This document shows, piece after piece, positions 1 to 64,000 of a stretch of DNA of 64,000 bases (positions are counted from its first letter, which is position 1; the number at the start of each line of letters is the position of its first letter). The translations under genes and the position numbers were made by a program. The notes under the pieces are model-generated. The model saw only the letters and a list, made by a program, of their open reading frames with translations, was not told the DNA's origin and did no database searches. Source of the DNA: Alistipes sp. Its GTDB lineage: Bacteria; Bacteroidota; Bacteroidia; Bacteroidales; Rikenellaceae. The DNA lies in contig JAGBIC010000032.1 in assembly GCA_017935185.1 (NCBI GenBank), positions 1-64,000 of the forward strand, read 5' to 3'.

Positions 1-88
1 AAATTAACGCTAAATATTTGCGCTATATTTCATATCTGCTATTTTTTTAGCTGTAAATGTTGTTTCTGTGGGTGTAAATTGCTTTCTG

Positions 89-120
89 TTGGGTCATTTT
101 GCGAAAAATCACTATCTTTG
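89..120 (+). promoter_or_regulatory. Promoter of cysS
   Basis: TATCTTTG at 113-120 matches the Bacteroidota -7 element TAnnTTTG; a TTG at 89-91 lies 21 bp upstream as the -33 element. Transcription would begin near 126, giving a leader of about 12 nt before the ATG at 138. This is why the longer reading frame from 99 is not used as the start. Confidence 0.7.
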
Positions 121-137
121 TAAAAAATATTTCGACT

Positions 138-1619
138 ATGGAATCAAAACTTGTATTATACAATACTCTGACTCGTCGCAAGGAGGTTTTTGAGACTCTG
201 AATGAGGGTCGTGTCGGCATGTATGTATGTGGTCCTACTGTGTATGGCGATCCCCATTTGGGGCATACTCGACCTGCTGTGACGTTTGATCTTATGTTCC
301 GTTATTTGAAGGCTTTGGGTTACAAGGTGCGTTATGTGCGTAATATTACCGACGTGGGCCATTTGGAGCATGATGCCGATGAGGGTGAAGATAAGATTGC
401 AAAGAAGGCCCGCTTGGAGCAGTTGGAGCCTATGGAGGTTGCCCACTATTACACCGAGCGTTATCGTAAGGCGATGGAGCAGTTGAATGTGCTCTCTCCG
501 TCGATTGAGCCCCATGCATCGGGCCATATCATTGAGCAGATAGATTTTGTGAAGCGTATTTTTGATGCGGGCTACGCCTACGAGTCGAATGGTTCGGTAT
601 ATTTCGATGTCGAGAAGTATAATAAGGATTACCATTATGGTAAACTCTCTGGTCGCAACCTCGACGATATTGTGGCAAATACCCGTGACCTTGATGGTCA
701 GAGCGATAAGCGTAATTCGTTTGATTTCGCATTGTGGAAGAAGGCTTCACCCGAGCATATCATGCGTTGGCCATCTCCGTGGTCTGACGGATTCCCCGGA
801 TGGCACATGGAGTGTTCTGCCATGAGTTGCAAGTATCTGGGTGAGCAGTTCGATATCCATGGCGGTGGAATGGATTTGATGTTCCCCCACCACGAGTGTG
901 AGATTGCACAGGCGACAGCCGCTTTGGGCAATGACTCGGCTCGTTATTGGGTACATAACAATATGATTACCATTGATGGCCAGAAGATGGGTAAGTCTTA
1001 TGGCAATTTCATCACATTGGAGGAACTTTTCAATGGCACACATGCCAAGCTCGAGCAGGCATATTCGCCTATGACTATTCGTTTCTTTGTGTTGCAGGCT
1101 CATTACCGCTCAACTTTGGACTTCTCGAATGCTGCTTTGCAGGCTGCCGAGAAGGGCCTTGACCGCTTGATGAAGGGAGTGGAGACTTTGGATAAGATTA
1201 AGGCCTCGGCTGCCACATCGGAGGGAATAAATATCTCTGATTTGCGTAAGCGTTGCCGTGAGGCTATGGATGATGACCTGAATTCCCCCATGGTTATCTC
1301 TGCCCTGTTTGATTATGTACGTACCATCAATCAGATTGCCGAGGGTCAGCAGACAATCTCGGAGGCCGATTTGGCGGCACTTAAGGATATATTCAATCTC
1401 TATGTCTTTGAGGTTTTGGGTCTGCGCAACGAGAAGGCTGAGGATGCAGCCGGTGGCGGCGATATGCTCAAGAAGGTTGTAGATATGATTCTTGCTGTAC
1501 GTCAGGATGCCAAGGCCGCGAAGGATTGGGCTACCTCTGACAAGATTCGTAACGAACTCACGGCTATCGGTATTCGTGTTAAGGACCGTAAGGACGGAGT
1601 GGATTGGGAGATTGAGTAA
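138..1619 (+). CDS. cysS: Cysteinyl-tRNA synthetase
   Basis: Class I aminoacyl-tRNA synthetase that charges tRNA-Cys in the cytoplasm. From the ATG at 138 the protein is 493 residues, normal for CysRS. The zinc-ligand and HIGH region reads [15 protein letters not shown] (HLGH is the HIGH box), and [10 protein letters not shown] supplies further zinc ligands. KMGKSYGN is the KMSKS loop. The C-terminus carries the DALR-type helical domain with [20 protein letters not shown]. The upstream ATG at 99 would overlap the promoter and adds 13 unrelated residues, so 138 is preferred. A small acidic protein and prfB follow closely on the same strand and may be co-transcribed. Identification is secure. 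Confidence 0.97.
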
Positions 1620-1633
1620 AACTCCGTTTTGTT

Positions 1634-1885
1634 ATGGAGATAGCATTAGCATTATTTATCTTCTCGATTTTGTGCTATTGTTTTTCAAGTAGTGGCCGTC
1701 CGAGTAGTGCGTCTTCGGATGATGGAACATCGTTCTCCGATCTTGATGAGATAGAGGCTGTCGATAGCCTTGAAGAGCTCGAAGAGATTCTCTCTGATGA
1801 AAGCGGCGATGAGTACAATGACGAGTACGATGATGAGTATGATGATGAAGATTCTGATGAATCGGAAGATGCAGTGCTAAAATGA
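1634..1885 (+). CDS. Small membrane-anchored acidic protein, unknown
   Basis: No family recognised. The 83 residues divide into a hydrophobic N-terminus (MEIALALFIFSILCYCFSSS, a probable membrane anchor or uncleaved signal), a short Ser-rich linker, and a strongly acidic tail made of near-repeats of the unit DEYDDEY from residue 55 onward. The DNA of the tail is correspondingly a run of GATGAG/GACGAG-type codons. It lies 14 bp after cysS and 31 bp before prfB, in the same direction, so it is probably part of that transcript. Similar acidic tails occur in unrelated proteins through low complexity, so homology searches may mislead. It could be a real small protein or a fast-evolving spacer ORF; the anchor plus acidic tail argue mildly for a real product. 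Confidence 0.5.
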   Translation: MEIALALFIFSILCYCFSSSGRPSSASSDDGTSFSDLDEIEAVDSLEELEEILSDESGDEYNDEYDDEYDDEDSDESEDAVLK

Positions 1886-1916
1886 TGATTATATTTGAAT
1901 TGATAGGTATTAGATA

Positions 1917-3030
1917 ATGATTTCCGAAGAACAGATTAAAGAGGCTATAAGACGACAGGATTCGTTGGGGAGGTGTCTTTGACATCGCTCAAAGGCGCAT
2001 AGACCTCCAGAATGAGGAGGAGAAGACCCACGACCCCGCTTTTTGGGATGATGCCGAGGCTGCGCAGAAGCAGTTGCGCAAGGTGGCAGCCATAAAGAGT
2101 TGGGTTGAGGATTATGATGCTGTGGCGAAAGCTGTGGAAGATTTAACCCTTATGCCCGAATTTGTGGCAGCTGAACTATCCACAGAGGCTGAAGTGGAGG
2201 AGCATTATGCCAAGACCATGGAACTCATTGAGGCTCTCGAGTTGCGAAATATGTTGCGCTCGGAGGAGGATAAGATGGGTGCCATTATGGATATCAATGC
2301 CGGTGCGGGTGGTACCGAGGCGTTGGATTGGGCTTCGATGTTGTTGCGTATGTATACCCGCTGGTGCGATGCACATGGATATAAATATCGCATGATGGAT
2401 TATCAGGCAGGCGATGAGGTGGGTGTTAAATCATGTACGCTCGAGATTGAAGGCGATTTTGCTTATGGCTATCTGAAGAGTGAGAATGGCGTGCATCGTA
2501 TGGTGCGCCTTTCGCCCTTTAATGCCAATAACAAGCGTCAAACGACATTTGCATCGGTCTTTGTGGCTCCTGCGGTGGATGATTCTATCGATATTGTCAT
2601 CAATCCGTCCGATTATGAGTGGGATACCTTCCGTTCCAGCGGTGCGGGTGGCCAGAATGTAAATAAGGTGGAAACAGCTGTTCGCCTGCGCTATCATGGT
2701 AAGGATCCCGATACTGGTGAGGCTGTTGAGTTCTTGATTGAGAATAGCGAGACGCGCTCACAGCTGATGAATCGCGAGAATGCCATGCGAATCTTGCGTT
2801 CAAAACTCTATCAGCGTGAGATGGAGAAGCGCATGGCCACGCAGCAAGCGTTGGAGTCCACCAAGAAACGTATAGAGTGGGGCTCGCAGATTCGTTCTTA
2901 TGTTTTTGATGACAGACGTGTCAAGGATCATCGTACCGGATTCCAAACTTCGAATGTGGAGTCTGTTATGGATGGTGATCTGGACGGTTTCATCAAAGAG
3001 TACCTGATGCAGACGGGTGGTGCGCAGTAG
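1917..3030 (+). CDS. prfB: Peptide chain release factor 2, with programmed +1 frameshift
   Basis: RF2 recognises UGA and UAA stops and triggers peptide release. Translation starts at ATG 1917 (MISEEQIKEAIRRQDSLGRC), reads CTT at 1977-1979, meets an in-frame TGA at 1980-1982, and must slip +1 to continue with GAC at 1981. The downstream frame runs to 3030, giving about 370 residues, the usual RF2 length. It contains the SPF-type stop-recognition motif (RLSPFNANNKRQ) and the catalytic GGQ loop (SSGAGGQNVNKVETAVRLRY). Without the shift only 21 residues are made, so the gene is autoregulated by RF2 level: low RF2 slows reading of the UGA and favours slippage. Gene callers tend to start it wrongly at 2074. 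Confidence 0.96.
1967..1982 (+). other. prfB programmed +1 frameshift site
   Basis: The site is GGGGAGG at 1967-1973, TGT, then CTT-TGA-C. The slippery CTT codon and the UGA followed by C match the classical prfB arrangement (CUU UGA C). The purine-rich GGGGAGG just upstream is the Shine-Dalgarno-like stimulator, at the short spacing known to promote +1 slippage. Confidence 0.9.
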
Positions 3031-3144
3031 ATAATGATTTGACCAAACATGTAAATTCTGTGTGGTATGTCAAGGTGAAAATCGTGCGTTACGACCAACT
3101 CTGCATAGTTTTTTTAACTTTTTTTGATTTTTTTTACTCCATTT

Positions 3145-3175
3145 TTTGTTAAATGGAAAAATATGCCTACATTTG
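3145..3175 (+). promoter_or_regulatory. Promoter of tRNA-Leu
   Basis: TTTG at 3145-3148 and TACATTTG at 3168-3175 are separated by 19 bp, the spacing expected for Bacteroidota primary-sigma promoters. The mature tRNA begins 22 bp downstream. Confidence 0.75.
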
Positions 3176-3197
3176 CAAACCAATTTAAGGAATTGGA

Positions 3198-3281
3198 GCC
3201 CAGATGGCGGAATCGGTAGACGCGCTGGTCTCAAACACCAGTAGGTTCACCCCTGTGCCGGTTCGACCCCGGCTCTGGGTA
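3198..3281 (+). tRNA. tRNA-Leu (anticodon CAA)
   Basis: The seven-base acceptor arms GCCCAGA and TCTGGGT pair (with one G-U). The anticodon stem CTGGT/ACCAG closes the loop CTCAAAC, giving anticodon CAA. A long variable arm (class II) and a GGTTCGACCCC-type T-arm are present. The discriminator is A and CCA is not encoded. It reads UUG leucine codons. Confidence 0.95.
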
Positions 3282-3283
3282 CG

Positions 3284-3315
3284 AAAAAGGAGAAACGATA
3301 GTTTCTCCTTTTTTT
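3284..3315 (+). terminator. Terminator after tRNA-Leu
   Basis: The hairpin AAAAAGGAGAAAC-gata-GTTTCTCCTTTTT ends in a T-run, a standard intrinsic terminator 3 bp after the tRNA. Confidence 0.9.
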
Positions 3316-3367
3316 GTACCATATGATGTTCTATTTTCGAACGAAGTTGTTAGTGCCCACAAATAGA

Positions 3368-3402
3368 AGCTCCTCTGTGTGAATATTCGCACAGAGGAGC
3401 TT
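3368..3402 (-). terminator. Terminator of the OMP gene
   Basis: A 13-bp perfect stem, AAGCTCCTCTGTG pairing with CACAGAGGAGCTT around a 9-base loop, lies just after the stop of the minus-strand OMP gene. The T-run is weak on either strand, so efficiency is uncertain. Confidence 0.65.
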
Positions 3403-3418
3403 TTGCGTGCGCGATATT

Positions 3419-6355
3419 TTATCTCATGCCGCCGGGACGGCCGCCACCCATACCCATACCCATCGGCATGCCGCCCATTGGCATACCCTGACGACCGGTC
3501 TGGTAATCCTCGATATTCTTCGACCCCTTTTTGCCGAACAAACGCAAGTTGTAATTAAACTGTACGCTTATGTAGCGGCCGATAACGCTGTTCCATGAGT
3601 TCTGTGTGAAGCCCGAGCCTGCGGTACGGGCGAACGAAGTGTTCTGATTGAAGATGTCGTTCACTCCCACAAGAATCTCACCCAACTGGCTCTTGAAGAG
3701 TTTCTTGCCGAGGAATGCGTTGCAGAGTACGTAGCTCTCGTTGTAGTCATTGGTAAAACCTAAATATTGGTTGTAAGATGCACTTGCGGTGAAGGTTATA
3801 CCACCCCACAATACCAGCTTGATGTTTCCCGATGCTGTATGGCTGAAGTAGTTGTTACTACTACCTGCTGTGGCCAGCGAGTTCTTCGCCTCCGAATAGT
3901 TGCCGTTCCATGAGAGGGTGAAATCCACATTCTTTGAGATGTTACTACCCAATGTTATGCCTCCGTTGTAGCTCATTGTGCTTGCGATATTCTTGTTACC
4001 ATCGATTAACGAGGGGGTCTGTGAGAACATTACGCCGGCATTGAGATTGATGTTTGAGCGTATGAAGTTTACAGGTAGTCCGTAGCTGATATTACCCATC
4101 ACATTCCACATGCCATCAAGGTTGGTGTATGTAGTATACTGCAAAGGATTGTATACTGTTGTGCTGCCATCGGGGTTGGCAATCTCGATACGTTTATTGT
4201 ACTCAACACTTGAACCAATGTAATTTGAGCTGTGCATAGCCATACCCATTACCATGAATGTGCGACCTTTCTCGATATTTGAGTTGATGTAGTGCGCCGT
4301 AATCATATTGGTGTAGGCCGGACTCAATTCGGGATTACCACGGCTGATAAACTGCGCATTCGATACATCGTAGATGCCCTGCAAACGAGTGATATTGGGA
4401 TTCTCGGTTGATGAGTTGGCAAATATGCGAATAGAGTTCTGGCGGTCAATCATTATATTTGTCATTGCAAAATATGTCAGGTTGTTGTAGCTGCGCTTAA
4501 TCTCTTCGGTAGAGGTAGTGCCGTTCAATTGTGAGTATTGATAGAACAGGTTTGCAACAACAATGTTACCATCTTTAGAGTATCGCAGGCCCGGGCCCAC
4601 ACGGTGCGTGGTGTAGCTGCTCGAATAGGTGTTAGAGAGCGATGTGTCGGGCTCTACGCCTGTGATATCGTAAGAAGAGTTGTTGGCTATATACGACTTC
4701 TTGTCGCGCTCTTGATCGTTCAACCCAAAGCTATACTGAAGGGCAAGCTGCATACTCTTGGCGATTGGCTCGGTGTATGTGAAATTGGCACGTGTATTCA
4801 TGGTTGTTGACGGCGAGGTTGTATATAGGTAGCGTAATTTAGGCTCGTAGCCGATGATATTGCCATCTGCATCAGTTGTGGGTATTGTGGCTAGGTTTGA
4901 GTAACTTCGGCTATTATTCTTTGAGTTATCCATATACGAGATATTGCCATCCAGAGTAATTGTGCGACCATCTTTTCCCAACTTTGCACTGTATTGCAGC
5001 GACTCAGAGAAGTTATAACCTCGATTCGTGCCGTCAGAACCGCTGTTCAGAATGTTGTATCCGCTCTGGCCCTGTTGCGTACCGAGTGTTGAGCTGAAGG
5101 GGTCGTTGCCCTGAAAACTGAAACTTGTACGTGACATGAGTCGCTGGTTGGGTGATATATCCCAGTCGAATTTGGCGTTAAAGCGGTGGTTGTTATTTAG
5201 TGTTTCCGACAAAGTTACTGACGACAGGGTGTCGAGAGGTGATGGAGCCTCATACCACTTTAGAATCTCTGAACGGTTTTGTGTGTTTGTGCGGTTGAAC
5301 ATATAGCTACCTTCGAAGCGGAATTTATCGTTTTCGCCCCATGATGTTGTAAGGTTGGCACCGATAGAGGCCACGTTGGCAATGCCGCCCTGTGCCATGC
5401 CCATCATAGAGCCTACACCACGACCCATGCCGCCGCCGCGACCCATGCCGCCGCCTGAAACACCCAAAATATCCTGAAAACCGAAGTTGCGCTGATTTAC
5501 ATTGTTCAAAACACCTGTCAGTGTGATTCGGGTTTTATTCTGGAAAATATTTACATTTCCTCCTGCCATATATTTGTGCGCACCGCTTATCTCATCGGTG
5601 TCGTCGGGCTGGTAGCCGTATCCGACGTGGAGCTGACCAAACACACCCTGCTGCATGCCTGAACGGGTGACGATATTGATAGCCTTGTAACCTTCTCCAT
5701 CGTCCATACCCGAAAATTCTGCGTTGTCGCTGAGTTTGTTGAATACTTCAATGTTCTGAACCGACTCGGCGGGTAGCGATTTAATGGCTGTAGATACATC
5801 CTCGCCGAAGAACTCTTTGCCGTCGACAAAAATCTTCTTCACACTCTCTCCCTGTGCCTCTACCGAACCATTATTGACAGTAATGCCCGGCATCTTCTTC
5901 AATAGTCCTTCAACGTCGGCATCGGCAGCCACTTTGAATGCGTCGGCATTATAGGTTGTGGTGTCACCGCGTTGTGATGTGCGTATGGCGTTTACTGCTT
6001 TTACGACAGTCTCGATTTGTGTTGAAGACTCCTTCATGGCTATCTTGCCAAGATCCTGGGTAGCCTCCGAGATTTTAACATCCAGCACTTTGTCTGTATA
6101 TCCGAGGAATGATATGGTGACTTTGTAGTCGCCATATTGCAGGCCGTTGATGGTCACAGCACCCTCGAAACCGGTAGTGTAGTATTTCGTTTTACTCTCG
6201 TCGTCGGCTGCATCGGCAGGGACTACGGCAACAACGGCGCCAGCGATGCCCTCGTTGGTTGTGCCGTCAATGATTGTTGCTGTTACTTTTGAAGTTTGAG
6301 CGACTACGCTAATGCTGTAGAAAATGCCCGTCAGTACTAAAATCAGATTTTTCAT
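3419..6355 (-). CDS. Outer-membrane beta-barrel protein with CarboxypepD_reg-like N-terminus
   Basis: A 978-residue exported outer-membrane protein of the TonB-receptor-like group. In order: signal peptide (MKNLILVLTGIFYSISVVAQ); a carboxypeptidase-regulatory-like beta-sandwich (TSKVTATIIDGTTNEGIAGA to about residue 100); a plug-like region (about 110-225, with VNNGSVEAQGESVKKIFVDG and LPAESVQNIEVF); then a long barrel of alternating strands to the end. Two low-complexity tracts stand out: a Gly/Met/Arg stretch near residue 300 (GGGMGRGGGMGRG) and a Gly/Met/Pro C-terminal tail. The family usually transports or binds unknown ligands without a SusD partner; none is adjacent here, so the substrate is not predictable. 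Its own promoter and terminator make it monocistronic. Confidence 0.85.
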   Translation of the reverse strand: MKNLILVLTGIFYSISVVAQTSKVTATIIDGTTNEGIAGAVVAVVPADAADDESKTKYYTTGFEGAVTINGLQYGDYKVTISFLGYTDKVLDVKISEATQDLGKIAMKESSTQIETVVKAVNAIRTSQRGDTTTYNADAFKVAADADVEGLLKKMPGITVNNGSVEAQGESVKKIFVDGKEFFGEDVSTAIKSLPAESVQNIEVFNKLSDNAEFSGMDDGEGYKAINIVTRSGMQQGVFGQLHVGYGYQPDDTDEISGAHKYMAGGNVNIFQNKTRITLTGVLNNVNQRNFGFQDILGVSGGGMGRGGGMGRGVGSMMGMAQGGIANVASIGANLTTSWGENDKFRFEGSYMFNRTNTQNRSEILKWYEAPSPLDTLSSVTLSETLNNNHRFNAKFDWDISPNQRLMSRTSFSFQGNDPFSSTLGTQQGQSGYNILNSGSDGTNRGYNFSESLQYSAKLGKDGRTITLDGNISYMDNSKNNSRSYSNLATIPTTDADGNIIGYEPKLRYLYTTSPSTTMNTRANFTYTEPIAKSMQLALQYSFGLNDQERDKKSYIANNSSYDITGVEPDTSLSNTYSSSYTTHRVGPGLRYSKDGNIVVANLFYQYSQLNGTTSTEEIKRSYNNLTYFAMTNIMIDRQNSIRIFANSSTENPNITRLQGIYDVSNAQFISRGNPELSPAYTNMITAHYINSNIEKGRTFMVMGMAMHSSNYIGSSVEYNKRIEIANPDGSTTVYNPLQYTTYTNLDGMWNVMGNISYGLPVNFIRSNINLNAGVMFSQTPSLIDGNKNIASTMSYNGGITLGSNISKNVDFTLSWNGNYSEAKNSLATAGSSNNYFSHTASGNIKLVLWGGITFTASASYNQYLGFTNDYNESYVLCNAFLGKKLFKSQLGEILVGVNDIFNQNTSFARTAGSGFTQNSWNSVIGRYISVQFNYNLRLFGKKGSKNIEDYQTGRQGMPMGGMPMGMGMGGGRPGGMR

Positions 6356-6398
6356 GGTGATATTGTTTTTATATTTTTTTGCGTTCTGTTTTCGAGAG

Positions 6399-6406
6399 CA
6401 AAATTA
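6399..6406 (-). promoter_or_regulatory. -7 element for the OMP gene
   Basis: On the minus strand this reads TAATTTTG, a match to TAnnTTTG, about 45 bp before the OMP start at 6355. No convincing -33 element is visible at the usual distance, so this may be a weak or activated promoter. Confidence 0.45.
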
Positions 6407-6504
6407 GCACCCAAATTTGTTATTGAAGCCCATTGGTCGGTTAAACGGCCAAGCCATGGGGTGAAATGTCTTATTGGAGGGGGTGAGTTAATTTGGCAAA
6501 AGCG

Positions 6505-6545
6505 CAAAAAAAAGAGATAACGGGCCTAAACCTGTTATCTCTTGG
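6505..6545 (-). terminator. Terminator of the CotH-family gene
   Basis: The stem AAGAGATAACGGG/CCTGTTATCTCTT (one G-U pair) is followed on the minus strand by a run of eight T. It lies 32 bp past the stop of the CotH-family gene. Confidence 0.88.
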
Positions 6546-6577
6546 GGAAAACTATAGTTTGATTTTATAACTTGCTG

Positions 6578-8218
6578 CTATTTGAGGTCTGCATAATTTT
6601 TAATACGGCTCTCCATGTAGTCGAGTTTGGCCTCAAGCGCTGTGCGCATGCGCTCAATTGCTTCGTCCGAAGGAATATATTCGTCGCCATTAGAACTCTC
6701 GTTGGTCTTCTTAAGGTCGGTAATTTGCCAATTGATTCGAGCAGATTCTCGCAGATATCTCTGCTGCTCGTCAATAAAATGCAAGACATTATAAAATCCC
6801 TCTTTATGGCGATACCAATGCTCCTTTACGTGGCTTTTGAAGGTGGATGATTTAAACAGGTATTTATACCATGTAGCATCTCGGTTTACCCACTTGTTCT
6901 GATGGCCGGGGATGAATGTTCCCATGTCGAAATCCCACAGCGGGCCGGCATAAATCTTCGGATCGTCTTTGTCTTTATACATATGGTGGCTGCGAGGAAC
7001 ACTAAAGTCGCTTGTGCCCGAAATTTCGTAGACCATCCATGTGTCAACAAACGAACCGACATCAATATATTTATTAAAAATATCGACAAATTTGGCTTCG
7101 CGCTCTTCTCCTTCTTTGGTATTGGCGGCATCATAAAGCAACTCTTCGATCTCCTTCATGTAGCCTATGATGTAGTTGAATTGAGCCTGATTGCCATCTT
7201 CGAGATTGGGAATTTTCACATACAACTGTTTGCCGGTATGGGGCATAACCTCCATATACTTCTCGTCGTCGGCATACTGCTCCCACTCAAGAATATATCC
7301 GCCGGAAATATCGGGTAGGGTAGTCTGCTCGGGTGTCATCTCGTTGATGTCTACACGATTTTTATCAATACGAATGAGCTCGCTAATCATGTATGTGCCC
7401 ATATGCTTACCATTATATATAAGCTCGGTTTGCACATAACGGGGATTCCACTTTAGGTCGGTACATTTACCCAACTCCATACTAACCATGTTTCGCATCA
7501 AGGTTTTATCGCGATAGTTTCCGATAAAACTCCAGCGTTTATGCTTGGGCATCCCTAAAACTTCGGTTCGTTTCTCGAATTTGAAGGTATATGATTTCTT
7601 TAGGAAACGGGTCCAACTCACATTTCCACGACCTTTGGCTACGATTGGTGTAAGTGGCATATCCTCAAATTGTCCACGGCCGTCAATTGCTATGGTGCAA
7701 TCGGCATAGAATTCTTTAGAGTTGATATCGCGGCCGGAGGTTGTGTCGAAATATACCACGGGCAGGCCTGTGTCAAGGTGATTGACTGCCAACTTATACT
7801 CTTTGCTGTATGTTTTGCCGTCAACGGTTGCGCTTAATACCAGCTTTTTGGGTAAGCGCATGTCGAGAATAGTTTCACCGCTTTTAAGTATGGTGTCATC
7901 TGCCTTGAGGGTGAACTCAATAGGAGCGCCATTGTTTGCGGCCAAAACTGTGAAGTAGGGTGTAAGGCGGGTTACATCTACATACAGAAGTGACTTGTAG
8001 GAGATGATTTTATTGTTTTTGTCAACGGTTAAACTAATGTTGTAAGTGTTGCTGTTGGGTTTTTTCATCTCGAATTTTGTCACCTCCAGCTCAACGCCTA
8101 CGCCTGTAGCTCCATCGGTGGTGCCTGAACCGCTGTTGCCGGAATCTGATTTAGAGCAAGAAACGACCAGAAGTATAGCCGTTGCAAATAATAAGATTCG
8201 ATAAATATAATTTTTCAT
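6578..8218 (-). CDS. CotH kinase family lipoprotein
   Basis: A 546-residue surface or periplasmic lipoprotein: the lipobox ILLVVSCSKSD places the acylated Cys near residue 21, followed by a Ser/Gly-rich linker. An Ig-like domain spans roughly residues 40-150. The C-terminal part is a CotH kinase domain, with GRGNVSW and KKSYTFKFEKR (about residues 195-215), WSFIGNYRDKTLMRN, and the metal-binding GPLWDFDMGTF (about 420). CotH proteins are atypical protein kinases first described on Bacillus spore coats; the target in Bacteroidota is unknown. The gene has its own promoter and terminator. The family call is firm; kinase activity is inferred from the retained DFD-type motif. Confidence 0.88.
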   Translation of the reverse strand: MKNYIYRILLFATAILLVVSCSKSDSGNSGSGTTDGATGVGVELEVTKFEMKKPNSNTYNISLTVDKNNKIISYKSLLYVDVTRLTPYFTVLAANNGAPIEFTLKADDTILKSGETILDMRLPKKLVLSATVDGKTYSKEYKLAVNHLDTGLPVVYFDTTSGRDINSKEFYADCTIAIDGRGQFEDMPLTPIVAKGRGNVSWTRFLKKSYTFKFEKRTEVLGMPKHKRWSFIGNYRDKTLMRNMVSMELGKCTDLKWNPRYVQTELIYNGKHMGTYMISELIRIDKNRVDINEMTPEQTTLPDISGGYILEWEQYADDEKYMEVMPHTGKQLYVKIPNLEDGNQAQFNYIIGYMKEIEELLYDAANTKEGEEREAKFVDIFNKYIDVGSFVDTWMVYEISGTSDFSVPRSHHMYKDKDDPKIYAGPLWDFDMGTFIPGHQNKWVNRDATWYKYLFKSSTFKSHVKEHWYRHKEGFYNVLHFIDEQQRYLRESARINWQITDLKKTNESSNGDEYIPSDEAIERMRTALEAKLDYMESRIKNYADLK

Positions 8219-8243
8219 TTCTAGGTAATAATTAGGTATGTGA

Positions 8244-8273
8244 CAAAAATAATATTTTTTTGCTATATAGCAA
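8244..8273 (-). promoter_or_regulatory. Promoter of the CotH-family gene
   Basis: Minus-strand TATTTTTG (8244-8251) with TTG (8271-8273) 19 bp upstream fits the Bacteroidota consensus. The start codon lies 26 bp downstream. Confidence 0.6.
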
Positions 8274-8286
8274 CAGCAAAAATAAA

Positions 8287-8317
8287 AAAAGCCGTAATTT
8301 TTTCAATTACGGCTTTT
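8287..8317 (-). terminator. Terminator of the sdhCAB operon
   Basis: The stem AAAAGCCGTAATT/AATTACGGCTTTT is followed on the minus strand by a long T-run. It lies directly after sdhB. Confidence 0.92.
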
Positions 8318-8337
8318 CGGTATTTTATTATTGCTGT

Positions 8338-9081
8338 TTAGTCTTGGAACTTGGCAGCAAGGAACTCGCGGTTCAGGCGAGCGATATGTGCAATTGAAAT
8401 CTGCTTGGGACACTGTGCCTGGCAAGCACCGGTGTTGGTACAGTTACCGAATCCCAACTCGTCCATCTTGGCAACCATTGCCTTTGCACGGCGAGCGCCT
8501 TCAACGCGACCCTGTGGAAGCTTTGCGAGTGAAGATACGCGAGCGGCAACGAACAACATGGCAGAGCCGTTCTTGCAAGTTGCAGCGCAAGCACCACAAC
8601 CTACGCAGGCAGCAGCATCCATAGACTCGTCAGCGTCAGCCTTGGGAATGGGTATTGCGTTGCCATCGGGTACAGAGTTTGTACGAACTGATACATAACC
8701 ACCGGCCTGAAGAATCTCATCGTAAGCACCGCGGTTTACAACAAGGTCCTTGATTACGGGGAATGCAGCCGAACGCCAAGGCTCGATAGTGATGGTAGAA
8801 CCATCCTTAAACTTACGCATATACATCTGGCAGGTTGTTACAGCCTGTGACGGGCCATGAGCGTGACCGTTGATGTGCAGTGAACACATACCGCAGATAC
8901 CCTCGCGGCAGTCGTGGTCAAATGCAACGGGCTCTTTGCCCTCGTGTACGAGATCATTGTTCAAGATGTCAAGCATCTCCAAGAATGATGTGTCGGGAGA
9001 GATATTCGAAACCTTGTATGTCTCGAAACCGCCCTTCGATTTAGCGTCCTTTTGACGCCATATCTTTAATGTAAAATTCAT
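8338..9081 (-). CDS. sdhB: Succinate dehydrogenase/fumarate reductase iron-sulfur subunit
   Basis: This 247-residue subunit passes electrons between the flavoprotein and the membrane cytochrome b. The N-terminal ferredoxin domain holds the [2Fe-2S] ligands in [17 protein letters not shown] (about residues 55-75). The C-terminal domain holds [11 protein letters not shown] and [12 protein letters not shown] for the [4Fe-4S] and [3Fe-4S] clusters. It is the last gene of sdhC-sdhA-sdhB, with 31 bp between sdhA and sdhB. In anaerobic Bacteroidales this complex normally runs as fumarate reductase, the terminal step of the succinate pathway; direction of use is inferred from family knowledge. All cluster ligands are present. 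Confidence 0.96.
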
Positions 9082-9112
9082 TGTTTCCTGTTATTAAAGT
9101 TTAACGTCAAAA

Positions 9113-11059
9113 TTAGTCTTTGTAGTTACGCTGAGCGCGGTGTATAAACTCATAGTCGAGAACCTCTTTTGTCATTTCGGGCTCTACGTCCATACCCTTG
9201 TACTCCCAAACTGCTGCGTAAGCAAACTTGTCATCGTGGCGAAGTGCCTCACCATCCTCGGTCTGGTGCTCTGAGCGGAAGTGACCACCGCAAGACTCCT
9301 CACGGTTCAATGCGTCACGAGCCATAAGCTCACCCAACTCAAGATAGTCTACCAAACGGATAGCCTTCTCCAACTCAACGTTAAATGAATCGGCTGTACC
9401 TACAACCTTAACATCACTCCAGAACTCCTTGCGCAGGGCCTGAATCTCGGCGATGGCAGTCTCCAAAGACTCCTTGGTACGAGCCATACCTACGTTGTTC
9501 CACATGATGTTGCCCAAACGCTTGTGGATATCATCAACTGACTGCTTACCATTGATAGAAAGCAACTTCTCGATCTTCTCCTTAACAGCCTTCTCTGCCT
9601 CGGCAAATGCGGGAGTGTCGGTTGATACCTTTGGTGCCTGAATCTTCTTTGACAGATAATCGCCGATAGTGTAGGGCAATACGAAATAACCGTCAGCAAG
9701 ACCCTGCATCAATGCTGATGCACCCAAGCGGTTTGCGCCGTGGTCAGAGAAGTTGGCCTCACCGATAGCGTACAAGCCGGGGATGGTAGTCATAAGGTTG
9801 TAGTCAACCCAGATACCACCCATTGTGTAGTGAACTGCGGGGAAGATCTGCATCGGCTGCTCATAGGGATTCACGTCGGTAATCTCCTCATACATGTCGA
9901 AGAGGTTGCCGTAGCGCTGCTTAATTGTCTCCTTACCCAAACGCTCGATGGCGGTCTTGAAATCGAGGAATACAGCCAAACCTGTCTCGTTTACACCAAA
10001 GCCTGCGTCACAACGCTCTTTTGCGGCGCGTGATGCTACGTCACGAGGAACAAGGTTACCGAATGCGGGGTAGCGGCGCTCCAAGTAGTAATCGCGATCC
10101 TCCTCGGCGATATCTGAAGGCATCTTTGTGCCCTTGCGGATAGCCTCAACATCCTCCAACTTCTTGGGAACCCAGATGCGGCCATCGTTACGCAATGACT
10201 CTGACATCAATGTCAATTTTGACTGCTGTGTACCGTGGATGGGAATACAGGTGGGGTGAATCTGTGTAAAGCAGGGGTTAGCAAAACCTGCACCCTTGCG
10301 GTAGCACTGGAATGCCGCAGAGCCGTTTGAACCCATGGCATTTGTAGAGAGGAAGAATACATTACCGTAACCACCTGTTGCAATAACCACGGCGTGAGCA
10401 CCGTGACGCTCGATCTCGCCGGTTACAAGGTTACGAGCAATGATACCCTTTGCCTCGCCATCCTCAACTACGATATCCAACATCTCCTGACGGGGATAGC
10501 TCTTTACAGAACCTGCTGCAATCTCCTTGTTCAAGGCTGCATATGCACCCAAAAGGAGCTGCTGGCCGGTCTGACCACGAGCGTAGAATGTACGTGATAC
10601 TTGAGCGCCACCGAATGAACGGTTGGCCAACAAACCGCCGTACTCACGAGCGAAGGGAACACCCTGTGCTACGCACTGGTCGATGATGAGGTTTGAAACC
10701 TCGGCCAAACGGTATACGTTAGCCTCGCGTGCGCGGTAGTCACCACCCTTGATGGTGTCGTAGAAAAGACGATATACAGAGTCGTTATCGTTCTGATAGT
10801 TCTTTGCTGCATTGATACCACCCTGTGCTGCGATAGAGTGAGCACGACGAGGTGAATCCTGAATGCAGAATACCTTTACGTTGTAACCCAACTCACCGAG
10901 TGAAGCAGCTGCAGATGCACCACCGAGACCTGTACCTACGATGATGATGTCGAGCTTACGCTTGTTTGCGGGGCTTACAACTTTAATCGCTGCCTTATGG
11001 TTGCTCCACTTCTGTGACAACTCGCCGGCAGGTGTTTTTGAATCTAACTTCAAAGCCAT
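9113..11059 (-). CDS. sdhA: Succinate dehydrogenase/fumarate reductase flavoprotein subunit
   Basis: The 648-residue catalytic subunit interconverts succinate and fumarate on the cytoplasmic face of the inner membrane. The N-terminal dinucleotide-binding motif is [18 protein letters not shown]. The covalent-FAD histidine lies in [17 protein letters not shown] (near residue 73). Downstream are the capping-domain and active-site segments (HPTCIPIHG, and [20 protein letters not shown]). The length and these motifs match the Bacteroidota/epsilon-type B-class enzyme. It lies between sdhC and sdhB and is co-transcribed with them from the promoter before sdhC. Confidence 0.97.
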
Positions 11060-11107
11060 ATCTGTTATATTTTTATTGTTCTATGAAAATTGTTTGTGGC
11101 AGAGATA

Positions 11108-11845
11108 TTAGTGTCCTGCGCAGCAAGCTTCGGTGCAAACCTCGGCACCGCAACCGCAAAGGCTGCAAATGAAATAGACAACAACAACAGCCATAAAGCC
11201 GAGGATTACCAATGTAGAGATAACCTTGGCAGCGCACTTGATGCGGGGATACCATGTGTCGTTAGCCCAACCTACGGTCTGAACCATAGACCAGATACCG
11301 TGGTTAAGGTGCAACCACAAAGCTGCGAGCCATACGATGTAGATTACCACGTTGTACCACTTTGAGAATGTGTAGGCGATAAGAGCAGCGCCATCGGTTG
11401 CGTGAACGAATGCGTCGCCAACCATAGAGCCCTCGGCACCACACAGCTCAACGAACATCATCTTTGACCAGAAGTGGCAGAGGTGTACCAAAAGACCAAC
11501 CACTACGATGAAGCCCAAAAGAAGCATGTTCTTAGAAGCCCACTCAACGCCCGGCTCGTTAACTGTAATAGCGTAACGCTGCGCGCCGCGAGCACGGTAG
11601 TTGTTGATTGTAAGGATAAGGGCATAAACAAAGTGAAGCACAACCAAAGCGGCAAGACCAACAGTTGCAACTACGGCATACCAGTTAGCACCCAGCAATG
11701 CGCAGATGGTGTTGTAGGCCTCGGGGCTGATGAGCGACACGAGGTTCATGGCCATGTGGAAAAGAAGGAAGAGAACAAGGCAACATCCTGTTACACTCAT
11801 CACCAACTTCTTACCAAGAGATGAATTGCATAAAAAACAGCTCAT
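11108..11845 (-). CDS. sdhC: Succinate dehydrogenase/fumarate reductase cytochrome b subunit
   Basis: The 245-residue integral membrane subunit anchors the complex and carries electrons from menaquinol. About five membrane helices are visible, beginning with LVMSVTGCCLVLFLLFHMAMN and ending with VISTLVILGFMAVVVVYFIC. Histidines in or next to helices (HMAMN, HFVYALILT, HLCHFWSK, HLNHGIWS) are the expected haem ligands of a di-haem, single-polypeptide (type B) anchor, which explains the absence of an sdhD. A Cys-rich tail (CSLCGCGAEVCTEACCAGH) is unusual and may be a lineage feature. It is the first gene of the operon. Confidence 0.93.
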   Translation of the reverse strand: MSCFLCNSSLGKKLVMSVTGCCLVLFLLFHMAMNLVSLISPEAYNTICALLGANWYAVVATVGLAALVVLHFVYALILTINNYRARGAQRYAITVNEPGVEWASKNMLLLGFIVVVGLLVHLCHFWSKMMFVELCGAEGSMVGDAFVHATDGAALIAYTFSKWYNVVIYIVWLAALWLHLNHGIWSMVQTVGWANDTWYPRIKCAAKVISTLVILGFMAVVVVYFICSLCGCGAEVCTEACCAGH

Positions 11846-11918
11846 AATTTAAAAATTTTGTTTATTTTTGTTTGTGAAATTGTTTCTTTTGTAAAAAGAA
11901 CCTGCATCAATATTAGTG

Positions 11919-11948
11919 CAAAGATAGTAATTGTTCGTGGAATAACAA
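11919..11948 (-). promoter_or_regulatory. Promoter of sdhCAB
   Basis: Minus-strand TATCTTTG (11919-11926) with TTG (11946-11948) 19 bp upstream. The predicted leader to the sdhC start is about 65 nt and rich in A and T. Confidence 0.72.
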
Positions 11949-11999
11949 TGAATAATATGCGATTTTTGTGTGTAAATAGGCATAAACGGTAGGTTTATT

Positions 12000-12527
12000 A
12001 TGAAGATAGGTATCAGACGTGAGGTGAAAATACGAACTTCGGCCATGACGGCCGAGGAATTTGCTCTGCAAAGCGGTGCTGTGTGTAGCTCTGTGGGCTG
12101 TGTTATTGAGGCTTTGAGCCCTTCTGTTTTAGCACTTTTTTTGCCATTATCGGATGAAGTTGATATATCGCCTTTGCTGAATCGGTTTTCGTGTAGAATT
12201 GTTGTGCCACGTGTGGCGGAGAGTGGATTTGATATGAATTTCTATGATTATTCTGCCGATAATATGGAGGTTGGTGCCTATGGTATTGTCGAACCGCAAG
12301 GCGGTGAACCGTGTCGGGTAAGTGATATTGATGTGATGATTGTACCCGGGGTGGCATTCACTCCCGATGGTGCTCGCCTTGGCAGAGGTAAGGGTTATTA
12401 CGACCGCTACATGTCGCAGCAGGGGTTCAGGGCCTATAAAATCGGAGTCTGTTTTGCGCATCAAATATATGATGAACTGCCTGTCGAGCCGCACGATTGC
12501 TGTGTAGATAGAGTTATTTGCGGATAA
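12000..12527 (+). CDS. 5-formyltetrahydrofolate cyclo-ligase
   Basis: A 175-residue cytoplasmic enzyme that converts 5-formyl-THF to 5,10-methenyl-THF using ATP, returning a storage folate to one-carbon metabolism. The C-terminal signature PGVAFTPDGARLGRGKGYYD is the family's ATP/substrate loop. The preceding IDVMIVPG strand and the terminal DRVICG fit the fold. The length is typical. The gene is divergent from sdhC and separated by about 150 bp; no clear TAnnTTTG is seen before it. It stands alone, since the next gene has its own promoter. Confidence 0.9.
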   Translation: MKIGIRREVKIRTSAMTAEEFALQSGAVCSSVGCVIEALSPSVLALFLPLSDEVDISPLLNRFSCRIVVPRVAESGFDMNFYDYSADNMEVGAYGIVEPQGGEPCRVSDIDVMIVPGVAFTPDGARLGRGKGYYDRYMSQQGFRAYKIGVCFAHQIYDELPVEPHDCCVDRVICG

Positions 12528-12581
12528 CTATCATACTATGTATGATAGGAAAAAAATATAGAAAAATAACTAAAGAAATAG

Positions 12582-12612
12582 TTGCAAAACTAAAATTTTA
12601 GTTATATCTTTG
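12582..12612 (+). promoter_or_regulatory. Promoter of the M28 peptidase-blaI-blaR operon
   Basis: TTG at 12582-12584 and TATCTTTG at 12605-12612 are 20 bp apart. The start codon is 93 bp downstream, a long leader of about 85 nt that could hold a regulatory site for the downstream BlaI-type repressor, though no palindrome was recognised by eye. Confidence 0.72.
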
Positions 12613-12705
12613 TTCTCGGAAAATGAGATGAATGTAATCGTATAACATCGTAACTTTATTTATGCTCCTAAACGAGCGAAATGTAATGTAATAATATCCA
12701 CAACC

Positions 12706-14250
12706 ATGAAGAAATTTTTATTATTGATGTCAGCTATGGTGCTGGCTGCAAATGTGGCGGTAAACGCCCAGTCCGTATTGTCTGATGAGATTGCTTACAA
12801 GATTAAGCGAGAGGGTTTTTCAAATTCAAAAATCGAGGAGCTGACTCAATTTATGACCGACCAGATGGGCCCTCGTTTGGCTGCATCGCAGCTTAAGTTG
12901 CGTGCCGAGAAGATGGCTATCGAGAAGCTGGAGGAGCTGGGTTTTTCAAATCCTCGTGCAGAATATGTTTACGACTTTGCAAAGGGTGGTTGGGACAACA
13001 AAATGAATTATGTGGCCATGACAGCACCTTATTATTGTAGCTTTGCCGCCAATCCCAAAGCGTGGTCGGGAAGTACCGATGGCTTGGTTCGTGGCGAATG
13101 TGTGTTGCTTGAGGCAAAGAGCATGGCCGATGTGGAGAAACTGAAGGGCCAGCTGGGTGGTAAAATCATTATTATGCCTGCAACGCAAACCTACGAGATG
13201 AAATTTACCCCTCTGGCATCACGCTATACCGACGAGCAACTTGCCGAGTTGGAAAAAGACCCGCGTGCCGAGTCGGGCGCAGCTCGCCGTATGTATTATG
13301 GTAGCTCGCAGTCTAATCGCGAGGTGCAGCAGGCGTTGATGGCTTTGCTTAAGGAGGAGAAAGTGTTGGCTATAATCAGCGGTGGCGGAACATTCAACGT
13401 GCCGAGTTCGCGCAGCGTAGGATATAAGGTGGGTGAGCCCGAGCCTACTCCCGAGATAATACTTCCTATCGAGGATCATGGTCGCATGGCCCGTATGCTG
13501 GCAAAGGGAGAGAAGGTAGAGATGGAGCTCAATATCAAGAATGAGTTTACCGATAATCAGAAAATCAATAATGTAATGGCCGAAATCCCCGGTAGTGACC
13601 CGAATTTGAAGGATGAGATTGTGCTTATAGGTGCGCACTTCGACTCGTGGCATGGTGGCACAGGCGGTGCCGATAATGCATCGGGTTGTATTGTAATGGT
13701 GGAGGCTATGCGTATTATCAAGGCTTTGGGCATTAAGCCTCGACGCACTATCCGTCTTGCGCTGTGGGGCGGTGAGGAGCAGGGACTCTATGGCTCATAT
13801 GGTTATGCAAATACCTATCCGTTGGATAATAAAAATAATAAGGTGAAGTCGGATTACGAGAAATTTGCACTTTATCTTAATATGGATAACGGCTCGGGAC
13901 GATTCCGTGGTATCTATCTCGAGGAGAACGATTTGGCCTTCCCATTCTTTGAGGCGTGGAAGAAACCTATCGAGTCGTTGGGCTTTACAACCCTGTCGCC
14001 GCGCCGCACCGGCGGTACCGACCATATGACTTTTAACAGCATAGGATTGCCCGCCTACCAGTTTATTCAGGATGAGTTGGAGTATAACCGCACCTATCAT
14101 ACCGTTATGGATACCTACGAGCGCTTGTCGCTTAGCGATTTGCGAACCGATGCTGTTATCGTGGCATGGCTGGCGTTGAATGCCGCGATGGATGATGCCC
14201 GTATTCCTGTAAAACCCGGGTATCCCGAGAATATTTATAAGAAAAAATAG
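12706..14250 (+). CDS. Exported M28-family zinc peptidase
   Basis: A 514-residue secreted aminopeptidase-like enzyme with signal peptide MKKFLLLMSAMVLAANVAVNA. An inserted PA-type region (about 100-270) precedes the di-zinc peptidase domain. Expected metal and catalytic residues are in place: H311 and D313 (GAHFDSWHGG), D323 (GGADNASG), E357/E358 (WGGEEQG), D394 (NMDNGSG) and H465 (RTYHTVMD). It acts in the periplasm or outside on peptides; specificity is unknown. It is followed after 4 bp by a BlaI-type repressor and then a BlaR1-like sensor, so the peptidase is probably the regulated output gene of that pair. Confidence 0.93.
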   Translation: MKKFLLLMSAMVLAANVAVNAQSVLSDEIAYKIKREGFSNSKIEELTQFMTDQMGPRLAASQLKLRAEKMAIEKLEELGFSNPRAEYVYDFAKGGWDNKMNYVAMTAPYYCSFAANPKAWSGSTDGLVRGECVLLEAKSMADVEKLKGQLGGKIIIMPATQTYEMKFTPLASRYTDEQLAELEKDPRAESGAARRMYYGSSQSNREVQQALMALLKEEKVLAIISGGGTFNVPSSRSVGYKVGEPEPTPEIILPIEDHGRMARMLAKGEKVEMELNIKNEFTDNQKINNVMAEIPGSDPNLKDEIVLIGAHFDSWHGGTGGADNASGCIVMVEAMRIIKALGIKPRRTIRLALWGGEEQGLYGSYGYANTYPLDNKNNKVKSDYEKFALYLNMDNGSGRFRGIYLEENDLAFPFFEAWKKPIESLGFTTLSPRRTGGTDHMTFNSIGLPAYQFIQDELEYNRTYHTVMDTYERLSLSDLRTDAVIVAWLALNAAMDDARIPVKPGYPENIYKKK

Positions 14251-14254
14251 ATCT

Positions 14255-14632
14255 ATGGCAGGAGATATTGAGCAACGTCGGCAGGAACTTACTCGAGCCG
14301 AGCTGGAGATTATGCAGATTCTGTGGAGTCTGGGTAAGGGCTTTGTGAATGATGTTTTGGCTGTGATGCCAGAGCCAAAGCCTGCGTACAATACCGTCTC
14401 TACAATTATCCGTATACTCGAGAAAAAGGGTTTTGTGGCTCATAATAGCTATGGTAAAAGCCACGAGTATTACCCGCTGGTGGATAAAGATAGTTATACA
14501 GGATGCTTTATGAATAGCGTTTTGAATAATTTTTTTGATGGATCTGCCAGCCGTATGGTGTCGTTCCTCTCTTCGAATAAATCTATCTCATTGGAGGAGG
14601 CTGACGAGATTATGAAGATGTTGAAAAGGTAG
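14255..14632 (+). CDS. BlaI/MecI-family transcriptional repressor
   Basis: A 125-residue winged-helix repressor. LTRAELEIMQILWSLGKGFV and YNTVSTIIRILEKKGFVAH are the recognition and wing segments of the family; the C-terminal helix is the dimerisation and cleavage part. BlaI proteins hold an operon off until a partner BlaR1 sensor protease triggers their cleavage. The gene starts 4 bp after the M28 peptidase stop and is followed by a BlaR1-like gene 23 bp later. No beta-lactamase is adjacent, so the signal is likely cell-envelope stress rather than resistance. Confidence 0.92.
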   Translation: MAGDIEQRRQELTRAELEIMQILWSLGKGFVNDVLAVMPEPKPAYNTVSTIIRILEKKGFVAHNSYGKSHEYYPLVDKDSYTGCFMNSVLNNFFDGSASRMVSFLSSNKSISLEEADEIMKMLKR

Positions 14633-14655
14633 ACAAACACTTATACGTTGTAGTT

Positions 14656-15636
14656 ATGATACGCTATGTAATAGAATTTATATTTTGCAGTGGGATGTTT
14701 TATGCGCTCTATAAGTTCATGCTTGAGGGCCGAGTGGCGCATCGCCTGTCGCGAATATATTTGATTGGTAGCGTGTTGTTGGCAATAGTAATTCCATTGT
14801 TGGAATTGCCCATATATCCGTCACATACGGTATGGTATGAATTTCCTGTAATCTCTTCTGCTGAATACGATGTGTCAGATGCGGCTGTAGGCGGAGTTGT
14901 GTATAGCCATCTCCATTGGAGTGTAATATTGAAGAGTGTTTTATGGGTGACATATGGTTTAATAGTGGCTGTGCAGATAATTGGCATGTTGCGACAGTTA
15001 TGGCTGATTGTCCAACTCCGCCGGCGCTCTGAACTCACCTTTTATGAGGTTTATACGTTAGCTGTGAATGAAAGGGTTAGAGCTCCTTTTTCGTTCTGGC
15101 GTACAATATTTATGAATCACCAGTATACGGGGCGAGAGCGTGAACAGGTGATAATTCACGAAAAGAGTCACGTGCAACACCATCATTCTGCCGAGAAACT
15201 TATGATGGAACTCGTATGTTCGGTGATGTGGTTTAATCCCTTTGTGTGGCTGATTGGCTCTGCTCTTGCCGAGGTGCATGAGTGGGAGGCCGACAGTGAT
15301 GTTCTGAAAGAAGGTTACGATGTTTACGAATACAGACAAATCATTTTCCGCCAACTCTTCGGTTATAATCCGGATATAACCTGTGGGTTGTTTAGTCAAA
15401 CTTCTAAAAAACGTTTCCTTATGATGACAAAATTCAAGAAGGGTAAACTATCCTTCATGCGCTTTGGCGCAGCAATCCCCTTGGTGGCGATTATGGTTAT
15501 GGCTTTTGGTACAGTAAGTGCCGAGCCAAAGGGTGCCATGGATGTAGGTGATGGTGCTTACAAATCGGTGAATGTTCAATCTGACGATGTACCCTTTACC
15601 GACTATGAGGAGTTGCATAGGTGGATGCTCACTTGA
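14656..15636 (+). CDS. BlaR1-like M56 membrane peptidase, cut short by in-frame TGA
   Basis: The membrane sensor-protease partner of the upstream BlaI. Helices at residues 1-20 and 35-55 and a third near 95-120 precede a cytoplasmic zinc protease domain with the HExxH motif HEKSH (168-172) and the conserved EVHEWEADSDVL. A further helix follows at about 270-290 (FGAAIPLVAIMVMAFGTVSA). The frame then ends at TGA 15634-15636, immediately before a periplasmic TonB-C-like domain that continues in the same frame. The protease part is intact and the product (326 aa) may still work, but the usual periplasmic domain would be lost. Alternatives are readthrough or a base-call error. Confidence 0.85.
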   Translation: MIRYVIEFIFCSGMFYALYKFMLEGRVAHRLSRIYLIGSVLLAIVIPLLELPIYPSHTVWYEFPVISSAEYDVSDAAVGGVVYSHLHWSVILKSVLWVTYGLIVAVQIIGMLRQLWLIVQLRRRSELTFYEVYTLAVNERVRAPFSFWRTIFMNHQYTGREREQVIIHEKSHVQHHHSAEKLMMELVCSVMWFNPFVWLIGSALAEVHEWEADSDVLKEGYDVYEYRQIIFRQLFGYNPDITCGLFSQTSKKRFLMMTKFKKGKLSFMRFGAAIPLVAIMVMAFGTVSAEPKGAMDVGDGAYKSVNVQSDDVPFTDYEELHRWMLT

Positions 15637-15939
15637 TTACGTTATCCTGCTGATGCCCTCAAAGAGGGTATGACGGGTGTGGTTAACGTCACTCTTGTGG
15701 TAGAACCTGACGGTCACTATTTTTGCAAGGCATTAGACGGTGTTAAGCCTTTTACAAAAGAGGTGAATTGCTTGTTGGATGTGTTGCCCGACTTCGCTGC
15801 TGTCGGTGGTACAAAAACTCGTGAAGTATCGTTTAGTGTAGGGTTTATTATCGAAGGCAAGAAAATTGATCCTAAAGTAATAGATGCTATAAAACACACA
15901 AACAATACGATATGGCTTGTTGGATACCCCAAAAAGTAG
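15637..15939 (+). pseudogene. TonB C-terminal-like domain cut off from the BlaR1-like gene
   Basis: In the same frame as the BlaR1-like gene, directly after its TGA, the sequence reads LRYPADALKEGMTGVVNVTL, the opening of a TonB C-terminal-like domain (pattern RYP-A-G-V-V-V). The domain runs to a stop at 15937-15939 with no further disruption. In Bacteroidota such domains are commonly fused to the C-terminus of M56 peptidases. An ATG at 15670 could start an 89-residue fragment, but it lies inside the domain. It is most simply the C-terminal third of one gene split by a single nonsense change. Confidence 0.75.
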
Positions 15940-15946
15940 CATTAAA

Positions 15947-15978
15947 AGAGCCTGCCGAGAGTGGCAGGCTCTAATTTT
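15947..15978. terminator. Bidirectional terminator between blaR-like and GH43 genes
   Basis: Perfect 10-bp stem AGAGCCTGCC/GGCAGGCTCT with a 6-base loop and a T-run (15975-15980) on the plus strand, lying between convergent genes. Confidence 0.88.
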
Positions 15979-16971
15979 TTACAATGCAATCTCTCCTTTG
16001 ATTTGCAGGGTATCTCCCAAATCCTCAATCTCGAAGATGTGGGCTCTCTCTTGCCCTGATGGCGAGTTGGGGGCGTGCAACACAAGGCACAGGCGGCCGT
16101 CGAAAGTGCGGAAAATCATGCCGTGGCCACCATGTTTGTCAAATAGAGGCTGCTCCTGCTGTCGCCATGGGCCGATAACCTTGCCTGTGGTAGATTCCGC
16201 TATGCCGATAGCATAGTTGCCATCCTTGAAGCTCGACCAAATCATCAATAGTTTGCCCGTTTTTGTGCGGTATAAGAAACATCCATCGGTTACGTATGTG
16301 CGAGAACCATCCTTGCGGGCAGAACCGGTTGACCATTTTGCGGCAGAGGCACAGAACAGGCGCATGGGTTGTCCAACGCTTGACGAGAGGTCGTCACGCA
16401 ATTTGATAAGTTCCATCGTGCCGTCAATCATCTCTACCCACTCGTGGCAATAAATCATATAGGGAGTGCCATCCTCCACCCATAAAGTGCCATCAAGACA
16501 CATCTCACCAAGTGGTGTGTGGGGGTGTTTGTTGTCGAAGGCTACAAATGGACCTTCGGGCGAGTTGGCATAGAAAATCTGTGTTGCACGATGCACATAT
16601 GCGAGGTGCCCCTCTTTGGGAGCTTTCCATACAATATCGCTGTTGAGCGTGGCGAAAAGATAGTATTTGTTCTTGTATTTATGCACCTCGGGTGCCCATA
16701 CTATACCTGTAAGCCAGTTGTCGTGTGGAACATCGAAAACGCGGATAGGGCCTTCCCATGTCTTGAGGTCTTTGCTCTTGTAGGCGACCATGCCACCGTA
16801 GGTTTGGCCATCGATTTTCTGTGATGATGATGCATACATATAATATACCCCCTCTTTTTCTACGGGCATAATAAATGGATCGCGGATATAGATATCCTGC
16901 AATGTTAATTGTGCGTTTGCGCCGGCGATATATGCCGCGGCAAACAAGATGGTTAGTAGTATTCGTTTCAT
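15979..16971 (-). CDS. Exported glycoside hydrolase family 43-like enzyme
   Basis: A 330-residue five-bladed beta-propeller enzyme with a cleavable signal peptide (MKRILLTILFAAAYIAGANA). The catalytic base Asp lies in YIRDPFIMP (about residue 30). GIVWAPEVHKYKNKYYLFAT is the family signature, and CLDGTLWVEDGTPYMIYCHE carries the second acidic pair. GH43 members cleave alpha-L-arabinose or beta-xylose linkages in plant glycans; the exact substrate cannot be read here. It follows the GH106 gene by 70 bp on the same strand, which suggests both act on a pectic side chain containing rhamnose and arabinose. Confidence 0.87.
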   Translation of the reverse strand: MKRILLTILFAAAYIAGANAQLTLQDIYIRDPFIMPVEKEGVYYMYASSSQKIDGQTYGGMVAYKSKDLKTWEGPIRVFDVPHDNWLTGIVWAPEVHKYKNKYYLFATLNSDIVWKAPKEGHLAYVHRATQIFYANSPEGPFVAFDNKHPHTPLGEMCLDGTLWVEDGTPYMIYCHEWVEMIDGTMELIKLRDDLSSSVGQPMRLFCASAAKWSTGSARKDGSRTYVTDGCFLYRTKTGKLLMIWSSFKDGNYAIGIAESTTGKVIGPWRQQEQPLFDKHGGHGMIFRTFDGRLCLVLHAPNSPSGQERAHIFEIEDLGDTLQIKGEIAL

Positions 16972-17041
16972 TAGGCTATTGATTTTGATTAGAATATAAG
17001 CTATACAAAAAAATATATTGATTTGCCCTGTGTTATATCAT

Positions 17042-20000
17042 TTAATATTCGACATATACCTCACCCATAAGGCCGCTATCGTGGTAACTGAAATTTGCAG
17101 CGGGGCCATCGATAGTCCATGTCTTGCGCTCCTCTTTGGGGCGTCCTGCATCATAAACCAGACGATTGTACCACGTGCTTGTAACCTCGACTGTCAGGGT
17201 GTTTTCGCCCTTGACGATATAATCTGCAATGTTGATTCTGTATGGAGGATACCACAGTGTGCCGACCTCTTTGCCGTTTAGTTTGACGACTGCAATCATA
17301 TCTACCTTGCCCAAATCAAGCTCTACACGCTGACCATGCTCTGCACCATCGAAATTGAAGGTTGTCGTGTAGGTCGCTGTGCCGGAGAATGAACGACCCT
17401 CCTCATCCTCAATCAACTCTTGCCATGGTTTAAGCAGCGTGGTGGTTATTTTTGCCGGAGCGCCCCAACCCTCGGGGAACTCAACTGTCCACTCCTTGTT
17501 CAAGGTAATGATGTTTTGGGGTTTGGCGGGAGTCTCCACCTTATGAGGACTCTTGCCTGTTTCAAAGACAACGAAGTAGGAGCTATAGCGTGGAAGATCA
17601 AGGTTTATGGTCGTGTATTCGCCGTCAGTGGTGGCTGCAACAGCCTCCATTTCGCCCGTTGTGGGATTCCACAGCTCCGCACGCCCCGTTGCTTTGAACT
17701 TAACTTCGCCTTTGAACGAAGACTCCTTTTCCGGTGTCACAAAGTACCAATCTGCGCCCTCGGTCTTACGGTGCAGCCAGCGGATATTGCCAACCACATC
17801 GGCTTGTATCTCTAGCATTTCAAGCGCCTTGTCGATTGTTACACCTGTCAGCACCTTGCCCTCGCCAACGGCTGTTATTTTACCCGACTCTGCATTGCCC
17901 CAAATAGCATCTACTGCCGTTGCAAAACGTTTTTCGGAATTCTCTGTGTCGCGCAATGTCGCTACGCCCTTCGGAGCATCGGCTACAACCACTGCCCCCT
18001 GCTCTATCATCTGCTGCAACTTCTCTAAAGTTTCGGGAAGCATACGTTTTGTGTCGGGTATCCACATCACACGGTAGGTAATTCCTTCCGGAGTTACTAT
18101 CATGCCATCCTTCACCGATAGACGATTGAGTAGCACATCGGGATTACAATAATCATATTTATATCCCTTAAGGAATGTGTGTTCCTGATCGGGACGATGG
18201 GCAACCTCATCACCCAGATACCATAATACATCCGATACGGGTTTGCCTCGCTCCAACATATATGAGCAACGCGCCAGATATGTGGTAAACTCCTTCATGT
18301 GCTTCCACCATGTCTGGCCTCGCAGGAACGGAGTGCCAATCTTTGCTCCGAAGGATGTGCCCGGCTGCTTGAAACCAATCTGCGGATTGTGGGTGTAAGT
18401 GTGGAAAACGGTATGTGTAACACCCTCTATTGCGTTAAAATCAGCGACCTCCTTAAGCATTGAGAAGTGCTCATCCCATGTCAGGTCAAACGAAGTGAGT
18501 GACTCTGCTGCAACACGAGGCTTGCCATAGATGCGTGCCGCAGATGCAGTAGGCTTGATTGGCTTAAACTCCAAAGCACCCACATAAGAGGGTTTGTAGG
18601 GTTGCCAATACTCGCACATAGGAATATCGGCATATTTATAATACTCCATACAGTCGGCCGGAAATACATCGCCGGCAGAAGTCTCATATCTAATCAATAA
18701 CCCCTGCTCATGCCCCAAGTCGGCCATTCGCTTATAGAATTTATCCACAAACAAACGCCCAATATTATTGCGCCAGTCGAGTAAGAAACGTGAGGTTGTC
18801 TCGGCGTCATCCACCACATATCCCCACAAGGCGGGTATCCAGCGACGAAGGTCGTAGCCGGAATACTCCTTAAACTCCTGCTCCATATTTGGAGTCCATG
18901 TCTGTGAGTAGCACTCCCAGCTGTCAAGCAACATGCTTTGCAGTAGGCCGCCTTGCAACGCTCCATCGGTCAGGCGTCCAATATATCCGGCAAAGTGGGC
19001 ATCGGGTCCTTCCGTTGATAGTTTGTCACACTCCCAGCCTGTGCCTTCGGGTGGTGCGGGGGCATTTCTTGCACCTTTATTCACATGGCCCATACGCAAT
19101 ATTGTCCAACCATTGTTGTTGGGGGCACTCCATTTTAAATTGCCCTCTGCGTCCATATATTGTGAAATATCTATCACATCATCACTTTGGATACAACTCT
19201 CTTTGGGGTGAACAACGTCGTCGCCCGTGCGCTCATAGGCGCGCAAGGTCCATGCGCTCTCCGCCTCCCAATTATTCTTGCGGGCACCTGTATAGAAATA
19301 GATATTCCCGAGTGGAATATCGTGTACAGTTTGAACTTCAATCCTGAATTTGGCTGTCGGTGCAACCTCCGAGCAAGCAAATGTGAGGTGGCGGTAGTCC
19401 TGCCAATTGGTTTGGGGGATGTCGGCATCGACGATTGCATGACGTGAGCCGTCATTCATAATGGCGTAGACCGAAAAATGGATGTCGGGCTCATAGCACC
19501 ACTGCTGGTCGTAGGGGGCAAGAGGCGGAAACTCAACGCCTCGAATAACCACAGGCTCTTCAAACGTGAGCTCGGCCCAATGCGTTTCGCCGCCACGCGG
19601 GTAAATTATATTTTTTCCTACAAACAGACCATCCCATGCATGATCGCCGCTACCCTTGACTGTTTTGGGAACAAGGGGCTTGCCTGTGTCGTTCTTTGGT
19701 GTGGGAAATGCAACAACGGCAATGTCACGATAGTCGCGCCACTCTTCAGCATTTGGTTCGCCGATAGGTAGCTTGACATTTACCTCACCACCCTGCACAT
19801 CGGTGCGTGAGTGAACCAAATCGCGCATGGCATTTTCGGGTTTAATCCATGGCCCACCCGACATAGCCCAGCCCGGGCAGTTTTGCATGGTAAACGACAG
19901 CCCTAAACGCTTGCACTCTTCAGCGGTGTATTTGACTGCATCATCCCATTTTTCGCTCAAGCAGGTAATGTCTTCACCTGTTTCGGGCCATTTTCCACCA

Positions 20001-20284
20001 AACTGACCGTGAAAAAGATGCACACCCGAGATTCCTGCATCGGCGATAGCTTCCAAATCGGCTGTTATTCCATCCAGCGATACATTGCCACCTATGAAAT
20101 GGAACCAAGTCTCGGGGTAATGAACCTTCTCCGGCGAGACAAACAACTTACGGTCTTTTGCGTCAAACTTGCGAGCGAGATGCTCTTTGTCGGGTAGCAT
20201 GTTATTTTGGTCACTACACGATACTGATGTTATGCCGCAGCATAGCAGGACTGAGATGAATAAACACGATATTATCTTTTTCAT
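17042..20284 (-). CDS. GH106-like alpha-L-rhamnosidase, lipoprotein
   Basis: A 1080-residue lipoprotein (signal with lipobox around SVSCSDQ, Cys near 24). The N-terminal segment WFHFIGGNVSLDGITADLEA followed by DAGISGVHLFHG is typical of GH106. The central (beta/alpha)8 region contains LLDSWECYSQTWTPNMEQEF and YETSAGDVFPADCMEYYKY. A C-terminal galactose-binding-like beta-sandwich begins near 940 and holds KLNGKEVGTLWYPPYRINI. GH106 enzymes remove terminal alpha-L-rhamnose from pectin-type glycans. The start is only 2 bp after the uvrC stop, so it is transcribed at least partly with uvrC. The family is a recognition call; the linkage is not determinable. Confidence 0.85.
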   Translation of the reverse strand: MKKIISCLFISVLLCCGITSVSCSDQNNMLPDKEHLARKFDAKDRKLFVSPEKVHYPETWFHFIGGNVSLDGITADLEAIADAGISGVHLFHGQFGGKWPETGEDITCLSEKWDDAVKYTAEECKRLGLSFTMQNCPGWAMSGGPWIKPENAMRDLVHSRTDVQGGEVNVKLPIGEPNAEEWRDYRDIAVVAFPTPKNDTGKPLVPKTVKGSGDHAWDGLFVGKNIIYPRGGETHWAELTFEEPVVIRGVEFPPLAPYDQQWCYEPDIHFSVYAIMNDGSRHAIVDADIPQTNWQDYRHLTFACSEVAPTAKFRIEVQTVHDIPLGNIYFYTGARKNNWEAESAWTLRAYERTGDDVVHPKESCIQSDDVIDISQYMDAEGNLKWSAPNNNGWTILRMGHVNKGARNAPAPPEGTGWECDKLSTEGPDAHFAGYIGRLTDGALQGGLLQSMLLDSWECYSQTWTPNMEQEFKEYSGYDLRRWIPALWGYVVDDAETTSRFLLDWRNNIGRLFVDKFYKRMADLGHEQGLLIRYETSAGDVFPADCMEYYKYADIPMCEYWQPYKPSYVGALEFKPIKPTASAARIYGKPRVAAESLTSFDLTWDEHFSMLKEVADFNAIEGVTHTVFHTYTHNPQIGFKQPGTSFGAKIGTPFLRGQTWWKHMKEFTTYLARCSYMLERGKPVSDVLWYLGDEVAHRPDQEHTFLKGYKYDYCNPDVLLNRLSVKDGMIVTPEGITYRVMWIPDTKRMLPETLEKLQQMIEQGAVVVADAPKGVATLRDTENSEKRFATAVDAIWGNAESGKITAVGEGKVLTGVTIDKALEMLEIQADVVGNIRWLHRKTEGADWYFVTPEKESSFKGEVKFKATGRAELWNPTTGEMEAVAATTDGEYTTINLDLPRYSSYFVVFETGKSPHKVETPAKPQNIITLNKEWTVEFPEGWGAPAKITTTLLKPWQELIEDEEGRSFSGTATYTTTFNFDGAEHGQRVELDLGKVDMIAVVKLNGKEVGTLWYPPYRINIADYIVKGENTLTVEVTSTWYNRLVYDAGRPKEERKTWTIDGPAANFSYHDSGLMGEVYVEY

Positions 20285-20286
20285 AA

Positions 20287-22101
20287 CTACTGATGATTAA
20301 AATATCTTATGATTTTTATGGCACGCGCCATGCCGACTACCTCGGCGAGTTCGTCGAGCGAGGCCTCGCGAACTTTTGCGACACTCTTGAAGCGTCGTAA
20401 TAACGCGTTGAGGCTCTTTGTGCCAATGCCTTCAATATGCTCCAATTCGCTGTGGATAAATGCATTGCTGCGCTTTTGGCGGTGGAAGGTTATACCAAAT
20501 CGGTGAGCCTCGTCACGAATGTGGCAGACCACCTTCAGCGGCTCGCCTGTGCGGGATAGGTAATATGGCATGGGATCGTTGGGGTAGAATACCTCTTCGA
20601 TACGTTTTGCCAAACCAACAATCGGGACTCGGTTTTCTATGCCGAGGGCGCATAGCACCTCGTACGCACTTGAAAGTTGTCCCTTGCCACCATCCACAAT
20701 TATCAGGTCGGGTAGTTCGGCCCCCTCCTCCAACAGGCGTGAGTAGCGACGATAGACAATCTCGCGCATCGAGGCGAAATCGTCGGGGCCAACCACCGTT
20801 TTTACATTAAAGTGGCGGTACTCTTTGCGGGAGGGTTTGCCGTCACGGAATACCACGCACGATGCTACGGGGTTGGTGCCTTGCAGATTGGAGTTGTCGA
20901 AACACTCGATGTGACGTGGCTGACGGTCGAGGTGTAACTCTCGCTGCATGGCGTTCATCAGACGCTCGGTGTGGCGCTCGGGATTTTTTATCTCGAGATT
21001 TTTCATCTGCTCGGCGCGGAAGATGCGTGCGCTCTTTAGTGAAAACTCCAGCAGATCGGCCTTCTCGCCACGTTTGGGAACGGTGAATGTGATTTTGTCG
21101 AATATGATAGCCGACGAAGGGATGAATGGTACTATCACCTCGCTTGAAAGGTCATGGGAGATATTCTCTACGATGTATTGTATGGCTGTCGAGAGTAGCT
21201 CCTCGGGTGTGGGGTCTACTCCCGTAGTGAGTTTTACGGTGTGCAGAGCCACAATTGAGCCGTGGCGCAGACGAATGAAGTTGCAATATGCCACATCGTC
21301 ATCCTCAAGCAATGAGAATATGTCGCAGTCGACAATTTTTGCGCTGACGATAACCGAACGACTCTGGTAGTTTTCGAGTGCGTCCAATCTCTGTTTGAAT
21401 CGTTGCGCCAATTCGAATTTCAGCCCCGAGGCTGCCGCCTGCATATTCTCTTCGAGGTATCGGCGAACGGGTCGCAAATCGCCCTTCAGAATATCTTTTA
21501 CCATGTTTATCAACTTGGCATACTCCTCCTCGCTTTGCGCTCCAACGCATGGGGCTTTGCAGTTGCCCAAATGAAATTGCAGGCAAACACCATATTTCCC
21601 TCGGGCGATATTCTGTGGCGCAAGATTCAGCTTGCATGTGCGTAGTGGAATCACCTCGCGGATAAACTCCAAAATCGAGCGTTGCATTGATATTGAGCCG
21701 TAGGGCCCGAAATATTGCGAGCCGTCATGGCGAATCTGACGGGTGGATTCTATGCGCGGAAAATTCTCGTTGCGAATAACAATCCAAGGATAGGTTTTGT
21801 CATCTTTTAACAGTATGTTGTAACGAGGCTGGTGGGTTTTTATGAGTGAGTTTTCCAGCAGAAGTGCATCCTGCTCGCTATTTACAACGATGTGATTGAT
21901 GGCACATATCTGTTTTACAAGGACCTGTACCTTTGCAGAGTGGTCGCGATTTTTTACGAAATATGAAGATACTCTTTTGCGCAACGATTTGGCTTTGCCG
22001 ACATATATGATTGTGCCGTTGCGATCCAAAAACTGGTATACGCCCGGCTCCAATGGTAATGCTGCCACTTGCTGACGAAGAATATCTTCACGATTGCCCA
22101 T
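20287..22101 (-). CDS. uvrC: Excinuclease ABC subunit C
   Basis: The 604-residue dual-incision nuclease of nucleotide excision repair, recruited by UvrB. The N-terminal GIY-YIG domain (EPGVYQFLDRNGTIIYVGKA) makes the 3' cut. A UvrB-interacting UVR segment lies near 200-235. The RNase H-like domain (LPDLIIVDGGKGQLSSA) makes the 5' cut. The C-terminus has a helix-hairpin-helix pair (LEHIEGIGTKSLNALLRRF). The length is standard. The start at 22101 is almost on top of the predicted transcription start, suggesting a near-leaderless mRNA. Two glycoside hydrolase genes follow immediately on the same strand. Confidence 0.97.
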   Translation of the reverse strand: MGNREDILRQQVAALPLEPGVYQFLDRNGTIIYVGKAKSLRKRVSSYFVKNRDHSAKVQVLVKQICAINHIVVNSEQDALLLENSLIKTHQPRYNILLKDDKTYPWIVIRNENFPRIESTRQIRHDGSQYFGPYGSISMQRSILEFIREVIPLRTCKLNLAPQNIARGKYGVCLQFHLGNCKAPCVGAQSEEEYAKLINMVKDILKGDLRPVRRYLEENMQAAASGLKFELAQRFKQRLDALENYQSRSVIVSAKIVDCDIFSLLEDDDVAYCNFIRLRHGSIVALHTVKLTTGVDPTPEELLSTAIQYIVENISHDLSSEVIVPFIPSSAIIFDKITFTVPKRGEKADLLEFSLKSARIFRAEQMKNLEIKNPERHTERLMNAMQRELHLDRQPRHIECFDNSNLQGTNPVASCVVFRDGKPSRKEYRHFNVKTVVGPDDFASMREIVYRRYSRLLEEGAELPDLIIVDGGKGQLSSAYEVLCALGIENRVPIVGLAKRIEEVFYPNDPMPYYLSRTGEPLKVVCHIRDEAHRFGITFHRQKRSNAFIHSELEHIEGIGTKSLNALLRRFKSVAKVREASLDELAEVVGMARAIKIIRYFNHQ

Positions 22102-22105
22102 AATG

Positions 22106-22137
22106 CAAATTTAAAATAATTTTGATTATGAGACAAA
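22106..22137 (-). promoter_or_regulatory. Promoter of uvrC
   Basis: Minus-strand TAAATTTG (22106-22113) and TTTG (22134-22137) with exactly 20 bp between. The -7 element ends only 5 bp before the uvrC ATG. Confidence 0.7.
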
Positions 22138-22168
22138 AAAAATAGTGCCGAGATTTTATCGACACTAT
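22134..22168 (-). terminator. Terminator of the cyclophilin gene
   Basis: Minus-strand stem ATAGTGTCGA/TCGGCACTAT (one G-U) followed by eight T. The T-run overlaps the -33 element of uvrC, so the two units are packed back to back. Confidence 0.8.
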
Positions 22169-22177
22169 CAGAACTTG

Positions 22178-22615
22178 CTACTCTTCGACAATCGTTATCG
22201 AAAGAATCAAATCGCCAGGGCGAATGTCGTCAATCACATCCAATCCCTCTACCACCTGTCCAAAACAAGTGTGGACACCGTCGAGGTGCTGTGTGTTGCG
22301 GCGGTTGTGGCAGATGAAGAACTGCGAGCCGCCGGTGTTTTTGCCGCGATGGGCCATCGACATCACTCCTCGGTCGTGATATTGACGTGGGGCAGAGGTC
22401 TCGCAATCGATGGTGTAACCAGGGCCTCCTGTGCCGTCACCGCGAGGGCAACCGCCCTGAATGACAAAATCGGGAATCACACGATGAAAAGTGAGCCCGT
22501 CGTAAAAACGGCTCTCGGCCAATTTGATAAAGTTGCCTGCGGCGATTGGAGTCTCCTCGGTGTAGAGTTCGGCCTTCATGTCGCCTTTCTCGGTAGAAAT
22601 GATAGCGTATTTCAT
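22178..22615 (-). CDS. Cyclophilin-type peptidyl-prolyl cis-trans isomerase
   Basis: A 145-residue single-domain cyclophilin without signal peptide, so cytoplasmic. [19 protein letters not shown] contains the catalytic Arg and Phe/Gln cluster; [18 protein letters not shown] and GSQFFICHN follow in order, and [17 protein letters not shown] is the C-terminal signature. It speeds proline isomerisation during folding. A -7-like element lies 30 bp upstream and a strong terminator follows, so it is monocistronic. Confidence 0.94.
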
Positions 22616-22644
22616 AATATCTAATTTTTTTATGTGTTATATGG

Positions 22645-22652
22645 CAAAGGTA
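22645..22652 (-). promoter_or_regulatory. -7 element for the cyclophilin gene
   Basis: Minus-strand TACCTTTG fits TAnnTTTG, 29 bp before the start codon at 22615. No good -33 match is seen at 19-22 bp. Confidence 0.5.
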
Positions 22653-22688
22653 ATAAAAATAATCGAGTGTTGCATATTTCAACACAAA

Positions 22689-22727
22689 AGAGGTGAACAT
22701 TTGGCTTACGGCCGTTTGTTCACCTCT
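22689..22727 (-). terminator. Terminator of the fimbrillin-like lipoprotein operon
   Basis: An 11-bp perfect stem AGAGGTGAACA/TGTTCACCTCT, followed on the minus strand by TTTTGTGTT. It lies 40 bp past the lipoprotein stop codon. Confidence 0.82.
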
Positions 22728-22767
22728 CTGCTATTGGTTAAAATTCCATGTAACGTAATAACTACTA

Positions 22768-24927
22768 TTATGGATTACTTACTGCTGGACTCTCAACGAG
22801 TGTGGGCCACCCACCAGCATTGTATTGCCATTTGTAGTGGCATTTGATTGGACTGCTGTTGCTAGCATCTTGTACATCGTTGTTATATTTATCAATTGCA
22901 TCATTCATTTTTGTTATTATGTCATTTGTAATCTCATTTGCGGACGTATAGTGATTTGATTCTATAAGACGTACTTCATCATGGTGCTCACCATTGTAGT
23001 ATGTCATCTCATATTTCTGTACCCACGATGCAATTATAGATGATTCCATTCCAGTATAACTTCTTCCTATTATAGTTCCAGCCTTTGGCGCAATCACATT
23101 AGAGTTTGAGAAGCAAGCTACAAAATAGCTATCACTTCCAGCGTTATAATGGGTGGGGTCAAGCATGGAGCCTCCAGCAATCCCTCCTGCATATCCAGTA
23201 TCAGATGTTGCAGTAATGGTTGCATCACTTGTGGTACCAGATGCTATCAAGTATCCGCTGACACCATTACCAAAGTATGAACGTGTATACCCTACAACTC
23301 CACCTACCTCATCTGAACCTGTGACGTCTGCACTATTTGTGCAATGTATAATGGCAGCTCCATAATTATATCCACATATTCCACCTACATGGTTTTGTAT
23401 ACCTTTAACTATTGATGTGTTATCTACATTACAATCGATGATATAAGGCATAATTTCATCTCCAGTTTTTGTTCTGCGGTAGATGTATCCTACGACAGCT
23501 CCAATGTGAGATTTACTAGAAATCACACAATTTATAATTGAAATATTGTTAATTATTGAATTGTAACGGCAATACCCAACAATACCTCCAGTTGCTAAAT
23601 TGCTGTTGTAGATATAAGAGTTGCTTAAGGTTATGTCGTTCACAACACCATCACAGAAACAACCTATTAGTCCCACACCTGTCGTATTAGCATTTATGCA
23701 TAAGTTGCGTATTGTATGGTTTTGTCCATCAATATTTCCCTTAAATGCTTTACTTAAATCTGTACTACTAATCTGTTCGCCCAATGGTACCCAGTTGCTT
23801 CCGCTTGGAATTCCATCTGTTACTGTGATAGGGGTGTCGGTAATTTTGTATGTCTTATTTTCGTGGTCGGGCTCAATTTCATATTCTGGCATAATTACGT
23901 TTCCGGTCAATTTGAGTCCCAACTCATTATTACAGTGATTTACCAAATATCCCCATTTCAAGAATTTCTCGATAGGGAATATGTTGTTGGCCGATTCAGC
24001 CGTAGCATAAGCATTACCATTTGCGTCAGTTTCGATAGTTATCACGCTATTCATATTGATTCCAAGTGCAGCCATAGGTTTGATGTGGCTTCTCGCGAGT
24101 GTGAACTCCGTAGAGGCACTTTTCGTAATTTCTCGACCGTAAATATCTGTTACCGTAATCTTGAATCCATTTGAATAGGTCTGAGCGGGTAGTGCAATAT
24201 AAAAGATTGTAGGATTGTTTGGGCCGCCCAGAGCAACGCCGCCACCATCTTGTGCAGAGCAATTCAAAGTAACGCTGCCCGATTGTGCGCTGTGATCTTG
24301 GCCTGCCTCATGCATCTTTAATGAGTACTCCGCCTCGTTATCCTCTTGGCTTATATAGAAATCGCCCGATATAAGCTGCCCATCTTTGAGCGTTGAGAGT
24401 TTAATCTCTTTCACAATCACTTTCTCTTCATTTGTGTAGAGTTGCAGCCTTATGTAGCCACACATGTTTTTCAGCGTTATGCCATCTGTAACATCATCGG
24501 TTACACCAAACATGATGTGTGAATTGTTCGAGAACGAATTTGCCTCGTATTCTTGTGTTGCGGGAAGAGAGGCTTCTATCTTTGTTCCATCGCATGTTAC
24601 ACTCGTAGAATAAGGATAGAGGGCAAAAACGCCGTCGATACTCGTTCCTGTGTTTTTTGATTCTCCCCCGAACTTATTATCGTTTTCAGTTGAGTAAATA
24701 TACTCGCTGATGGCTGTGTTTTTATCGAATACAGCTAACTTATCGTCATCCTCAAAGACTACTTTCAAATTATCTATGTAGGCTTTTGTGTCGCTTTGAG
24801 ATATCTCTTCAGTGTAAACATTAAGACTCTTGCTTACCAAGCGGTTGTCGTTTGTGATTACATCATCTTGCTTTGTGCAACCGATGGTAAGTAATGCCAA
24901 TAATATATAAATGTAAATCTTTTTCAT
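22768..24927 (-). CDS. Surface lipoprotein with fimbrillin-like N-terminus and GLUG-type repeats
   Basis: A 719-residue predicted lipoprotein from the ATG at 24927 (MKKIYIYILLALLTIGCTKQ, lipobox LTIGC). Residues about 30-290 resemble the fimbrillin/Mfa-like fold: SDTKAYIDNLKVVFEDDDKL, the region around TSIDGVFALYPYS, IFYIALPAQTYSNGFKI and EFTLARSHIKPM. Residues 400-600 are GLUG-type beta-helix repeats (GLIGCFCDG, GGIVGYCRY, GAVVGYIYR, GGICGYNYG, GGVVGYTRS). Such proteins are exposed adhesin or pilus-tip components. The longer frame from 25002 is rejected because it lacks a signal and overlaps the upstream micro-ORF. Its promoter area holds a palindrome and two poly-G tracts. Confidence 0.78.
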   Translation of the reverse strand: MKKIYIYILLALLTIGCTKQDDVITNDNRLVSKSLNVYTEEISQSDTKAYIDNLKVVFEDDDKLAVFDKNTAISEYIYSTENDNKFGGESKNTGTSIDGVFALYPYSTSVTCDGTKIEASLPATQEYEANSFSNNSHIMFGVTDDVTDGITLKNMCGYIRLQLYTNEEKVIVKEIKLSTLKDGQLISGDFYISQEDNEAEYSLKMHEAGQDHSAQSGSVTLNCSAQDGGGVALGGPNNPTIFYIALPAQTYSNGFKITVTDIYGREITKSASTEFTLARSHIKPMAALGINMNSVITIETDANGNAYATAESANNIFPIEKFLKWGYLVNHCNNELGLKLTGNVIMPEYEIEPDHENKTYKITDTPITVTDGIPSGSNWVPLGEQISSTDLSKAFKGNIDGQNHTIRNLCINANTTGVGLIGCFCDGVVNDITLSNSYIYNSNLATGGIVGYCRYNSIINNISIINCVISSKSHIGAVVGYIYRRTKTGDEIMPYIIDCNVDNTSIVKGIQNHVGGICGYNYGAAIIHCTNSADVTGSDEVGGVVGYTRSYFGNGVSGYLIASGTTSDATITATSDTGYAGGIAGGSMLDPTHYNAGSDSYFVACFSNSNVIAPKAGTIIGRSYTGMESSIIASWVQKYEMTYYNGEHHDEVRLIESNHYTSANEITNDIITKMNDAIDKYNNDVQDASNSSPIKCHYKWQYNAGGWPTLVESPAVSNP

Positions 24928-24943
24928 AGCGCTGAGTTTATTA

Positions 24944-25057
24944 TTAGTTATCCCATATACCTTCGGCGTCCTCTGTAAACGAGTTTGCAAAGCCTTTTTC
25001 AATTTTTATCTCCATAATCTCAATTTTGGGAGATACATAATCTTTACTCTTTTCCAT
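24944..25057 (-). CDS. 37-residue micro-ORF ahead of the fimbrillin-like gene
   Basis: A complete ORF of 37 codons plus stop (MEKSKDYVSPKIEIMEIKIE, then KGFANSFTEDAEGIWDN). It ends 16 bp before the lipoprotein ATG, so translation may be coupled. The plan (YVSPKIEIMEI, then a Gly-containing centre, an acidic stretch and a terminal GxW) resembles short proteins I associate with positions just before fimbrillin-like lipoprotein genes in Bacteroidales; their role is unknown to me. It has no signal peptide. It was judged real from its context and non-random composition, not from a database match. Confidence 0.6.
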   Translation of the reverse strand: MEKSKDYVSPKIEIMEIKIEKGFANSFTEDAEGIWDN

Positions 25058-25117
25058 AGTTGTTTGATTTTAGTGGTTTTTTTATGCTGTTAATGAACAA
25101 TATACACACGACAATGC

Positions 25118-25138
25118 AGGTCGTAAATTTTACGACCT
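25118..25138. promoter_or_regulatory. Perfect 21-bp palindrome, probable operator
   Basis: AGGTCGTAAA, a central T, then TTTACGACCT: perfect 10-bp arms. It lies 61 bp upstream of the micro-ORF start. On the minus strand it covers roughly the -33 zone of a weak TATATTG element near 25100, so a bound dimer would control the fimbrillin-like operon. A plus-strand TAATTTTG overlaps its right edge (25138-25145). Confidence 0.6.
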
Positions 25139-25156
25139 AATTTTGTGGATGTAAGC

Positions 25157-25166
25157 GGGGGGGGGG
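25157..25166. repeat. Poly-G tract (10 G)
   Basis: Ten consecutive G on the plus strand followed by TAATT, in the intergenic region between the fimbrillin-like operon and the divergent SDR gene. Confidence 0.9.
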
Positions 25167-25203
25167 TAATTTATTGAATTACAGAGGTTTGCGCAATATA
25201 ATA

Positions 25204-25212
25204 GGGGGGGGG
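25204..25212. repeat. Poly-G tract (9 G)
   Basis: Nine consecutive G, again followed by TAATT, beginning 47 bp after the start of the first tract. The shared G-run-plus-TAATT context makes the two a short direct repeat. Apart from these tracts, the palindrome and the SDR promoter, the 416-bp intergenic region 25058-25473 shows no recognised element. Confidence 0.9.
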
Positions 25213-25416
25213 TAATTCCCTCTGGCAAAATTTGATATTTAGATTTGAAGTGTATCATCGTTGCTTGCCCCATATTGTGTATTTGCAAATATAACGATAT
25301 TCTTTTAAAAAATGGCAAAAATGGAGCAATATTCTATTTGCAAATTTTTTGTAACAAAACGTGTTGTAGGGTTGGTAATTGGTCATTTTTACAAGATTCT
25401 AACAAAAAAGTCGTTT

Positions 25417-25451
25417 TTTGTGTGGAGTTTTAATAAAAATAGTTATCTTTG
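25417..25451 (+). promoter_or_regulatory. Promoter of the SDR gene
   Basis: TATCTTTG at 25444-25451, with TTTG at 25417-25420 23 bp upstream (slightly long spacing). The start codon at 25474 is 22 bp downstream. Confidence 0.62.
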
Positions 25452-25473
25452 TCACATAATTATCAGCATTTTT

Positions 25474-26415
25474 ATGAAAAAGATTCTCATCGTAGGTGCA
25501 GGAGGCCAGATCGGATCGGAACTGACCGGTTACTTGCGTAATATTTATGGCGGTGCCAATGTTATCGCAGCCGATTTGCGTCATAACGATATGTTGGCCG
25601 GCGATGGGCCTTTTATGCAGCTTGATGTGCTGGATCGTGAGAGATTGGCATATGCAGTGCATAAGAATAATGTTGATACCATCTTTAATTTGGTGGCATT
25701 GCTTTCGGCTACGGGTGAGAAAAATCCCCAGTTGGCATGGCATATCAATATGGGAGCATTGAATAATTCGTTGGAGGTGGCACGTGAATATAACTGTTCG
25801 GTGTTTACCCCAAGCTCTATCGGAGCTTTTGGTGGCGACTTCCCTCGTAACAACACTCCGCAGGATGTTGTGATGCAGCCCGACACAATCTATGGTGTAT
25901 GCAAGGTTACGGGAGAATTGCTGTCAAATTATTACTACACCCGCTATGGTGTGGATACCCGTTCGGTGCGATTCCCCGGAATCATATCTAACGTTACACT
26001 CCCTGGCGGCGGTACTACCGATTATGCTGTTGAGATATACTATGCGGCGGTCAATGGTGAAAAGTTTGTATGCCCTGTGCGCGACGTGTATATGGATATG
26101 ATGTATATGCCCGATGCATTGCGAGCCATGGTGGAACTTATGGAGGCTGATCCCAATAAGTTGCGTCACCGTAACAGCTTTAATATCGCATCAATGAGTT
26201 TTACTCCCGATATCATCTATAACGAGATACGCAAGCGTATCCCCGATTTCCAGATGACTTATCGTATTGACCCTGTTAAGCAGGGTATTGCTGAGAGCTG
26301 GCCTAACAGCCTCGATGACTCATGTGCTCGTGAGGAGTGGGGTTGGAAGCCTGAGTGGGATTTGTCGTCAATGACTGACGATATGCTTGAGGCAATCCGT
26401 AAAAAGAATCTTTAG
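25474..26415 (+). CDS. NAD-dependent epimerase/dehydratase of the L-threonine 3-dehydrogenase type
   Basis: A 313-residue extended short-chain dehydrogenase. The Rossmann motif is ILIVGAGGQIGSEL, the active-site set is S (TPSSIGAFGG) and YxxxK (YGVCK), and the segment PGGGTTDYAVEIYY followed by DMMYMPDALRAMVELM is what I recognise from SDR-type threonine dehydrogenases of Bacteroidota. These oxidise L-threonine to 2-amino-3-ketobutyrate. The partner ligase (kbl) is not adjacent. The ATG at 25474 directly precedes the Rossmann strand; the frame upstream to 25312 crosses the promoter and is not coding. Another sugar-epimerase function cannot be excluded. Confidence 0.82.
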   Translation: MKKILIVGAGGQIGSELTGYLRNIYGGANVIAADLRHNDMLAGDGPFMQLDVLDRERLAYAVHKNNVDTIFNLVALLSATGEKNPQLAWHINMGALNNSLEVAREYNCSVFTPSSIGAFGGDFPRNNTPQDVVMQPDTIYGVCKVTGELLSNYYYTRYGVDTRSVRFPGIISNVTLPGGGTTDYAVEIYYAAVNGEKFVCPVRDVYMDMMYMPDALRAMVELMEADPNKLRHRNSFNIASMSFTPDIIYNEIRKRIPDFQMTYRIDPVKQGIAESWPNSLDDSCAREEWGWKPEWDLSSMTDDMLEAIRKKNL

Positions 26416-26444
26416 CGATAAAGATAATTGTAATAGTTGAGAGA

Positions 26445-26470
26445 GGTGGGTGCCCTTCGGGGTGCCCACC
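26445..26470 (+). terminator. Possible terminator after the SDR gene
   Basis: GGTGGGTGCCC-TTCG-GGGTGCCCACC forms an 11-bp stem with two G-U pairs and a stable TTCG loop. The following bases (GATTGTTTATA) are only moderately T-rich. Confidence 0.6.
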
Positions 26471-26549
26471 GATTGTTTATATCTCTATGTGATAATACAT
26501 TTTTTGAAAAGTTTTTACCCAAAAGTGCTATTTATTGAACGTAATATTT

Positions 26550-26557
26550 TATATTTG
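26550..26557 (+). promoter_or_regulatory. -7 element for the purine-uptake pair
   Basis: TATATTTG, 33 bp before the start at 26591. No clear -33 element at the usual distance. Confidence 0.5.
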
Positions 26558-26590
26558 TAATATTCCTATAAACTACTAAATCTGTATACT

Positions 26591-27331
26591 ATGAAAAGAT
26601 TATTGCTCTCTGTGCTGTTTGTAGCGGCAAGTGTCGCCGGATTGGCTCAAAATGTCCAGTTACACTATGATTTCGGTCGAGGAATTTATGATGAACTCGG
26701 GAAAACCGAGGATTATTATGGACGTCCGCAGTTGACCACAACTGTCGAGATGTTCCGCCCCGATTCATTCGGAAGTACATTCTTTTTCATAGATTTGGAT
26801 TATGCTTCAGGTGTAAAAGGGGCTTATTGGGAGATTGCCCGCGAGTTTTGTTTCTGGCAGCAAAGCAAATGGAGCTGGTTGTCGATTCATGCCGAATATA
26901 ATGGCGGAATGAATAAGGCTGCCGGGTCGTATAATGATTGCTGGCTGGGTGGTGCAACCTATTCGGGTCATTCAAAAGATTTTAGCAAGACATGGTCAAT
27001 TTCGATGATGTATAAGTTTATCCCTCATACAGTTAATGCGGCTGGTGAGAGTTCTGAACATAATTTCCAAATCACCGGTGTCTGGGGTATCAACTTTGCC
27101 AAGGGTTGGGGAACTTTCTCTGGCTTTATCGATTTCTGGCGCGAGCATCGCCCGTGGCAGGGAACATCATGCATTATGCTTGCCGAGCCTCAGTTGTGGC
27201 TTAATTTTAATAAAATCAAAGGTTGGGACAAGGTTAATTTGAGCGTTGGTACCGAGGTGGAAATCTCGAATAATTTTGTGGCAAAGGGATTTTATGCAAT
27301 ACCTACTTTGGCAGCTAAATGGACTTTCTGA
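26591..27331 (+). CDS. Tsx-like outer-membrane channel (DUF5020 type)
   Basis: A 246-residue exported protein with signal peptide MKRLLLSVLFVAASVAGLAQ and a body of aromatic-rich amphipathic strands (NVQLHYDFGRGIY, FFFIDLDYASGVKGAYWEIA, WSWLSIHAEYNGG, NFQITGVWGINFAKGWGTF) ending in the aromatic AAKWTF expected for a 12-stranded barrel. I recognise it as the DUF5020/nucleoside-specific channel (Tsx-like) group. An NCS2 purine permease follows after 24 bp, so the two probably move purines or nucleosides across both membranes in turn. Substrate is inferred from that neighbour. Confidence 0.75.
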   Translation: MKRLLLSVLFVAASVAGLAQNVQLHYDFGRGIYDELGKTEDYYGRPQLTTTVEMFRPDSFGSTFFFIDLDYASGVKGAYWEIAREFCFWQQSKWSWLSIHAEYNGGMNKAAGSYNDCWLGGATYSGHSKDFSKTWSISMMYKFIPHTVNAAGESSEHNFQITGVWGINFAKGWGTFSGFIDFWREHRPWQGTSCIMLAEPQLWLNFNKIKGWDKVNLSVGTEVEISNNFVAKGFYAIPTLAAKWTF

Positions 27332-27355
27332 TAATTCTAAAATCACTTAAATATT

Positions 27356-28648
27356 ATGTTGAAGAAACTTTTTGGGTTTGATCCCGCAAAAACAACTATT
27401 CGTACGGAATTGTTGGCAGGTTTGACCACATTCCTCACAATGTCGTACATTTTGGCAGTAAATCCCTCTATGTTCAGTCAGTTGGAAGGAATGCCTGCCG
27501 GAGCAGTGTTTACGGCTACAGCATTGGCCGCCATTGTTGGAACACTCGCTATGGCTCTATTGGCTAAAATGCCTTTTGGATTGGCTCCGGGTATGGGCCT
27601 TAATGCCTTTTTTGTCTATACGGTTTGTATGGGTATGGGCTATTCATGGCAGTTTGCCCTTACGGCAGTATTTATTGAGGGTCTTATATTTATAGCCCTT
27701 ACGCTTTCGAATCTTCGTGAAGCAATTGTAAATGCTATTCCTGCAACGCTGAAGAATGCAATTGGCGCAGGTATCGGATTGTTCATAGCCTTTATCGGAT
27801 TGCAGAATGCAGGTATTATCACCAATAATGATGCAACTCTCGTTTCGTTGGGAGATATAACCTCGGGTAGTGCTTTGTTGGGTTTGATAGGTTTGATTAT
27901 TACCGGTGTTCTTGTGGTTAAGAATGTGCGCGGAGGATTGTTGATAGGTATCCTTGTGACAACGGTTATCGGTATCCCGATGGGTCTTACTTCATATAAT
28001 GGCGTGGTGTCAATGCCGCACTCGATATCGGATATCTTCTGTAAATTTGAGTGGGATAATATATGGTCACTTGATATGCTGGTTGTGGTATTTACATTCC
28101 TCTTTATCGATATGTTTGATACTATCGGCACTTTGGTAGGTGTTTGTACCAAAGCTAATATTATTGGTGCAGATGGCCGTATACCTCGTATCAAGGAGGC
28201 GTTTATGGCTGACTCTATTGCTACAACCGTTGGAGCGTGCCTTGGTACTTCAACCACAACCACTTATGTCGAGAGTGCCTCTGGCGTTGCGCAGGGAGGT
28301 CGTACCGGATTGACTGCATTTGCTGTGGCGATGTGTTTTGCAATAGCACTCTTCTTCTCTCCGATATTCTTGGCAATTCCTTCGGCGGCAACCGCGCCTG
28401 TGTTGGTTATTGTCGGATTGTTTATGATGAGCCCTATCAAAAATATCGAACTTGACAATTATGCCGAGTCTATTCCTGCGTTCATTACCATCATCATGAT
28501 GCCTGTGGCATACTCAATCTCGGATGGTATTTTGTTGGGTATGATAAGCTATGTATTGCTGAATGTGTTGTGTGGTAATTTCAAGCGTATAACGCCCACA
28601 ATGTATATTCTTGCGGTATTGTTTATTTTGAAATATATTTTCATTTGA
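27356..28648 (+). CDS. NCS2-family purine permease (AzgA-like)
   Basis: A 430-residue inner-membrane proton symporter. About 12-14 hydrophobic helices are visible. Family landmarks are the N-terminal LLAGLTTFLTMSYILAVNPS, FGLAPGMGLNAFF, the conserved DMFDTIGTLVGVCTKAN with metal/substrate acids, and GTSTTTTYVESASGVAQGG. This is the AzgA branch, importing adenine, guanine or hypoxanthine. It is downstream of a Tsx-like channel and followed by a strong terminator, so the two form a short purine uptake operon. Confidence 0.93.
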   Translation: MLKKLFGFDPAKTTIRTELLAGLTTFLTMSYILAVNPSMFSQLEGMPAGAVFTATALAAIVGTLAMALLAKMPFGLAPGMGLNAFFVYTVCMGMGYSWQFALTAVFIEGLIFIALTLSNLREAIVNAIPATLKNAIGAGIGLFIAFIGLQNAGIITNNDATLVSLGDITSGSALLGLIGLIITGVLVVKNVRGGLLIGILVTTVIGIPMGLTSYNGVVSMPHSISDIFCKFEWDNIWSLDMLVVVFTFLFIDMFDTIGTLVGVCTKANIIGADGRIPRIKEAFMADSIATTVGACLGTSTTTTYVESASGVAQGGRTGLTAFAVAMCFAIALFFSPIFLAIPSAATAPVLVIVGLFMMSPIKNIELDNYAESIPAFITIIMMPVAYSISDGILLGMISYVLLNVLCGNFKRITPTMYILAVLFILKYIFI

Positions 28649-28670
28649 TAGTTTCTATCATATTGGTGTA

Positions 28671-28710
28671 AATCAGGAGGCAGTTTGGTACGATGCCTCC
28701 TGATTATTTT
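28671..28710 (+). terminator. Terminator of the purine-uptake operon
   Basis: A perfect 12-bp stem AATCAGGAGGCA/TGCCTCCTGATT with an 11-base loop, followed by ATTTT. Confidence 0.85.
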
Positions 28711-28731
28711 AAGGATAAATGAGTGCTAAAA

Positions 28732-28763
28732 TTGCGAGATGATGAAAAAAAATAGTATATTTG
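28732..28763 (+). promoter_or_regulatory. Promoter of the galactoside operon
   Basis: TTG at 28732-28734 and TATATTTG at 28756-28763, 21 bp apart. It would drive the five genes from 28783 to the terminator at 36404. Confidence 0.7.
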
Positions 28764-28782
28764 CATTAGTATTAACCTAATA

Positions 28783-30615
28783 ATGAAGATTGTCTTTATG
28801 AAATTCAAGATTTTGTTTACAGCAGCATTGTTTTTTACTGCAATTTCATTTGCTCAACAGCCACGTGCTGAGTATCCCCGTCCGCAGTTTGAGCGTGATG
28901 CATGGGTGAATCTGAATGGAGAGTGGAGTTTTACTCTCGATTTGTCAAATTCAGGTGCTGACCGTAATTTTTATAGTAGCAAGGGCTTTGATGGTAAGAT
29001 AAACGTTCCGTTTGCAGCTGAGAGTAAGCTCTCGGGTGTGGCATACACCGATTTTATCAATAGCGTATGGTACCAGCGTGAGATTCAGGTTCCGGCCGAG
29101 TGGAGTGGTAAGAATATTAAACTTAACTTTGGTGCAGTATACTATAAATCAGAGTATTATATCGATGGTAAGTTTGTTGGTCGTCACTATGGCGGTTCTG
29201 ATTCATTCTCGTTCGATATTACCGATTTTGTGGCTGATGGAAAGCCGCATAGCCTTGTGGTGCATGCCGAGAGCGATGTGCGTGGTGGCGAGCAGCCCGG
29301 TGGTAAGCAGTCTACTCTCTATCACTCTCATGGATGCAGCTACACCCGCACAACAGGTATTTGGCAGACTGTATGGATGGAGGCTGTCGATAAGTGCGGC
29401 TTGGAGCGAGTTCAGGTGCTGACAGATATCGATCAGGGTCAGATTGTTGTGACTCCGACATTCTATGGATATGCTGCCGGAAATAAGTTTGCAATCTCAG
29501 TTAAGGATGGCGCAAAGGTGGTGTCAAAAGTTGAGGTTGCGGCTTCACAGGGTCTGCCCGTGGTTGTGCCTGTGAAGAAGGCGAAGTTATGGTCGCCTGA
29601 GTCGCCTTTCTTGTATGACGTTGTCTATGAGGTGTTGGCTGCCGACGGTAAGGTGCTCGATAAGGTGGATGCTTATGTGGGTATGCGCAAGATTCATATC
29701 GAGGGTACAAAGATTATGCTTAATAATAAGCCATACTACCAGCGTTTGGTATTGGACCAGGGCTTCTATCCTGACGGTGTGTGGACTGCTCCTTCTGATG
29801 AGGCATTGAAGAACGATATTTTGATGTCAAAGGAGGCAGGTTTCAATGGTGCGCGTCTGCATCAGAAGGTCTTCGAGGAGCGTTTCTACTATTGGGCCGA
29901 CAAACTCGGTTATTTGGTTTGGGGCGAGATGGCTTCATGGGATAAGAACTCTTCGTTGGTTCCCGCTGCGCGTAATTTTATCTCGGAGTGGACAAATATC
30001 GTTGTTCGTGACCGTAATCACCCTGCGTTGGTTGTATGGACTCCGTTTAATGAGGAGTGGAAAAATCCCACCAACGAGTCGGGCCGCTTCTTAACCGATG
30101 TGTATCACATCACCCGTCAGCTTGACCCCTCGCGTCCAGTAAATACGGTAAGTGGTGGTTTGTATGTAATCTCTGATTTCTGCACATCTCACAGCTATGA
30201 GCAGAACGGTGAGAAGTTGCACAAGCGTTTGTTTGATGGAGAGAAGTTCTATCAGCCACAGGGCCCCTCTATAGAGCAGTGTGGTAGTTCGATCAACAAA
30301 CTATATTATGATGGTGATGTGCCATACATTATCGATGAGTTTGGTGGTATCAAGTGTGCCGAGACTACTCCCGGTAGCAACTCTTGGGGTTATGGCGATG
30401 CCGCAAAGACTCGCGAGGATTTCTACAAGCGTTTGGAGTCGCTGGTAAAGGCTATCACTGATCATAGTGACAAGATTTGCGGTTTCTGCTATACCCAACT
30501 TACCGATGTGGAGCAGGAGCAGAACGGAGTATATTACTACAACCGCGAGAAGAAATTCGACATGGAGCGTGTTCGTCAAATCTTCCAGATGAAGGCTGAA
30601 GGTTACGAGCAGTAA
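28783..30615 (+). CDS. Exported GH2-family beta-glycosidase, paralog 1
   Basis: A 610-residue exported glycoside hydrolase. After the signal (start at 28783, or at 28801 giving MKFKILFTAALFFTA) come a jelly-roll sugar-binding domain (about 30-210, YPRPQFERDAWVNLNGEWSF), an Ig-like domain (about 210-310), and the TIM barrel. The predicted acid/base is E424 in WTPFNEEW and the nucleophile E519 in IIDEFGGIKC. GH2 covers beta-galactosidase, beta-mannosidase and beta-glucuronidase; galM and galK downstream favour galactosides. A close paralog follows after 84 bp. Confidence 0.88.
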   Translation: MKIVFMKFKILFTAALFFTAISFAQQPRAEYPRPQFERDAWVNLNGEWSFTLDLSNSGADRNFYSSKGFDGKINVPFAAESKLSGVAYTDFINSVWYQREIQVPAEWSGKNIKLNFGAVYYKSEYYIDGKFVGRHYGGSDSFSFDITDFVADGKPHSLVVHAESDVRGGEQPGGKQSTLYHSHGCSYTRTTGIWQTVWMEAVDKCGLERVQVLTDIDQGQIVVTPTFYGYAAGNKFAISVKDGAKVVSKVEVAASQGLPVVVPVKKAKLWSPESPFLYDVVYEVLAADGKVLDKVDAYVGMRKIHIEGTKIMLNNKPYYQRLVLDQGFYPDGVWTAPSDEALKNDILMSKEAGFNGARLHQKVFEERFYYWADKLGYLVWGEMASWDKNSSLVPAARNFISEWTNIVVRDRNHPALVVWTPFNEEWKNPTNESGRFLTDVYHITRQLDPSRPVNTVSGGLYVISDFCTSHSYEQNGEKLHKRLFDGEKFYQPQGPSIEQCGSSINKLYYDGDVPYIIDEFGGIKCAETTPGSNSWGYGDAAKTREDFYKRLESLVKAITDHSDKICGFCYTQLTDVEQEQNGVYYYNREKKFDMERVRQIFQMKAEGYEQ

Positions 30616-30623
30616 AATTATAT

Positions 30624-30652
30624 TAGCGAGTTTGGAATTTCCAGACTCGCTA
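30624..30652 (+). repeat. Hairpin between the two GH2 genes
   Basis: TAGCGAGTTTGG/CCAGACTCGCTA, 12 bp with one G-U pair and a 5-base loop, no T-run. It is more likely an mRNA-stabilising or attenuating hairpin than a full terminator. Confidence 0.65.
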
Positions 30653-30699
30653 TGTTGTTGAATTATCGTATATTAACTCATAAAAATCCTTAAAAAAGT

Positions 30700-32550
30700 A
30701 TGAAAAAAATTCTTTTGGCAGCACTTGCATTGATTGTGTGTGTGAGTGTTATGGCACAAGTCCCTCGTGCCGAGTACCCGCGTCCGCAATTTGAGCGTGC
30801 CGAGTGGCAGAATCTGAATGGTGAGTGGAGTTTTACCCTCGACCCTGTAAAGACGGGTTGGGAGCGCGGCTTGGCAAAGAGTACCGGTTTCGATGGTAAG
30901 ATTATCGTGCCTTTTGCCCCCGAGAGCAAGCTGTCGGGTGTTGAGCATAAAGAGTTTATCCCTTGTATTTGGTATCAGCGTGAGATCTCTATTCCTGCCG
31001 AGTGGGAGGGAAAGGATGTACTTCTGAACTTCGGCGCTGTATATTATCAGTCAGAGATTTATATCGATGGTAAGTTTGTGGATCGTCACTTCGGTGGTTC
31101 AGACTCATTTACAGTCGATATCACCAAATTTGTAAAGGCGGGCAGCAAACATTCGTTGGTTGTAAATGCCACAAGCGATTTGCGTAGCCGTATGCAGTCG
31201 GCAGGTAAGCAGTCGTTGCGCCATGGCCCGTTTGAGTGTATGTATACCCGCACAACAGGTATCTGGCAGACTGTATGGATGGAGGCTGTTGCTCCCACTG
31301 CTATTCAGCGCGTGAAGTATGTTACCGATATCGACCGCAGCACAGTATCTATGGAGTTCACAATGCGTCGTAATGCCACCAACGATGTTCTTACCGTGAA
31401 GGTTAAGGATGGCGATAAGGTTGTTGCTACCGAGACTGCAAAGATTGCATCTGGTTCAATCGTGTCACTTCCTATCAAGAAGGCTAAGTTGTGGAGCCCC
31501 GAGAATCCGTTCCTTTATGATGTTGAGTTCGAGTTGAAGGATGCTGCCGGCAATGTAATCGATAAGGTAAATTCTTACTTCGGTATGCGTAAGATTCACA
31601 CCGAGGGTAACAAGATTTACCTCAATAACCAGCCTTACTATCAGCGTTTGGTATTGGATCAGGGTTTCTATCCCGACGGTATCTGGACTGCTCCTTCTGA
31701 CGAGGCATTGAAGAAGGATATAGAGCTTTCGATGGCTGCCGGTTTTAATGGCGCACGTCTGCACCAGAAGGTTTTTGAGGAGCGTTTCTACTATTGGGCC
31801 GACAAATTGGGTTACCTTACATGGGGCGAGGCTCCCAGCTGGGGTTTGGATGCAAATGATGTTGAGGCTGCCCGCAACTTCCTTATGGAGTGGCGCAATT
31901 TGGTGGTACGCGATATCAACCACCCCTCGTTGGTTACTTGGACTCCCTTCAACGAGGAGTTTTGGCCTGATGAGACCCAGTATCCTCGCTTCGTGACCGA
32001 TATCTACACCATGACAAAACAGCTCGACCCCTCACGTCCTATCAATACTGTCAGTGGCGGTATGCATATCAAGACCGATATCTGGACCGAGCACCACTAT
32101 GAGCAGAATCCCGAGCGTCTGAAGGAGATTATCTATAATGGCGGTAAGATGTTTGTTCGCAAGCCCGATATTCAGGCTCGCTTGCGTGGTAACGTGGGCT
32201 TTAACCGTCCTATTCTGAATGATCCTTTCACATTCCCCGTATATGAGGGTGATATTCCTTATATCCTCGATGAGTTTGGTGGTATCAAGTGTATGGAGGC
32301 TAACCCCGCCAAGGATGGCGCATGGGGCTATGGTGATGCAGCGCAGACCAAGGAGGACTTCTACAAGCGTTTGGAGGGTCAAGTGAAGGTTCTTATTGAG
32401 ATGAGTGATAAGATGTGGGGTTATTGCTACACCCAGCTTACCGACGTTGAACAGGAGCAGAATGGTGTATACTACTATAACCGTGGCGTGAAGTACGACA
32501 TGGAGCGTGTACGCAAGATCTTCCAGATGGCTCTGCCCGAGGAGAAATAG
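30700..32550 (+). CDS. Exported GH2-family beta-glycosidase, paralog 2
   Basis: The 616-residue tandem paralog of the preceding gene, with the same order of signal peptide (MKKILLAALALIVCVSVMA), sugar-binding, Ig-like and TIM-barrel domains. Long stretches are identical to paralog 1, for example QRLVLDQGFYPDG followed by WTAPSDEALK. The acid/base is E419 in WTPFNEEF and the nucleophile E525 in ILDEFGGIKC, both intact. Differences concentrate in the loops after the acid/base (around residues 475-515, where this copy is longer), suggesting different substrate preference after duplication. Same operon as galM and galK. Confidence 0.88.
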   Translation: MKKILLAALALIVCVSVMAQVPRAEYPRPQFERAEWQNLNGEWSFTLDPVKTGWERGLAKSTGFDGKIIVPFAPESKLSGVEHKEFIPCIWYQREISIPAEWEGKDVLLNFGAVYYQSEIYIDGKFVDRHFGGSDSFTVDITKFVKAGSKHSLVVNATSDLRSRMQSAGKQSLRHGPFECMYTRTTGIWQTVWMEAVAPTAIQRVKYVTDIDRSTVSMEFTMRRNATNDVLTVKVKDGDKVVATETAKIASGSIVSLPIKKAKLWSPENPFLYDVEFELKDAAGNVIDKVNSYFGMRKIHTEGNKIYLNNQPYYQRLVLDQGFYPDGIWTAPSDEALKKDIELSMAAGFNGARLHQKVFEERFYYWADKLGYLTWGEAPSWGLDANDVEAARNFLMEWRNLVVRDINHPSLVTWTPFNEEFWPDETQYPRFVTDIYTMTKQLDPSRPINTVSGGMHIKTDIWTEHHYEQNPERLKEIIYNGGKMFVRKPDIQARLRGNVGFNRPILNDPFTFPVYEGDIPYILDEFGGIKCMEANPAKDGAWGYGDAAQTKEDFYKRLEGQVKVLIEMSDKMWGYCYTQLTDVEQEQNGVYYYNRGVKYDMERVRKIFQMALPEEK

Positions 32551-32563
32551 TTGAATGTTAAAT

Positions 32564-32594
32564 ATAACCTTCGTAGTTTTGCTGCGAAGGTTAT
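32564..32594 (+). repeat. Hairpin between GH2 paralog 2 and galM
   Basis: ATAACCTTCG/CGAAGGTTAT, a perfect 10-bp stem with an 11-base loop and no T-run; the second hairpin between genes of this operon. Confidence 0.65.
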
Positions 32595-32614
32595 GTGATA
32601 AAAATCAGATAATT

Positions 32615-33751
32615 ATGAAAAAAATATTTGTAGTTTTGGCCGCAGCTGCCATGATGGCAGGTTGCTGTGGTCAGAAGTCGGAGACTCCTGCACTCGATTT
32701 GATGAAGGCAGAGAATTTTCAGACAACAGTTGATGGTAAGAAAGTTGACTTGTATACTCTTACCAATGGTACAATCACTATGCAGGTGACTAATTTCGGT
32801 GGCCGTGTGGTATCGTTGTGGACTCCCGACCGTGATGGAAATATGGCCGATATCGTATTGGGTTACGAGAATATCGATCGCTATGTGAACAATACGGGCG
32901 AGCGTTTTCTTGGCGCTCCTGTCGGCCGTGTGGCAAACCGTATCGGCAATGGTAAGTTTACTTTGAACGGCAAAGAGTATTCAGTGCCTCAGAATAATAA
33001 CGGTCATGCTTTGCATGGTGGTTTGAAGGGTATTGATATGGTTGTGTGGGATGTTGAGCATGTGTCTGACAATGCAATCACCCTGCATCTTCTCTCTCCC
33101 GATGGCTCGGATGGTTTCCCCGGCAATCTGGATATAACCATGACTTACACTCTTACCCCCGAGAATGAGTTTGAGGTAACTTATTTTGCAAAGACCGATG
33201 CTCCAACTATCGTAAACCTTTCACATCACTCATTCTTCAATCTTAAGGGTGAGGCCGGTGGTACAATCACTGACCATGTGCTTATGATGAAGGCCGACAA
33301 AATCACTCCTACCGATGCAGGTTTGATTCCTACCGGTGAGTTGATGCCTGTTGAGGGTACTCCCTTCGATTTCCGTGAGCCCCATGTCATTGGCGAGCGT
33401 ATCGGTGTGCAGCACGAGCAGCTTATCAACGGTAAGGGTTACGATTTGAACTGGGTATTGGAGCGTGAGGACAACGGTCAGGTGATGAATATTGCTACAT
33501 TGTATGAGCCTACATCGGGTCGTTGCATGGACGTGGCTACCGATCAGGTTGCTATTCAGTTCTATAGCGGTAACTTCTTCGATGGAACTTATACAGGCAA
33601 GTATGGTAAGCCTTTGGCATTCCGTGAGTCGGTGGCTCTTGAGACCCAGAAGCACCCCGATGCTGTAAACCACGAGAATTTCCCCTCGACAGTGCTTAAC
33701 CCCGGGGAGACCTACAAGCATGTGTGTGTTTATAAATTCTATACCAAGTAA
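32615..33751 (+). CDS. galM: Aldose 1-epimerase (mutarotase), lipoprotein
   Basis: Interconverts alpha and beta anomers of galactose or glucose so that galactokinase receives the alpha form. The start at 32615 gives MKKIFVVLAAAAMMAGCCGQ with a lipobox, so this copy is exported and lipid-anchored, 378 residues. Family motifs: GRVANRIGNGKFTLNGKEYS, NNGHALHGG, the catalytic His in VNLSHHSFFNLKG, and the C-terminal catalytic Glu in FRESVALETQKHPDAVN. It sits between GH2 paralog 2 and galK, consistent with processing the galactose those enzymes release. Confidence 0.94.
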   Translation: MKKIFVVLAAAAMMAGCCGQKSETPALDLMKAENFQTTVDGKKVDLYTLTNGTITMQVTNFGGRVVSLWTPDRDGNMADIVLGYENIDRYVNNTGERFLGAPVGRVANRIGNGKFTLNGKEYSVPQNNNGHALHGGLKGIDMVVWDVEHVSDNAITLHLLSPDGSDGFPGNLDITMTYTLTPENEFEVTYFAKTDAPTIVNLSHHSFFNLKGEAGGTITDHVLMMKADKITPTDAGLIPTGELMPVEGTPFDFREPHVIGERIGVQHEQLINGKGYDLNWVLEREDNGQVMNIATLYEPTSGRCMDVATDQVAIQFYSGNFFDGTYTGKYGKPLAFRESVALETQKHPDAVNHENFPSTVLNPGETYKHVCVYKFYTK

Positions 33752-33790
33752 ATCATATAAAATAATAATAACCTAAAACTTTTTTAACCT

Positions 33791-34936
33791 ATGGACATTA
33801 AATTGATTCGTGAGAAATTCGCTGAGCATTTTGGCGATGCAGGTGAGCTTTATACTTCACCCGGACGTATTAACCTGATTGGTGAGCATACTGACTATAA
33901 CGGCGGTTTTGTATTCCCCGGTGCTATTGACAAGGCTATGGTGGCCGAAATCAAACCCAACGGAACCGATAAGATTCGTGCATATTCAGTAGATTTGCAG
34001 GACTATGCCGAGTTCGGCCTTAACGAGGAGGATAAGCCAGCACAGTCATGGGCATGCTATATCTTCGGTGTGGCTCGCGAGATTCAGAAGCGCGGTGGCG
34101 TTGTTAAGGGTTTTGACACTGCCTTTGGTGGTGATGTGCCCCTGGGTGCCGGCCTCTCTTCATCAGCAGCTTTGGAGTCAACCTTTGCATTTGCGTTGAA
34201 CCATATCTATAACGAGGATAAGATCGAGAAGTTTGAGTTGGCTCGTATTGGTCAGTCTACCGAGCATAACTATTGTGGTGTGAAGTGTGGTATCATGGAC
34301 CAGTTTGCTTCAGTACATGGCAAGAAGGGTAACTTGATGCGTTTGGATTGCCTTTCATCAGAGTTCGCTTACTTCCCCTTCGACCCCGAGAAGTATGGCT
34401 ATCGTTTGGTGCTGGTTGATTCTGTTGTTAAGCATGAGTTGGTAGGCTCTCCCTACAACAAGCGTCGTGAGTCTTGTGAGCGAGTTGCTGCTATCTTGGG
34501 TCAGGCTACTTTGCGTGGTGCTACCATGGAGCAGCTGGATGCTATCAAGGATCAGATTTCAGAGGAGGATTATATGCGTGCTCGCTATGTTATCGGCGAG
34601 GAGAAGCGAGTTCTTGATGTATGTGCAGCTTTGGAGGCAGGCGATTTGGAGACTGTTGGTGCACGTATGTATGAGACTCACTGGGGTATGTCAAAGGATT
34701 ATGAGGTTAGCTGCGAGGAACTTGACCTGTTGGCGACTGTTGCCAAGGAGTGTGGCGTAACAGGCTCTCGTATTATGGGCGGTGGCTTCGGTGGTTGTAC
34801 TATCAACCTGGTTAAGGCTGAGCTCTACGATGCCTTTATTGCAACAGCAAAGGAGAAGTTCAACGCTGCTTATGGTCACGAGCCTAAGATCTACGACGTA
34901 GTAATCTCGGATGGCGCTCGTAAGTTGGAGATCTAA
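33791..34936 (+). CDS. galK: Galactokinase
   Basis: A 381-residue cytoplasmic GHMP kinase that phosphorylates alpha-D-galactose at C1, the first Leloir step. Signatures: galactose-binding GRINLIGEHTDYNGGFVFPG, ATP-binding PLGAGLSSSAALE, catalytic Asp within CGIMDQFASVHG, and GSRIMGGGFGGCTI near the C-terminus. It lies 39 bp after galM. No galT or galE is in the window, so later steps are encoded elsewhere. Confidence 0.97.
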   Translation: MDIKLIREKFAEHFGDAGELYTSPGRINLIGEHTDYNGGFVFPGAIDKAMVAEIKPNGTDKIRAYSVDLQDYAEFGLNEEDKPAQSWACYIFGVAREIQKRGGVVKGFDTAFGGDVPLGAGLSSSAALESTFAFALNHIYNEDKIEKFELARIGQSTEHNYCGVKCGIMDQFASVHGKKGNLMRLDCLSSEFAYFPFDPEKYGYRLVLVDSVVKHELVGSPYNKRRESCERVAAILGQATLRGATMEQLDAIKDQISEEDYMRARYVIGEEKRVLDVCAALEAGDLETVGARMYETHWGMSKDYEVSCEELDLLATVAKECGVTGSRIMGGGFGGCTINLVKAELYDAFIATAKEKFNAAYGHEPKIYDVVISDGARKLEI

Positions 34937-34948
34937 AATCAGACAAAA

Positions 34949-36382
34949 ATGAAACGCCTAATATTATCAGTCATCGCCATGTGCCTCGTTTGGGGCGCAT
35001 CGGCGAGAATTGAGTTGCCCAAGGTTTTGGGTAGCAATATGGTTTTGCAGCAGAATTCAGAGGTGAATTTGTGGGGTAAGGCCGCAGCAAACAAGAAGGT
35101 TGTGGTTACTGTATCGTGGAGTAAGGATAAGGTGCAGACCACAGCTGACAGTGATGGCAAGTGGGCCGTTAAGGTTGCTACACCCAAGGGCTCGTATGAT
35201 CCACAAACAATCACTATCAGCGATGGCGAGGCTGTCGTGCTGGATAATGTACTTATCGGAGATGTGTGGGTTACCTCGGGCCAGAGTAATATGGAGATGC
35301 CGGTCAAGGGTTTTGGTCGTCAGCCCGTAGAGCACTCGTATGACTACATATTGTCAGCCGCCAAAGATGCAAACCGTATCCGTATGTTCACCGTTAAGAA
35401 GGCACGTTCTTATGGCGAGGATAAGGAGGATTGCGAGGGTGGCGAGTGGCAGTGTTCATCGCCTGAGAGTGTGGCGAATATGTCTGCTACATCCTATTTC
35501 TTTGCCGCCACATTGAAGGACGCCGTAGATTTCCCCATTGGTCTTATTACAGCCAATTGGGGCGGCACGAGAGTGGAGTCATGGATGCCGTTGGATGCAC
35601 TGAAGGAGGTAGTAACCCCCGAGCAGTATGAGAAGAAGCAGACCATTCACAATATAAAACCCTCGGAGTTGTATTGTGCGATGATTGCTCCTATCCGCAA
35701 CTTTACGGCAAAAGGCTTTTTGTGGTATCAGGGTTGCTCTAATTTGGGCGATAACGACCACTACGATACAATGATGGCGCGTATGGTGCAGCAGTGGCGC
35801 GAGGATTGGGGCGATAGCGAGAATAAGATGCCCTTCTACTATGTGATGATTACTCCCTATACCTATAGCGGCTCAAATCAGATTGCGTATCCCCGTTTTG
35901 TAGAGTGCCAGATTCGTGCGTTGAGCAAGATTCCCAACAGCGGTATGGCTGCCACAACCGATGTGGGTGAGGAGAAGTGTATTCACCCTGCGCAGAAATT
36001 GGAAGTTGGCCAGCGTTTGGCTGCTTTGGCTATGGCACAAACATATGGCATGAAGGGCTTCGAGCCTAAGGGCGCCCAGATGGAGTCATACAAAATTGAG
36101 GGTGGTAAGGTTAAGGTAAAGATGACTAATGCTGCCGACGGCCTCTCTCCGTGGTATGGTGAGCCTGTTGTCGGATTTGAGATTGCCGGTGCCGACAAGA
36201 CGTTTGTCCCTGCGCAAGCGACAATTTCGGCTAATAATGAGGTAACGGTATGGAGTGATGATGTTAAGGAGCCTGTGGCGGTGCGCTACTCGTTCCGAAA
36301 CTTCCGCCCCGGAAATCTTAAGAATATGTATGGCGTTCCTGCCGTACCTTTCCGTACTGACAATTGGAATGACGTAATGTAA
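34949..36382 (+). CDS. Sialate O-acetylesterase-like SGNH hydrolase, exported
   Basis: A 477-residue exported esterase. The signal peptide (MKRLILSVIAMCLVWGASA) is followed by an N-terminal beta-sandwich and an SGNH hydrolase core: catalytic Ser S113 in TSGQSNMEMP, Gly/Asn block II NWGGTRVESW, and the catalytic His in KCIHPAQKL. The family removes O-acetyl groups from sialic acids or other sugars. As last gene of the galactoside operon (12 bp after galK) it probably de-acetylates the glycan so the GH2 enzymes can reach it. Sialic acid itself as substrate is not shown. Confidence 0.88.
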   Translation: MKRLILSVIAMCLVWGASARIELPKVLGSNMVLQQNSEVNLWGKAAANKKVVVTVSWSKDKVQTTADSDGKWAVKVATPKGSYDPQTITISDGEAVVLDNVLIGDVWVTSGQSNMEMPVKGFGRQPVEHSYDYILSAAKDANRIRMFTVKKARSYGEDKEDCEGGEWQCSSPESVANMSATSYFFAATLKDAVDFPIGLITANWGGTRVESWMPLDALKEVVTPEQYEKKQTIHNIKPSELYCAMIAPIRNFTAKGFLWYQGCSNLGDNDHYDTMMARMVQQWREDWGDSENKMPFYYVMITPYTYSGSNQIAYPRFVECQIRALSKIPNSGMAATTDVGEEKCIHPAQKLEVGQRLAALAMAQTYGMKGFEPKGAQMESYKIEGGKVKVKMTNAADGLSPWYGEPVVGFEIAGADKTFVPAQATISANNEVTVWSDDVKEPVAVRYSFRNFRPGNLKNMYGVPAVPFRTDNWNDVM

Positions 36383-36403
36383 TTCTTATATTACGATGAA
36401 CAT

Positions 36404-36437
36404 GCAGGCCATCTTTCGGGTGGTCTGCTTTTTTTTT
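36404..36437 (+). terminator. Terminator of the galactoside operon
   Basis: GCAGGCCATC/GGTGGTCTGC with G-U pairs and a TTTCG loop, followed by nine T. Confidence 0.9.
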
Positions 36438-36532
36438 GTGTCTCTATGATGTGAAAATAAGTTGATGAGTAGGTCTTGAAAACAGCCGAATTCAGTTTTT
36501 TATACCTTTAAAGTATAATATTTTGCAGTTAA

Positions 36533-36565
36533 TTGTCGTTTTAACGAAAAATATGTGTAATTTTG
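36533..36565 (+). promoter_or_regulatory. Promoter of bamD
   Basis: TTG at 36533-36535 and TAATTTTG at 36558-36565 (22 bp spacing). The start at 36606 leaves a leader of about 35 nt; the in-frame ATG at 36567 is too close to the promoter to be the start. Confidence 0.6.
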
Positions 36566-36605
36566 CATGATTATTACCCTGCATGGCAGTTGTAAAGGAT
36601 TCACT

Positions 36606-37418
36606 ATGAAACAAAAATTGTCTTACATCGTTACTATAGCCTTTGTTGTGGCTCTGTTTTGCGGATGCTCGGGCGTTCAGAAGGTCATCAATTCAGGAGA
36701 TGCTGATGTGATCTTCGATAGAGCTATGCTATATTATAATGCCGAGAAGTGGTCAAAGGCTTTGGCTTTGTTTGAGACCAGCCAACCATATTTTAACGGT
36801 ACTCTGAAGGAGGATACTATCGCTTTTTATCGTGCTCGTTGCTATTTTAAAGATCGTGACTATGTGAGCTCGGCTTCTCTGTTTGATGAGTTCCGTCGCA
36901 GTTTCGGTCGCAGTGCATTTTTGGAGGATGCCGAGGCTATGTATGCCATAAGCCTCTATAATATGTGTCCTAGTCCGGAGCGTGACCAGTCTTCTACGAG
37001 TCAGGCGGTAATAGCTATTTCGGAGTTTATGTCGCACTATCCCGAGAGCCCTCAGATCGCTCTTTTTCAGGATATGACGCAGGACCTCACTTGGCGCATG
37101 CACGAAAAATCTTATCTGAATGCTTATACCTACTATAAGATTGGTCGCCACGATTCGGCTATCATTGCATTCCGTAATGCTTTGAAGCAGTATCCCAATA
37201 CCCATCGTCGTGAGGACTTGATGTATTATATTGTTAAAGCCTCGCACGAGTTGGCTGTAAACTCAATCGAGTCGCGCCAGCACGATCGTTTCATGAATGC
37301 TTTGGATGCTTATTACAGTTTTATTATGGAGTATCCCGAGTCGAAGTATAGAAAGGAGATGGACAATATTTCCGAGGTGGCAAAGCGCTACATCGAAAAG
37401 CATCAGCAGGAGGAGTAA
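36606..37418 (+). CDS. bamD: Outer-membrane assembly lipoprotein BamD
   Basis: A 270-residue periplasmic lipoprotein of the BAM complex, which folds beta-barrel proteins into the outer membrane. From the ATG at 36606 the signal ends in a lipobox (VVALFCGCSG). The rest is TPR-type helical repeats: DVIFDRAMLYYNAEKWSKAL, TIAFYRARCYFKDRDYVSSA, FLEDAEAMYAISLYNM and AIIAFRNALKQYPNTHRRED. The neighbour rpoZ 23 bp downstream and coaBC beyond give the arrangement usual in Bacteroidota, supporting the call over other TPR lipoproteins. Confidence 0.92.
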   Translation: MKQKLSYIVTIAFVVALFCGCSGVQKVINSGDADVIFDRAMLYYNAEKWSKALALFETSQPYFNGTLKEDTIAFYRARCYFKDRDYVSSASLFDEFRRSFGRSAFLEDAEAMYAISLYNMCPSPERDQSSTSQAVIAISEFMSHYPESPQIALFQDMTQDLTWRMHEKSYLNAYTYYKIGRHDSAIIAFRNALKQYPNTHRREDLMYYIVKASHELAVNSIESRQHDRFMNALDAYYSFIMEYPESKYRKEMDNISEVAKRYIEKHQQEE

Positions 37419-37441
37419 TAACGACAAAATCACACTATAAG

Positions 37442-37753
37442 ATGGAGATCAAAAAGAACATTCCCAACAACACAATTACCCGCAAACTCAATGATTTGGA
37501 TAAAGATACGGGTAATATCTATGAGAGTATCAATATCATAGCTCGCCGAGCAAATCAAATTTCGTCGGAGTTGAAGGCCGAGCTCAATCGCAAACTTGCC
37601 GATTTCTCATCTCCTACCGATACTATGGAGGAGACTTTTGAGAATCGTGAGCAGATTGAGATCTCTCGTTATTATGAGCGTTTGCCCAAGCCTGTGATAA
37701 TCGCTACCGAGGAGTTCCTCGATGACGAGGTGTATTATCGCAAGGGTGAGTAG
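37442..37753 (+). CDS. rpoZ: RNA polymerase omega subunit (Bacteroidota type)
   Basis: 103 residues. The segment DTGNIYESINIIARRANQIS is the omega/Rpb6 core, and ENREQIEISRYYERLPKPVI is the C-terminal extension characteristic of Bacteroidota omega. It assists assembly of the polymerase by holding the beta-prime C-terminus. It lies between bamD and coaBC, as usual for the phylum. Simple length-based annotation often leaves it as hypothetical. Confidence 0.9.
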   Translation: MEIKKNIPNNTITRKLNDLDKDTGNIYESINIIARRANQISSELKAELNRKLADFSSPTDTMEETFENREQIEISRYYERLPKPVIIATEEFLDDEVYYRKGE

Positions 37754-37823
37754 CTTATAAATATGGTGTAAATACGCTTGCAAATACAATGAGTTTGTAT
37801 GGCGTACGAAAAAGTCTCCTTTT

Positions 37824-39023
37824 ATGTTAAAAGGTAAACATATCATTCTAGGAATAACGGGTAGCATAGCCGCATATAAGTCGGCTGTGCTTTGCCGTTT
37901 ATTAGTCGCAGCGGGAGCCGAGGTCAAGGTGGTTATGACACCTTTGGCCAAACAGTTTATTACACCGCTTACCATGGCTACAGTTTCGCAGAATCCCATA
38001 TTGGTGGAGTTCTTTAACCCCGAGAATGGAGAGTGGAATTCCCATGTAAAGTTGGGTGAGTGGGCCGATTTGTATCTTATAGCCCCTGCATCGGCCAATA
38101 CTATGGCCAAGATGGCCCATGGGGTAGCTGATAATTTGTTGCTTACGACCTATTTGTCGGCTCGTTGTCCGGTGGCGGTAGCTCCGGCCATGGATTTAGA
38201 TATGTATGCTCATGCCGCCACACAACGTAATATGGCCCAACTTCGTCAGGATGGAGTACATATTATCGAGCCCGGGTCGGGTTTTCTGGCAAGTGGACTT
38301 ATCGGCAAAGGTCGTATGGCCGAACCGGCCGATATTGTAGCTGCTGTGGAGCAGTTGTTTGAAAAAAAAAAGAGTAGCCTCGCCTGTAGGCGATTTCTTG
38401 TAACTGCCGGTGCAACCATTGAGGCTATCGATCCCGTGAGATTTATCTCAAACCACTCGTCTGGTAAGATGGGTTATGCCGTAGCCGAGGCATTGGGGGC
38501 GAGGGGCGCCGAAGTGGTGCTAGTCAGTGGTCGTACATCACTCGATACTCCCCATGGCGTACAGCGTATTGATGTGTTATCTGCCGAGCAGATGTATAAC
38601 GAGTGCAAAAATCGTTTTGCAGAGTGTGATGGGGCGGTAATGTGTGCGGCGGTGGCCGATTATACTCCTGCGGCGGTTGCCGATCATAAGCTTAAGAAGG
38701 GCGATGGCGAGATGAATATTCCACTAAAGCGTACTCGTGATATAGCGGCCGAGTTGGGCGCAAATAAAGGCGGTCGTCTGCTGGTCGGTTTTGCTATGGA
38801 GACCGAAAACGAGGTAGAGAATGCGCAGGGTAAGCTTGCACGCAAAAACTTCGATTTCATAGTGCTTAACTCACTGAAAAAGGAGGGTGCGGGATTCCGT
38901 GGCGATACCAATGTCGTAACACTGATTGATAGCGAACGTGGGGTAGAATTACCTCTTATGAGCAAACGCGAGGTAGCCGAGAAGATTGTTGATAAAATTG
39001 AGAATATAATCAATAGCAAATAG
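37824..39023 (+). CDS. coaBC: Bifunctional phosphopantothenoylcysteine decarboxylase/phosphopantothenate-cysteine ligase
   Basis: A 399-residue flavoprotein catalysing two successive steps of coenzyme A synthesis. The N-terminal CoaC half binds FMN (GITGSIAAYKSAVLCRLLVA; active-site His in the WNSHVKLGEWAD region; PASANTMAKMAHG; PAMDLDMYAHAAT). The C-terminal CoaB half begins near 190 with FLVTAGATIEAIDPVRFISN and holds DGAVMCAAVADYTPA and the nucleotide segment LLVGFAMETEN. It ends 2 bp before recN, so the two are translationally linked. Confidence 0.96.
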   Translation: MLKGKHIILGITGSIAAYKSAVLCRLLVAAGAEVKVVMTPLAKQFITPLTMATVSQNPILVEFFNPENGEWNSHVKLGEWADLYLIAPASANTMAKMAHGVADNLLLTTYLSARCPVAVAPAMDLDMYAHAATQRNMAQLRQDGVHIIEPGSGFLASGLIGKGRMAEPADIVAAVEQLFEKKKSSLACRRFLVTAGATIEAIDPVRFISNHSSGKMGYAVAEALGARGAEVVLVSGRTSLDTPHGVQRIDVLSAEQMYNECKNRFAECDGAVMCAAVADYTPAAVADHKLKKGDGEMNIPLKRTRDIAAELGANKGGRLLVGFAMETENEVENAQGKLARKNFDFIVLNSLKKEGAGFRGDTNVVTLIDSERGVELPLMSKREVAEKIVDKIENIINSK

Positions 39024-39025
39024 AT

Positions 39026-40666
39026 ATGTTGCGTCATCTGACAGTAGAAAATTATGCGCTTATAGATAAGCTCGATATTGATCTGGATGCCCGCCTGAAC
39101 ATTATCACAGGTGAGACGGGTGCCGGAAAATCGATATTGCTTGGCGCATTGGGTCTACTGTTGGGCAACAAAAACGAGGGTAGCACATTGCGTGATGAAT
39201 CTCGCAATTGTGTGGTCGAAGGCCATTTCGATATTGGAGGTTATGGTTTGGAGGAACTTTTCGAGAATAATGACCTCGATTATGAGCCAACGACCGTAAT
39301 ACGGCGTGTAATATCTCCTGCCGGCAAGAGTAGAGCTTTTGTAAATGACATGCCTGTGCAGTTAACCGTGTTGCGTGATTTGGGTGCTCATCTGATAGAT
39401 ATTCATTCGCAGCATCGAAATGCAATGTTGGCCAATGAGGATTTCCGCATATCGGCGGTAGATACATTGGCGGGAACGGTGGAGCAGGTTGCCGAATATA
39501 AGGCTGTGTATGATAGCATCATCCGTGCTGAACGCGAGCTTACGAAGATGCAGGCGGAGGCCGAACTGTTGAAGCGTGACGAGGAGTGGCTGCGTTTTCA
39601 GGTCGAGGAGTTTGACGTTGCCGCATTGCGTGAGGGAGAATTGGCTGAGGCCGAGGCTGAACTTGCTATATTGGAGAATGCTGACGATATATGTGCGGCA
39701 ATTGGTGAGGCTCGCAATATTCTCGATACCGAGCAGATTGGTGCTTTGGAGCAACTTTCGGTTGCCGAGCGAGCAATCATGAATGTTAGCAGTAATTATC
39801 TGTCGGGAAAAGATATTGCCGAGCGTCTACACTCGGTTGTGCAGGAGTTGAAGGATCTCTCCAGCACGCTTGCGAGTGATGCCGAGCGTATCGAGTCGGA
39901 TCCCGAAAGACTCCAAAGGCTCACCGAGCGGGTTAATTTAATCCATTCAATGTGCCAAAAACATCGTGTTGCCACATTGGAGGAACTTCTGCAAGTAGGA
40001 GAGAGCCTGAAGTCGAAGTTGGGTGCAATTACCCACGGCGGAGAGAATATCGCTCGTCAACAGGCAGAAATTGATGCAATGCGTAAATCGGCAACAGCAA
40101 TTGCTGGCGATATTCATATGGCGCGCGAGAGCGCCGCACGCGAGTTGTCAGGTGAGGTTGCGTCAATACTTATCCAACTTGGAATGCCCGAGGCGCAATT
40201 TGTGGTTGAGGTTATCGATCTTGGCGAGTTATTGCCATCTGGTTGCGATAGCGTACGATTCCTCTTTACTGCGAACAGTCGTATGTCGATGCAGCCTATC
40301 GAGAAGATAGCTTCGGGAGGAGAGGTGTCGCGAGTTATGCTTGCGTTGAAGTCGTTGCTGGCCAAGCGATCGAAGCTCCCCACAATTATCTTTGATGAGA
40401 TTGATACGGGGGTCTCGGGTCGTATAGCCGATGCTATGGGCGATATTATCAGCGCTTTAGGTGATAATATGCAGGTGGTAGCCATTACCCATCTGCCACA
40501 GGTGGCATGCAAGGGTGATAGCCATATGGTTGTCTACAAGCATGATAGTACCACAAATATCCAGGTATTGAGTGCCGAGGCTCGTGTTGAGGAGATTGCC
40601 AAAATGTTGTCGGGCAGTAGTGTTACCGATGCGGCACTCAAGCAAGCAAGAATATTATTAGGATAA
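39026..40666 (+). CDS. recN: DNA repair protein RecN
   Basis: A 546-residue SMC-like ATPase in double-strand break repair. Walker A is GETGAGKSILLGALGLLLG (about residues 29-47). A long coiled-coil arm lies between about 150 and 370. The signature motif KIASGGEVSRVMLALKSLLA and Walker B PTIIFDEIDTGVSG are in the C-terminal lobe. The length is normal. It starts 2 bp after coaBC. Confidence 0.96.
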   Translation: MLRHLTVENYALIDKLDIDLDARLNIITGETGAGKSILLGALGLLLGNKNEGSTLRDESRNCVVEGHFDIGGYGLEELFENNDLDYEPTTVIRRVISPAGKSRAFVNDMPVQLTVLRDLGAHLIDIHSQHRNAMLANEDFRISAVDTLAGTVEQVAEYKAVYDSIIRAERELTKMQAEAELLKRDEEWLRFQVEEFDVAALREGELAEAEAELAILENADDICAAIGEARNILDTEQIGALEQLSVAERAIMNVSSNYLSGKDIAERLHSVVQELKDLSSTLASDAERIESDPERLQRLTERVNLIHSMCQKHRVATLEELLQVGESLKSKLGAITHGGENIARQQAEIDAMRKSATAIAGDIHMARESAARELSGEVASILIQLGMPEAQFVVEVIDLGELLPSGCDSVRFLFTANSRMSMQPIEKIASGGEVSRVMLALKSLLAKRSKLPTIIFDEIDTGVSGRIADAMGDIISALGDNMQVVAITHLPQVACKGDSHMVVYKHDSTTNIQVLSAEARVEEIAKMLSGSSVTDAALKQARILLG

Positions 40667-40698
40667 ATATATTAACAACATTTAAACTACCTAAAACT

Positions 40699-41847
40699 AT
40701 GAAGAAAATCTTTACAATTGTACTTTGTGCGGCTGCATTGACTCTGGTGTCGTGCGGTGAGCGTTGTCAGCTTAAAAAAGATCTAAAGAAGGCCCTTGAG
40801 ACAGCTGTGGTACATGAGAAGGCACAGGCTGTTTATATGGAGGGTATTGAGGGTAAGTCTCCCCAGACCTTTATCGATGGTAAGATTAAGGTTGCCAATC
40901 CTCATAGCTGGATAAGCGGATTCTTCCCCGGTTCATTGTGGCTTTTGTATGAGCACACCGGTGATGAGCAGCTCAAGACCTATGCCGACAAGTTCACTCG
41001 CCGTCTGGAGGTGTTGAAGGATTATAAGGGTACTCACGATTTGGGCTTTATGGTCTTCTGTTCTTATGGTAATGCTTACCGTTTGACCGGTGACGAGTAT
41101 TATAAGTCAATTATCGAGCAGGCGTCGGCAGCTCTTGCTACCCGTTTTGACCCTGAGGTTGGTTGTATCCGTTCTTGGAATACAGGTCGCAAAGAGAAGC
41201 CCGAAGAGGATTTTATGGTAATCATCGACAATATGATGAATCTTGAGATGCTTGAGTGGGTAGGTGGATATGAGAATATTACCCGTACACACGCAAATAC
41301 CACCATCAAGAACCATTTCCGTCCCGATTATAGTACATATCACGTTGTTGCTTACAATGAGTTGACAGGTGAGATTACCGATAAGCGTACTGCACAGGGT
41401 AATGCCGATGATTCAGCATGGGCTCGCGGCCAGTCATGGGGCTTGTATGGCTATACCATGATGTATCGCATGACCAAGGATAAGGCTTATCTTGATCAGG
41501 CAGTAAATATTGCCAACTATCTTATTCCTCGTTTGCCCGAGGATGCAATTCCCAACTGGGATTATGATGCCGAGGCACAGTGTAAGGATTCATCAGCCGG
41601 TGCAATTATGGCTTCAGCTCTTATTGAGCTTTATGGCTTTACGCAGAATGAGCTTTATATCGAGACTGCCGAGCGCCAGTTGCGTTCTTTGAGCTCGGAT
41701 GCCTATCTTGCCCAGCCCGGTGAGAATGGTAACTTCATTCTCAAACATGGTGTAGGTCACTATCCTGCAAAGTCAGAGGTGGATGTCCCTCTTTCATATG
41801 GTGACTACTATTTCATTGAGGCTTCAATGCGTTATTTGGCATTGTAA
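40699..41847 (+). CDS. GH88 unsaturated glucuronyl hydrolase, lipoprotein
   Basis: A 382-residue lipoprotein (lipobox ALTLVSCGER) with an (alpha/alpha)6 barrel. Landmarks: PHSWISGFFPGSLWLLYEHT, D114 in THDLGFMVF and D177 in IIDNMMNLEMLEW (equivalent to the two catalytic Asp of the family), ADDSAWARGQSWGLYGYTMM and AQCKDSSAGAIMASALIELY. It removes the unsaturated uronic acid left at the non-reducing end by polysaccharide lyases acting on glycosaminoglycans or similar glycans. The heparinase II/III-type gene 5 kb downstream could supply such products, though the two are not in one operon. Confidence 0.93.
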   Translation: MKKIFTIVLCAAALTLVSCGERCQLKKDLKKALETAVVHEKAQAVYMEGIEGKSPQTFIDGKIKVANPHSWISGFFPGSLWLLYEHTGDEQLKTYADKFTRRLEVLKDYKGTHDLGFMVFCSYGNAYRLTGDEYYKSIIEQASAALATRFDPEVGCIRSWNTGRKEKPEEDFMVIIDNMMNLEMLEWVGGYENITRTHANTTIKNHFRPDYSTYHVVAYNELTGEITDKRTAQGNADDSAWARGQSWGLYGYTMMYRMTKDKAYLDQAVNIANYLIPRLPEDAIPNWDYDAEAQCKDSSAGAIMASALIELYGFTQNELYIETAERQLRSLSSDAYLAQPGENGNFILKHGVGHYPAKSEVDVPLSYGDYYFIEASMRYLAL

Positions 41848-41866
41848 GATTATATAATGATATACG

Positions 41867-41900
41867 AATGCCGACTCTTAACAAGGGTCGGCATTTTTTT
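41867..41900. terminator. Terminator between GH88 and the thioredoxin-like gene
   Basis: Stem AATGCCGACTC/GGGTCGGCATT (one G-U) with the loop TTAACAA and seven T on the plus strand; convergent genes on both sides. Confidence 0.9.
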
Positions 41901-41903
41901 GTG

Positions 41904-42431
41904 TTATTTGAGGGCGTTGATAATCTTAACAATTTCGTCTAAGTGCGATAATTCGTATTCTACTGCCGAGTGGCGCACAACGCCATGTTGGTCGATGACA
42001 AAGCTGCGAGGGACATATAAAGTTGCGTATAGCGAATAGATTCTGCGGTCGGGATCAGCACCTGCCGGAAACAATAGGTTGTTAGATGTTAAAAAATCTT
42101 TCACCTTATTTAGGTCACAGCCTCGGGCTATGGGCAGATATACAAAATCGTCGGCTTGAACTCTGTCTAAAATTTTCTCCTGCACGACACCCATCTCTTT
42201 TCGACATGTCGGACATTCGGGGTCCCATAAAGTGAGCAGCACTTTTTTGCCTTGCAATTCTGATAAACATACCTCATCTCCATTGCTCATTGTCACCTCA
42301 AAGTCAGGCGCTACTTCGCCTATCTTGACCAATGTCGTTTGGTCGGGGCTCTCCTCTTTGTCGTTGATGCATCCTTGTGTGAGTAGCAGTAGCGTGAGTA
42401 GAGATATGTGTAAGAAGTTGTTAATTGTCAT
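41904..42431 (-). CDS. TlpA/AhpC-like thioredoxin-fold lipoprotein
   Basis: A 175-residue lipoprotein (lipobox LLTQGCINDK) with a thioredoxin/redoxin fold: VAPDFEVTMSNGDEVCLSEL, the redox motif WDPECPTCRKEM (CPTC), and the cis-Pro segment LYVPRSFVIDQHG. It would act in the periplasm in disulfide reduction or cytochrome/thiol maintenance. An extra Cys precedes the motif (EVCLSE) and another follows it (RGCDLN). It has its own promoter and no functional partner next to it, so the substrate is unknown. Confidence 0.85.
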   Translation of the reverse strand: MTINNFLHISLLTLLLLTQGCINDKEESPDQTTLVKIGEVAPDFEVTMSNGDEVCLSELQGKKVLLTLWDPECPTCRKEMGVVQEKILDRVQADDFVYLPIARGCDLNKVKDFLTSNNLLFPAGADPDRRIYSLYATLYVPRSFVIDQHGVVRHSAVEYELSHLDEIVKIINALK

Positions 42432-42514
42432 TGTAATATCGTTGCGCTGCCGTTTTGTGCCGGAAAATAGTAAAAATGCGGTGGCTCATTTCCATAAGGT
42501 GCAAAGCTCTGTTT

Positions 42515-42544
42515 CAAAGGTACAAAATCATCTGCAGCCGCAAA
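42515..42544 (-). promoter_or_regulatory. Promoter of the thioredoxin-like gene
   Basis: Minus-strand TACCTTTG (42515-42522) with TTTG (42541-42544) 18 bp upstream. Confidence 0.55.
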
Positions 42545-42546
42545 AA

Positions 42547-42554
42547 TAATTTTG
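42547..42554 (+). promoter_or_regulatory. -7 element for the Kdo-kinase-like gene
   Basis: TAATTTTG, 26 bp before the start at 42581. It lies back to back with the divergent promoter at 42515-42544. Confidence 0.5.
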
Positions 42555-42580
42555 TACTTTTACTTAAAAATTAGCTAAAT

Positions 42581-43351
42581 ATGCTATCTGTGAACCCTAT
42601 AAAAAGAGATATTATTGTCAATCCGGCCTATCTTGGCATGTGTGAATTTATCGAGCAACTGCCGAATAATTTTGATACGCTGGATGACGCCGTTTTATTG
42701 CATGAGGGACGAAATGTTGTCAAATTGTTTGAGGTGGACGGGCAGCAATTTGTGGCCAAGAACTTCAATCGTATTTCACACATAAATAGATTTGTATATG
42801 GAAGCCTGCGGAGCAGCAAGGCTATGCGATCCTATTATAATGCGATGCGTTTGCGCTCGATGGAGGTTGATACCCCCGAGCCCGTAGCGGCTATAGATAT
42901 TTATCGAGGACGCCGTTTGACGTGGAGTTGTTATCTGTCGCGATATTCCGACTATTCGGCATTGGAAATTGATGATTGCTTATTGCAAAAGGCCGACGTT
43001 GTGCGGCTGCTTGATGCCCTTGCCGAATTTATTGTTGAACTGCATGACAAGGGTGTGGAACACAATGATTTGAATATCTCTAACGTGCTGTATAAAAATA
43101 TTGATGGCAAATATACATTCCAATTGATTGATATCAACAGAATGGAGTTCGTGCGAACAATGTCAAAGCGCCGACGTGAGAGAAACATGTGCCGATTGTC
43201 GTTGAACTATACAGCCTATATGTATGTTATGGAACGCTATGCCCGATGTATAAAATCCAGAGGGGAGTCTTTCGAGTTGAGGTGTGCGACATCAAGGATG
43301 CTGTTTGAGTATTGTCAGCGGTTTAAAGCGAAGATGAAGGATATATTTTAA
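42581..43351 (+). CDS. Lipopolysaccharide (Kdo) kinase-like protein
   Basis: A 256-residue protein with a reduced protein-kinase fold. An ATP-lysine candidate is in FVAKNFN, the catalytic loop is EHNDLNISN (H161, D163, N168), and the metal-binding Asp is D184 in LIDINR, in place of DFG. A basic patch follows (SKRRRERNMCR). This pattern matches the Kdo/WaaP-like kinases that phosphorylate inner-core LPS on the cytoplasmic face. tatA follows 14 bp later. The kinase fold is confident; LPS as substrate is inferred from the family. Confidence 0.8.
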   Translation: MLSVNPIKRDIIVNPAYLGMCEFIEQLPNNFDTLDDAVLLHEGRNVVKLFEVDGQQFVAKNFNRISHINRFVYGSLRSSKAMRSYYNAMRLRSMEVDTPEPVAAIDIYRGRRLTWSCYLSRYSDYSALEIDDCLLQKADVVRLLDALAEFIVELHDKGVEHNDLNISNVLYKNIDGKYTFQLIDINRMEFVRTMSKRRRERNMCRLSLNYTAYMYVMERYARCIKSRGESFELRCATSRMLFEYCQRFKAKMKDIF

Positions 43352-43365
43352 AGTAAAATATTGCT

Positions 43366-43539
43366 ATGAGAAATTTTCTTTTTGTTGGTGGAATTGGCAC
43401 AGGCGAAATTGTGCTTGTGGTTTTTGTGCTTTTGCTCCTGTTTGGAGGAAAGAAACTTCCTGAGTTGATGCGTGGCGCAGGTCGTGGCATCCGTGAATTT
43501 AAGGATGCCATCGACTCTGTGTCAGACGAAAACAAATAA
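43366..43539 (+). CDS. tatA: Twin-arginine translocase subunit TatA
   Basis: A 57-residue protein, short enough to be missed by length cut-offs. Sequence plan: short N-terminus, one membrane helix (GEIVLVVFVLLLLFGGKKLP), the FGGKKLPEL hinge, and an amphipathic helix (MRGAGRGIREFKDAID) with an acidic tail. That is the TatA/E architecture, forming the pore for folded proteins. The ATG at 43366 lies 14 bp after the kinase-like gene. tatC is not in the neighbourhood. Confidence 0.93.
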   Translation: MRNFLFVGGIGTGEIVLVVFVLLLLFGGKKLPELMRGAGRGIREFKDAIDSVSDENK

Positions 43540-43559
43540 AATAATCTGCGCTATACTGC

Positions 43560-44477
43560 CTATTTGGCCGGTGCGTAGTTATATCTGTAAGAAGGCGATT
43601 TGTCGGTAGGGAAGTCCTTGGGGACAGGTTGTTTAACTTTTCCTGTGGCTGCCCATTCGGCTCCTCGGAGTAGAAGTGTCTGAAATCCTGCGCATTGCAT
43701 TGCTGGATTATTCTCTGCTGTTGGCCCTGCGTGTCCAAGCATGATGTGGAAAATGCGGGCCTTGCCATAATCAACAGTAAATACCAAAGGCTCCTCGCGG
43801 CCGGAACCGCCTGTCTGCTTATCGGCAAAACCTGTGTAGAGCAAATCTTTGATGTTGGCAGGGCCTCTCATACGGTCGTACATTTCATCTTTGGCGTGTA
43901 TCCAATTGTCGGGCAAGCCTTTGACGATAGGGTGCTTCTTGTCACGGCAGTGCATTGGGTACTCGCGCTGTGCGCCATGTGACCCACCCGGGCCGGCCGA
44001 GTTGTCGAGTACGGGAACTCCGTCCTTCAGGTAGTAGTAGGGCCCCGACTTCTCGTTGCGACCCTCCCAGCCACCGAGGGCGATTATCTTGTTGAACTCC
44101 TCCCAGCCCGAAAAGGCATTGTCGGCAGCGTGGTATACAACCACACCTCCGCCACCCTGCACATAATCCAAGAATGCCTGATCAGTCTCGGCGGGCCAAC
44201 GGTCGCCATTGTAGTCAAGCACCACAACGTCGTAGGCTGCAAAGTCGGGTTTGAAGCTGCTCATGTCGCCTCGTGCCGGTGCGGTGAGGACAATGTCGGC
44301 CTCAAAGAGTCCCGATTGATTGAGGATAAGTTGCAGAACCTTGTGACTGACTTGCCAATTGTGGTTATTCTGACCTGAAACAATCAAAGCCTTGATGGGT
44401 TTGCTTTTTGCATTTACGCATGCGCAACCGAGCATTACTACCGATACTAGCAGCAAGTATTTTAACAACTTTTTCAT
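43560..44477 (-). CDS. Exported ThuA-like protein
   Basis: A 305-residue exported protein (signal MKKLLKYLLLVSVVMLGCAC, probably a lipoprotein) with a class I glutamine-amidotransferase-like fold of the ThuA family: IKALIVSGQNNHNWQVSH, YDVVVLDYNGDRWP, YVQGGGGVVVYHAADNAFSG and KARIFHIMLGHAGPTAEN. ThuA domains occur in sugar-utilisation loci and are thought to act on carbohydrates; no specific reaction is established for this form. It is convergent with tatA (20 bp apart). Confidence 0.87.
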   Translation of the reverse strand: MKKLLKYLLLVSVVMLGCACVNAKSKPIKALIVSGQNNHNWQVSHKVLQLILNQSGLFEADIVLTAPARGDMSSFKPDFAAYDVVVLDYNGDRWPAETDQAFLDYVQGGGGVVVYHAADNAFSGWEEFNKIIALGGWEGRNEKSGPYYYLKDGVPVLDNSAGPGGSHGAQREYPMHCRDKKHPIVKGLPDNWIHAKDEMYDRMRGPANIKDLLYTGFADKQTGGSGREEPLVFTVDYGKARIFHIMLGHAGPTAENNPAMQCAGFQTLLLRGAEWAATGKVKQPVPKDFPTDKSPSYRYNYAPAK

Positions 44478-44508
44478 AATTTTATTGTTTACATTATCTT
44501 TTCCTATC

Positions 44509-44516
44509 CAAAGATA
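44509..44516 (-). promoter_or_regulatory. -7 element for the ThuA-like gene
   Basis: Minus-strand TATCTTTG, 31 bp before the start at 44477. No clear -33 match. Confidence 0.55.
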
Positions 44517-44566
44517 GTGATTTTATTGTGAATATGGTGCTGCTGATATTATTTTACAGGTGAAAA

Positions 44567-44605
44567 TAAAAAAAACTGCCGAACTTTGATGGTCCGGCAG
44601 TTTTT
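44567..44605 (-). terminator. Terminator of groSL
   Basis: Stem AAAACTGCCG/CGGCAGTTTT with a 13-base loop and a long T-run on the minus strand, 20 bp after the groL stop. Confidence 0.9.
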
Positions 44606-44624
44606 AGCGTATAATCTAGTTCAA

Positions 44625-46265
<1,641 letters not shown>

Positions 46266-46290
46266 TTAATTGTTAACCATTGAAATGAAA

Positions 46291-46563
46291 TTATCCGAGG
46301 ATAGCCATAATGTCGGCCTGCTTCATGATCAGGTAGTCAGTGCCGTCTACGTTAATCTCGGTGCCTGAATATTTGCCATAAAGAACGGTGTCACCCTCCT
46401 TTACCTCCATGGTAACCTCTGCGGTACCGGGGCCAACGGCTACTACTTTACCCATCAAGGGCTTCTCTTTTGCTGTGTCGGGAATGAACAGACCTCCAGC
46501 GGTCTTCTCTTCTGCCGGATTGGGCAATACCAATACGCGGTCTGAAAGCGGTTTGATTGTCAT
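46291..46563 (-). CDS. groS: Co-chaperonin GroES
   Basis: The 90-residue lid of the GroEL chamber. [20 protein letters not shown], the mobile loop [26 protein letters not shown] and [14 protein letters not shown] are all in family order. First gene of the groSL operon. Upstream there is no nearby TAnnTTTG element; instead there is a sigma-54-type box and several inverted repeats. Confidence 0.97.
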
Positions 46564-46630
46564 AAGTTTTTATGTTTTAAGTTTAAAATTGTTTGCACTA
46601 TTAGTCGCTCGTTGCGACGTAGTAAATATG

Positions 46631-46646
46631 AGCAACAGGTGTGCCA
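46631..46646 (-). promoter_or_regulatory. Sigma-54-type promoter of groSL
   Basis: On the minus strand the sequence is TGGCACACCTGTTGCT, an exact match to the sigma-54 form TGGCAC-N5-TTGCW with correct -24/-12 spacing. Transcription would start near 46620, about 55 nt before the groS ATG. A second TGGCAC at 46677-46682 lacks a -12 box. The match is seen in sequence; use by RpoN is inferred. Confidence 0.6.
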
Positions 46647-46660
46647 AACATGGTTTGGCA
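46642..46660. promoter_or_regulatory. Inverted repeat overlapping the groSL -24 box
   Basis: TGCCAAACATGGTTTGGCA: perfect 8-bp arms, 3-bp centre. Further TGCCA/TGGCA half-sites at 46656-46660, 46669-46673 and 46678-46682 form an array upstream of groS, compatible with a repressor or activator binding cooperatively. Confidence 0.6.
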
Positions 46661-46690
46661 TATAATTCTGCCATAAGTGCCAAGCATGAG

Positions 46691-46723
46691 TGACAAAATG
46701 TCATAATAATATTATTTTTGTCA
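46691..46723. promoter_or_regulatory. AT-rich inverted repeat upstream of groSL
   Basis: Arms TGACAAAA (46691-46698) and TTTTGTCA (46716-46723) flank the palindrome AATAATATTATT. Located 50-90 bp upstream of the sigma-54-type box, a typical distance for an activator site; alternatively it serves the divergent heparinase-like gene. Confidence 0.5.
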
Positions 46724-46773
46724 TCAGTGGCATTTATTGCCCATTCAAAGTGCGAAGTTTGCAAAATTATTTT

Positions 46774-46781
46774 TAATTTTG
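46774..46781 (+). promoter_or_regulatory. -7 element for the heparinase II/III-like gene
   Basis: TAATTTTG, 30 bp before the start at 46812; no clear -33 element. An overlapping minus-strand TAATTTTG (46762-46769) could be a distant alternative promoter for groSL. Confidence 0.5.
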
Positions 46782-46811
46782 AAGACAAAACCGAATTTTT
46801 AATCAAATAAT

Positions 46812-48677
46812 ATGAAAAAATTCCTAATAACAATCGCGTTTATAGTTACTTCGGCGTTTGCGCCAGCCTTCTGTCAGAGCTTGGACTACGATAAACTTGC
46901 GCCGCACCCGCGTCTGCTTTTGCGCTCGGGAGATATCGAGGCAATGAAAAAATTCTGTCAAGAGTCGGCTAACGCACGCAAGGTACACGATAAAATTATT
47001 GCTGATGCCGAGTCATTTTTGTTGAAAGAGCCTGTTGTGTTCCAGAAGGATGAGAGCAATAAACGAATCTTGTTGGTTTCACGCGAGGCCTTGAAACGTA
47101 TTTTTTATCTGTCGTATGCATATAAGATGACCGATGATAATCGATATGCAGCCCGTGCCGAAAAGGAGATGCTTGCCGTGAGCGATTTTCATTCTTGGAA
47201 TCCATCGCACTTTTTGGATGTGGGTGAGATGACTATGGCTTTGGCCATTGGCTATGATTGGCTTTATGATTATCTGTCGCGCCATTCGCGTAGTATTATC
47301 GGTACTGCTATCTACGAAAAGGGCTTAAAAGCGCAGGAGAATGAGAAACATGCGTGGTTCTATACTGCCTCAAATAATTGGAATCAGGTGTGTAATGCGG
47401 GTATGATATATGGCGCTTTGGCAACCATGGAGCGTTCACCCGAGTATAATAAGGCTCTTATTGCAAAGTGTCTTGAGTCTAATCCGATAGCCCAAAAATG
47501 TTATGACCCCGATGGTGCATACCCCGAGGGTTATGGCTATTGGGATTATGGAACCGGCTTTGAGGTGATGCTTGTGGCGGCGTTGCAGTCGGCTTTGGGT
47601 ACAGATGCGGGAATCGCCTCACAGGAGAGTTTTATGCGTTCAGCCGAGTTTATGACTTATATGGAGGCTCCCACGGGCAAAAACTATAATTATGCCGATT
47701 CGGGCTCGGGCGTGCATTGTACTCCTTCGAAGTATTGGTTTGCGCGTCAGCGCGGCGATGCTTCGTTGGTAGTAACCGACGAGATGCATATTGCAGGCGG
47801 TAAGCTGCCTAACGACAGATTGTTGCCTATATATATGATTTTTGGCTCAGCGCTCGATTTCAAGAGTAACATTCTTCCTAAGAATAAGGTGTGGGTCGGT
47901 GCAGGCGAGGTGCCTCTCTATATATATCGTTCGGGTTGGCAGTCAAATGAGGATACCTACTTTGCCATCAAGGGTGGTCACGCATATACCAATCACGCGC
48001 ATATGGATGCTGGCTCGTTTATCTATGAGTGGAGCGGTGTTCGCTGGAGTGTTGATTTGGGCTCACATTCATATTCGATTCTTGAGAAGGAGGGTATAGA
48101 TTTGTGGAATCGCAAGCAGAATAGTGAACGCTGGACCGTGTTCCGCTTAGGCCAACATTCTCATGGCGTGCTGACGTTTAATGAGCGACCTCATAATGTT
48201 GAAGGTATAGCCACTATTGTTGATTCACATAGCTCGGCCCGCGAGAAGTGGGTTGAACTGGATCTGACCCCCACATTTAAGGGTCAGGTTGTGGAGGTTA
48301 GGCGTCGTGCCGAATTGGATAAAAACGACTATTTGACTATCACCGACCATGTTGTAGTCGGTGATACCGCTACCAATGCCGAGTGGAAAATCGCCACCAA
48401 TGCCGAGGCCGAGATCGTAACACCCACCATGATAAAACTCGAGCAGGATGGCAAAACAATCTATTTGAAGTTGAAGACAAAGGCCTCTGGTGAAGCGAAG
48501 ATATGGCCTGAACACAAATATTATGATTTTGAGTCGCGAGATAATAATCTGCGCCGTGTGGGATTTGTTGTGCAGCTCAAGGCCGGCCAAACAGTGGATA
48601 TTGAGGTTAGTTTTTCGCCTAACAAAAGCAAGGGACTTACATTGCCCAAGTTGAACTTAGGTAAACGCAATAAATAA
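46812..48677 (+). CDS. Exported heparinase II/III-family polysaccharide lyase
   Basis: A 621-residue exported protein (signal MKKFLITIAFIVTSAFAPAF). The N-terminal (alpha/alpha) toroid spans about 30-330 (ASNNWNQVCNAGMIYGALAT, DPDGAYPEGYGYWDYGTGF) and the C-terminal part is a beta-sandwich. KGGHAYTNHAHMDAGSFIYE (about residues 384-405) is the heparinase II/III signature with the catalytic His cluster. Such lyases cleave uronic-acid polysaccharides by beta-elimination; heparan sulfate is one possibility, and other uronides are equally plausible. The product type suits the GH88 enzyme 5 kb upstream. Confidence 0.87.
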   Translation: MKKFLITIAFIVTSAFAPAFCQSLDYDKLAPHPRLLLRSGDIEAMKKFCQESANARKVHDKIIADAESFLLKEPVVFQKDESNKRILLVSREALKRIFYLSYAYKMTDDNRYAARAEKEMLAVSDFHSWNPSHFLDVGEMTMALAIGYDWLYDYLSRHSRSIIGTAIYEKGLKAQENEKHAWFYTASNNWNQVCNAGMIYGALATMERSPEYNKALIAKCLESNPIAQKCYDPDGAYPEGYGYWDYGTGFEVMLVAALQSALGTDAGIASQESFMRSAEFMTYMEAPTGKNYNYADSGSGVHCTPSKYWFARQRGDASLVVTDEMHIAGGKLPNDRLLPIYMIFGSALDFKSNILPKNKVWVGAGEVPLYIYRSGWQSNEDTYFAIKGGHAYTNHAHMDAGSFIYEWSGVRWSVDLGSHSYSILEKEGIDLWNRKQNSERWTVFRLGQHSHGVLTFNERPHNVEGIATIVDSHSSAREKWVELDLTPTFKGQVVEVRRRAELDKNDYLTITDHVVVGDTATNAEWKIATNAEAEIVTPTMIKLEQDGKTIYLKLKTKASGEAKIWPEHKYYDFESRDNNLRRVGFVVQLKAGQTVDIEVSFSPNKSKGLTLPKLNLGKRNK

Positions 48678-48694
48678 TATCTGGAGATTACGAT

Positions 48695-48729
48695 AGCTCC
48701 CTTGGCGTATGGCTGGGGGAGTTTTTTTT
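48695..48729 (+). terminator. Terminator of the heparinase II/III-like gene
   Basis: GCTCCC pairs with GGGAGT around a 15-base loop, followed by eight T. Confidence 0.7.
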
Positions 48730-48790
48730 GTGTTGCAAATCTTCTTGAGAGAGCTATTGCCTATTTTTTTGTAAGATTTTTGACGTTTTA

Positions 48791-48822
48791 TTTGGAAAAA
48801 ATAATGAAACCATCTATATTTG
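48791..48822 (+). promoter_or_regulatory. Promoter of tRNA-His
   Basis: TTTG at 48791-48794 and TATATTTG at 48815-48822 with 20 bp between; the mature tRNA starts 30 bp downstream. Confidence 0.75.
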
Positions 48823-48851
48823 CACACCGATTCGAGGAATTGAGTCGATAT

Positions 48852-48929
48852 GGTGGATGTAGCTCAGTCGGTTAGAGTGACGGATTGTGGTTCCGAAGGT
48901 CGTGGGTTCGAATCCCATCTTCCACCCCA
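48852..48929 (+). tRNA. tRNA-His (anticodon GTG), probable integration target
   Basis: The extra G at position -1 (48852) opposite C73 is the hallmark of tRNA-His. The loop TTGTGGT gives anticodon GTG, the T-arm is GTGGGTTCGAATCCCAT, and CCA is encoded. Two non-pairs are visible: A27-A43 at the top of the anticodon stem and T6-T67 in the acceptor stem. An integrase gene lies 133 bp downstream in the same direction, so the 3' half of this gene is probably the attachment site of the element. Confidence 0.92.
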
Positions 48930-48954
48930 GAAACAACGTAAAGTACTGAAAATG

Positions 48955-48987
48955 AGGGTTATCACAACAATGATAACCCTTTTTTTG
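48955..48987 (+). terminator. Terminator after tRNA-His
   Basis: AGGGTTATCA/TGATAACCCT with a 6-base loop and seven T, between the tRNA and the integrase gene. It insulates the integrase from tRNA transcription. Confidence 0.9.
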
Positions 48988-48995
48988 TGTCCGTA

Positions 48996-49062
48996 TTTGT
49001 AGCCCAAATGCTGCAAGGGCCAAAATGGGCTACAAAATTGTTTAATTTTAACGTTTTGTAGC
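48996..49062. repeat. Inverted repeat plus third half-site before the integrase gene
   Basis: TTTGTAGCCCA (48996-49006) and TGGGCTACAAA (49026-49036) are perfect 11-bp inverted copies. A third TTTGTAGC lies at 49055-49062, abutting the integrase ATG. Placement between the tRNA end and the integrase suggests integrase arm sites or an autoregulatory operator. Confidence 0.7.
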
Positions 49063-50208
49063 ATGCAAAGAACCACATTCTCAATCACTTACTACTGCCG
49101 TGATAGTAAGAAAAACAAGCAAGGACAAGCCCCTCTTGAGATGTGTATAAACATCAATCAAGAAAGACTCTTTGTCAATCTTCCAACAAAACTTTCACCT
49201 AAGGTCTTTCGTAAACGTAGAAAACCTGTTGAAATTGAAGAGTTATTGACTCAGTACAGAGTTAAAGTAAGCGAAATAATAACACAGTTGATGAACGAAG
49301 GTGTCCCTATTACTGCAAATTGTATTAGGGAATACATGAGGACTGGCGGGACCAAAAGTATTACCATTGAAATGTTATGCGTGGAATATTTGGGTATTAT
49401 CAAGAAAAGAGTTGGCAAAACTATGACACTCCAGGTATATAAGAAGTATGAGTTGGTTAGGGACTTTCTGTTTGAGGTACTGTCGCCCAATAAAGAACTG
49501 TGTGCTATCGTAAATGCTGACATGGTTAAAATATACGATATTCTAAAGGAGCGATTTATGCCATCAACTTCAGCGGGGTACATGGTTAAGGTTAAAACCT
49601 TCTTTAACTATGCCATAGATAATAACTGGATGAAGATAAATCCATTCAATGGCATCAAGATAGATAAGGGAATACCAGAGGTTAAATATCTGTCAGCTGA
49701 TGATATGGAAAATATTAAAAGGCTTGATTTGACAGATTACGAAAGATTGGAAAGAGTTAGAGATTTATTGCTTTTTCAGGCCTCTGTAGGTACTGCGTAT
49801 TGTGATTTGGTTAATTTTAGTGTAGAAAAAATCGTCAAAGTGGGAGATGTTTACGTTTATAGCGATAAGCGTCAAAAGACTGGAATAAAGTTTTCTGCGG
49901 TTATCCTACCTATGGGATTAAAGATACTTGATAAGTACCATGGGAAATTACCTATCATATCTAATCAAAAATATAACAGCTACCTTAAGGAGATACAAAG
50001 ATTGGCTGGCATAGATACGGTAATTACTTCACATCTCTTAAGAAAAACCTATGCTCATACCTTGCTTAATAATGGAGTGAACATATCTGTGGTGGCTAAA
50101 TGCCTTGGTCATACGAATACCATCATTACTCAAAAGACCTATGCTCGACCAACAGACCTTTTTGTGGCGAATGAAGTTAGTAAGATGATTAAGCTATTTG
50201 AATTGTAA
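49063..50208 (+). CDS. Tyrosine recombinase/integrase of the element
   Basis: A 381-residue integrase with the Bacteroidota layout. The N-terminal arm-binding domain (about 1-90) starts MQRTTFSITYYCRDSKKNKQ, the SAM-like core-binding domain covers about 100-195, and the catalytic domain about 205-375. In the catalytic domain the box usually containing Arg I reads VGTAYCDLVNF without Arg. The Lys is in KRQKTG, HxxR is SHLLRK (H324, R327), the second His is H350 (CLGHTN) and the nucleophile is Y360 (KTYARP). Missing Arg I also occurs in CTnDOT-type integrases, so it does not imply inactivity. Next to tRNA-His it presumably catalyses insertion and excision there. Confidence 0.92.
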   Translation: MQRTTFSITYYCRDSKKNKQGQAPLEMCININQERLFVNLPTKLSPKVFRKRRKPVEIEELLTQYRVKVSEIITQLMNEGVPITANCIREYMRTGGTKSITIEMLCVEYLGIIKKRVGKTMTLQVYKKYELVRDFLFEVLSPNKELCAIVNADMVKIYDILKERFMPSTSAGYMVKVKTFFNYAIDNNWMKINPFNGIKIDKGIPEVKYLSADDMENIKRLDLTDYERLERVRDLLLFQASVGTAYCDLVNFSVEKIVKVGDVYVYSDKRQKTGIKFSAVILPMGLKILDKYHGKLPIISNQKYNSYLKEIQRLAGIDTVITSHLLRKTYAHTLLNNGVNISVVAKCLGHTNTIITQKTYARPTDLFVANEVSKMIKLFEL

Positions 50209-50230
50209 TATGTCGTGAAATCACAAAAAA

Positions 50231-50271
50231 ATGGGTACAACCCCTATTGATTAGATGGAGATTGTACCCAT
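50231..50271. terminator. Hairpin between convergent integrase and Rad52-like genes
   Basis: Perfect 10-bp arms ATGGGTACAA/TTGTACCCAT with a 21-base loop, between two convergent stops; no strong T-run. Confidence 0.6.
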
Positions 50272-50277
50272 AAAAAC

Positions 50278-51159
50278 TTAAGCAGCTCGCTTTTCATTCC
50301 ATTTGATGTAAAGCTGCTCCACATTCATTTGACCTTTCCAGCTTCCAGCTTCAATTCGGCCTTTGTAGTAGTTGTAGAACTGTTTCATCCTGTTGGTCTT
50401 GTCGGTTTGTGCTTCATACCAATCATTAAGTACATTCAATTGAATGGAATGTGGTGATGATTGAGATGGAGACTGAGATGGAGATACTGGTGTAGCTGAA
50501 GGTTTGGGTAATTCAACAACATTTCTCTCAGAATCATCATGCCACATCAAATCTTCATCAAGTTGATTATCTGCGTCATCCACCTGCTTGACACTCTTTG
50601 CAGGGGTGGGTTCTCCCCACTTGAAACGCTCGTGTCCCCACTTGTCAATGATTGTAAGACTCGTGATAACTCCGTTATCAACAGACATCTCCTTAACCTT
50701 GAAGGATTGGCACAACTTACCGTTGAACATGTCTTTGTCAGTCAATTGAACAACAATCTTAGGAGCAGTATAGAGTTCTCGACCAATACCCCAAGAGACG
50801 GCAGCTCTCTTAAAGGCATCAGATGCGAGTCCCTTATCAGCCTCGATATTACTCTCAGAGCCAGTGTCTGATTTCCATAACCATTCACCAGTTGTAGGGC
50901 TACGAATACCTATCTTGCACATTAACAGTCCTTTGGCCTCATAATACTCTTTTTGCCAGCCCAGAGTACCAAGGGTCTCATCAAGGATGTTCATGCCACA
51001 TCGTGCATCTTGGTAGAGTAGCAATGTAGTCTTACCATTACGAGCTTCTGCTGGACGCACCTCAACCTCATCAGCTCTAAGACTTCTAAATGAAAGGGGA
51101 GTGTGTATCATTTCAACTCCCGAGGGGTTCATACCCTCTAGATTCTCTATATGATTCAT
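50278..51159 (-). CDS. Rad52/DdrA-like single-strand annealing protein (probable)
   Basis: A 293-residue protein. Residues about 25-160 resemble the Rad52/DdrA annealing domain: DARCGMNILDETLGTLGWQK, ESNIEADKGLASDAFKRAAV and SWGIGRELYTAP, the last resembling the conserved RAAxxFGLGRxLY-type segment. Residues 175-245 form a low-complexity linker rich in Ser, Pro and Gln, and the last 45 residues may bind a partner such as SSB. Such proteins promote annealing during phage or element recombination and replication. It is the last gene of the minus-strand replication operon, 20 bp after the small protein gene. The family call is by pattern, not search. Confidence 0.6.
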   Translation of the reverse strand: MNHIENLEGMNPSGVEMIHTPLSFRSLRADEVEVRPAEARNGKTTLLLYQDARCGMNILDETLGTLGWQKEYYEAKGLLMCKIGIRSPTTGEWLWKSDTGSESNIEADKGLASDAFKRAAVSWGIGRELYTAPKIVVQLTDKDMFNGKLCQSFKVKEMSVDNGVITSLTIIDKWGHERFKWGEPTPAKSVKQVDDADNQLDEDLMWHDDSERNVVELPKPSATPVSPSQSPSQSSPHSIQLNVLNDWYEAQTDKTNRMKQFYNYYKGRIEAGSWKGQMNVEQLYIKWNEKRAA

Positions 51160-51179
51160 ACTATATTAGATTAACCTTA

Positions 51180-51545
51180 TTATTTATTTATTAATACGCT
51201 ATCGTACATTATCCACATTTCCTCTATGCTTTTAGCAGTATCCATGACGACATCGACTTTATCCATATCAGGCTTGTCGCCTTCAAGATATATTATTACT
51301 TCTACTTCTCCCGTGCGGCAAAATGTAATTTGATTGCCGTAAAACTGGATTTCAATACGGTCATCATTGGCTTTTACCTTGAAATTGTCATCGTCCAACT
51401 CATAGTAAGTGGTGTAGTTGGTTGTCATTGCCAAATACTCTTTGACATTCTGCTCAAACTTCTTTATCAGGATTGCCTTCTGTGCATTTACGGTTGCCAC
51501 CTCCATATTTTGATTCATATGAATAACAGCAGTTGACCTATACAC
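51180..51545 (-). CDS. Small element protein, unknown
   Basis: A 121-residue protein with no recognised family. The alternative start at 51518 (MNQNMEVATVNAQKAILIKK) would remove nine residues. Predicted layout: N-terminal helix (QKAILIKKFEQNVKEYLAMT), a beta-rich middle (NFKVKANDDRIEIQFYGNQI, EVEVIIYLEG) and a C-terminal acidic helix. It has no signal or membrane segment. It lies between the primase-helicase and Rad52-like genes, so a role in element replication is plausible but not shown. Confidence 0.65.
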   Translation of the reverse strand: MYRSTAVIHMNQNMEVATVNAQKAILIKKFEQNVKEYLAMTTNYTTYYELDDDNFKVKANDDRIEIQFYGNQITFCRTGEVEVIIYLEGDKPDMDKVDVVMDTAKSIEEMWIMYDSVLINK

Positions 51546-51617
51546 CGCAAGGTTCTAAGATTGTAAATTGGGTACAACTGGGTTTGAAGACCGTTTCCCC
51601 TTGCCGTCTTGTGATTG

Positions 51618-53459
51618 TTATACTCTTTTCGCTTCATTGAACATATACATCAGTGTTCCAAGGCCTATGTCATTTCCGCTACCGTAGCTTTCAACTATCT
51701 TATCATATTGATTATCACATTCATACCTGTCATACTTTGGCGATAGTGAAGATATTGAGTGGAAGTATTGTCTGCCCGACTCACCAAACTCACTGCACAA
51801 TGACATACCTATCTTGAACCACGAGTGGTAGTCGTCAGGAAGAGTTAGATTATTGTCTATCAAATACTTAATTTGCTCCTCAACCCTTTGAGCGTTATCA
51901 GTAGAGGTTGTGTGATAGCTGAACTCACGAGGGGTATAGGTTGTGGACACCCGAGTCTCCCTTTTAGGCTCACCTACCATCTTGTAGTAGGTGAGCGCAT
52001 AAGGATTGTAATAAGGCTCCTCATTGTAAGAAGCAAATCGAAGACGAGTGGTGTCTTTACACGCCTTGTCGATGGTAATACCGTACTCCTTAAAGTCTTT
52101 TTCCAATGCCAAGTAGTGCTCTTTCAATCGTTTAGGGTCATCAACCCTGCATATCGCAAAGTAGCCATCTCCAGAAATCGACCTGCCAGCATATATAACA
52201 AAGTCCATCTGCTTCAGGATGTTAGGAACCTCTGGCATTACCTCAACGTTATCCTTATAATCAATATCAATCGCTATTAGCCCTGAGTATTCAGCTACCT
52301 TATCTCTCTTTCGCTCCGTGAAACGTCCGCTGACAGTTGCACATGGAAGGGCGGTACGATACCTATTCTTGATTTCGTGTCTTTCCTCAATCGTACTACC
52401 ACTACGAATGGCCTCTGCAATATCCTTGTACTGGTCAGTAAACAGGAAGTCCTTAAGATTTACAGTTGTTCCAATATTGTCGCTAACTCCCTTATATAGA
52501 GACACCTCAACGTTGAGTGGGTCATTTACAACTGCTGTCGGGATGGTAAACTCAATGGGTTTGTATGCTATCTCCTCATCGTCCTCAACATAATAGCGAC
52601 CATTGTTTTTATTAGCGTTATAGTAATTACCCGAATCAACATCATACTTCAATCTGCACTCACCTATCTTACCGTAGTTCTTAAACTTGACCTTATCACA
52701 CTTGATGATGGTCTCATCACGGTCAAAGTCTCTATGTACGGTAAGTACGAAATCAGACTTATTGTAAAAGTGAGCACTGCCATTGATGTCATAGGCTTTA
52801 GGACAATAGTAAGATTGCGAAGAGTGATTATAATCCATTTTACGAGGGTGAGCAACGAGGATAACCATAACATTGTATTGGATTGCAAAATTGCAGAGCT
52901 TATCCATGACCTTGCTAACAAACTCTGTCTCAGATAATTCATTGGGTCTTTCAGCCTCAACCTTGTTATAGGCATCTATCACGATGATGCTCACGTTATT
53001 CTCCTTAACAACGGTCTCGCCTATGTCCATAATCTGCGATAATTTGTTAATTATCTGGTAATTACAGAAGTAAAAATTATCACAAACATACAATGCAGTG
53101 TTATTTACCTCTGTCTTACTCGCATCCTTCAACTTCTTGTTGGTGTACTTGCTAACCAGCTTTGCCATGTGGAATGAAAGTGGTTGATTCTCAGGTGAGA
53201 AATAGAGAGTTTTCATACCATACAATTTGTTGTAAGTTGTAGTCAGGAAGTCCACAAACTCCGATTTACCATAGTTGGGGACACCTGTAATAGTTATCAC
53301 CCTACCCCTATCAAGACGGAATAACTCGTCTAAGTTGCTCACATGGGTGTATAGGCCCTGTGGAAGTCCGTGATTGTAAATGTCATTGATGCACTGCATC
53401 AGGTGCTCCTTAGGAAGGAGTGAGGGCATATTGCCTAAATGATTAGTTTTGTGTATCAT
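51618..53459 (-). CDS. Helicase-primase with reversed domain order
   Basis: A 613-residue fusion. Residues about 30-270 are a RecA/DnaB-type ATPase (Walker A GVPNYGKSEF, K65; Walker B SIIVIDAYN; MVILVAHPRKM; a YDINGSAHFYNKSDFVLTVH segment typical of Twinkle-like helicases). Residues about 360-490 match the VirE_N/BT4734-type primase-like domain, with acidic pair AIDIDY (about 398-400), SGDGYFAI and KDTTRLRFASY. Residues about 535-605 resemble a PriCT-2-type domain (WFKIGMSLCSEFGESGRQYF). In Twinkle and phage T7 gp4 the primase is N-terminal; here it follows the helicase. It would unwind and prime the excised element's DNA. An in-frame ATG at residue 11 is an alternative start. Confidence 0.75.
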   Translation of the reverse strand: MIHKTNHLGNMPSLLPKEHLMQCINDIYNHGLPQGLYTHVSNLDELFRLDRGRVITITGVPNYGKSEFVDFLTTTYNKLYGMKTLYFSPENQPLSFHMAKLVSKYTNKKLKDASKTEVNNTALYVCDNFYFCNYQIINKLSQIMDIGETVVKENNVSIIVIDAYNKVEAERPNELSETEFVSKVMDKLCNFAIQYNVMVILVAHPRKMDYNHSSQSYYCPKAYDINGSAHFYNKSDFVLTVHRDFDRDETIIKCDKVKFKNYGKIGECRLKYDVDSGNYYNANKNNGRYYVEDDEEIAYKPIEFTIPTAVVNDPLNVEVSLYKGVSDNIGTTVNLKDFLFTDQYKDIAEAIRSGSTIEERHEIKNRYRTALPCATVSGRFTERKRDKVAEYSGLIAIDIDYKDNVEVMPEVPNILKQMDFVIYAGRSISGDGYFAICRVDDPKRLKEHYLALEKDFKEYGITIDKACKDTTRLRFASYNEEPYYNPYALTYYKMVGEPKRETRVSTTYTPREFSYHTTSTDNAQRVEEQIKYLIDNNLTLPDDYHSWFKIGMSLCSEFGESGRQYFHSISSLSPKYDRYECDNQYDKIVESYGSGNDIGLGTLMYMFNEAKRV

Positions 53460-53485
53460 AATGTAAAATATTAAAAATTAAAAAG

Positions 53486-53935
53486 TTATACTCTTTTATT
53501 ATCAAGCTCGGACCCACTGTATCGTTCAATCGTCTTGCTGTGCAGCTCGTGTTCCTCACCCCTAAATCTATCAGCAATCCTTAGTCGTTCTATGGGATTG
53601 AACTCGTTATTCAAATCGACAATGATATTATTAAGCACCATGTAGTTTACCTTATATATTGTACCCACCTTGCATGTATTCAACACCTCTATAACCTCTA
53701 ATCTCTTTAGCGAATCAACGGCCTTCTTGATGGTTTTGTCCGTCAAGCCCGTATAGATACTTAGTAGCGAGAAGCTTATGGCGGTCTGACCTATATTATT
53801 AAGGTGTCTAATCGTGTTCAATACGTCTCGTTCGCTCTGCGTGAAGAGTATCTGCATATTAATTGGAAGGGCTACATATAAACCGCTATCCAACAAGAAC
53901 TTCTCACCTTTACTTATGTTTTTCTTAGCCGCCAT
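53486..53935 (-). CDS. Winged-helix replication-associated protein
   Basis: 149 residues from the ATG at 53935 (MAAKKNISKGEKFLLDSGLY); the longer frame from 53986 runs through the promoter. A winged-helix domain is visible: TQSERDVLNTIRHLNNIGQT, then SLLSIYTGLTDKTIKKAVDS as the recognition helix and LEVIEVLNTCKVGTIYKVNY as the wing. Such proteins next to a primase-helicase often bind the origin or regulate the operon. It is the first gene of the minus-strand operon, 26 bp before the helicase-primase start. Confidence 0.7.
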   Translation of the reverse strand: MAAKKNISKGEKFLLDSGLYVALPINMQILFTQSERDVLNTIRHLNNIGQTAISFSLLSIYTGLTDKTIKKAVDSLKRLEVIEVLNTCKVGTIYKVNYMVLNNIIVDLNNEFNPIERLRIADRFRGEEHELHSKTIERYSGSELDNKRV

Positions 53936-53956
53936 ATTTCGTTTGTTTTGCTGATG

Positions 53957-54063
53957 CAAATATACAGTAAAAAATAGATAAAACACAGTAAATCAGTGAC
54001 TTACAATTCTAGTCAAGTCAAGTATTGCAAATCCAAGTTTTTATCATTATATTTGCAGTAAAT
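53957..54063. promoter_or_regulatory. Divergent promoter region with CAGTAAA repeats; possible origin or operator
   Basis: Minus-strand TATATTTG (53957-53964) serves the replication operon. TTG (54025-54027) and TATATTTG (54048-54055), 20 bp apart, serve the plus-strand gene at 54074. Between and around them CAGTAAA occurs three times (53965, 53986, 54056), together with a GTCAAGTCAAGT tandem (54013-54024). The stretch is AT-rich and lies beside the winged-helix gene. Confidence 0.55.
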
Positions 54064-54073
54064 CTTATTGGCT

Positions 54074-55039
54074 ATGAAGTACATAACAGACACCGATTTC
54101 TTACCCGAATACAGGGACCTTCACTTTGATTCATATCAACTGCTTTATGGTATCGCTATCAATCAGCAAGAGGAAATGATTTATGACACAATTATCACAT
54201 TGTGTAGAAAGTATAGAGAACCAGTACTTAGAAAATCCAAGGTGGATTACTGGAAAACATTGGTTGATAAGGTAATATCTAGGTTGGACTATATTGATGA
54301 CAAGGCAGATGTAATGGTGTATTTGCCATACAAGCAGAAGTTGTGCACGCCAGAGAGACTCATCCAGAGATACTCCTATGCTCGATTAGTTCTAGAGAAT
54401 GTGCGAGGCCTTGAAATGAATCAGCTTATCAGAAGGGGAAATAAAAGTGCAGATGATATCAGGTGGTTTTATCCCATTAAGAAGTTGGAAGATATGATGT
54501 ATGAAGCAGTGCCAATGTTAGCGGAATTACATCATAAAACAGAAAAAGAAGTTAAGAAAATCGTTGCAAATGAATTAATTAGAAGAGGTATTGAAGCTAC
54601 AGATGCAAATCCAAGCGAGGAAAATGAAAACTTGTATATAAAGGTGTTCTTAAATGGCAAATATCTGAAGGAATTAGTGCCAGCCTCAGAGTCAAAAGAG
54701 GACAATGAACCAATATACGACAAGCATACAAAACTCGAAACGGTAGGGTTTTTATACTATGCTTTGCAGTACTATTTTGGCAAGGTTCAAGAGTTGAAGA
54801 AGGGTGAAATGGAGAAAATGCTGAAGCATGCTGTGATAAGAATTGCAAATGGATTAGAAACGCCTTTAGTTAAATTAGATACGACAAACATTTCAAACAA
54901 CACAGCCTATAAGTATGTGAACAAAAAGCAGTTTAATTGCAATTCTACAAACTTTGATACGCTTGATAATATAGCGCACGCATTGCTCAATCATGGAATA
55001 AAAGTTCCCACGGAATTATCTGATAAAATGAAGAAATGA
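54074..55039 (+). CDS. Element protein of unknown function
   Basis: 321 residues from the ATG at 54074 (a TTG at 54068 would add two residues). No family recognised. It appears soluble and largely helical: DSYQLLYGIAINQQEEMIYD, LPYKQKLCTPERLIQRYSYA, LEDMMYEAVPMLAELHHKTE. The final third (about 260-320) has a small helical domain with KLDTTNISNNTAYKYVNKKQ and LDNIAHALLNHGIKVP that could contact DNA. It has a good promoter of its own, divergent from the replication operon. It is AT-rich compared with chromosomal genes upstream. Confidence 0.7.
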   Translation: MKYITDTDFLPEYRDLHFDSYQLLYGIAINQQEEMIYDTIITLCRKYREPVLRKSKVDYWKTLVDKVISRLDYIDDKADVMVYLPYKQKLCTPERLIQRYSYARLVLENVRGLEMNQLIRRGNKSADDIRWFYPIKKLEDMMYEAVPMLAELHHKTEKEVKKIVANELIRRGIEATDANPSEENENLYIKVFLNGKYLKELVPASESKEDNEPIYDKHTKLETVGFLYYALQYYFGKVQELKKGEMEKMLKHAVIRIANGLETPLVKLDTTNISNNTAYKYVNKKQFNCNSTNFDTLDNIAHALLNHGIKVPTELSDKMKK

Positions 55040-55110
55040 TAGTTAATTGAGTATGGTAATACTACCTTCCCCTTTTAGACGATAGGTGAATTGCGTATAT
55101 ACTCAGTTGT

Positions 55111-55150
55111 AATAATAAATAGGTAGGGCCTACCCCTACCTATTATTATA
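55111..55150. terminator. Bidirectional hairpin between convergent element genes
   Basis: AATAGGTAGGG/CCCTACCTATT, 11 perfect bp with a 5-base loop and AT-rich flanks that extend the pairing. It serves both the gene ending at 55039 and the recombinase ending at 55272. The rest of the 232-bp gap shows nothing recognisable. Confidence 0.7.
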
Positions 55151-55271
55151 TATATTATATTCTTATTATGTTCGGAAACTTTCCGATAGAATAGTCGGAA
55201 AAAATCCTCCTCTTCTTACAATTAGTCTATTTGCTAAATAAACATATCCAAATAAGCAAACTTGCTAATTG

Positions 55272-55859
55272 TTAAAAATCCAAAGATTCATATATCTCTC
55301 CAATCTCCTCGGCCTTCAATCCCAGGTATCTTCTGGTAATCTCACAACTGCTATGTGAAAATATTTCAGATAACTTAATTAGGGCCTTTTCTGCATCAAT
55401 TCCAGCCCTCTCAACAATATGACGACCAAATGTCTTACGATGGCTATGACTACTATATGACTTGATGTTGAGCTTGTACTTAATCTTGTACTCCTTCAAT
55501 CTCATATTGACCCACTCTCTTGAATAGATGGTTCCCAAACGACTAAGGAAGATAGGCTCATTACTCGCTGGCGAACCCAAAGCCTTGTAGCAGTCCTCAA
55601 TATGCTTCTTAAGGTCTTTGTTTACTCTGATTGTCCTACGCTTGCCAGTCTTTTGTTCAATTATAACAATTTCCTCTTTGTCGAGTATATCTGACCACCT
55701 CAACCTAAGTTCATCACCGATGCGTAATCCCCACATGCATTGGGTAGCAATCAATAAACTCATTCTGTAATCACCATCACGATACAAACGATGAACTAGG
55801 CTAATCATCTCCTCCCACTTGAGGGCATCTGCCGTTGTGTATTGTCCTTTAAGTGCCAT
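55272..55859 (-). CDS. Minimal tyrosine recombinase (catalytic domain only)
   Basis: 195 residues with all catalytic positions: R46 (MWGLRIGDEL), K70 (EQKTGKRRTI), H138 and R141 (SSHSHRKTFG), H169 (IFSHSS) and Y178 (RRYLGL). There is no arm- or core-binding domain, giving a FimB/FimE-like size. Such short enzymes often invert nearby DNA or resolve dimers rather than integrate an element; the element already has a full integrase. It is last in a minus-strand run of four small genes starting at 56824. Confidence 0.88.
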   Translation of the reverse strand: MALKGQYTTADALKWEEMISLVHRLYRDGDYRMSLLIATQCMWGLRIGDELRLRWSDILDKEEIVIIEQKTGKRRTIRVNKDLKKHIEDCYKALGSPASNEPIFLSRLGTIYSREWVNMRLKEYKIKYKLNIKSYSSHSHRKTFGRHIVERAGIDAEKALIKLSEIFSHSSCEITRRYLGLKAEEIGEIYESLDF

Positions 55860-55931
55860 TGTAGTTTGATTTATATGCTTGAAATAAGGTTAGTAAAATA
55901 GGTAATTATAATCTATGCTGATTATCAATCA

Positions 55932-55957
55932 CTTTTTACTTTTCTACAAAGTAAAAG
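55932..55957 (-). terminator. Weak hairpin after the 103-residue protein gene
   Basis: ACTTTTTACTTT pairs with AAAGTAAAAGT (one bulge) around a short loop, just past the stop at 55960. It may partly terminate transcription before the recombinase gene. Confidence 0.45.
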
Positions 55958-55959
55958 TT

Positions 55960-56271
55960 TTAATTTGCATGGATTCCATACTCTGCCTCAACACTGCTCT
56001 TATAGTCTGTAGTACGCTCTACGAGTCCATCAATTACATTGACCAAGCAATCTAAATATACATCCTCAACCTTCTCTCCTGTCTTGGCCAATATGACCTC
56101 AAATAGGTCCGTTCCAGCATTATACATCACAATGACCTTGCCCTGGTACTTAAAGCCCTCAACCTGGAAAGACAAGCCCTTGTCCTCAGGGAGCCTCTTG
56201 AAATTATGAGGCCCCCAACTGAACAACACCATTAACTGGCTCTTTAATATCTGCAAAATATACTCTGCCAT
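55960..56271 (-). CDS. Small element protein, unknown (103 aa)
   Basis: No family recognised. A soluble alpha/beta-looking protein: MAEYILQILKSQLMVLFSWG, GLSFQVEGFKYQGKVIVMYN, TDLFEVILAKTGEKVEDVYL, then a C-terminal helix (LVNVIDGLVERTTDYKSSVE). It starts 3 bp after the DUF2693-like gene stop, so they are co-translated. The tight packing with two other small genes is typical of element accessory modules. Confidence 0.65.
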   Translation of the reverse strand: MAEYILQILKSQLMVLFSWGPHNFKRLPEDKGLSFQVEGFKYQGKVIVMYNAGTDLFEVILAKTGEKVEDVYLDCLVNVIDGLVERTTDYKSSVEAEYGIHAN

Positions 56272-56274
56272 AAT

Positions 56275-56601
56275 CTAAAACACTTTAACGATTGACTCCC
56301 AACGAAAACTTCTCCACTCTCCTTTTTCAATATCAAAATAGGCTGTAGTCTTGAAATACTCTCTACTGCATCCATTGCCATTAGTGTACTTCGCTGCTAC
56401 TGCTGCATTGGTAGTACCAAAAGCCTCACGAATCTCACCATTCTTCTTAACGAAAATGAAGTGTGCTACTCCATTGCGAAGCTTCTCCTTGAGGTTTTCA
56501 ATCATCATTGCCTTAGCTCCTGCTACCAAAAGGTTCTGAGTGCGCTGAGCGATAACATTCATTCTAACTGCTGTTGTGTCTGTGATAATCAATGCGTTCA
56601 T
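56275..56601 (-). CDS. DUF2693-like SH3-fold element protein
   Basis: 108 residues from the ATG at 56601 (MNALIITDTTAVRMNVIAQR); the longer frame begins inside the preceding gene. The segments LRNGVAHFIFVKKNGEIREA FG-type strand and the ending YFDIEKGEWRSFRWESIVKV fit the DUF2693/SH3 beta-barrel group common in Bacteroidales mobile elements. Function unknown. It overlaps no neighbour and is followed after 3 bp by the 103-residue protein gene. Confidence 0.75.
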   Translation of the reverse strand: MNALIITDTTAVRMNVIAQRTQNLLVAGAKAMMIENLKEKLRNGVAHFIFVKKNGEIREAFGTTNAAVAAKYTNGNGCSREYFKTTAYFDIEKGEWRSFRWESIVKVF

Positions 56602-56629
56602 AGTTGTAAGTTTTATATTGTTCCTAAAA

Positions 56630-56824
56630 TTAAAATGCTCTCTTGATGTACTTTGGCTCTCCCCAGCCATTCAATCTGTAAACCTCTCTAACTGCTTCTT
56701 CATAGCTGTAAACATCCTTAATGAATCGAGCAGACGAACCAGTCTCACTAACCCAATCGTACTGCCAAATGGCCCAGTGGTTGCGATGACGACCAAACTT
56801 GTATAATCCAACTTGTGCTTTCAT
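56630..56824 (-). CDS. Small element protein, 64 aa
   Basis: MKAQVGLYKFGRHRNHWAIW and a following VYSYEEAVREVYRLNGWGEP resemble short proteins I associate with Bacteroidales plasmids and islands (GRHRN-W-W, then LNGWG), of unknown function. It is rich in aromatic and basic residues, with no signal. First gene of the minus-strand run, directly after a strong promoter. Confidence 0.65.
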   Translation of the reverse strand: MKAQVGLYKFGRHRNHWAIWQYDWVSETGSSARFIKDVYSYEEAVREVYRLNGWGEPKYIKRAF

Positions 56825-56867
56825 GTTATTGATATTTTAACATCAATTATCTCTCTTATTTCTGATA

Positions 56868-56899
56868 CAAATATACAATATAAATCAATATAATCCAAA
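56868..56899 (-). promoter_or_regulatory. Promoter of the small-protein/recombinase run
   Basis: Minus-strand TATATTTG (56868-56875) with TTTG (56896-56899) exactly 20 bp upstream. Confidence 0.72.
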
Positions 56900-56956
56900 T
56901 AAAATAGACTAAAAATGATGGAATAAATCAATTTTTCTCATTTTATTTTGATTTTT

Positions 56957-56990
56957 TTTGATGAGCTTTAAGGTTTTTTTGTTAATTTTG
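56957..56990 (+). promoter_or_regulatory. Promoter of the XRE regulator and defence operon
   Basis: TTTG at 56957-56960 and TAATTTTG at 56983-56990 (22 bp). The regulator ATG at 57020 is 29 bp downstream. No other promoter is seen before the SNF2 gene, so it probably drives the whole defence operon. Confidence 0.58.
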
Positions 56991-57019
56991 TTGTATTGAG
57001 TATTAAAATCAAAAACAAT

Positions 57020-57334
57020 ATGGCAGAGAAAGCAACTATTGAAGGCGAGTTGTGCGTTAAGGAGATACTTAAGGCTAGAGGCATAAAGATGAAAGATTTG
57101 GCTGAACAAATTGATATTGCACCTGAAACACTAACTCGTACACTTCGAGGTAATCCCCAATATTCAACACTTAAATCCATTGCAGATTGCCTTGGAGTGG
57201 CTGTTCGTGATTTATTCAAAGGGGAAAATGTTGCTGATACTGACAATGAGATGCGAGGTTGCATTTTCTACGGAGGAGAGATGCACACTTTCAATAGCCG
57301 TAGTGAGATTGAGTATTTCTTGAAAACAAAATAG
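57020..57334 (+). CDS. XRE-family helix-turn-helix regulator
   Basis: A 104-residue protein from the ATG at 57020. The HTH is KDLAEQIDIAPETLTRTLRG followed by STLKSIADCLGVAVRDLFKG, a standard Cro/C1-type domain at residues 15-72. The C-terminal 30 residues (MRGCIFYGGEMHTFNSRSEI) are short and may be a dimerisation hairpin. It lies 35 bp before the SNF2 helicase gene on the same strand, in the position of a restriction controller (C-protein-like) gene, so it probably sets expression of the operon. It could instead be the element's immunity-type repressor. Confidence 0.85.
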   Translation: MAEKATIEGELCVKEILKARGIKMKDLAEQIDIAPETLTRTLRGNPQYSTLKSIADCLGVAVRDLFKGENVADTDNEMRGCIFYGGEMHTFNSRSEIEYFLKTK

Positions 57335-57369
57335 ATTATCAAAGTCCAATTCTATTGACGTATTAAGAA

Positions 57370-60240
57370 ATGAATGGCATAACTACATACCAAGCTAAAT
57401 ATCTGGCGAATTACCTCACAAGGCGTTTGCCAGCTAATGATATTAACAAACTGACAGCTTCACTCCAAGATGCACAGGTGGACTTGACTCCGCACCAGGT
57501 GGAGGCGGCTTTGTTTGCTTTCAAATCACCTCTGTCAAAAGGTGCTATATTAGCAGATGAAGTGGGCTTGGGTAAGACTATTGAGGCAGGTATCATTCTA
57601 TCACAACATTGGGCTGAACACAAGCGCAAGTTGCTTATCATCTGCCCCGCTAACCTTCGTAAACAGTGGTCGAGTGAGTTGCAGGAAAAGTTTTCGTTGG
57701 AGTCTATCATTTTGGAGAAGCGCAGCTTTGATGCAATCATTGATACGGGCAATCTCAATCCTTTTACAACCGACAAGATTGTCATCTGCTCATATCAGTT
57801 TGCCAAGACCAAGGCTCCTTATATTAAGCATACAGATTGGGACTTAGTTATCATTGATGAGGCACACCGTCTCCGTAATGTATATAAGCCAACCAACAAA
57901 ATATCAAATATCATCAAGTCGGCAATTGAGTCTCGCAAAAAGATTTTGCTTACAGCCACACCATTACAGAACTCTATTTTAGAGTTATATGGACTAGTTT
58001 CTATAATCGACGATTTTGTATTTGGAGACTTAAAAAGCTTCAAGACTCAGTTTGGCCACATGCTTGACGATGAGGATTACATGGAACTTAGAGAACGCCT
58101 ACAACCTATTTGCAAGCGTACACTTCGTCGTCAGGTTTTGGAATATATCAAATACACAAAGCGTATTGCCATTTTGCAGGAGTTCTTCCCTTCAAAAGAT
58201 GAACAAGCTCTCTATGATTTAGTCTCAGACTATCTGGCTAGACCAAAGCTATATGCGCTACCCAACAGTCAGCGACAGTTGATGACCTTGATTCTTCGTA
58301 AACTTTTGGCTTCATCTACTTACGCTATCCATGATACTTTCTGTTCGCTTATTGCTCGATTAGAGGCTAAATTACAACGCCAGGAGTCAAATAATCTGGA
58401 AGATGTATATCTGGATTTTGATGGTAGTGATGATGACTGGATTGATGACGAGGAGGTAGAAGAAGAGGAACAAGAAGTACTGCATCCTTCGGATATTGAG
58501 GGTATTAAGAATGAAATCAAGGAGCTTTACGCTTTCCGAGACCTGGCTGCTAAGATAAAGAAGAACAGTAAGGCAGAACAACTTTTCACTGCCCTAGACA
58601 AAGGTTTTGAGCAACTTGACTCACTAGGAGCTCAGAAGAAGGCCCTTATATTTACCGAGTCTCGTCGCACCCAGGAGTTCCTCTATGAGCTTTTGGAGAA
58701 GCGTGGCTATAAGGGTAAGATTGTACGCTTCAACGGAACAAATACGGACCGTCAATCAACGGAGATATACAAGGCCTGGATGGAGAAGCATAAGGGAAGC
58801 CATAAGATTACAGGCTCCCCAACCGCTGACCGTCGTGCTGCCATCGTGGATTACTTCCGAGAGGAGGGAACTATCATGATTGCCACTGAGGCTGCTGCCG
58901 AGGGTATTAACTTGCAGTTCTGCTCCCTGATTGTAAACTATGATATGCCATGGAACCCACAGCGTATTGAGCAGCGTATTGGTAGATGCCACCGCTATGG
59001 CCAAAAGTTCGATGTTGTGGTTATCAACTTCCTCAACAAGGCTAATGCTGCTGATGTTCGTGTCTATGAGTTGCTGGACCAAAAGTTTCAGTTGTTTAGC
59101 GGTGTCTTTGGTGCAAGTGATGAGGTTTTAGGTAGCATAGGCAATGGCCTTGACTTCGAGAAACGTATTGCACAGATATACAATGAGTGTCGTACTACTG
59201 CTGAGATTGAGGAGGCATTTGATGCACTCCAGGCAGAGCTGCAAGCAGAGATTTCAGATAAGATGCTCAAAGCTCGTAGTACCCTGCTTGAAAACTTCGA
59301 CGAGTCAGTCCAGGAGAAGTTGCGTTTCAATTTGGCCCAGAGCTTAAATAACCTTGACCTTTTTGAGAAAAGATTGTGGATGCTGGCCATGTATGCCCTG
59401 CGCAACGATGCGGAGTTTGACAAGGAACACTATCGTTTCACACTGAATAATGGCTCTCTCTTCGATGGCAACTACTTTATGACTTCTGAACGAGAGACAA
59501 AGAGTAGCGTGGAGCTTCCAGATAATGCCCAACCTTTCCGTGTTGGTAGTCCGCTGGCTCAAGCCATCATTGGTGATTACATCAATGCAGAGACTCCATG
59601 TTCGGAGGTCGTGTTTAACTACTCTGGCAGTGAGGGCAAGACAGCCTTGCTGGAAGAGTTGGTTGGCAAGAGTGGCTGGATGCGTGTTGAGAAGGTGTCT
59701 ATTGACTCTTTCGAGCAGGAGGACCATCTGTTGCTTTCGTGCTATACAGATGATGGTGAGGAGGTCTTTACAGATGTTGTTGAGCGTATGCTGCTGCAAC
59801 CCGCTGAGGCTGTAGGTGGCGTAAGTGCCCCAGCAACTATTACAGAGAAGCTTGCAAAACGAATGGAGGTATTGAGGGGTGAGGTTATGTCCCAGAGCGC
59901 ACTTCGCAACGAGGTGTTCTTTGAGGAGGAGATGGATAAACTCGATACTTGGGCTGGTGATATGAAGGTCGCCCTGGAGCGAGAGATTAAAGACCTAGAT
60001 GCTGAGATTAAGCTCCGCAAGTCTAATGCAAAGAAACTTTCGCAACTGGCAGAAAAGGTTGCAGAGCATCGTATCATCAAAGAGTTGGAGAACAAGCGTG
60101 CCGAGAAACGCCAGAACTTGTACGAGGCACAAGACGAGGTGGATGCCCGCAAGGAGACCCTGCTCACCAAGGTAGAGCGTATGCTCGAACAGAAGATTGA
60201 GCAAACAGAGTTGTTTACAATTAAATGGAGAGTGAAATAA
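57370..60240 (+). CDS. SNF2-family helicase of the defence operon
   Basis: A 956-residue SF2 ATPase. Walker A is ADEVGLGKTIEAGII (K69), the DEAH box is IIDEAHRLRN (D163-H166), motif III LLTATPLQNS, and the second lobe carries ALIFTESRRTQEFLY, IATEAAAEGINLQF and PQRIEQRIGRCHRYGQ (about 528-545). An acidic insert (residues 350-375) precedes lobe 2. The last 150 residues are predicted coiled coil, ending in LLTKVERMLEQKIEQTELFT. SNF2 proteins translocate on double-stranded DNA; relatives accompany type III-like Mod/Res genes and DISARM. Base composition is GC-richer than the next gene. The membrane-protein start overlaps its stop (TAATG). Confidence 0.9.
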   Translation: MNGITTYQAKYLANYLTRRLPANDINKLTASLQDAQVDLTPHQVEAALFAFKSPLSKGAILADEVGLGKTIEAGIILSQHWAEHKRKLLIICPANLRKQWSSELQEKFSLESIILEKRSFDAIIDTGNLNPFTTDKIVICSYQFAKTKAPYIKHTDWDLVIIDEAHRLRNVYKPTNKISNIIKSAIESRKKILLTATPLQNSILELYGLVSIIDDFVFGDLKSFKTQFGHMLDDEDYMELRERLQPICKRTLRRQVLEYIKYTKRIAILQEFFPSKDEQALYDLVSDYLARPKLYALPNSQRQLMTLILRKLLASSTYAIHDTFCSLIARLEAKLQRQESNNLEDVYLDFDGSDDDWIDDEEVEEEEQEVLHPSDIEGIKNEIKELYAFRDLAAKIKKNSKAEQLFTALDKGFEQLDSLGAQKKALIFTESRRTQEFLYELLEKRGYKGKIVRFNGTNTDRQSTEIYKAWMEKHKGSHKITGSPTADRRAAIVDYFREEGTIMIATEAAAEGINLQFCSLIVNYDMPWNPQRIEQRIGRCHRYGQKFDVVVINFLNKANAADVRVYELLDQKFQLFSGVFGASDEVLGSIGNGLDFEKRIAQIYNECRTTAEIEEAFDALQAELQAEISDKMLKARSTLLENFDESVQEKLRFNLAQSLNNLDLFEKRLWMLAMYALRNDAEFDKEHYRFTLNNGSLFDGNYFMTSERETKSSVELPDNAQPFRVGSPLAQAIIGDYINAETPCSEVVFNYSGSEGKTALLEELVGKSGWMRVEKVSIDSFEQEDHLLLSCYTDDGEEVFTDVVERMLLQPAEAVGGVSAPATITEKLAKRMEVLRGEVMSQSALRNEVFFEEEMDKLDTWAGDMKVALEREIKDLDAEIKLRKSNAKKLSQLAEKVAEHRIIKELENKRAEKRQNLYEAQDEVDARKETLLTKVERMLEQKIEQTELFTIKWRVK

Positions 60241-61106
60241 TGAAGTGGATAAATAATTTACCCACACGGATAAAGGTGGTGTTAAAGATACTACTTTGGC
60301 TATCTGTTGCTGTTGTGGTGATATATGTAATACCTCGAATAATAAACTACTTGATACTCAAACCCGCATGCTTTGAAGTTGTGGGAGATGGAACACACTG
60401 GTTATCTTTCTGGGGTGGATATTTGGGTGCCATTATTAGTGCTGGTGTAGCCTTTATAATTCTAGGTATTCAGTACCAACAAAATAAAAAAGAGAATAAC
60501 GACAATAGGACGTTGCAGAAGAATGTACTCAAGCACCAAGTTCGCACACAAAGACTAAATACCATTGAAGCGAGGCTGATAGACTACTTTCAATCTTTCA
60601 ATTATGTAGAGATAGATAATCTTGCATATCAAATATTAAATAAGGAAGATAGAAATCCAATAATGGCTAGATTAAAAGAGTTATGGAAAGAAAAGGAAAG
60701 CGCAACATTAAAACTAGAAATGATATTCGTCTCAAGTACTGATAAAGCAGAATCAACATATTTAAGAGCCTTTAAGGATTATGATGAACAATATAATATG
60801 TTAGTAGAAGACTTAATGTGGTTTTGCGACATCGGGTACCATAGTGGAGATGATGCAATGCTAAATAAGCTAGTAATTAAGAGTATAAATGATTATAAAT
60901 CTCGACACCTTCCTGAGAATAAATACCGCATATGGAATTATATTGAAAAATATAATTACAAGATTGTTTCGGAACGCAAAAACATTATTAAAGAACGATT
61001 AGAGGTATTAAATGATTTTGCAGATTGCCTATTGTGGAAAGTAATAAAATCTTTAATTCAATACGAGCAACAAGAGATTGACAAAATACTAAAAACTGAT
61101 AATTAG
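60240..61106 (+). CDS. Two-pass membrane protein of the defence operon, Abi-like
   Basis: 288 residues from the ATG at 60240, whose A is the last base of the SNF2 stop TAA (an ATG at 60225 would add five residues). Two membrane helices, VVLKILLWLSVAVVVIYVI and FWGGYLGAIISAGVAFIILG, are followed by a charged helical cytoplasmic part (YQQNKKENNDNRTLQKNVLK; a middle rich in Lys and Glu). The layout of two N-terminal helices with WGGYLGAIIS and a soluble tail resembles putative phage abortive infection (putAbiC-like) proteins. The gene is strongly AT-rich after about 60,480, unlike the SNF2 gene. Related operons I know of often have a DUF4391 gene here, so this may be a replacement cargo gene. 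Confidence 0.7.
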   Translation: MKWINNLPTRIKVVLKILLWLSVAVVVIYVIPRIINYLILKPACFEVVGDGTHWLSFWGGYLGAIISAGVAFIILGIQYQQNKKENNDNRTLQKNVLKHQVRTQRLNTIEARLIDYFQSFNYVEIDNLAYQILNKEDRNPIMARLKELWKEKESATLKLEMIFVSSTDKAESTYLRAFKDYDEQYNMLVEDLMWFCDIGYHSGDDAMLNKLVIKSINDYKSRHLPENKYRIWNYIEKYNYKIVSERKNIIKERLEVLNDFADCLLWKVIKSLIQYEQQEIDKILKTDN

Positions 61107-61112
61107 CACGCT

Positions 61113-62801
61113 ATGGCACAAGATATAAAATTACAGAAGTTGGAGCTTACCTGGGTAGGTAAGTATGATGAGCAGCAGCCGTTAGAGCCGAGGATTTTGA
61201 TTGAGAATCCAGAGTACTCTTATGGTGAGGTTGAGACGGGTGTTTTGCCAAATGGAAAGCCTTGGAAGGGTAATATGCTTATCCATGGAGATAATTTATT
61301 GTGCACTAAATCTCTTGAACAAGATTATGCTGGCTGTGTTAAATGTATCTGTATAGACCCTCCGTATAATACTGGAAGTGCATTCAATTATTACGAAGAT
61401 GGAATAGAACATTCTCTATGGTTATCTATTATGAGTAAACATCTAACCGCACTAAAACAGCTATTATCAGAAGATGGTACTATTTGGATTATACTAGACG
61501 ATAATGAGGTTCACTATTGTAAAGTTATATGCGATGAAATATTTGGCAGAAATAATTTTATACAAGGCGTAATATGGAAATCTAGCGATAATTCTAATAA
61601 TGATGCCAAACAATTTTCGATTGACCATAACACAATACTAGTGTATAGCAAAAATCCGAATTGGTTGTCTAATAGGGTAGCTGCGAAAGAGTCTCAACTC
61701 TCACATTTCAAGAATCCTGACAATGACCCTAAGGGCCCATGGTTTGATGGTAATCCCATATCATCTCCTCACTACAGAGAAAACCTTGTATATGATATTG
61801 AAACACCTATAGGAACAATAATTAAAGCTCCTAAAAACGGATGGAGATGGAGTAGAGAAACTTTGGCTGAGAAAATGGCTAATGGAGAAATCTATTTTAA
61901 CAAAGATTTCACCAATATTAAAAGACGAACATATCTTAAGGACAGCAAAGGACTTCCTCCTTCATCATTATGGGATGATATAGAAGAGACTGGACATAAT
62001 AGACAAGCTAAATATGAACAAAAAAAACTATTTCCTCATTGGTCTAAAAGTGAATGGTTTGACACGCCAAAGCCTGAAAAACTCATAAAAAAGATTATCA
62101 CAATTTCCACCAATGAAGGAGATATTGTTCTAGACAGTTTCCTTGGTTCTGGTACAACGGCAGCCGTAGCTCAAAAGATGGGTCGTAGGTATATTGGAGT
62201 AGAATTAGGTAATCATGCTTATACACATTGCGCCCCTCGTATGAAAAAAGTAATTGATGGCACAGACCAAGGAGGTATAAGCAAAGCACAAAACTGGAAA
62301 GGAGGCGGAGGCTTCCGCTTCTATGAGTTAGCACCGAGCCTTTTGAAGGAGGATAAGTTTGGCAATCTTGTAATCAACAAGGAGTACAATGCTGATATGT
62401 TGGCTGCTGCAATGGCAAAGCAAGAGGGCTTTACCTACGAGCCATCTGCGGAGCACTATTGGAAGCAGGGATATTCGCACGAGAGCGACTACATCTACAC
62501 CACAACGCAGTTTATGACCGTGGAGGGTTTGGCTGCCATAGCAGAGCAGATGAAGGAGGGCGAGTCGTTGTTGGTATGCTGCACCGCTTTCCAGAAGGAG
62601 TGCCGCAGTGCCTTCCCGAACATCACCATTAAGAAGATACCACAGATGTTGCTTGGCCGTTGCGAGTTCAACAAAGATGATTACTCATTGAATATTGTTG
62701 AGCTGCCAACCATCGAGGAGGAGTTTGATGATGAGCTGGAAGAAGTAATCGAGGAGGTTGCAGCAACCCCAGCAGAAGAGACCCAACAAGAGTTGTTTTA
62801 A
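61113..62801 (+). CDS. Type III-like DNA methyltransferase (Mod)
   Basis: 562 residues, a beta-class N6-adenine methyltransferase: motif IV CIDPPYNTGSAFNYYEDG (D82-Y85) precedes motif I LDSFLGSGTTAAVAQKMG (about 340-357), the order seen in type III Mod. A target-recognition region lies between (about 130-330). It would mark host DNA and, with Res, form the recognition part of a restriction complex. The first 60 and last 170 codons are GC-richer, whereas about codons 70-390 are AT-rich with different codon choice, suggesting a recombined core. It starts 6 bp after the membrane-protein stop. Confidence 0.9.
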   Translation: MAQDIKLQKLELTWVGKYDEQQPLEPRILIENPEYSYGEVETGVLPNGKPWKGNMLIHGDNLLCTKSLEQDYAGCVKCICIDPPYNTGSAFNYYEDGIEHSLWLSIMSKHLTALKQLLSEDGTIWIILDDNEVHYCKVICDEIFGRNNFIQGVIWKSSDNSNNDAKQFSIDHNTILVYSKNPNWLSNRVAAKESQLSHFKNPDNDPKGPWFDGNPISSPHYRENLVYDIETPIGTIIKAPKNGWRWSRETLAEKMANGEIYFNKDFTNIKRRTYLKDSKGLPPSSLWDDIEETGHNRQAKYEQKKLFPHWSKSEWFDTPKPEKLIKKIITISTNEGDIVLDSFLGSGTTAAVAQKMGRRYIGVELGNHAYTHCAPRMKKVIDGTDQGGISKAQNWKGGGGFRFYELAPSLLKEDKFGNLVINKEYNADMLAAAMAKQEGFTYEPSAEHYWKQGYSHESDYIYTTTQFMTVEGLAAIAEQMKEGESLLVCCTAFQKECRSAFPNITIKKIPQMLLGRCEFNKDDYSLNIVELPTIEEEFDDELEEVIEEVAATPAEETQQELF

Positions 62802-62813
62802 TACTTGGAGCGT

Positions 62814-63872
62814 ATGAGTAAGATTGTGTATTTGCTCGGAGCAGGAGCAAGTTATGGCAAAAGGGGTGAAGATAAAATAAAGTGTGAAGTTGAGAGGCAT
62901 GATAAAGATGGTCGTCGTATTATAACGACTATGAACTGCCCAACCCTATATAGAGGAGTTCCAATTGTATCAGAACTTCCTAGTCGCCTTTTTTATATGT
63001 ACGCATGGTTGGATGATGAAATTAATAAGATTAAGAACGACAGTTTAGATAAACGTAATCTAAAAAAACTTGCAGAAGACATCAATTGGTTGCATAATGA
63101 AAGTGGCAGACATGCAACAATTGACACATTCGCCAAAAAACTATATTTAATAGGGCAAGAAGATGATTATTGTAGATTGAAACGAGCATTTACAATATTT
63201 CTCATGTGGGAGCAGATGAACAAGCAACCAGACATTAGATACGATTCTTTCTTTGCCGCTATATTGGGTGATATATATGACGATTTTCCTAAAGAAGTAT
63301 CTATTGTATCATGGAATTATGACTGCCAGTTGGAGTTGGCATACAGAGAATATTGTAGAATAGACTCAATATCAGGGATTGCCAAGAAACTAGGAGTGAG
63401 AGATAAAGCACTTGGAATTAAAAGTGATGATTCTGCAGGATTAAAGATAATGAAATTGAATGGATGTGCTTTAATAGAGGATAATCATTATATTTTAGAC
63501 CCATTTTTTGATACTACTCAAACGCCAATAGGCAGGGTGCTCAGCTTATATAAACACTCTGAGGGAGATAGGACTCTCTTGTCATTTGCTTGGGAGAAAA
63601 TGAATGATGAATATAAGTCTATGATTTCCACACAAGTTGGTGATGCTGAAACGGTTGTAGTTATTGGTTATTCATTCCCATTCTTTAATCGTAAGGTTGA
63701 TAGATTCTTGTTTGAGAGTATGCCTAATCTAAAGAATATATATATACAGGACCCATATGCAGACAGGATAGTTCAAACTTTGCCATCAGTTATACCATCA
63801 CATATATATCCGATAACAAAGGTGGAGAAAATTACAACTACAGACCAATTTTACTTACCTCCTGAATTGTAG
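62814..63872 (+). CDS. SIR2-like protein in the restriction operon
   Basis: 352 residues from the ATG at 62814 (a TTG at 62805 would add three). SIR2-type NAD-binding motifs: YLLGAGASYG (G9-S13), SWNYDCQLE (N168, D170) and a late VVVIGYSFPFFNRKVDRFLF. The catalytic-His position of the KLHG motif reads MKLNGC (N216). SIR2-like effectors in defence systems deplete NAD when phage is sensed; whether the Asn variant still does so is open. The gene is AT-rich, lies 12 bp after mod and 3 bp before the presumed restriction gene. The fold call is firm, NADase activity is inferred. Confidence 0.8.
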   Translation: MSKIVYLLGAGASYGKRGEDKIKCEVERHDKDGRRIITTMNCPTLYRGVPIVSELPSRLFYMYAWLDDEINKIKNDSLDKRNLKKLAEDINWLHNESGRHATIDTFAKKLYLIGQEDDYCRLKRAFTIFLMWEQMNKQPDIRYDSFFAAILGDIYDDFPKEVSIVSWNYDCQLELAYREYCRIDSISGIAKKLGVRDKALGIKSDDSAGLKIMKLNGCALIEDNHYILDPFFDTTQTPIGRVLSLYKHSEGDRTLLSFAWEKMNDEYKSMISTQVGDAETVVVIGYSFPFFNRKVDRFLFESMPNLKNIYIQDPYADRIVQTLPSVIPSHIYPITKVEKITTTDQFYLPPEL

Positions 63873-63875
63873 AAT

Positions 63876-64000
63876 ATGAACCAAGTAGTAAACAATATAA
63901 AACAGCGTTTGTCGCTACGTGAGCCTTTGGCAGAAGCCTTGGAGGTAGTTGCCAAATTAACAGACAAACTTGCATTGAAGAAGCCAGCAGCAGAAGAGGA
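63876..64000 (+). CDS. Start of probable type III restriction subunit (Res), cut by window end
   Basis: 41 codons are visible (MNQVVNNIKQRLSLREPLAE, then ALEVVAKLTDKLALKK), without a stop. The pattern RLSLREPLAEALEVVAKL is like the N-terminus of Res-type SF2 helicase/nucleases (RLSLRPPQxESLEIL) that accompany Mod in type III systems. It starts 3 bp after the SIR2-like gene. Too little is present to confirm a helicase or nuclease domain. Confidence 0.6.
   Translation, partial: MNQVVNNIKQRLSLREPLAEALEVVAKLTDKLALKKPAAEE

What the first reader, a model, noticed from the sequence alone, without database searches (positions are those of the whole stretch)
57020..64000. Composite defence operon: SNF2, membrane protein, Mod, SIR2-like protein and probable Res
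Six tightly packed genes (overlap or 3-35 bp gaps) combine a type III-like restriction backbone with a membrane protein and a SIR2-like protein. SNF2 plus Mod plus Res recalls known type III-associated loci, but a SIR2-like effector between mod and res and an Abi-like membrane protein after SNF2 are not part of the standard sets I know (type III R-M, DISARM, BREX, Thoeris, DSR). Hypothesis: the restriction complex senses unmodified or blocked phage DNA and triggers NAD loss or membrane damage when cleavage fails.
Basis: partly seen in the sequence, partly recalled or inferred. Interest (0 to 1): 0.8.

Follow-up and report, generated by a model that had tools for sequence, protein, structure and literature searches.

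The report
Restriction operon carrying swappable defence genes
A gut-bacterium DNA-restriction operon carries extra defence genes in two swappable slots, one of them an unnamed sirtuin-like protein that lacks the residue such proteins use to destroy NAD, so it probably works differently from known NAD-depleting immune proteins.

Summary
The operon is real and the missing gene is a Res subunit (contig 63876-66554). It reads HTH, SNF2 (DrmD-like), membrane protein, Mod, SIR2-like, Res, with backbone motifs intact. SNF2-Mod-Res recurs: of 62 relatives holding all three, the SNF2-Mod interval exceeds 150 bp in 50, Mod-Res in 29, neither in 7. Cargo includes Septu, HEC-01, PDC-M04, PDC-M29, RloC-like, Abi_2 and GmrSD genes; Mod-Res cargo changes at least 26 times on the SNF2 tree. 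Four relatives carry the SIR2-like gene in the same slot. Type III loci without SNF2 upstream also hold Mod-Res cargo (7 of 9), so that slot is not special to this backbone, and embedded defence genes in R-M loci are in print. What looks new is the SIR2-like family: no library names the window protein, relatives sit beside type III, ISP, IIG and EcoRI-type genes and in phages, and Asn replaces the catalytic His in 29 of 29 rows. NAD loss by the known mechanism is not supported. No structure could be predicted.

The parts
56996..57334 (+). XRE-type HTH regulator (likely start ATG 57020)
   Evidence: HTH_26 E 2e-9, HTH_3 E 1.5e-7; sequence
57370..60240 (+). SNF2/RapA-type helicase, DrmD-like, 956 aa; Walker A GLGKT, DEAH, motif VI intact
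60225..61106 (+). Slot A cargo: membrane protein with two N-terminal hydrophobic segments and a variable cytosolic part
   Evidence: family members in slot A of other loci; a weak relative inside a type I hsd locus, L206 (33 bits)
61113..62801 (+). Mod: N6/N4 methyltransferase, DPPY then FLGSGTT, 562 aa
62805..63872 (+). Slot B cargo: SIR2-like protein (ATG start probably 62814); GAGAS, WNYD, LNG (Asn in place of catalytic His), GYSFP; clade-specific insert after GAGAS
63876..64000 (+). Res: type III restriction subunit, continues to contig position 66554 (L002:3876-6554); GIGKT, DEAH, PD-ETK nuclease motif

Best explanation
This is a type III restriction-modification operon (Mod + Res) led by an HTH regulator and a DrmD-like SNF2 helicase, with an accessory gene in each of two exchangeable slots. 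Shown: the gene set, its intact motifs, its recurrence and the rapid exchange of cargo. Inferred: Mod and Res modify and restrict; SNF2 assists on DNA or strips proteins from it; the SIR2-like and membrane proteins are accessory anti-phage factors that broaden or back up restriction, most likely acting when restriction is blocked or evaded (as PrrC does). The SIR2-like protein probably still binds a nucleotide ligand in its Rossmann pocket but does not hydrolyse NAD by the Asn-His dyad of ThsA and DSR2; it is a ligand sensor or an enzyme of altered chemistry. My confidence is about 0.85 for a type III R-M operon with embedded accessory genes and about 0.3 for the back-up ('guard') step; the figure below is for the whole statement.
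For: Res and motifs. Slots: of 62 loci the SNF2-Mod interval exceeds 150 bp in 50 (47 with a same-strand ORF), Mod-Res in 29 (29 with an ORF), neither in 7. Cargo representatives identified as defence families. At least 26 slot-B changes on the SNF2 tree, at least 3 for SIR2. Among genomes found by the SIR2 query itself, 7 of 10 in the order sample, own genome included, have R-M genes within two genes; one of the 7 is a 75-aa remnant. The same holds for 1 of 11 viral loci (L135). R-M association changes at least 4 times on the SIR2-like tree. Precedent: PrrC is silenced by a linked type I R-M enzyme and activated by a phage antirestriction factor (PMC2610378, abstract and passages).
Against: No experiment. 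SIR2-like genes also occur in phage contigs and chromosomes with no R-M neighbour seen (10 of 11 viral loci, 5 of 5 fetched phylum-sample loci, 3 of 10 order-sample loci; these neighbours were read by eye, not family-scanned), so R-M is not required. V. cholerae TgvAB works independently of the R-M system around it (PMC11411939, passages). Mod-Res cargo is as common without SNF2 upstream (7 of 9). Parsimony counts on the SNF2 tree may partly reflect recombination of SNF2 itself. No random-gene baseline was computed.
Confidence: 0.55

Rival explanations
1. Passenger model: the cargo genes are autonomous defence genes that merely share transfer, promoter and the HTH regulator with the R-M operon; there is no functional coupling.
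For: Cargo is diverse, partly complete known systems such as PtuA-PtuB, changes quickly, and SIR2-like relatives occur without R-M neighbours. TgvAB in a type I locus acts independently.
Against: The SIR2-like family lies beside R-M genes of several classes; the five SNF2-locus SIR2 proteins form one clade (99/98) with a shared insert after GAGAS present in 5 of 5 and absent in the other 24 rows (read from the alignments and, for seven rows outside both, from sequence starts).
Confidence: 0.35
2. One reading: SIR2-like protein is an NAD-hydrolysing suicide effector triggered by the restriction complex.
For: SIR2 superfamily; NYD of the catalytic pocket invariant; DSR2 and ThsA precedent.
Against: Catalytic His is Asn in 29 of 29 rows and no conserved His stands in for it; in DSR2, H171A is called catalytically inactive (PMC11263360, passages). 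Asn at that place was not tested there.
Confidence: 0.1
3. The SNF2 gene marks a DISARM- or Hma-like system in which Mod and Res replace other subunits, and restriction is not of type III kind.
For: SNF2 scores best with DrmD; Swi2/Snf2 helicase plus methylase is shared with the 'BR' systems of PMC12839542 (passages) and, by recall, with DISARM and Hma.
Against: No operon gene has DrmA, DrmB, DrmC or HmaC as best match; Mod and Res score with type III models and keep their motifs; seven loci consist of SNF2-Mod-Res alone, though five of them are close flavobacterial relatives and one has Res cut.
Confidence: 0.15

Closest known systems
Type III restriction-modification (EcoP1I/EcoP15I kind; short Mod/Res subgroup)
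   Same: Mod followed by Res with helicase and PD-(D/E)xK motifs
   Different: preceded by an SNF2 helicase and split by an accessory gene; Mod (562 aa) and Res (892 aa) are shorter than the 630-716 and 966-1001 aa pairs seen in some other SNF2 loci
PrrC-EcoprrI and RloC, effectors embedded in or linked to R-M loci
   Same: accessory gene inside an R-M operon; RloC-like AAA_13 proteins occur in slot A of relatives
   Different: the window's cargo is SIR2-like and a membrane protein, not an anticodon nuclease; no triggering is shown
Hma with embedded candidates and 'guilt-by-embedding' (Payne et al. 2024 preprint, seen only as cited)
   Same: helicase plus methylase with embedded Septu and GmrSD-like genes (so cited)
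   Different: Res in place of the Hma ATPase; the window's SIR2-like protein hits no PADLOC model
SIR2 NADase effectors: DSR2, ThsA, SIR2-HerA
   Same: GAGAS, NYD and GYS motifs of the SIR2 superfamily
   Different: Asn replaces the catalytic His; a protein of about 330-425 aa (29 aligned rows) without a recognised sensor domain; only one weak hit to a solved SIR2 protein (8j4u, E 0.36), absent with the larger profile
Type I and III R-M loci with Sir2, HEPN, ParB and REase toxin-like genes (PMC3506569, 2012)
   Same: couples immunity with suicide genes and notes repeated toxin displacement in R-M loci
   Different: no SNF2 backbone, slots or this family in the passages seen

Membership tests
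Type III R-M | Mod with PF01555 domain and DPPY...FxGSG order | tested here: met
Type III R-M | Res with helicase and PD-(D/E)xK motifs next to Mod | tested here: met
   one gene (SIR2-like) lies between
Type III R-M | one-strand methylation of an asymmetric site and two-site cleavage | not testable with these tools
   needs methylome and cleavage assays
DISARM | drmA and drmB core genes | tested here: not met
   no operon gene is DrmA or DrmB by best hit; SNF2's DrmA score (137 bits) is far below its DrmD score (686). The rest of the genome was not searched
Hma | HmaA helicase, HmaB methylase, HmaC ATPase | tested here: not met
   SNF2 matches HmaA (167 bits) weaker than DrmD; no HmaC match is shown for any operon gene (the best 25 of 52 and of 71 families were shown for SNF2 and Mod)
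SIR2 superfamily (Pfam SIR2_2) | profile similarity and GAGxS/NYD/GYS motifs | tested here: met
   9 of 29 members hit SIR2_2 at E up to 0.1, best 1.9e-5; hhalign probability 92.7 against 4 SIR2_2 proteins. Remote, no structure
SIR2 NADase (ThsA/DSR2 type) | catalytic His in the HG motif | tested here: not met
   Asn216-Gly217 in 29 of 29 rows, aligned with the HG of SIR2_2
Thoeris, SIR2-HerA, pAgo-SIR2 | partner gene ThsB, HerA or pAgo | tested here: not met
   no such match among the operon genes
PrrC-type guard | effector silenced by the R-M enzyme and released by antirestriction | not testable with these tools
   analogy only

The most novel reading that the evidence does not exclude
A distinct, unnamed SIR2-like family with an Asn-for-His active site is a portable partner of restriction enzymes: it has joined type III (with and without SNF2), ISP, IIG and EcoRI-type systems separately, and acts as a guard that senses blocked restriction through a bound nucleotide ligand, or with a chemistry other than NAD hydrolysis.
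Probability: 0.25. Interest if true: 0.75.

Novelty: new variant of a known kind. Interest (0 to 1): 0.5.

Why it matters
It gives a countable natural experiment on how restriction systems take on second-line effectors: one backbone, two slots, and cargo swapped between close relatives. The SIR2-like family shows that a SIR2-type label need not imply NAD depletion, and it offers a defined test of whether a catalytically altered SIR2 protein can guard a restriction enzyme.

Tried and rejected
NAD-loss effector: rejected as the leading reading because of the invariant Asn. DISARM and Hma membership: rejected on gene content.

'SNF2-specific' slot B: rejected by a control. Searches read 25 Res loci (found). 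Nine have Mod before Res, at least two ORFs visible upstream of Mod, and none of them SNF2: cargo lies between Mod and Res in 7 (L169, L170, L172, L174, L175, L176, L185), none in 2 (L173, whose Res is cut, and L186). In L169 seven ORFs lie between, so the pairing is unsure; L174 and L175 carry a weak SNF2-like match (132 and 124 bits) downstream. Two more, L187 (one ORF between) and L188 (none), have Mod at the edge of the stretch, so SNF2 could not be judged. L171 and L182 have a weak, cut SNF2-like match upstream (127 and 91 bits). The other 12 have strong SNF2 upstream, Res before Mod, or no Mod found. Before this recount I had counted L187 and L188 in (8 of 11); the odds did not need changing.

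'Abi-like' membrane protein: no family support. Its relatives outside the backbone gave mixed contexts: L206 inside a type I hsd locus, L203 three ORFs from a TaqI/Eco57I-type methylase, L204 and L205 no R-M seen. Solved structures: one weak SIR2 hit with 15 rows, only chance hits with 29 rows. PHROGs: no hit for five SIR2-like proteins; the membrane protein hits phrog_16113 (E 1e-7, unknown function). Plasmids: no SIR2-like match. Literature: searches listed no title or abstract on SNF2-Mod-Res with a SIR2-like gene; I opened passages of few of the listed papers, and the library holds no bioRxiv preprints.

Rows dropped or limited: one search sorted 93 SNF2 loci; 63 hold all three genes, 62 after removing L030 (same contig as L069); 18 lacked a recognised Mod and 12 a Res and were not sorted further. 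Near-identical loci from different species stay in. In five of the 62 the Res ORF is short, cut or split (L033, L072, L091, L101, L103), in one the Mod (L089). L062 and L110 count as slot-A occupied by gap alone, L112 only by doubtful opposite-strand ORFs. The SNF2 tree has the window and 61 of the 62 (L097's SNF2 is cut). Family scans covered 20 of 54 slot clusters by Pfam and 10 by PADLOC. One search uses 29 rows: left out were L141 (near-copy of L140), L154 (gene in two ORFs), the outlier L149/L207 and two Leptospira phage records not opened. One search recovered 4 of 6 SIR2_2 proteins. R-M neighbours were Pfam-tested for L042, L044, L046, L135, L155 and L156; the rest were judged by eye; L048 rests on a 75-aa remnant like the start of L155's ISP gene.
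Full report
WHAT IS THERE. The window is the first 64,000 bases of a 69,903-base contig in a 1.8-Mb, 49-contig assembly. The operon starts with an HTH gene and runs SNF2, membrane protein, Mod, SIR2-like, Res on the + strand with gaps of 35 bp or less and one 16-bp overlap. The Res gene was cut by the window's end; it is complete on the contig at 63876-66554. Family scans identify the HTH, SNF2, Mod and Res genes. The motifs checked in the three backbone proteins are intact. After a 286-bp gap come a DUF488 gene and its partner, matched by PADLOC's PDC-M19A and PDC-M19B, and a Fic gene near the contig end.

THE BACKBONE RECURS. A scan of species genomes with the SNF2 protein returned 202 relatives of which the best 80 were kept, and a sample of 295 genomes of the order gave 13, own included, with a match at E up to 1e-100. 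Gene calling and comparison with the window's proteins on 93 SNF2 loci found 63 that hold SNF2, Mod and Res in this order, 62 after removing a duplicate contig; in five of these the Res ORF is short, cut or split. Hosts named in the record titles are mostly Bacteroidales and other Bacteroidota, with Acidobacteria, Chloroflexi, Verrucomicrobia, Deltaproteobacteria and others; many are metagenome bins, so single host labels may be wrong. In seven loci there is nothing of note between the three genes; five of them are close flavobacterial relatives and one has Res cut. Both Res relatives found in IMG/VR lie in SNF2-...-Mod-Res loci too, with a membrane-protein relative in slot A (218 bits in L195, 39 in L196).

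TWO SLOTS. In the 62 loci the SNF2-Mod interval exceeds 150 bp in 50 (47 with a same-strand ORF), the Mod-Res interval in 29 (29 with an ORF), both in 24. Slot ORFs fall in 54 clusters; representatives of 20 were scanned with Pfam and of 10 with PADLOC: PtuA/PtuB (Septu), HEC-01A/B, PDC-M29A with an unnamed partner, PDC-M04A/B, DUF1016/YhcG nuclease, SLFN_AlbA_2, GmrSD, Abi_2, AAA_13 (RloC-like, PDC-S06), DUF2130 and Bro-N among others. On a tree of 62 SNF2 proteins (the window and 61 loci) the Mod-Res content needs at least 26 changes, SIR2 at least 3, Septu 4, PDC-M29 5, PDC-M04 4, HEC-01 4 (quick tree, 14 of 59 inner branches open). The closest relative, L049 (water-buffalo colon MAG), is 94% identical in SNF2 but 77% in Res, 69% in Mod, 37% in the SIR2-like protein and 35% in the membrane protein, and carries further genes in both slots.

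CONTROL. Is the Mod-Res slot tied to SNF2? Of 25 further Res loci, nine have Mod before Res with at least two ORFs visible upstream and no SNF2 among them; 7 of these 9 hold genes in between, 2 do not. So cargo between mod and res is common in type III loci of these bacteria and is not a mark of the SNF2 backbone. This lowers the novelty of the composite, and agrees with the 2012 remark that many type I and III R-M loci carry toxin-like genes including Sir2 (PMC3506569, passages).

THE SIR2-LIKE FAMILY. Searches with the protein or its alignment found members in 10 of 295 genomes of the order (own included), 7 of 395 of the phylum (own included, one an outlier that I dropped), 11 IMG/VR contigs, 3 Leptospira phage records and no plasmid record. 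In the order sample 7 of 10 have R-M genes within two genes: the window itself; L042 and L155 (type ISP or its N-terminal part), L048 (75-aa remnant of the same), L046 and L156 (Eco57I/MmeI type IIG), L044 (GmrSD-HNH then EcoRI-type methylase); L043, L045 and L047 do not. Of the 11 viral loci one, L135, has type III Mod and Res directly upstream. In the phylum sample none of the five loci L150-L154 shows one. The four SNF2-locus members L049, L050, L065 and L097 came from the SNF2 search and are not an unbiased sample. A baseline for random genes was not computed.

ITS ACTIVE SITE. Across 29 aligned members WNYD and Asn216-Gly217 are invariant. Profile-profile alignment with four SIR2_2 proteins of the same order, all four with HG, puts Asn-Gly on His-Gly and NYD on NYD. 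In DSR2 the pocket is N133, Y134, D135 and H171, H171A is inactive, and the same residues occur in ThsA and SIR2-HerA (PMC11263360, passages). No column has His in more than 13 of 29 rows. Hence canonical NAD hydrolysis is unlikely, although the other invariant residues (D104, R142, W167, Q172, W260, N292, D296, Q312) show that the protein is under strong selection.

ITS HISTORY. On a tree of 29 members the five SNF2-locus proteins form one clade (support 99/98), and R-M association changes state at least 4 times; several deep branches are weak. The clade shares an insert of roughly 20-35 residues after GAGAS that the other 24 rows lack, which may mark adaptation to this backbone.

THE MEMBRANE PROTEIN. 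Two hydrophobic N-terminal segments, then a variable part. The cluster that holds its relatives lies in slot A in 11 of 11 rows (10 distinct contigs). In 247 genomes of the order the family profile hit 6, own included; of the four outside the backbone, L206 lies between HsdM and HsdS genes of a type I locus but matches weakly (33 bits), and L203-L205 have mixed contexts. Its function is open.

HOW IT PROBABLY WORKS. Mod protects and Res cuts (established for type III R-M; inferred here). SNF2 likely moves on DNA or clears it. The cargo adds a second line. PrrC, held silent by its R-M enzyme and released by a phage antirestriction peptide, is the closest proven example (PMC2610378, abstract and passages), but TgvAB shows that embedded genes can be independent (PMC11411939, passages). 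I cannot choose firmly between guard and passenger.

VERDICT. Observation right; composite idea right but already known in principle; NAD-loss mechanism not supported. The unnamed SIR2-like family and the counted two-slot backbone are the parts worth following.

Noticed in passing
window 48853-56000: tRNA-His (48853-48929) followed at once by a tyrosine recombinase (49063-50208), a Rad52-like gene, a DnaB/primase-like gene (51618-53459) and a second integrase-family gene (55272-55859): the operon probably rides on an integrative element.
   Followed up: partly
own genome, contig C4 24247-24266 and 24462-24481: Two copies of the tRNA-His 3' end on another contig; ARAGORN finds no tRNA in the 2.5-kb locus L130 around one of them. 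Possible attachment sites.
   Followed up: partly
L002:6841-8561 (contig 66841-68561): DUF488 gene and partner matching PADLOC PDC-M19A (396 bits) and PDC-M19B (390 bits), then a Fic gene: a second candidate defence unit after Res.
   Followed up: no
L046:7166-9634: Type IIG-like R-M gene next to a SIR2-like gene contains a Y1 transposase-like stretch (Pfam Y1_Tnp E 1e-11), as if hit by an IS200-like element.
   Followed up: no
L123, L124, L125, L128, L040: DrmD-like SNF2 genes (42-45% identity) follow, directly or after one gene, a gene of about 1650-1690 aa, with no Mod or Res recognised after them: a different system using a related helicase.
   Followed up: no
L031, L054, L055, L061, L063 slot B: A 198-205 aa protein accompanies the PDC-M29A-like ATPase between Mod and Res in all five loci; its representative has no Pfam or PADLOC hit: probable unnamed partner.
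   Followed up: partly
L206:4015-11444: Type I hsd locus with two embedded genes, one (246 aa) a weak relative of the window's slot-A membrane family.
   Followed up: partly
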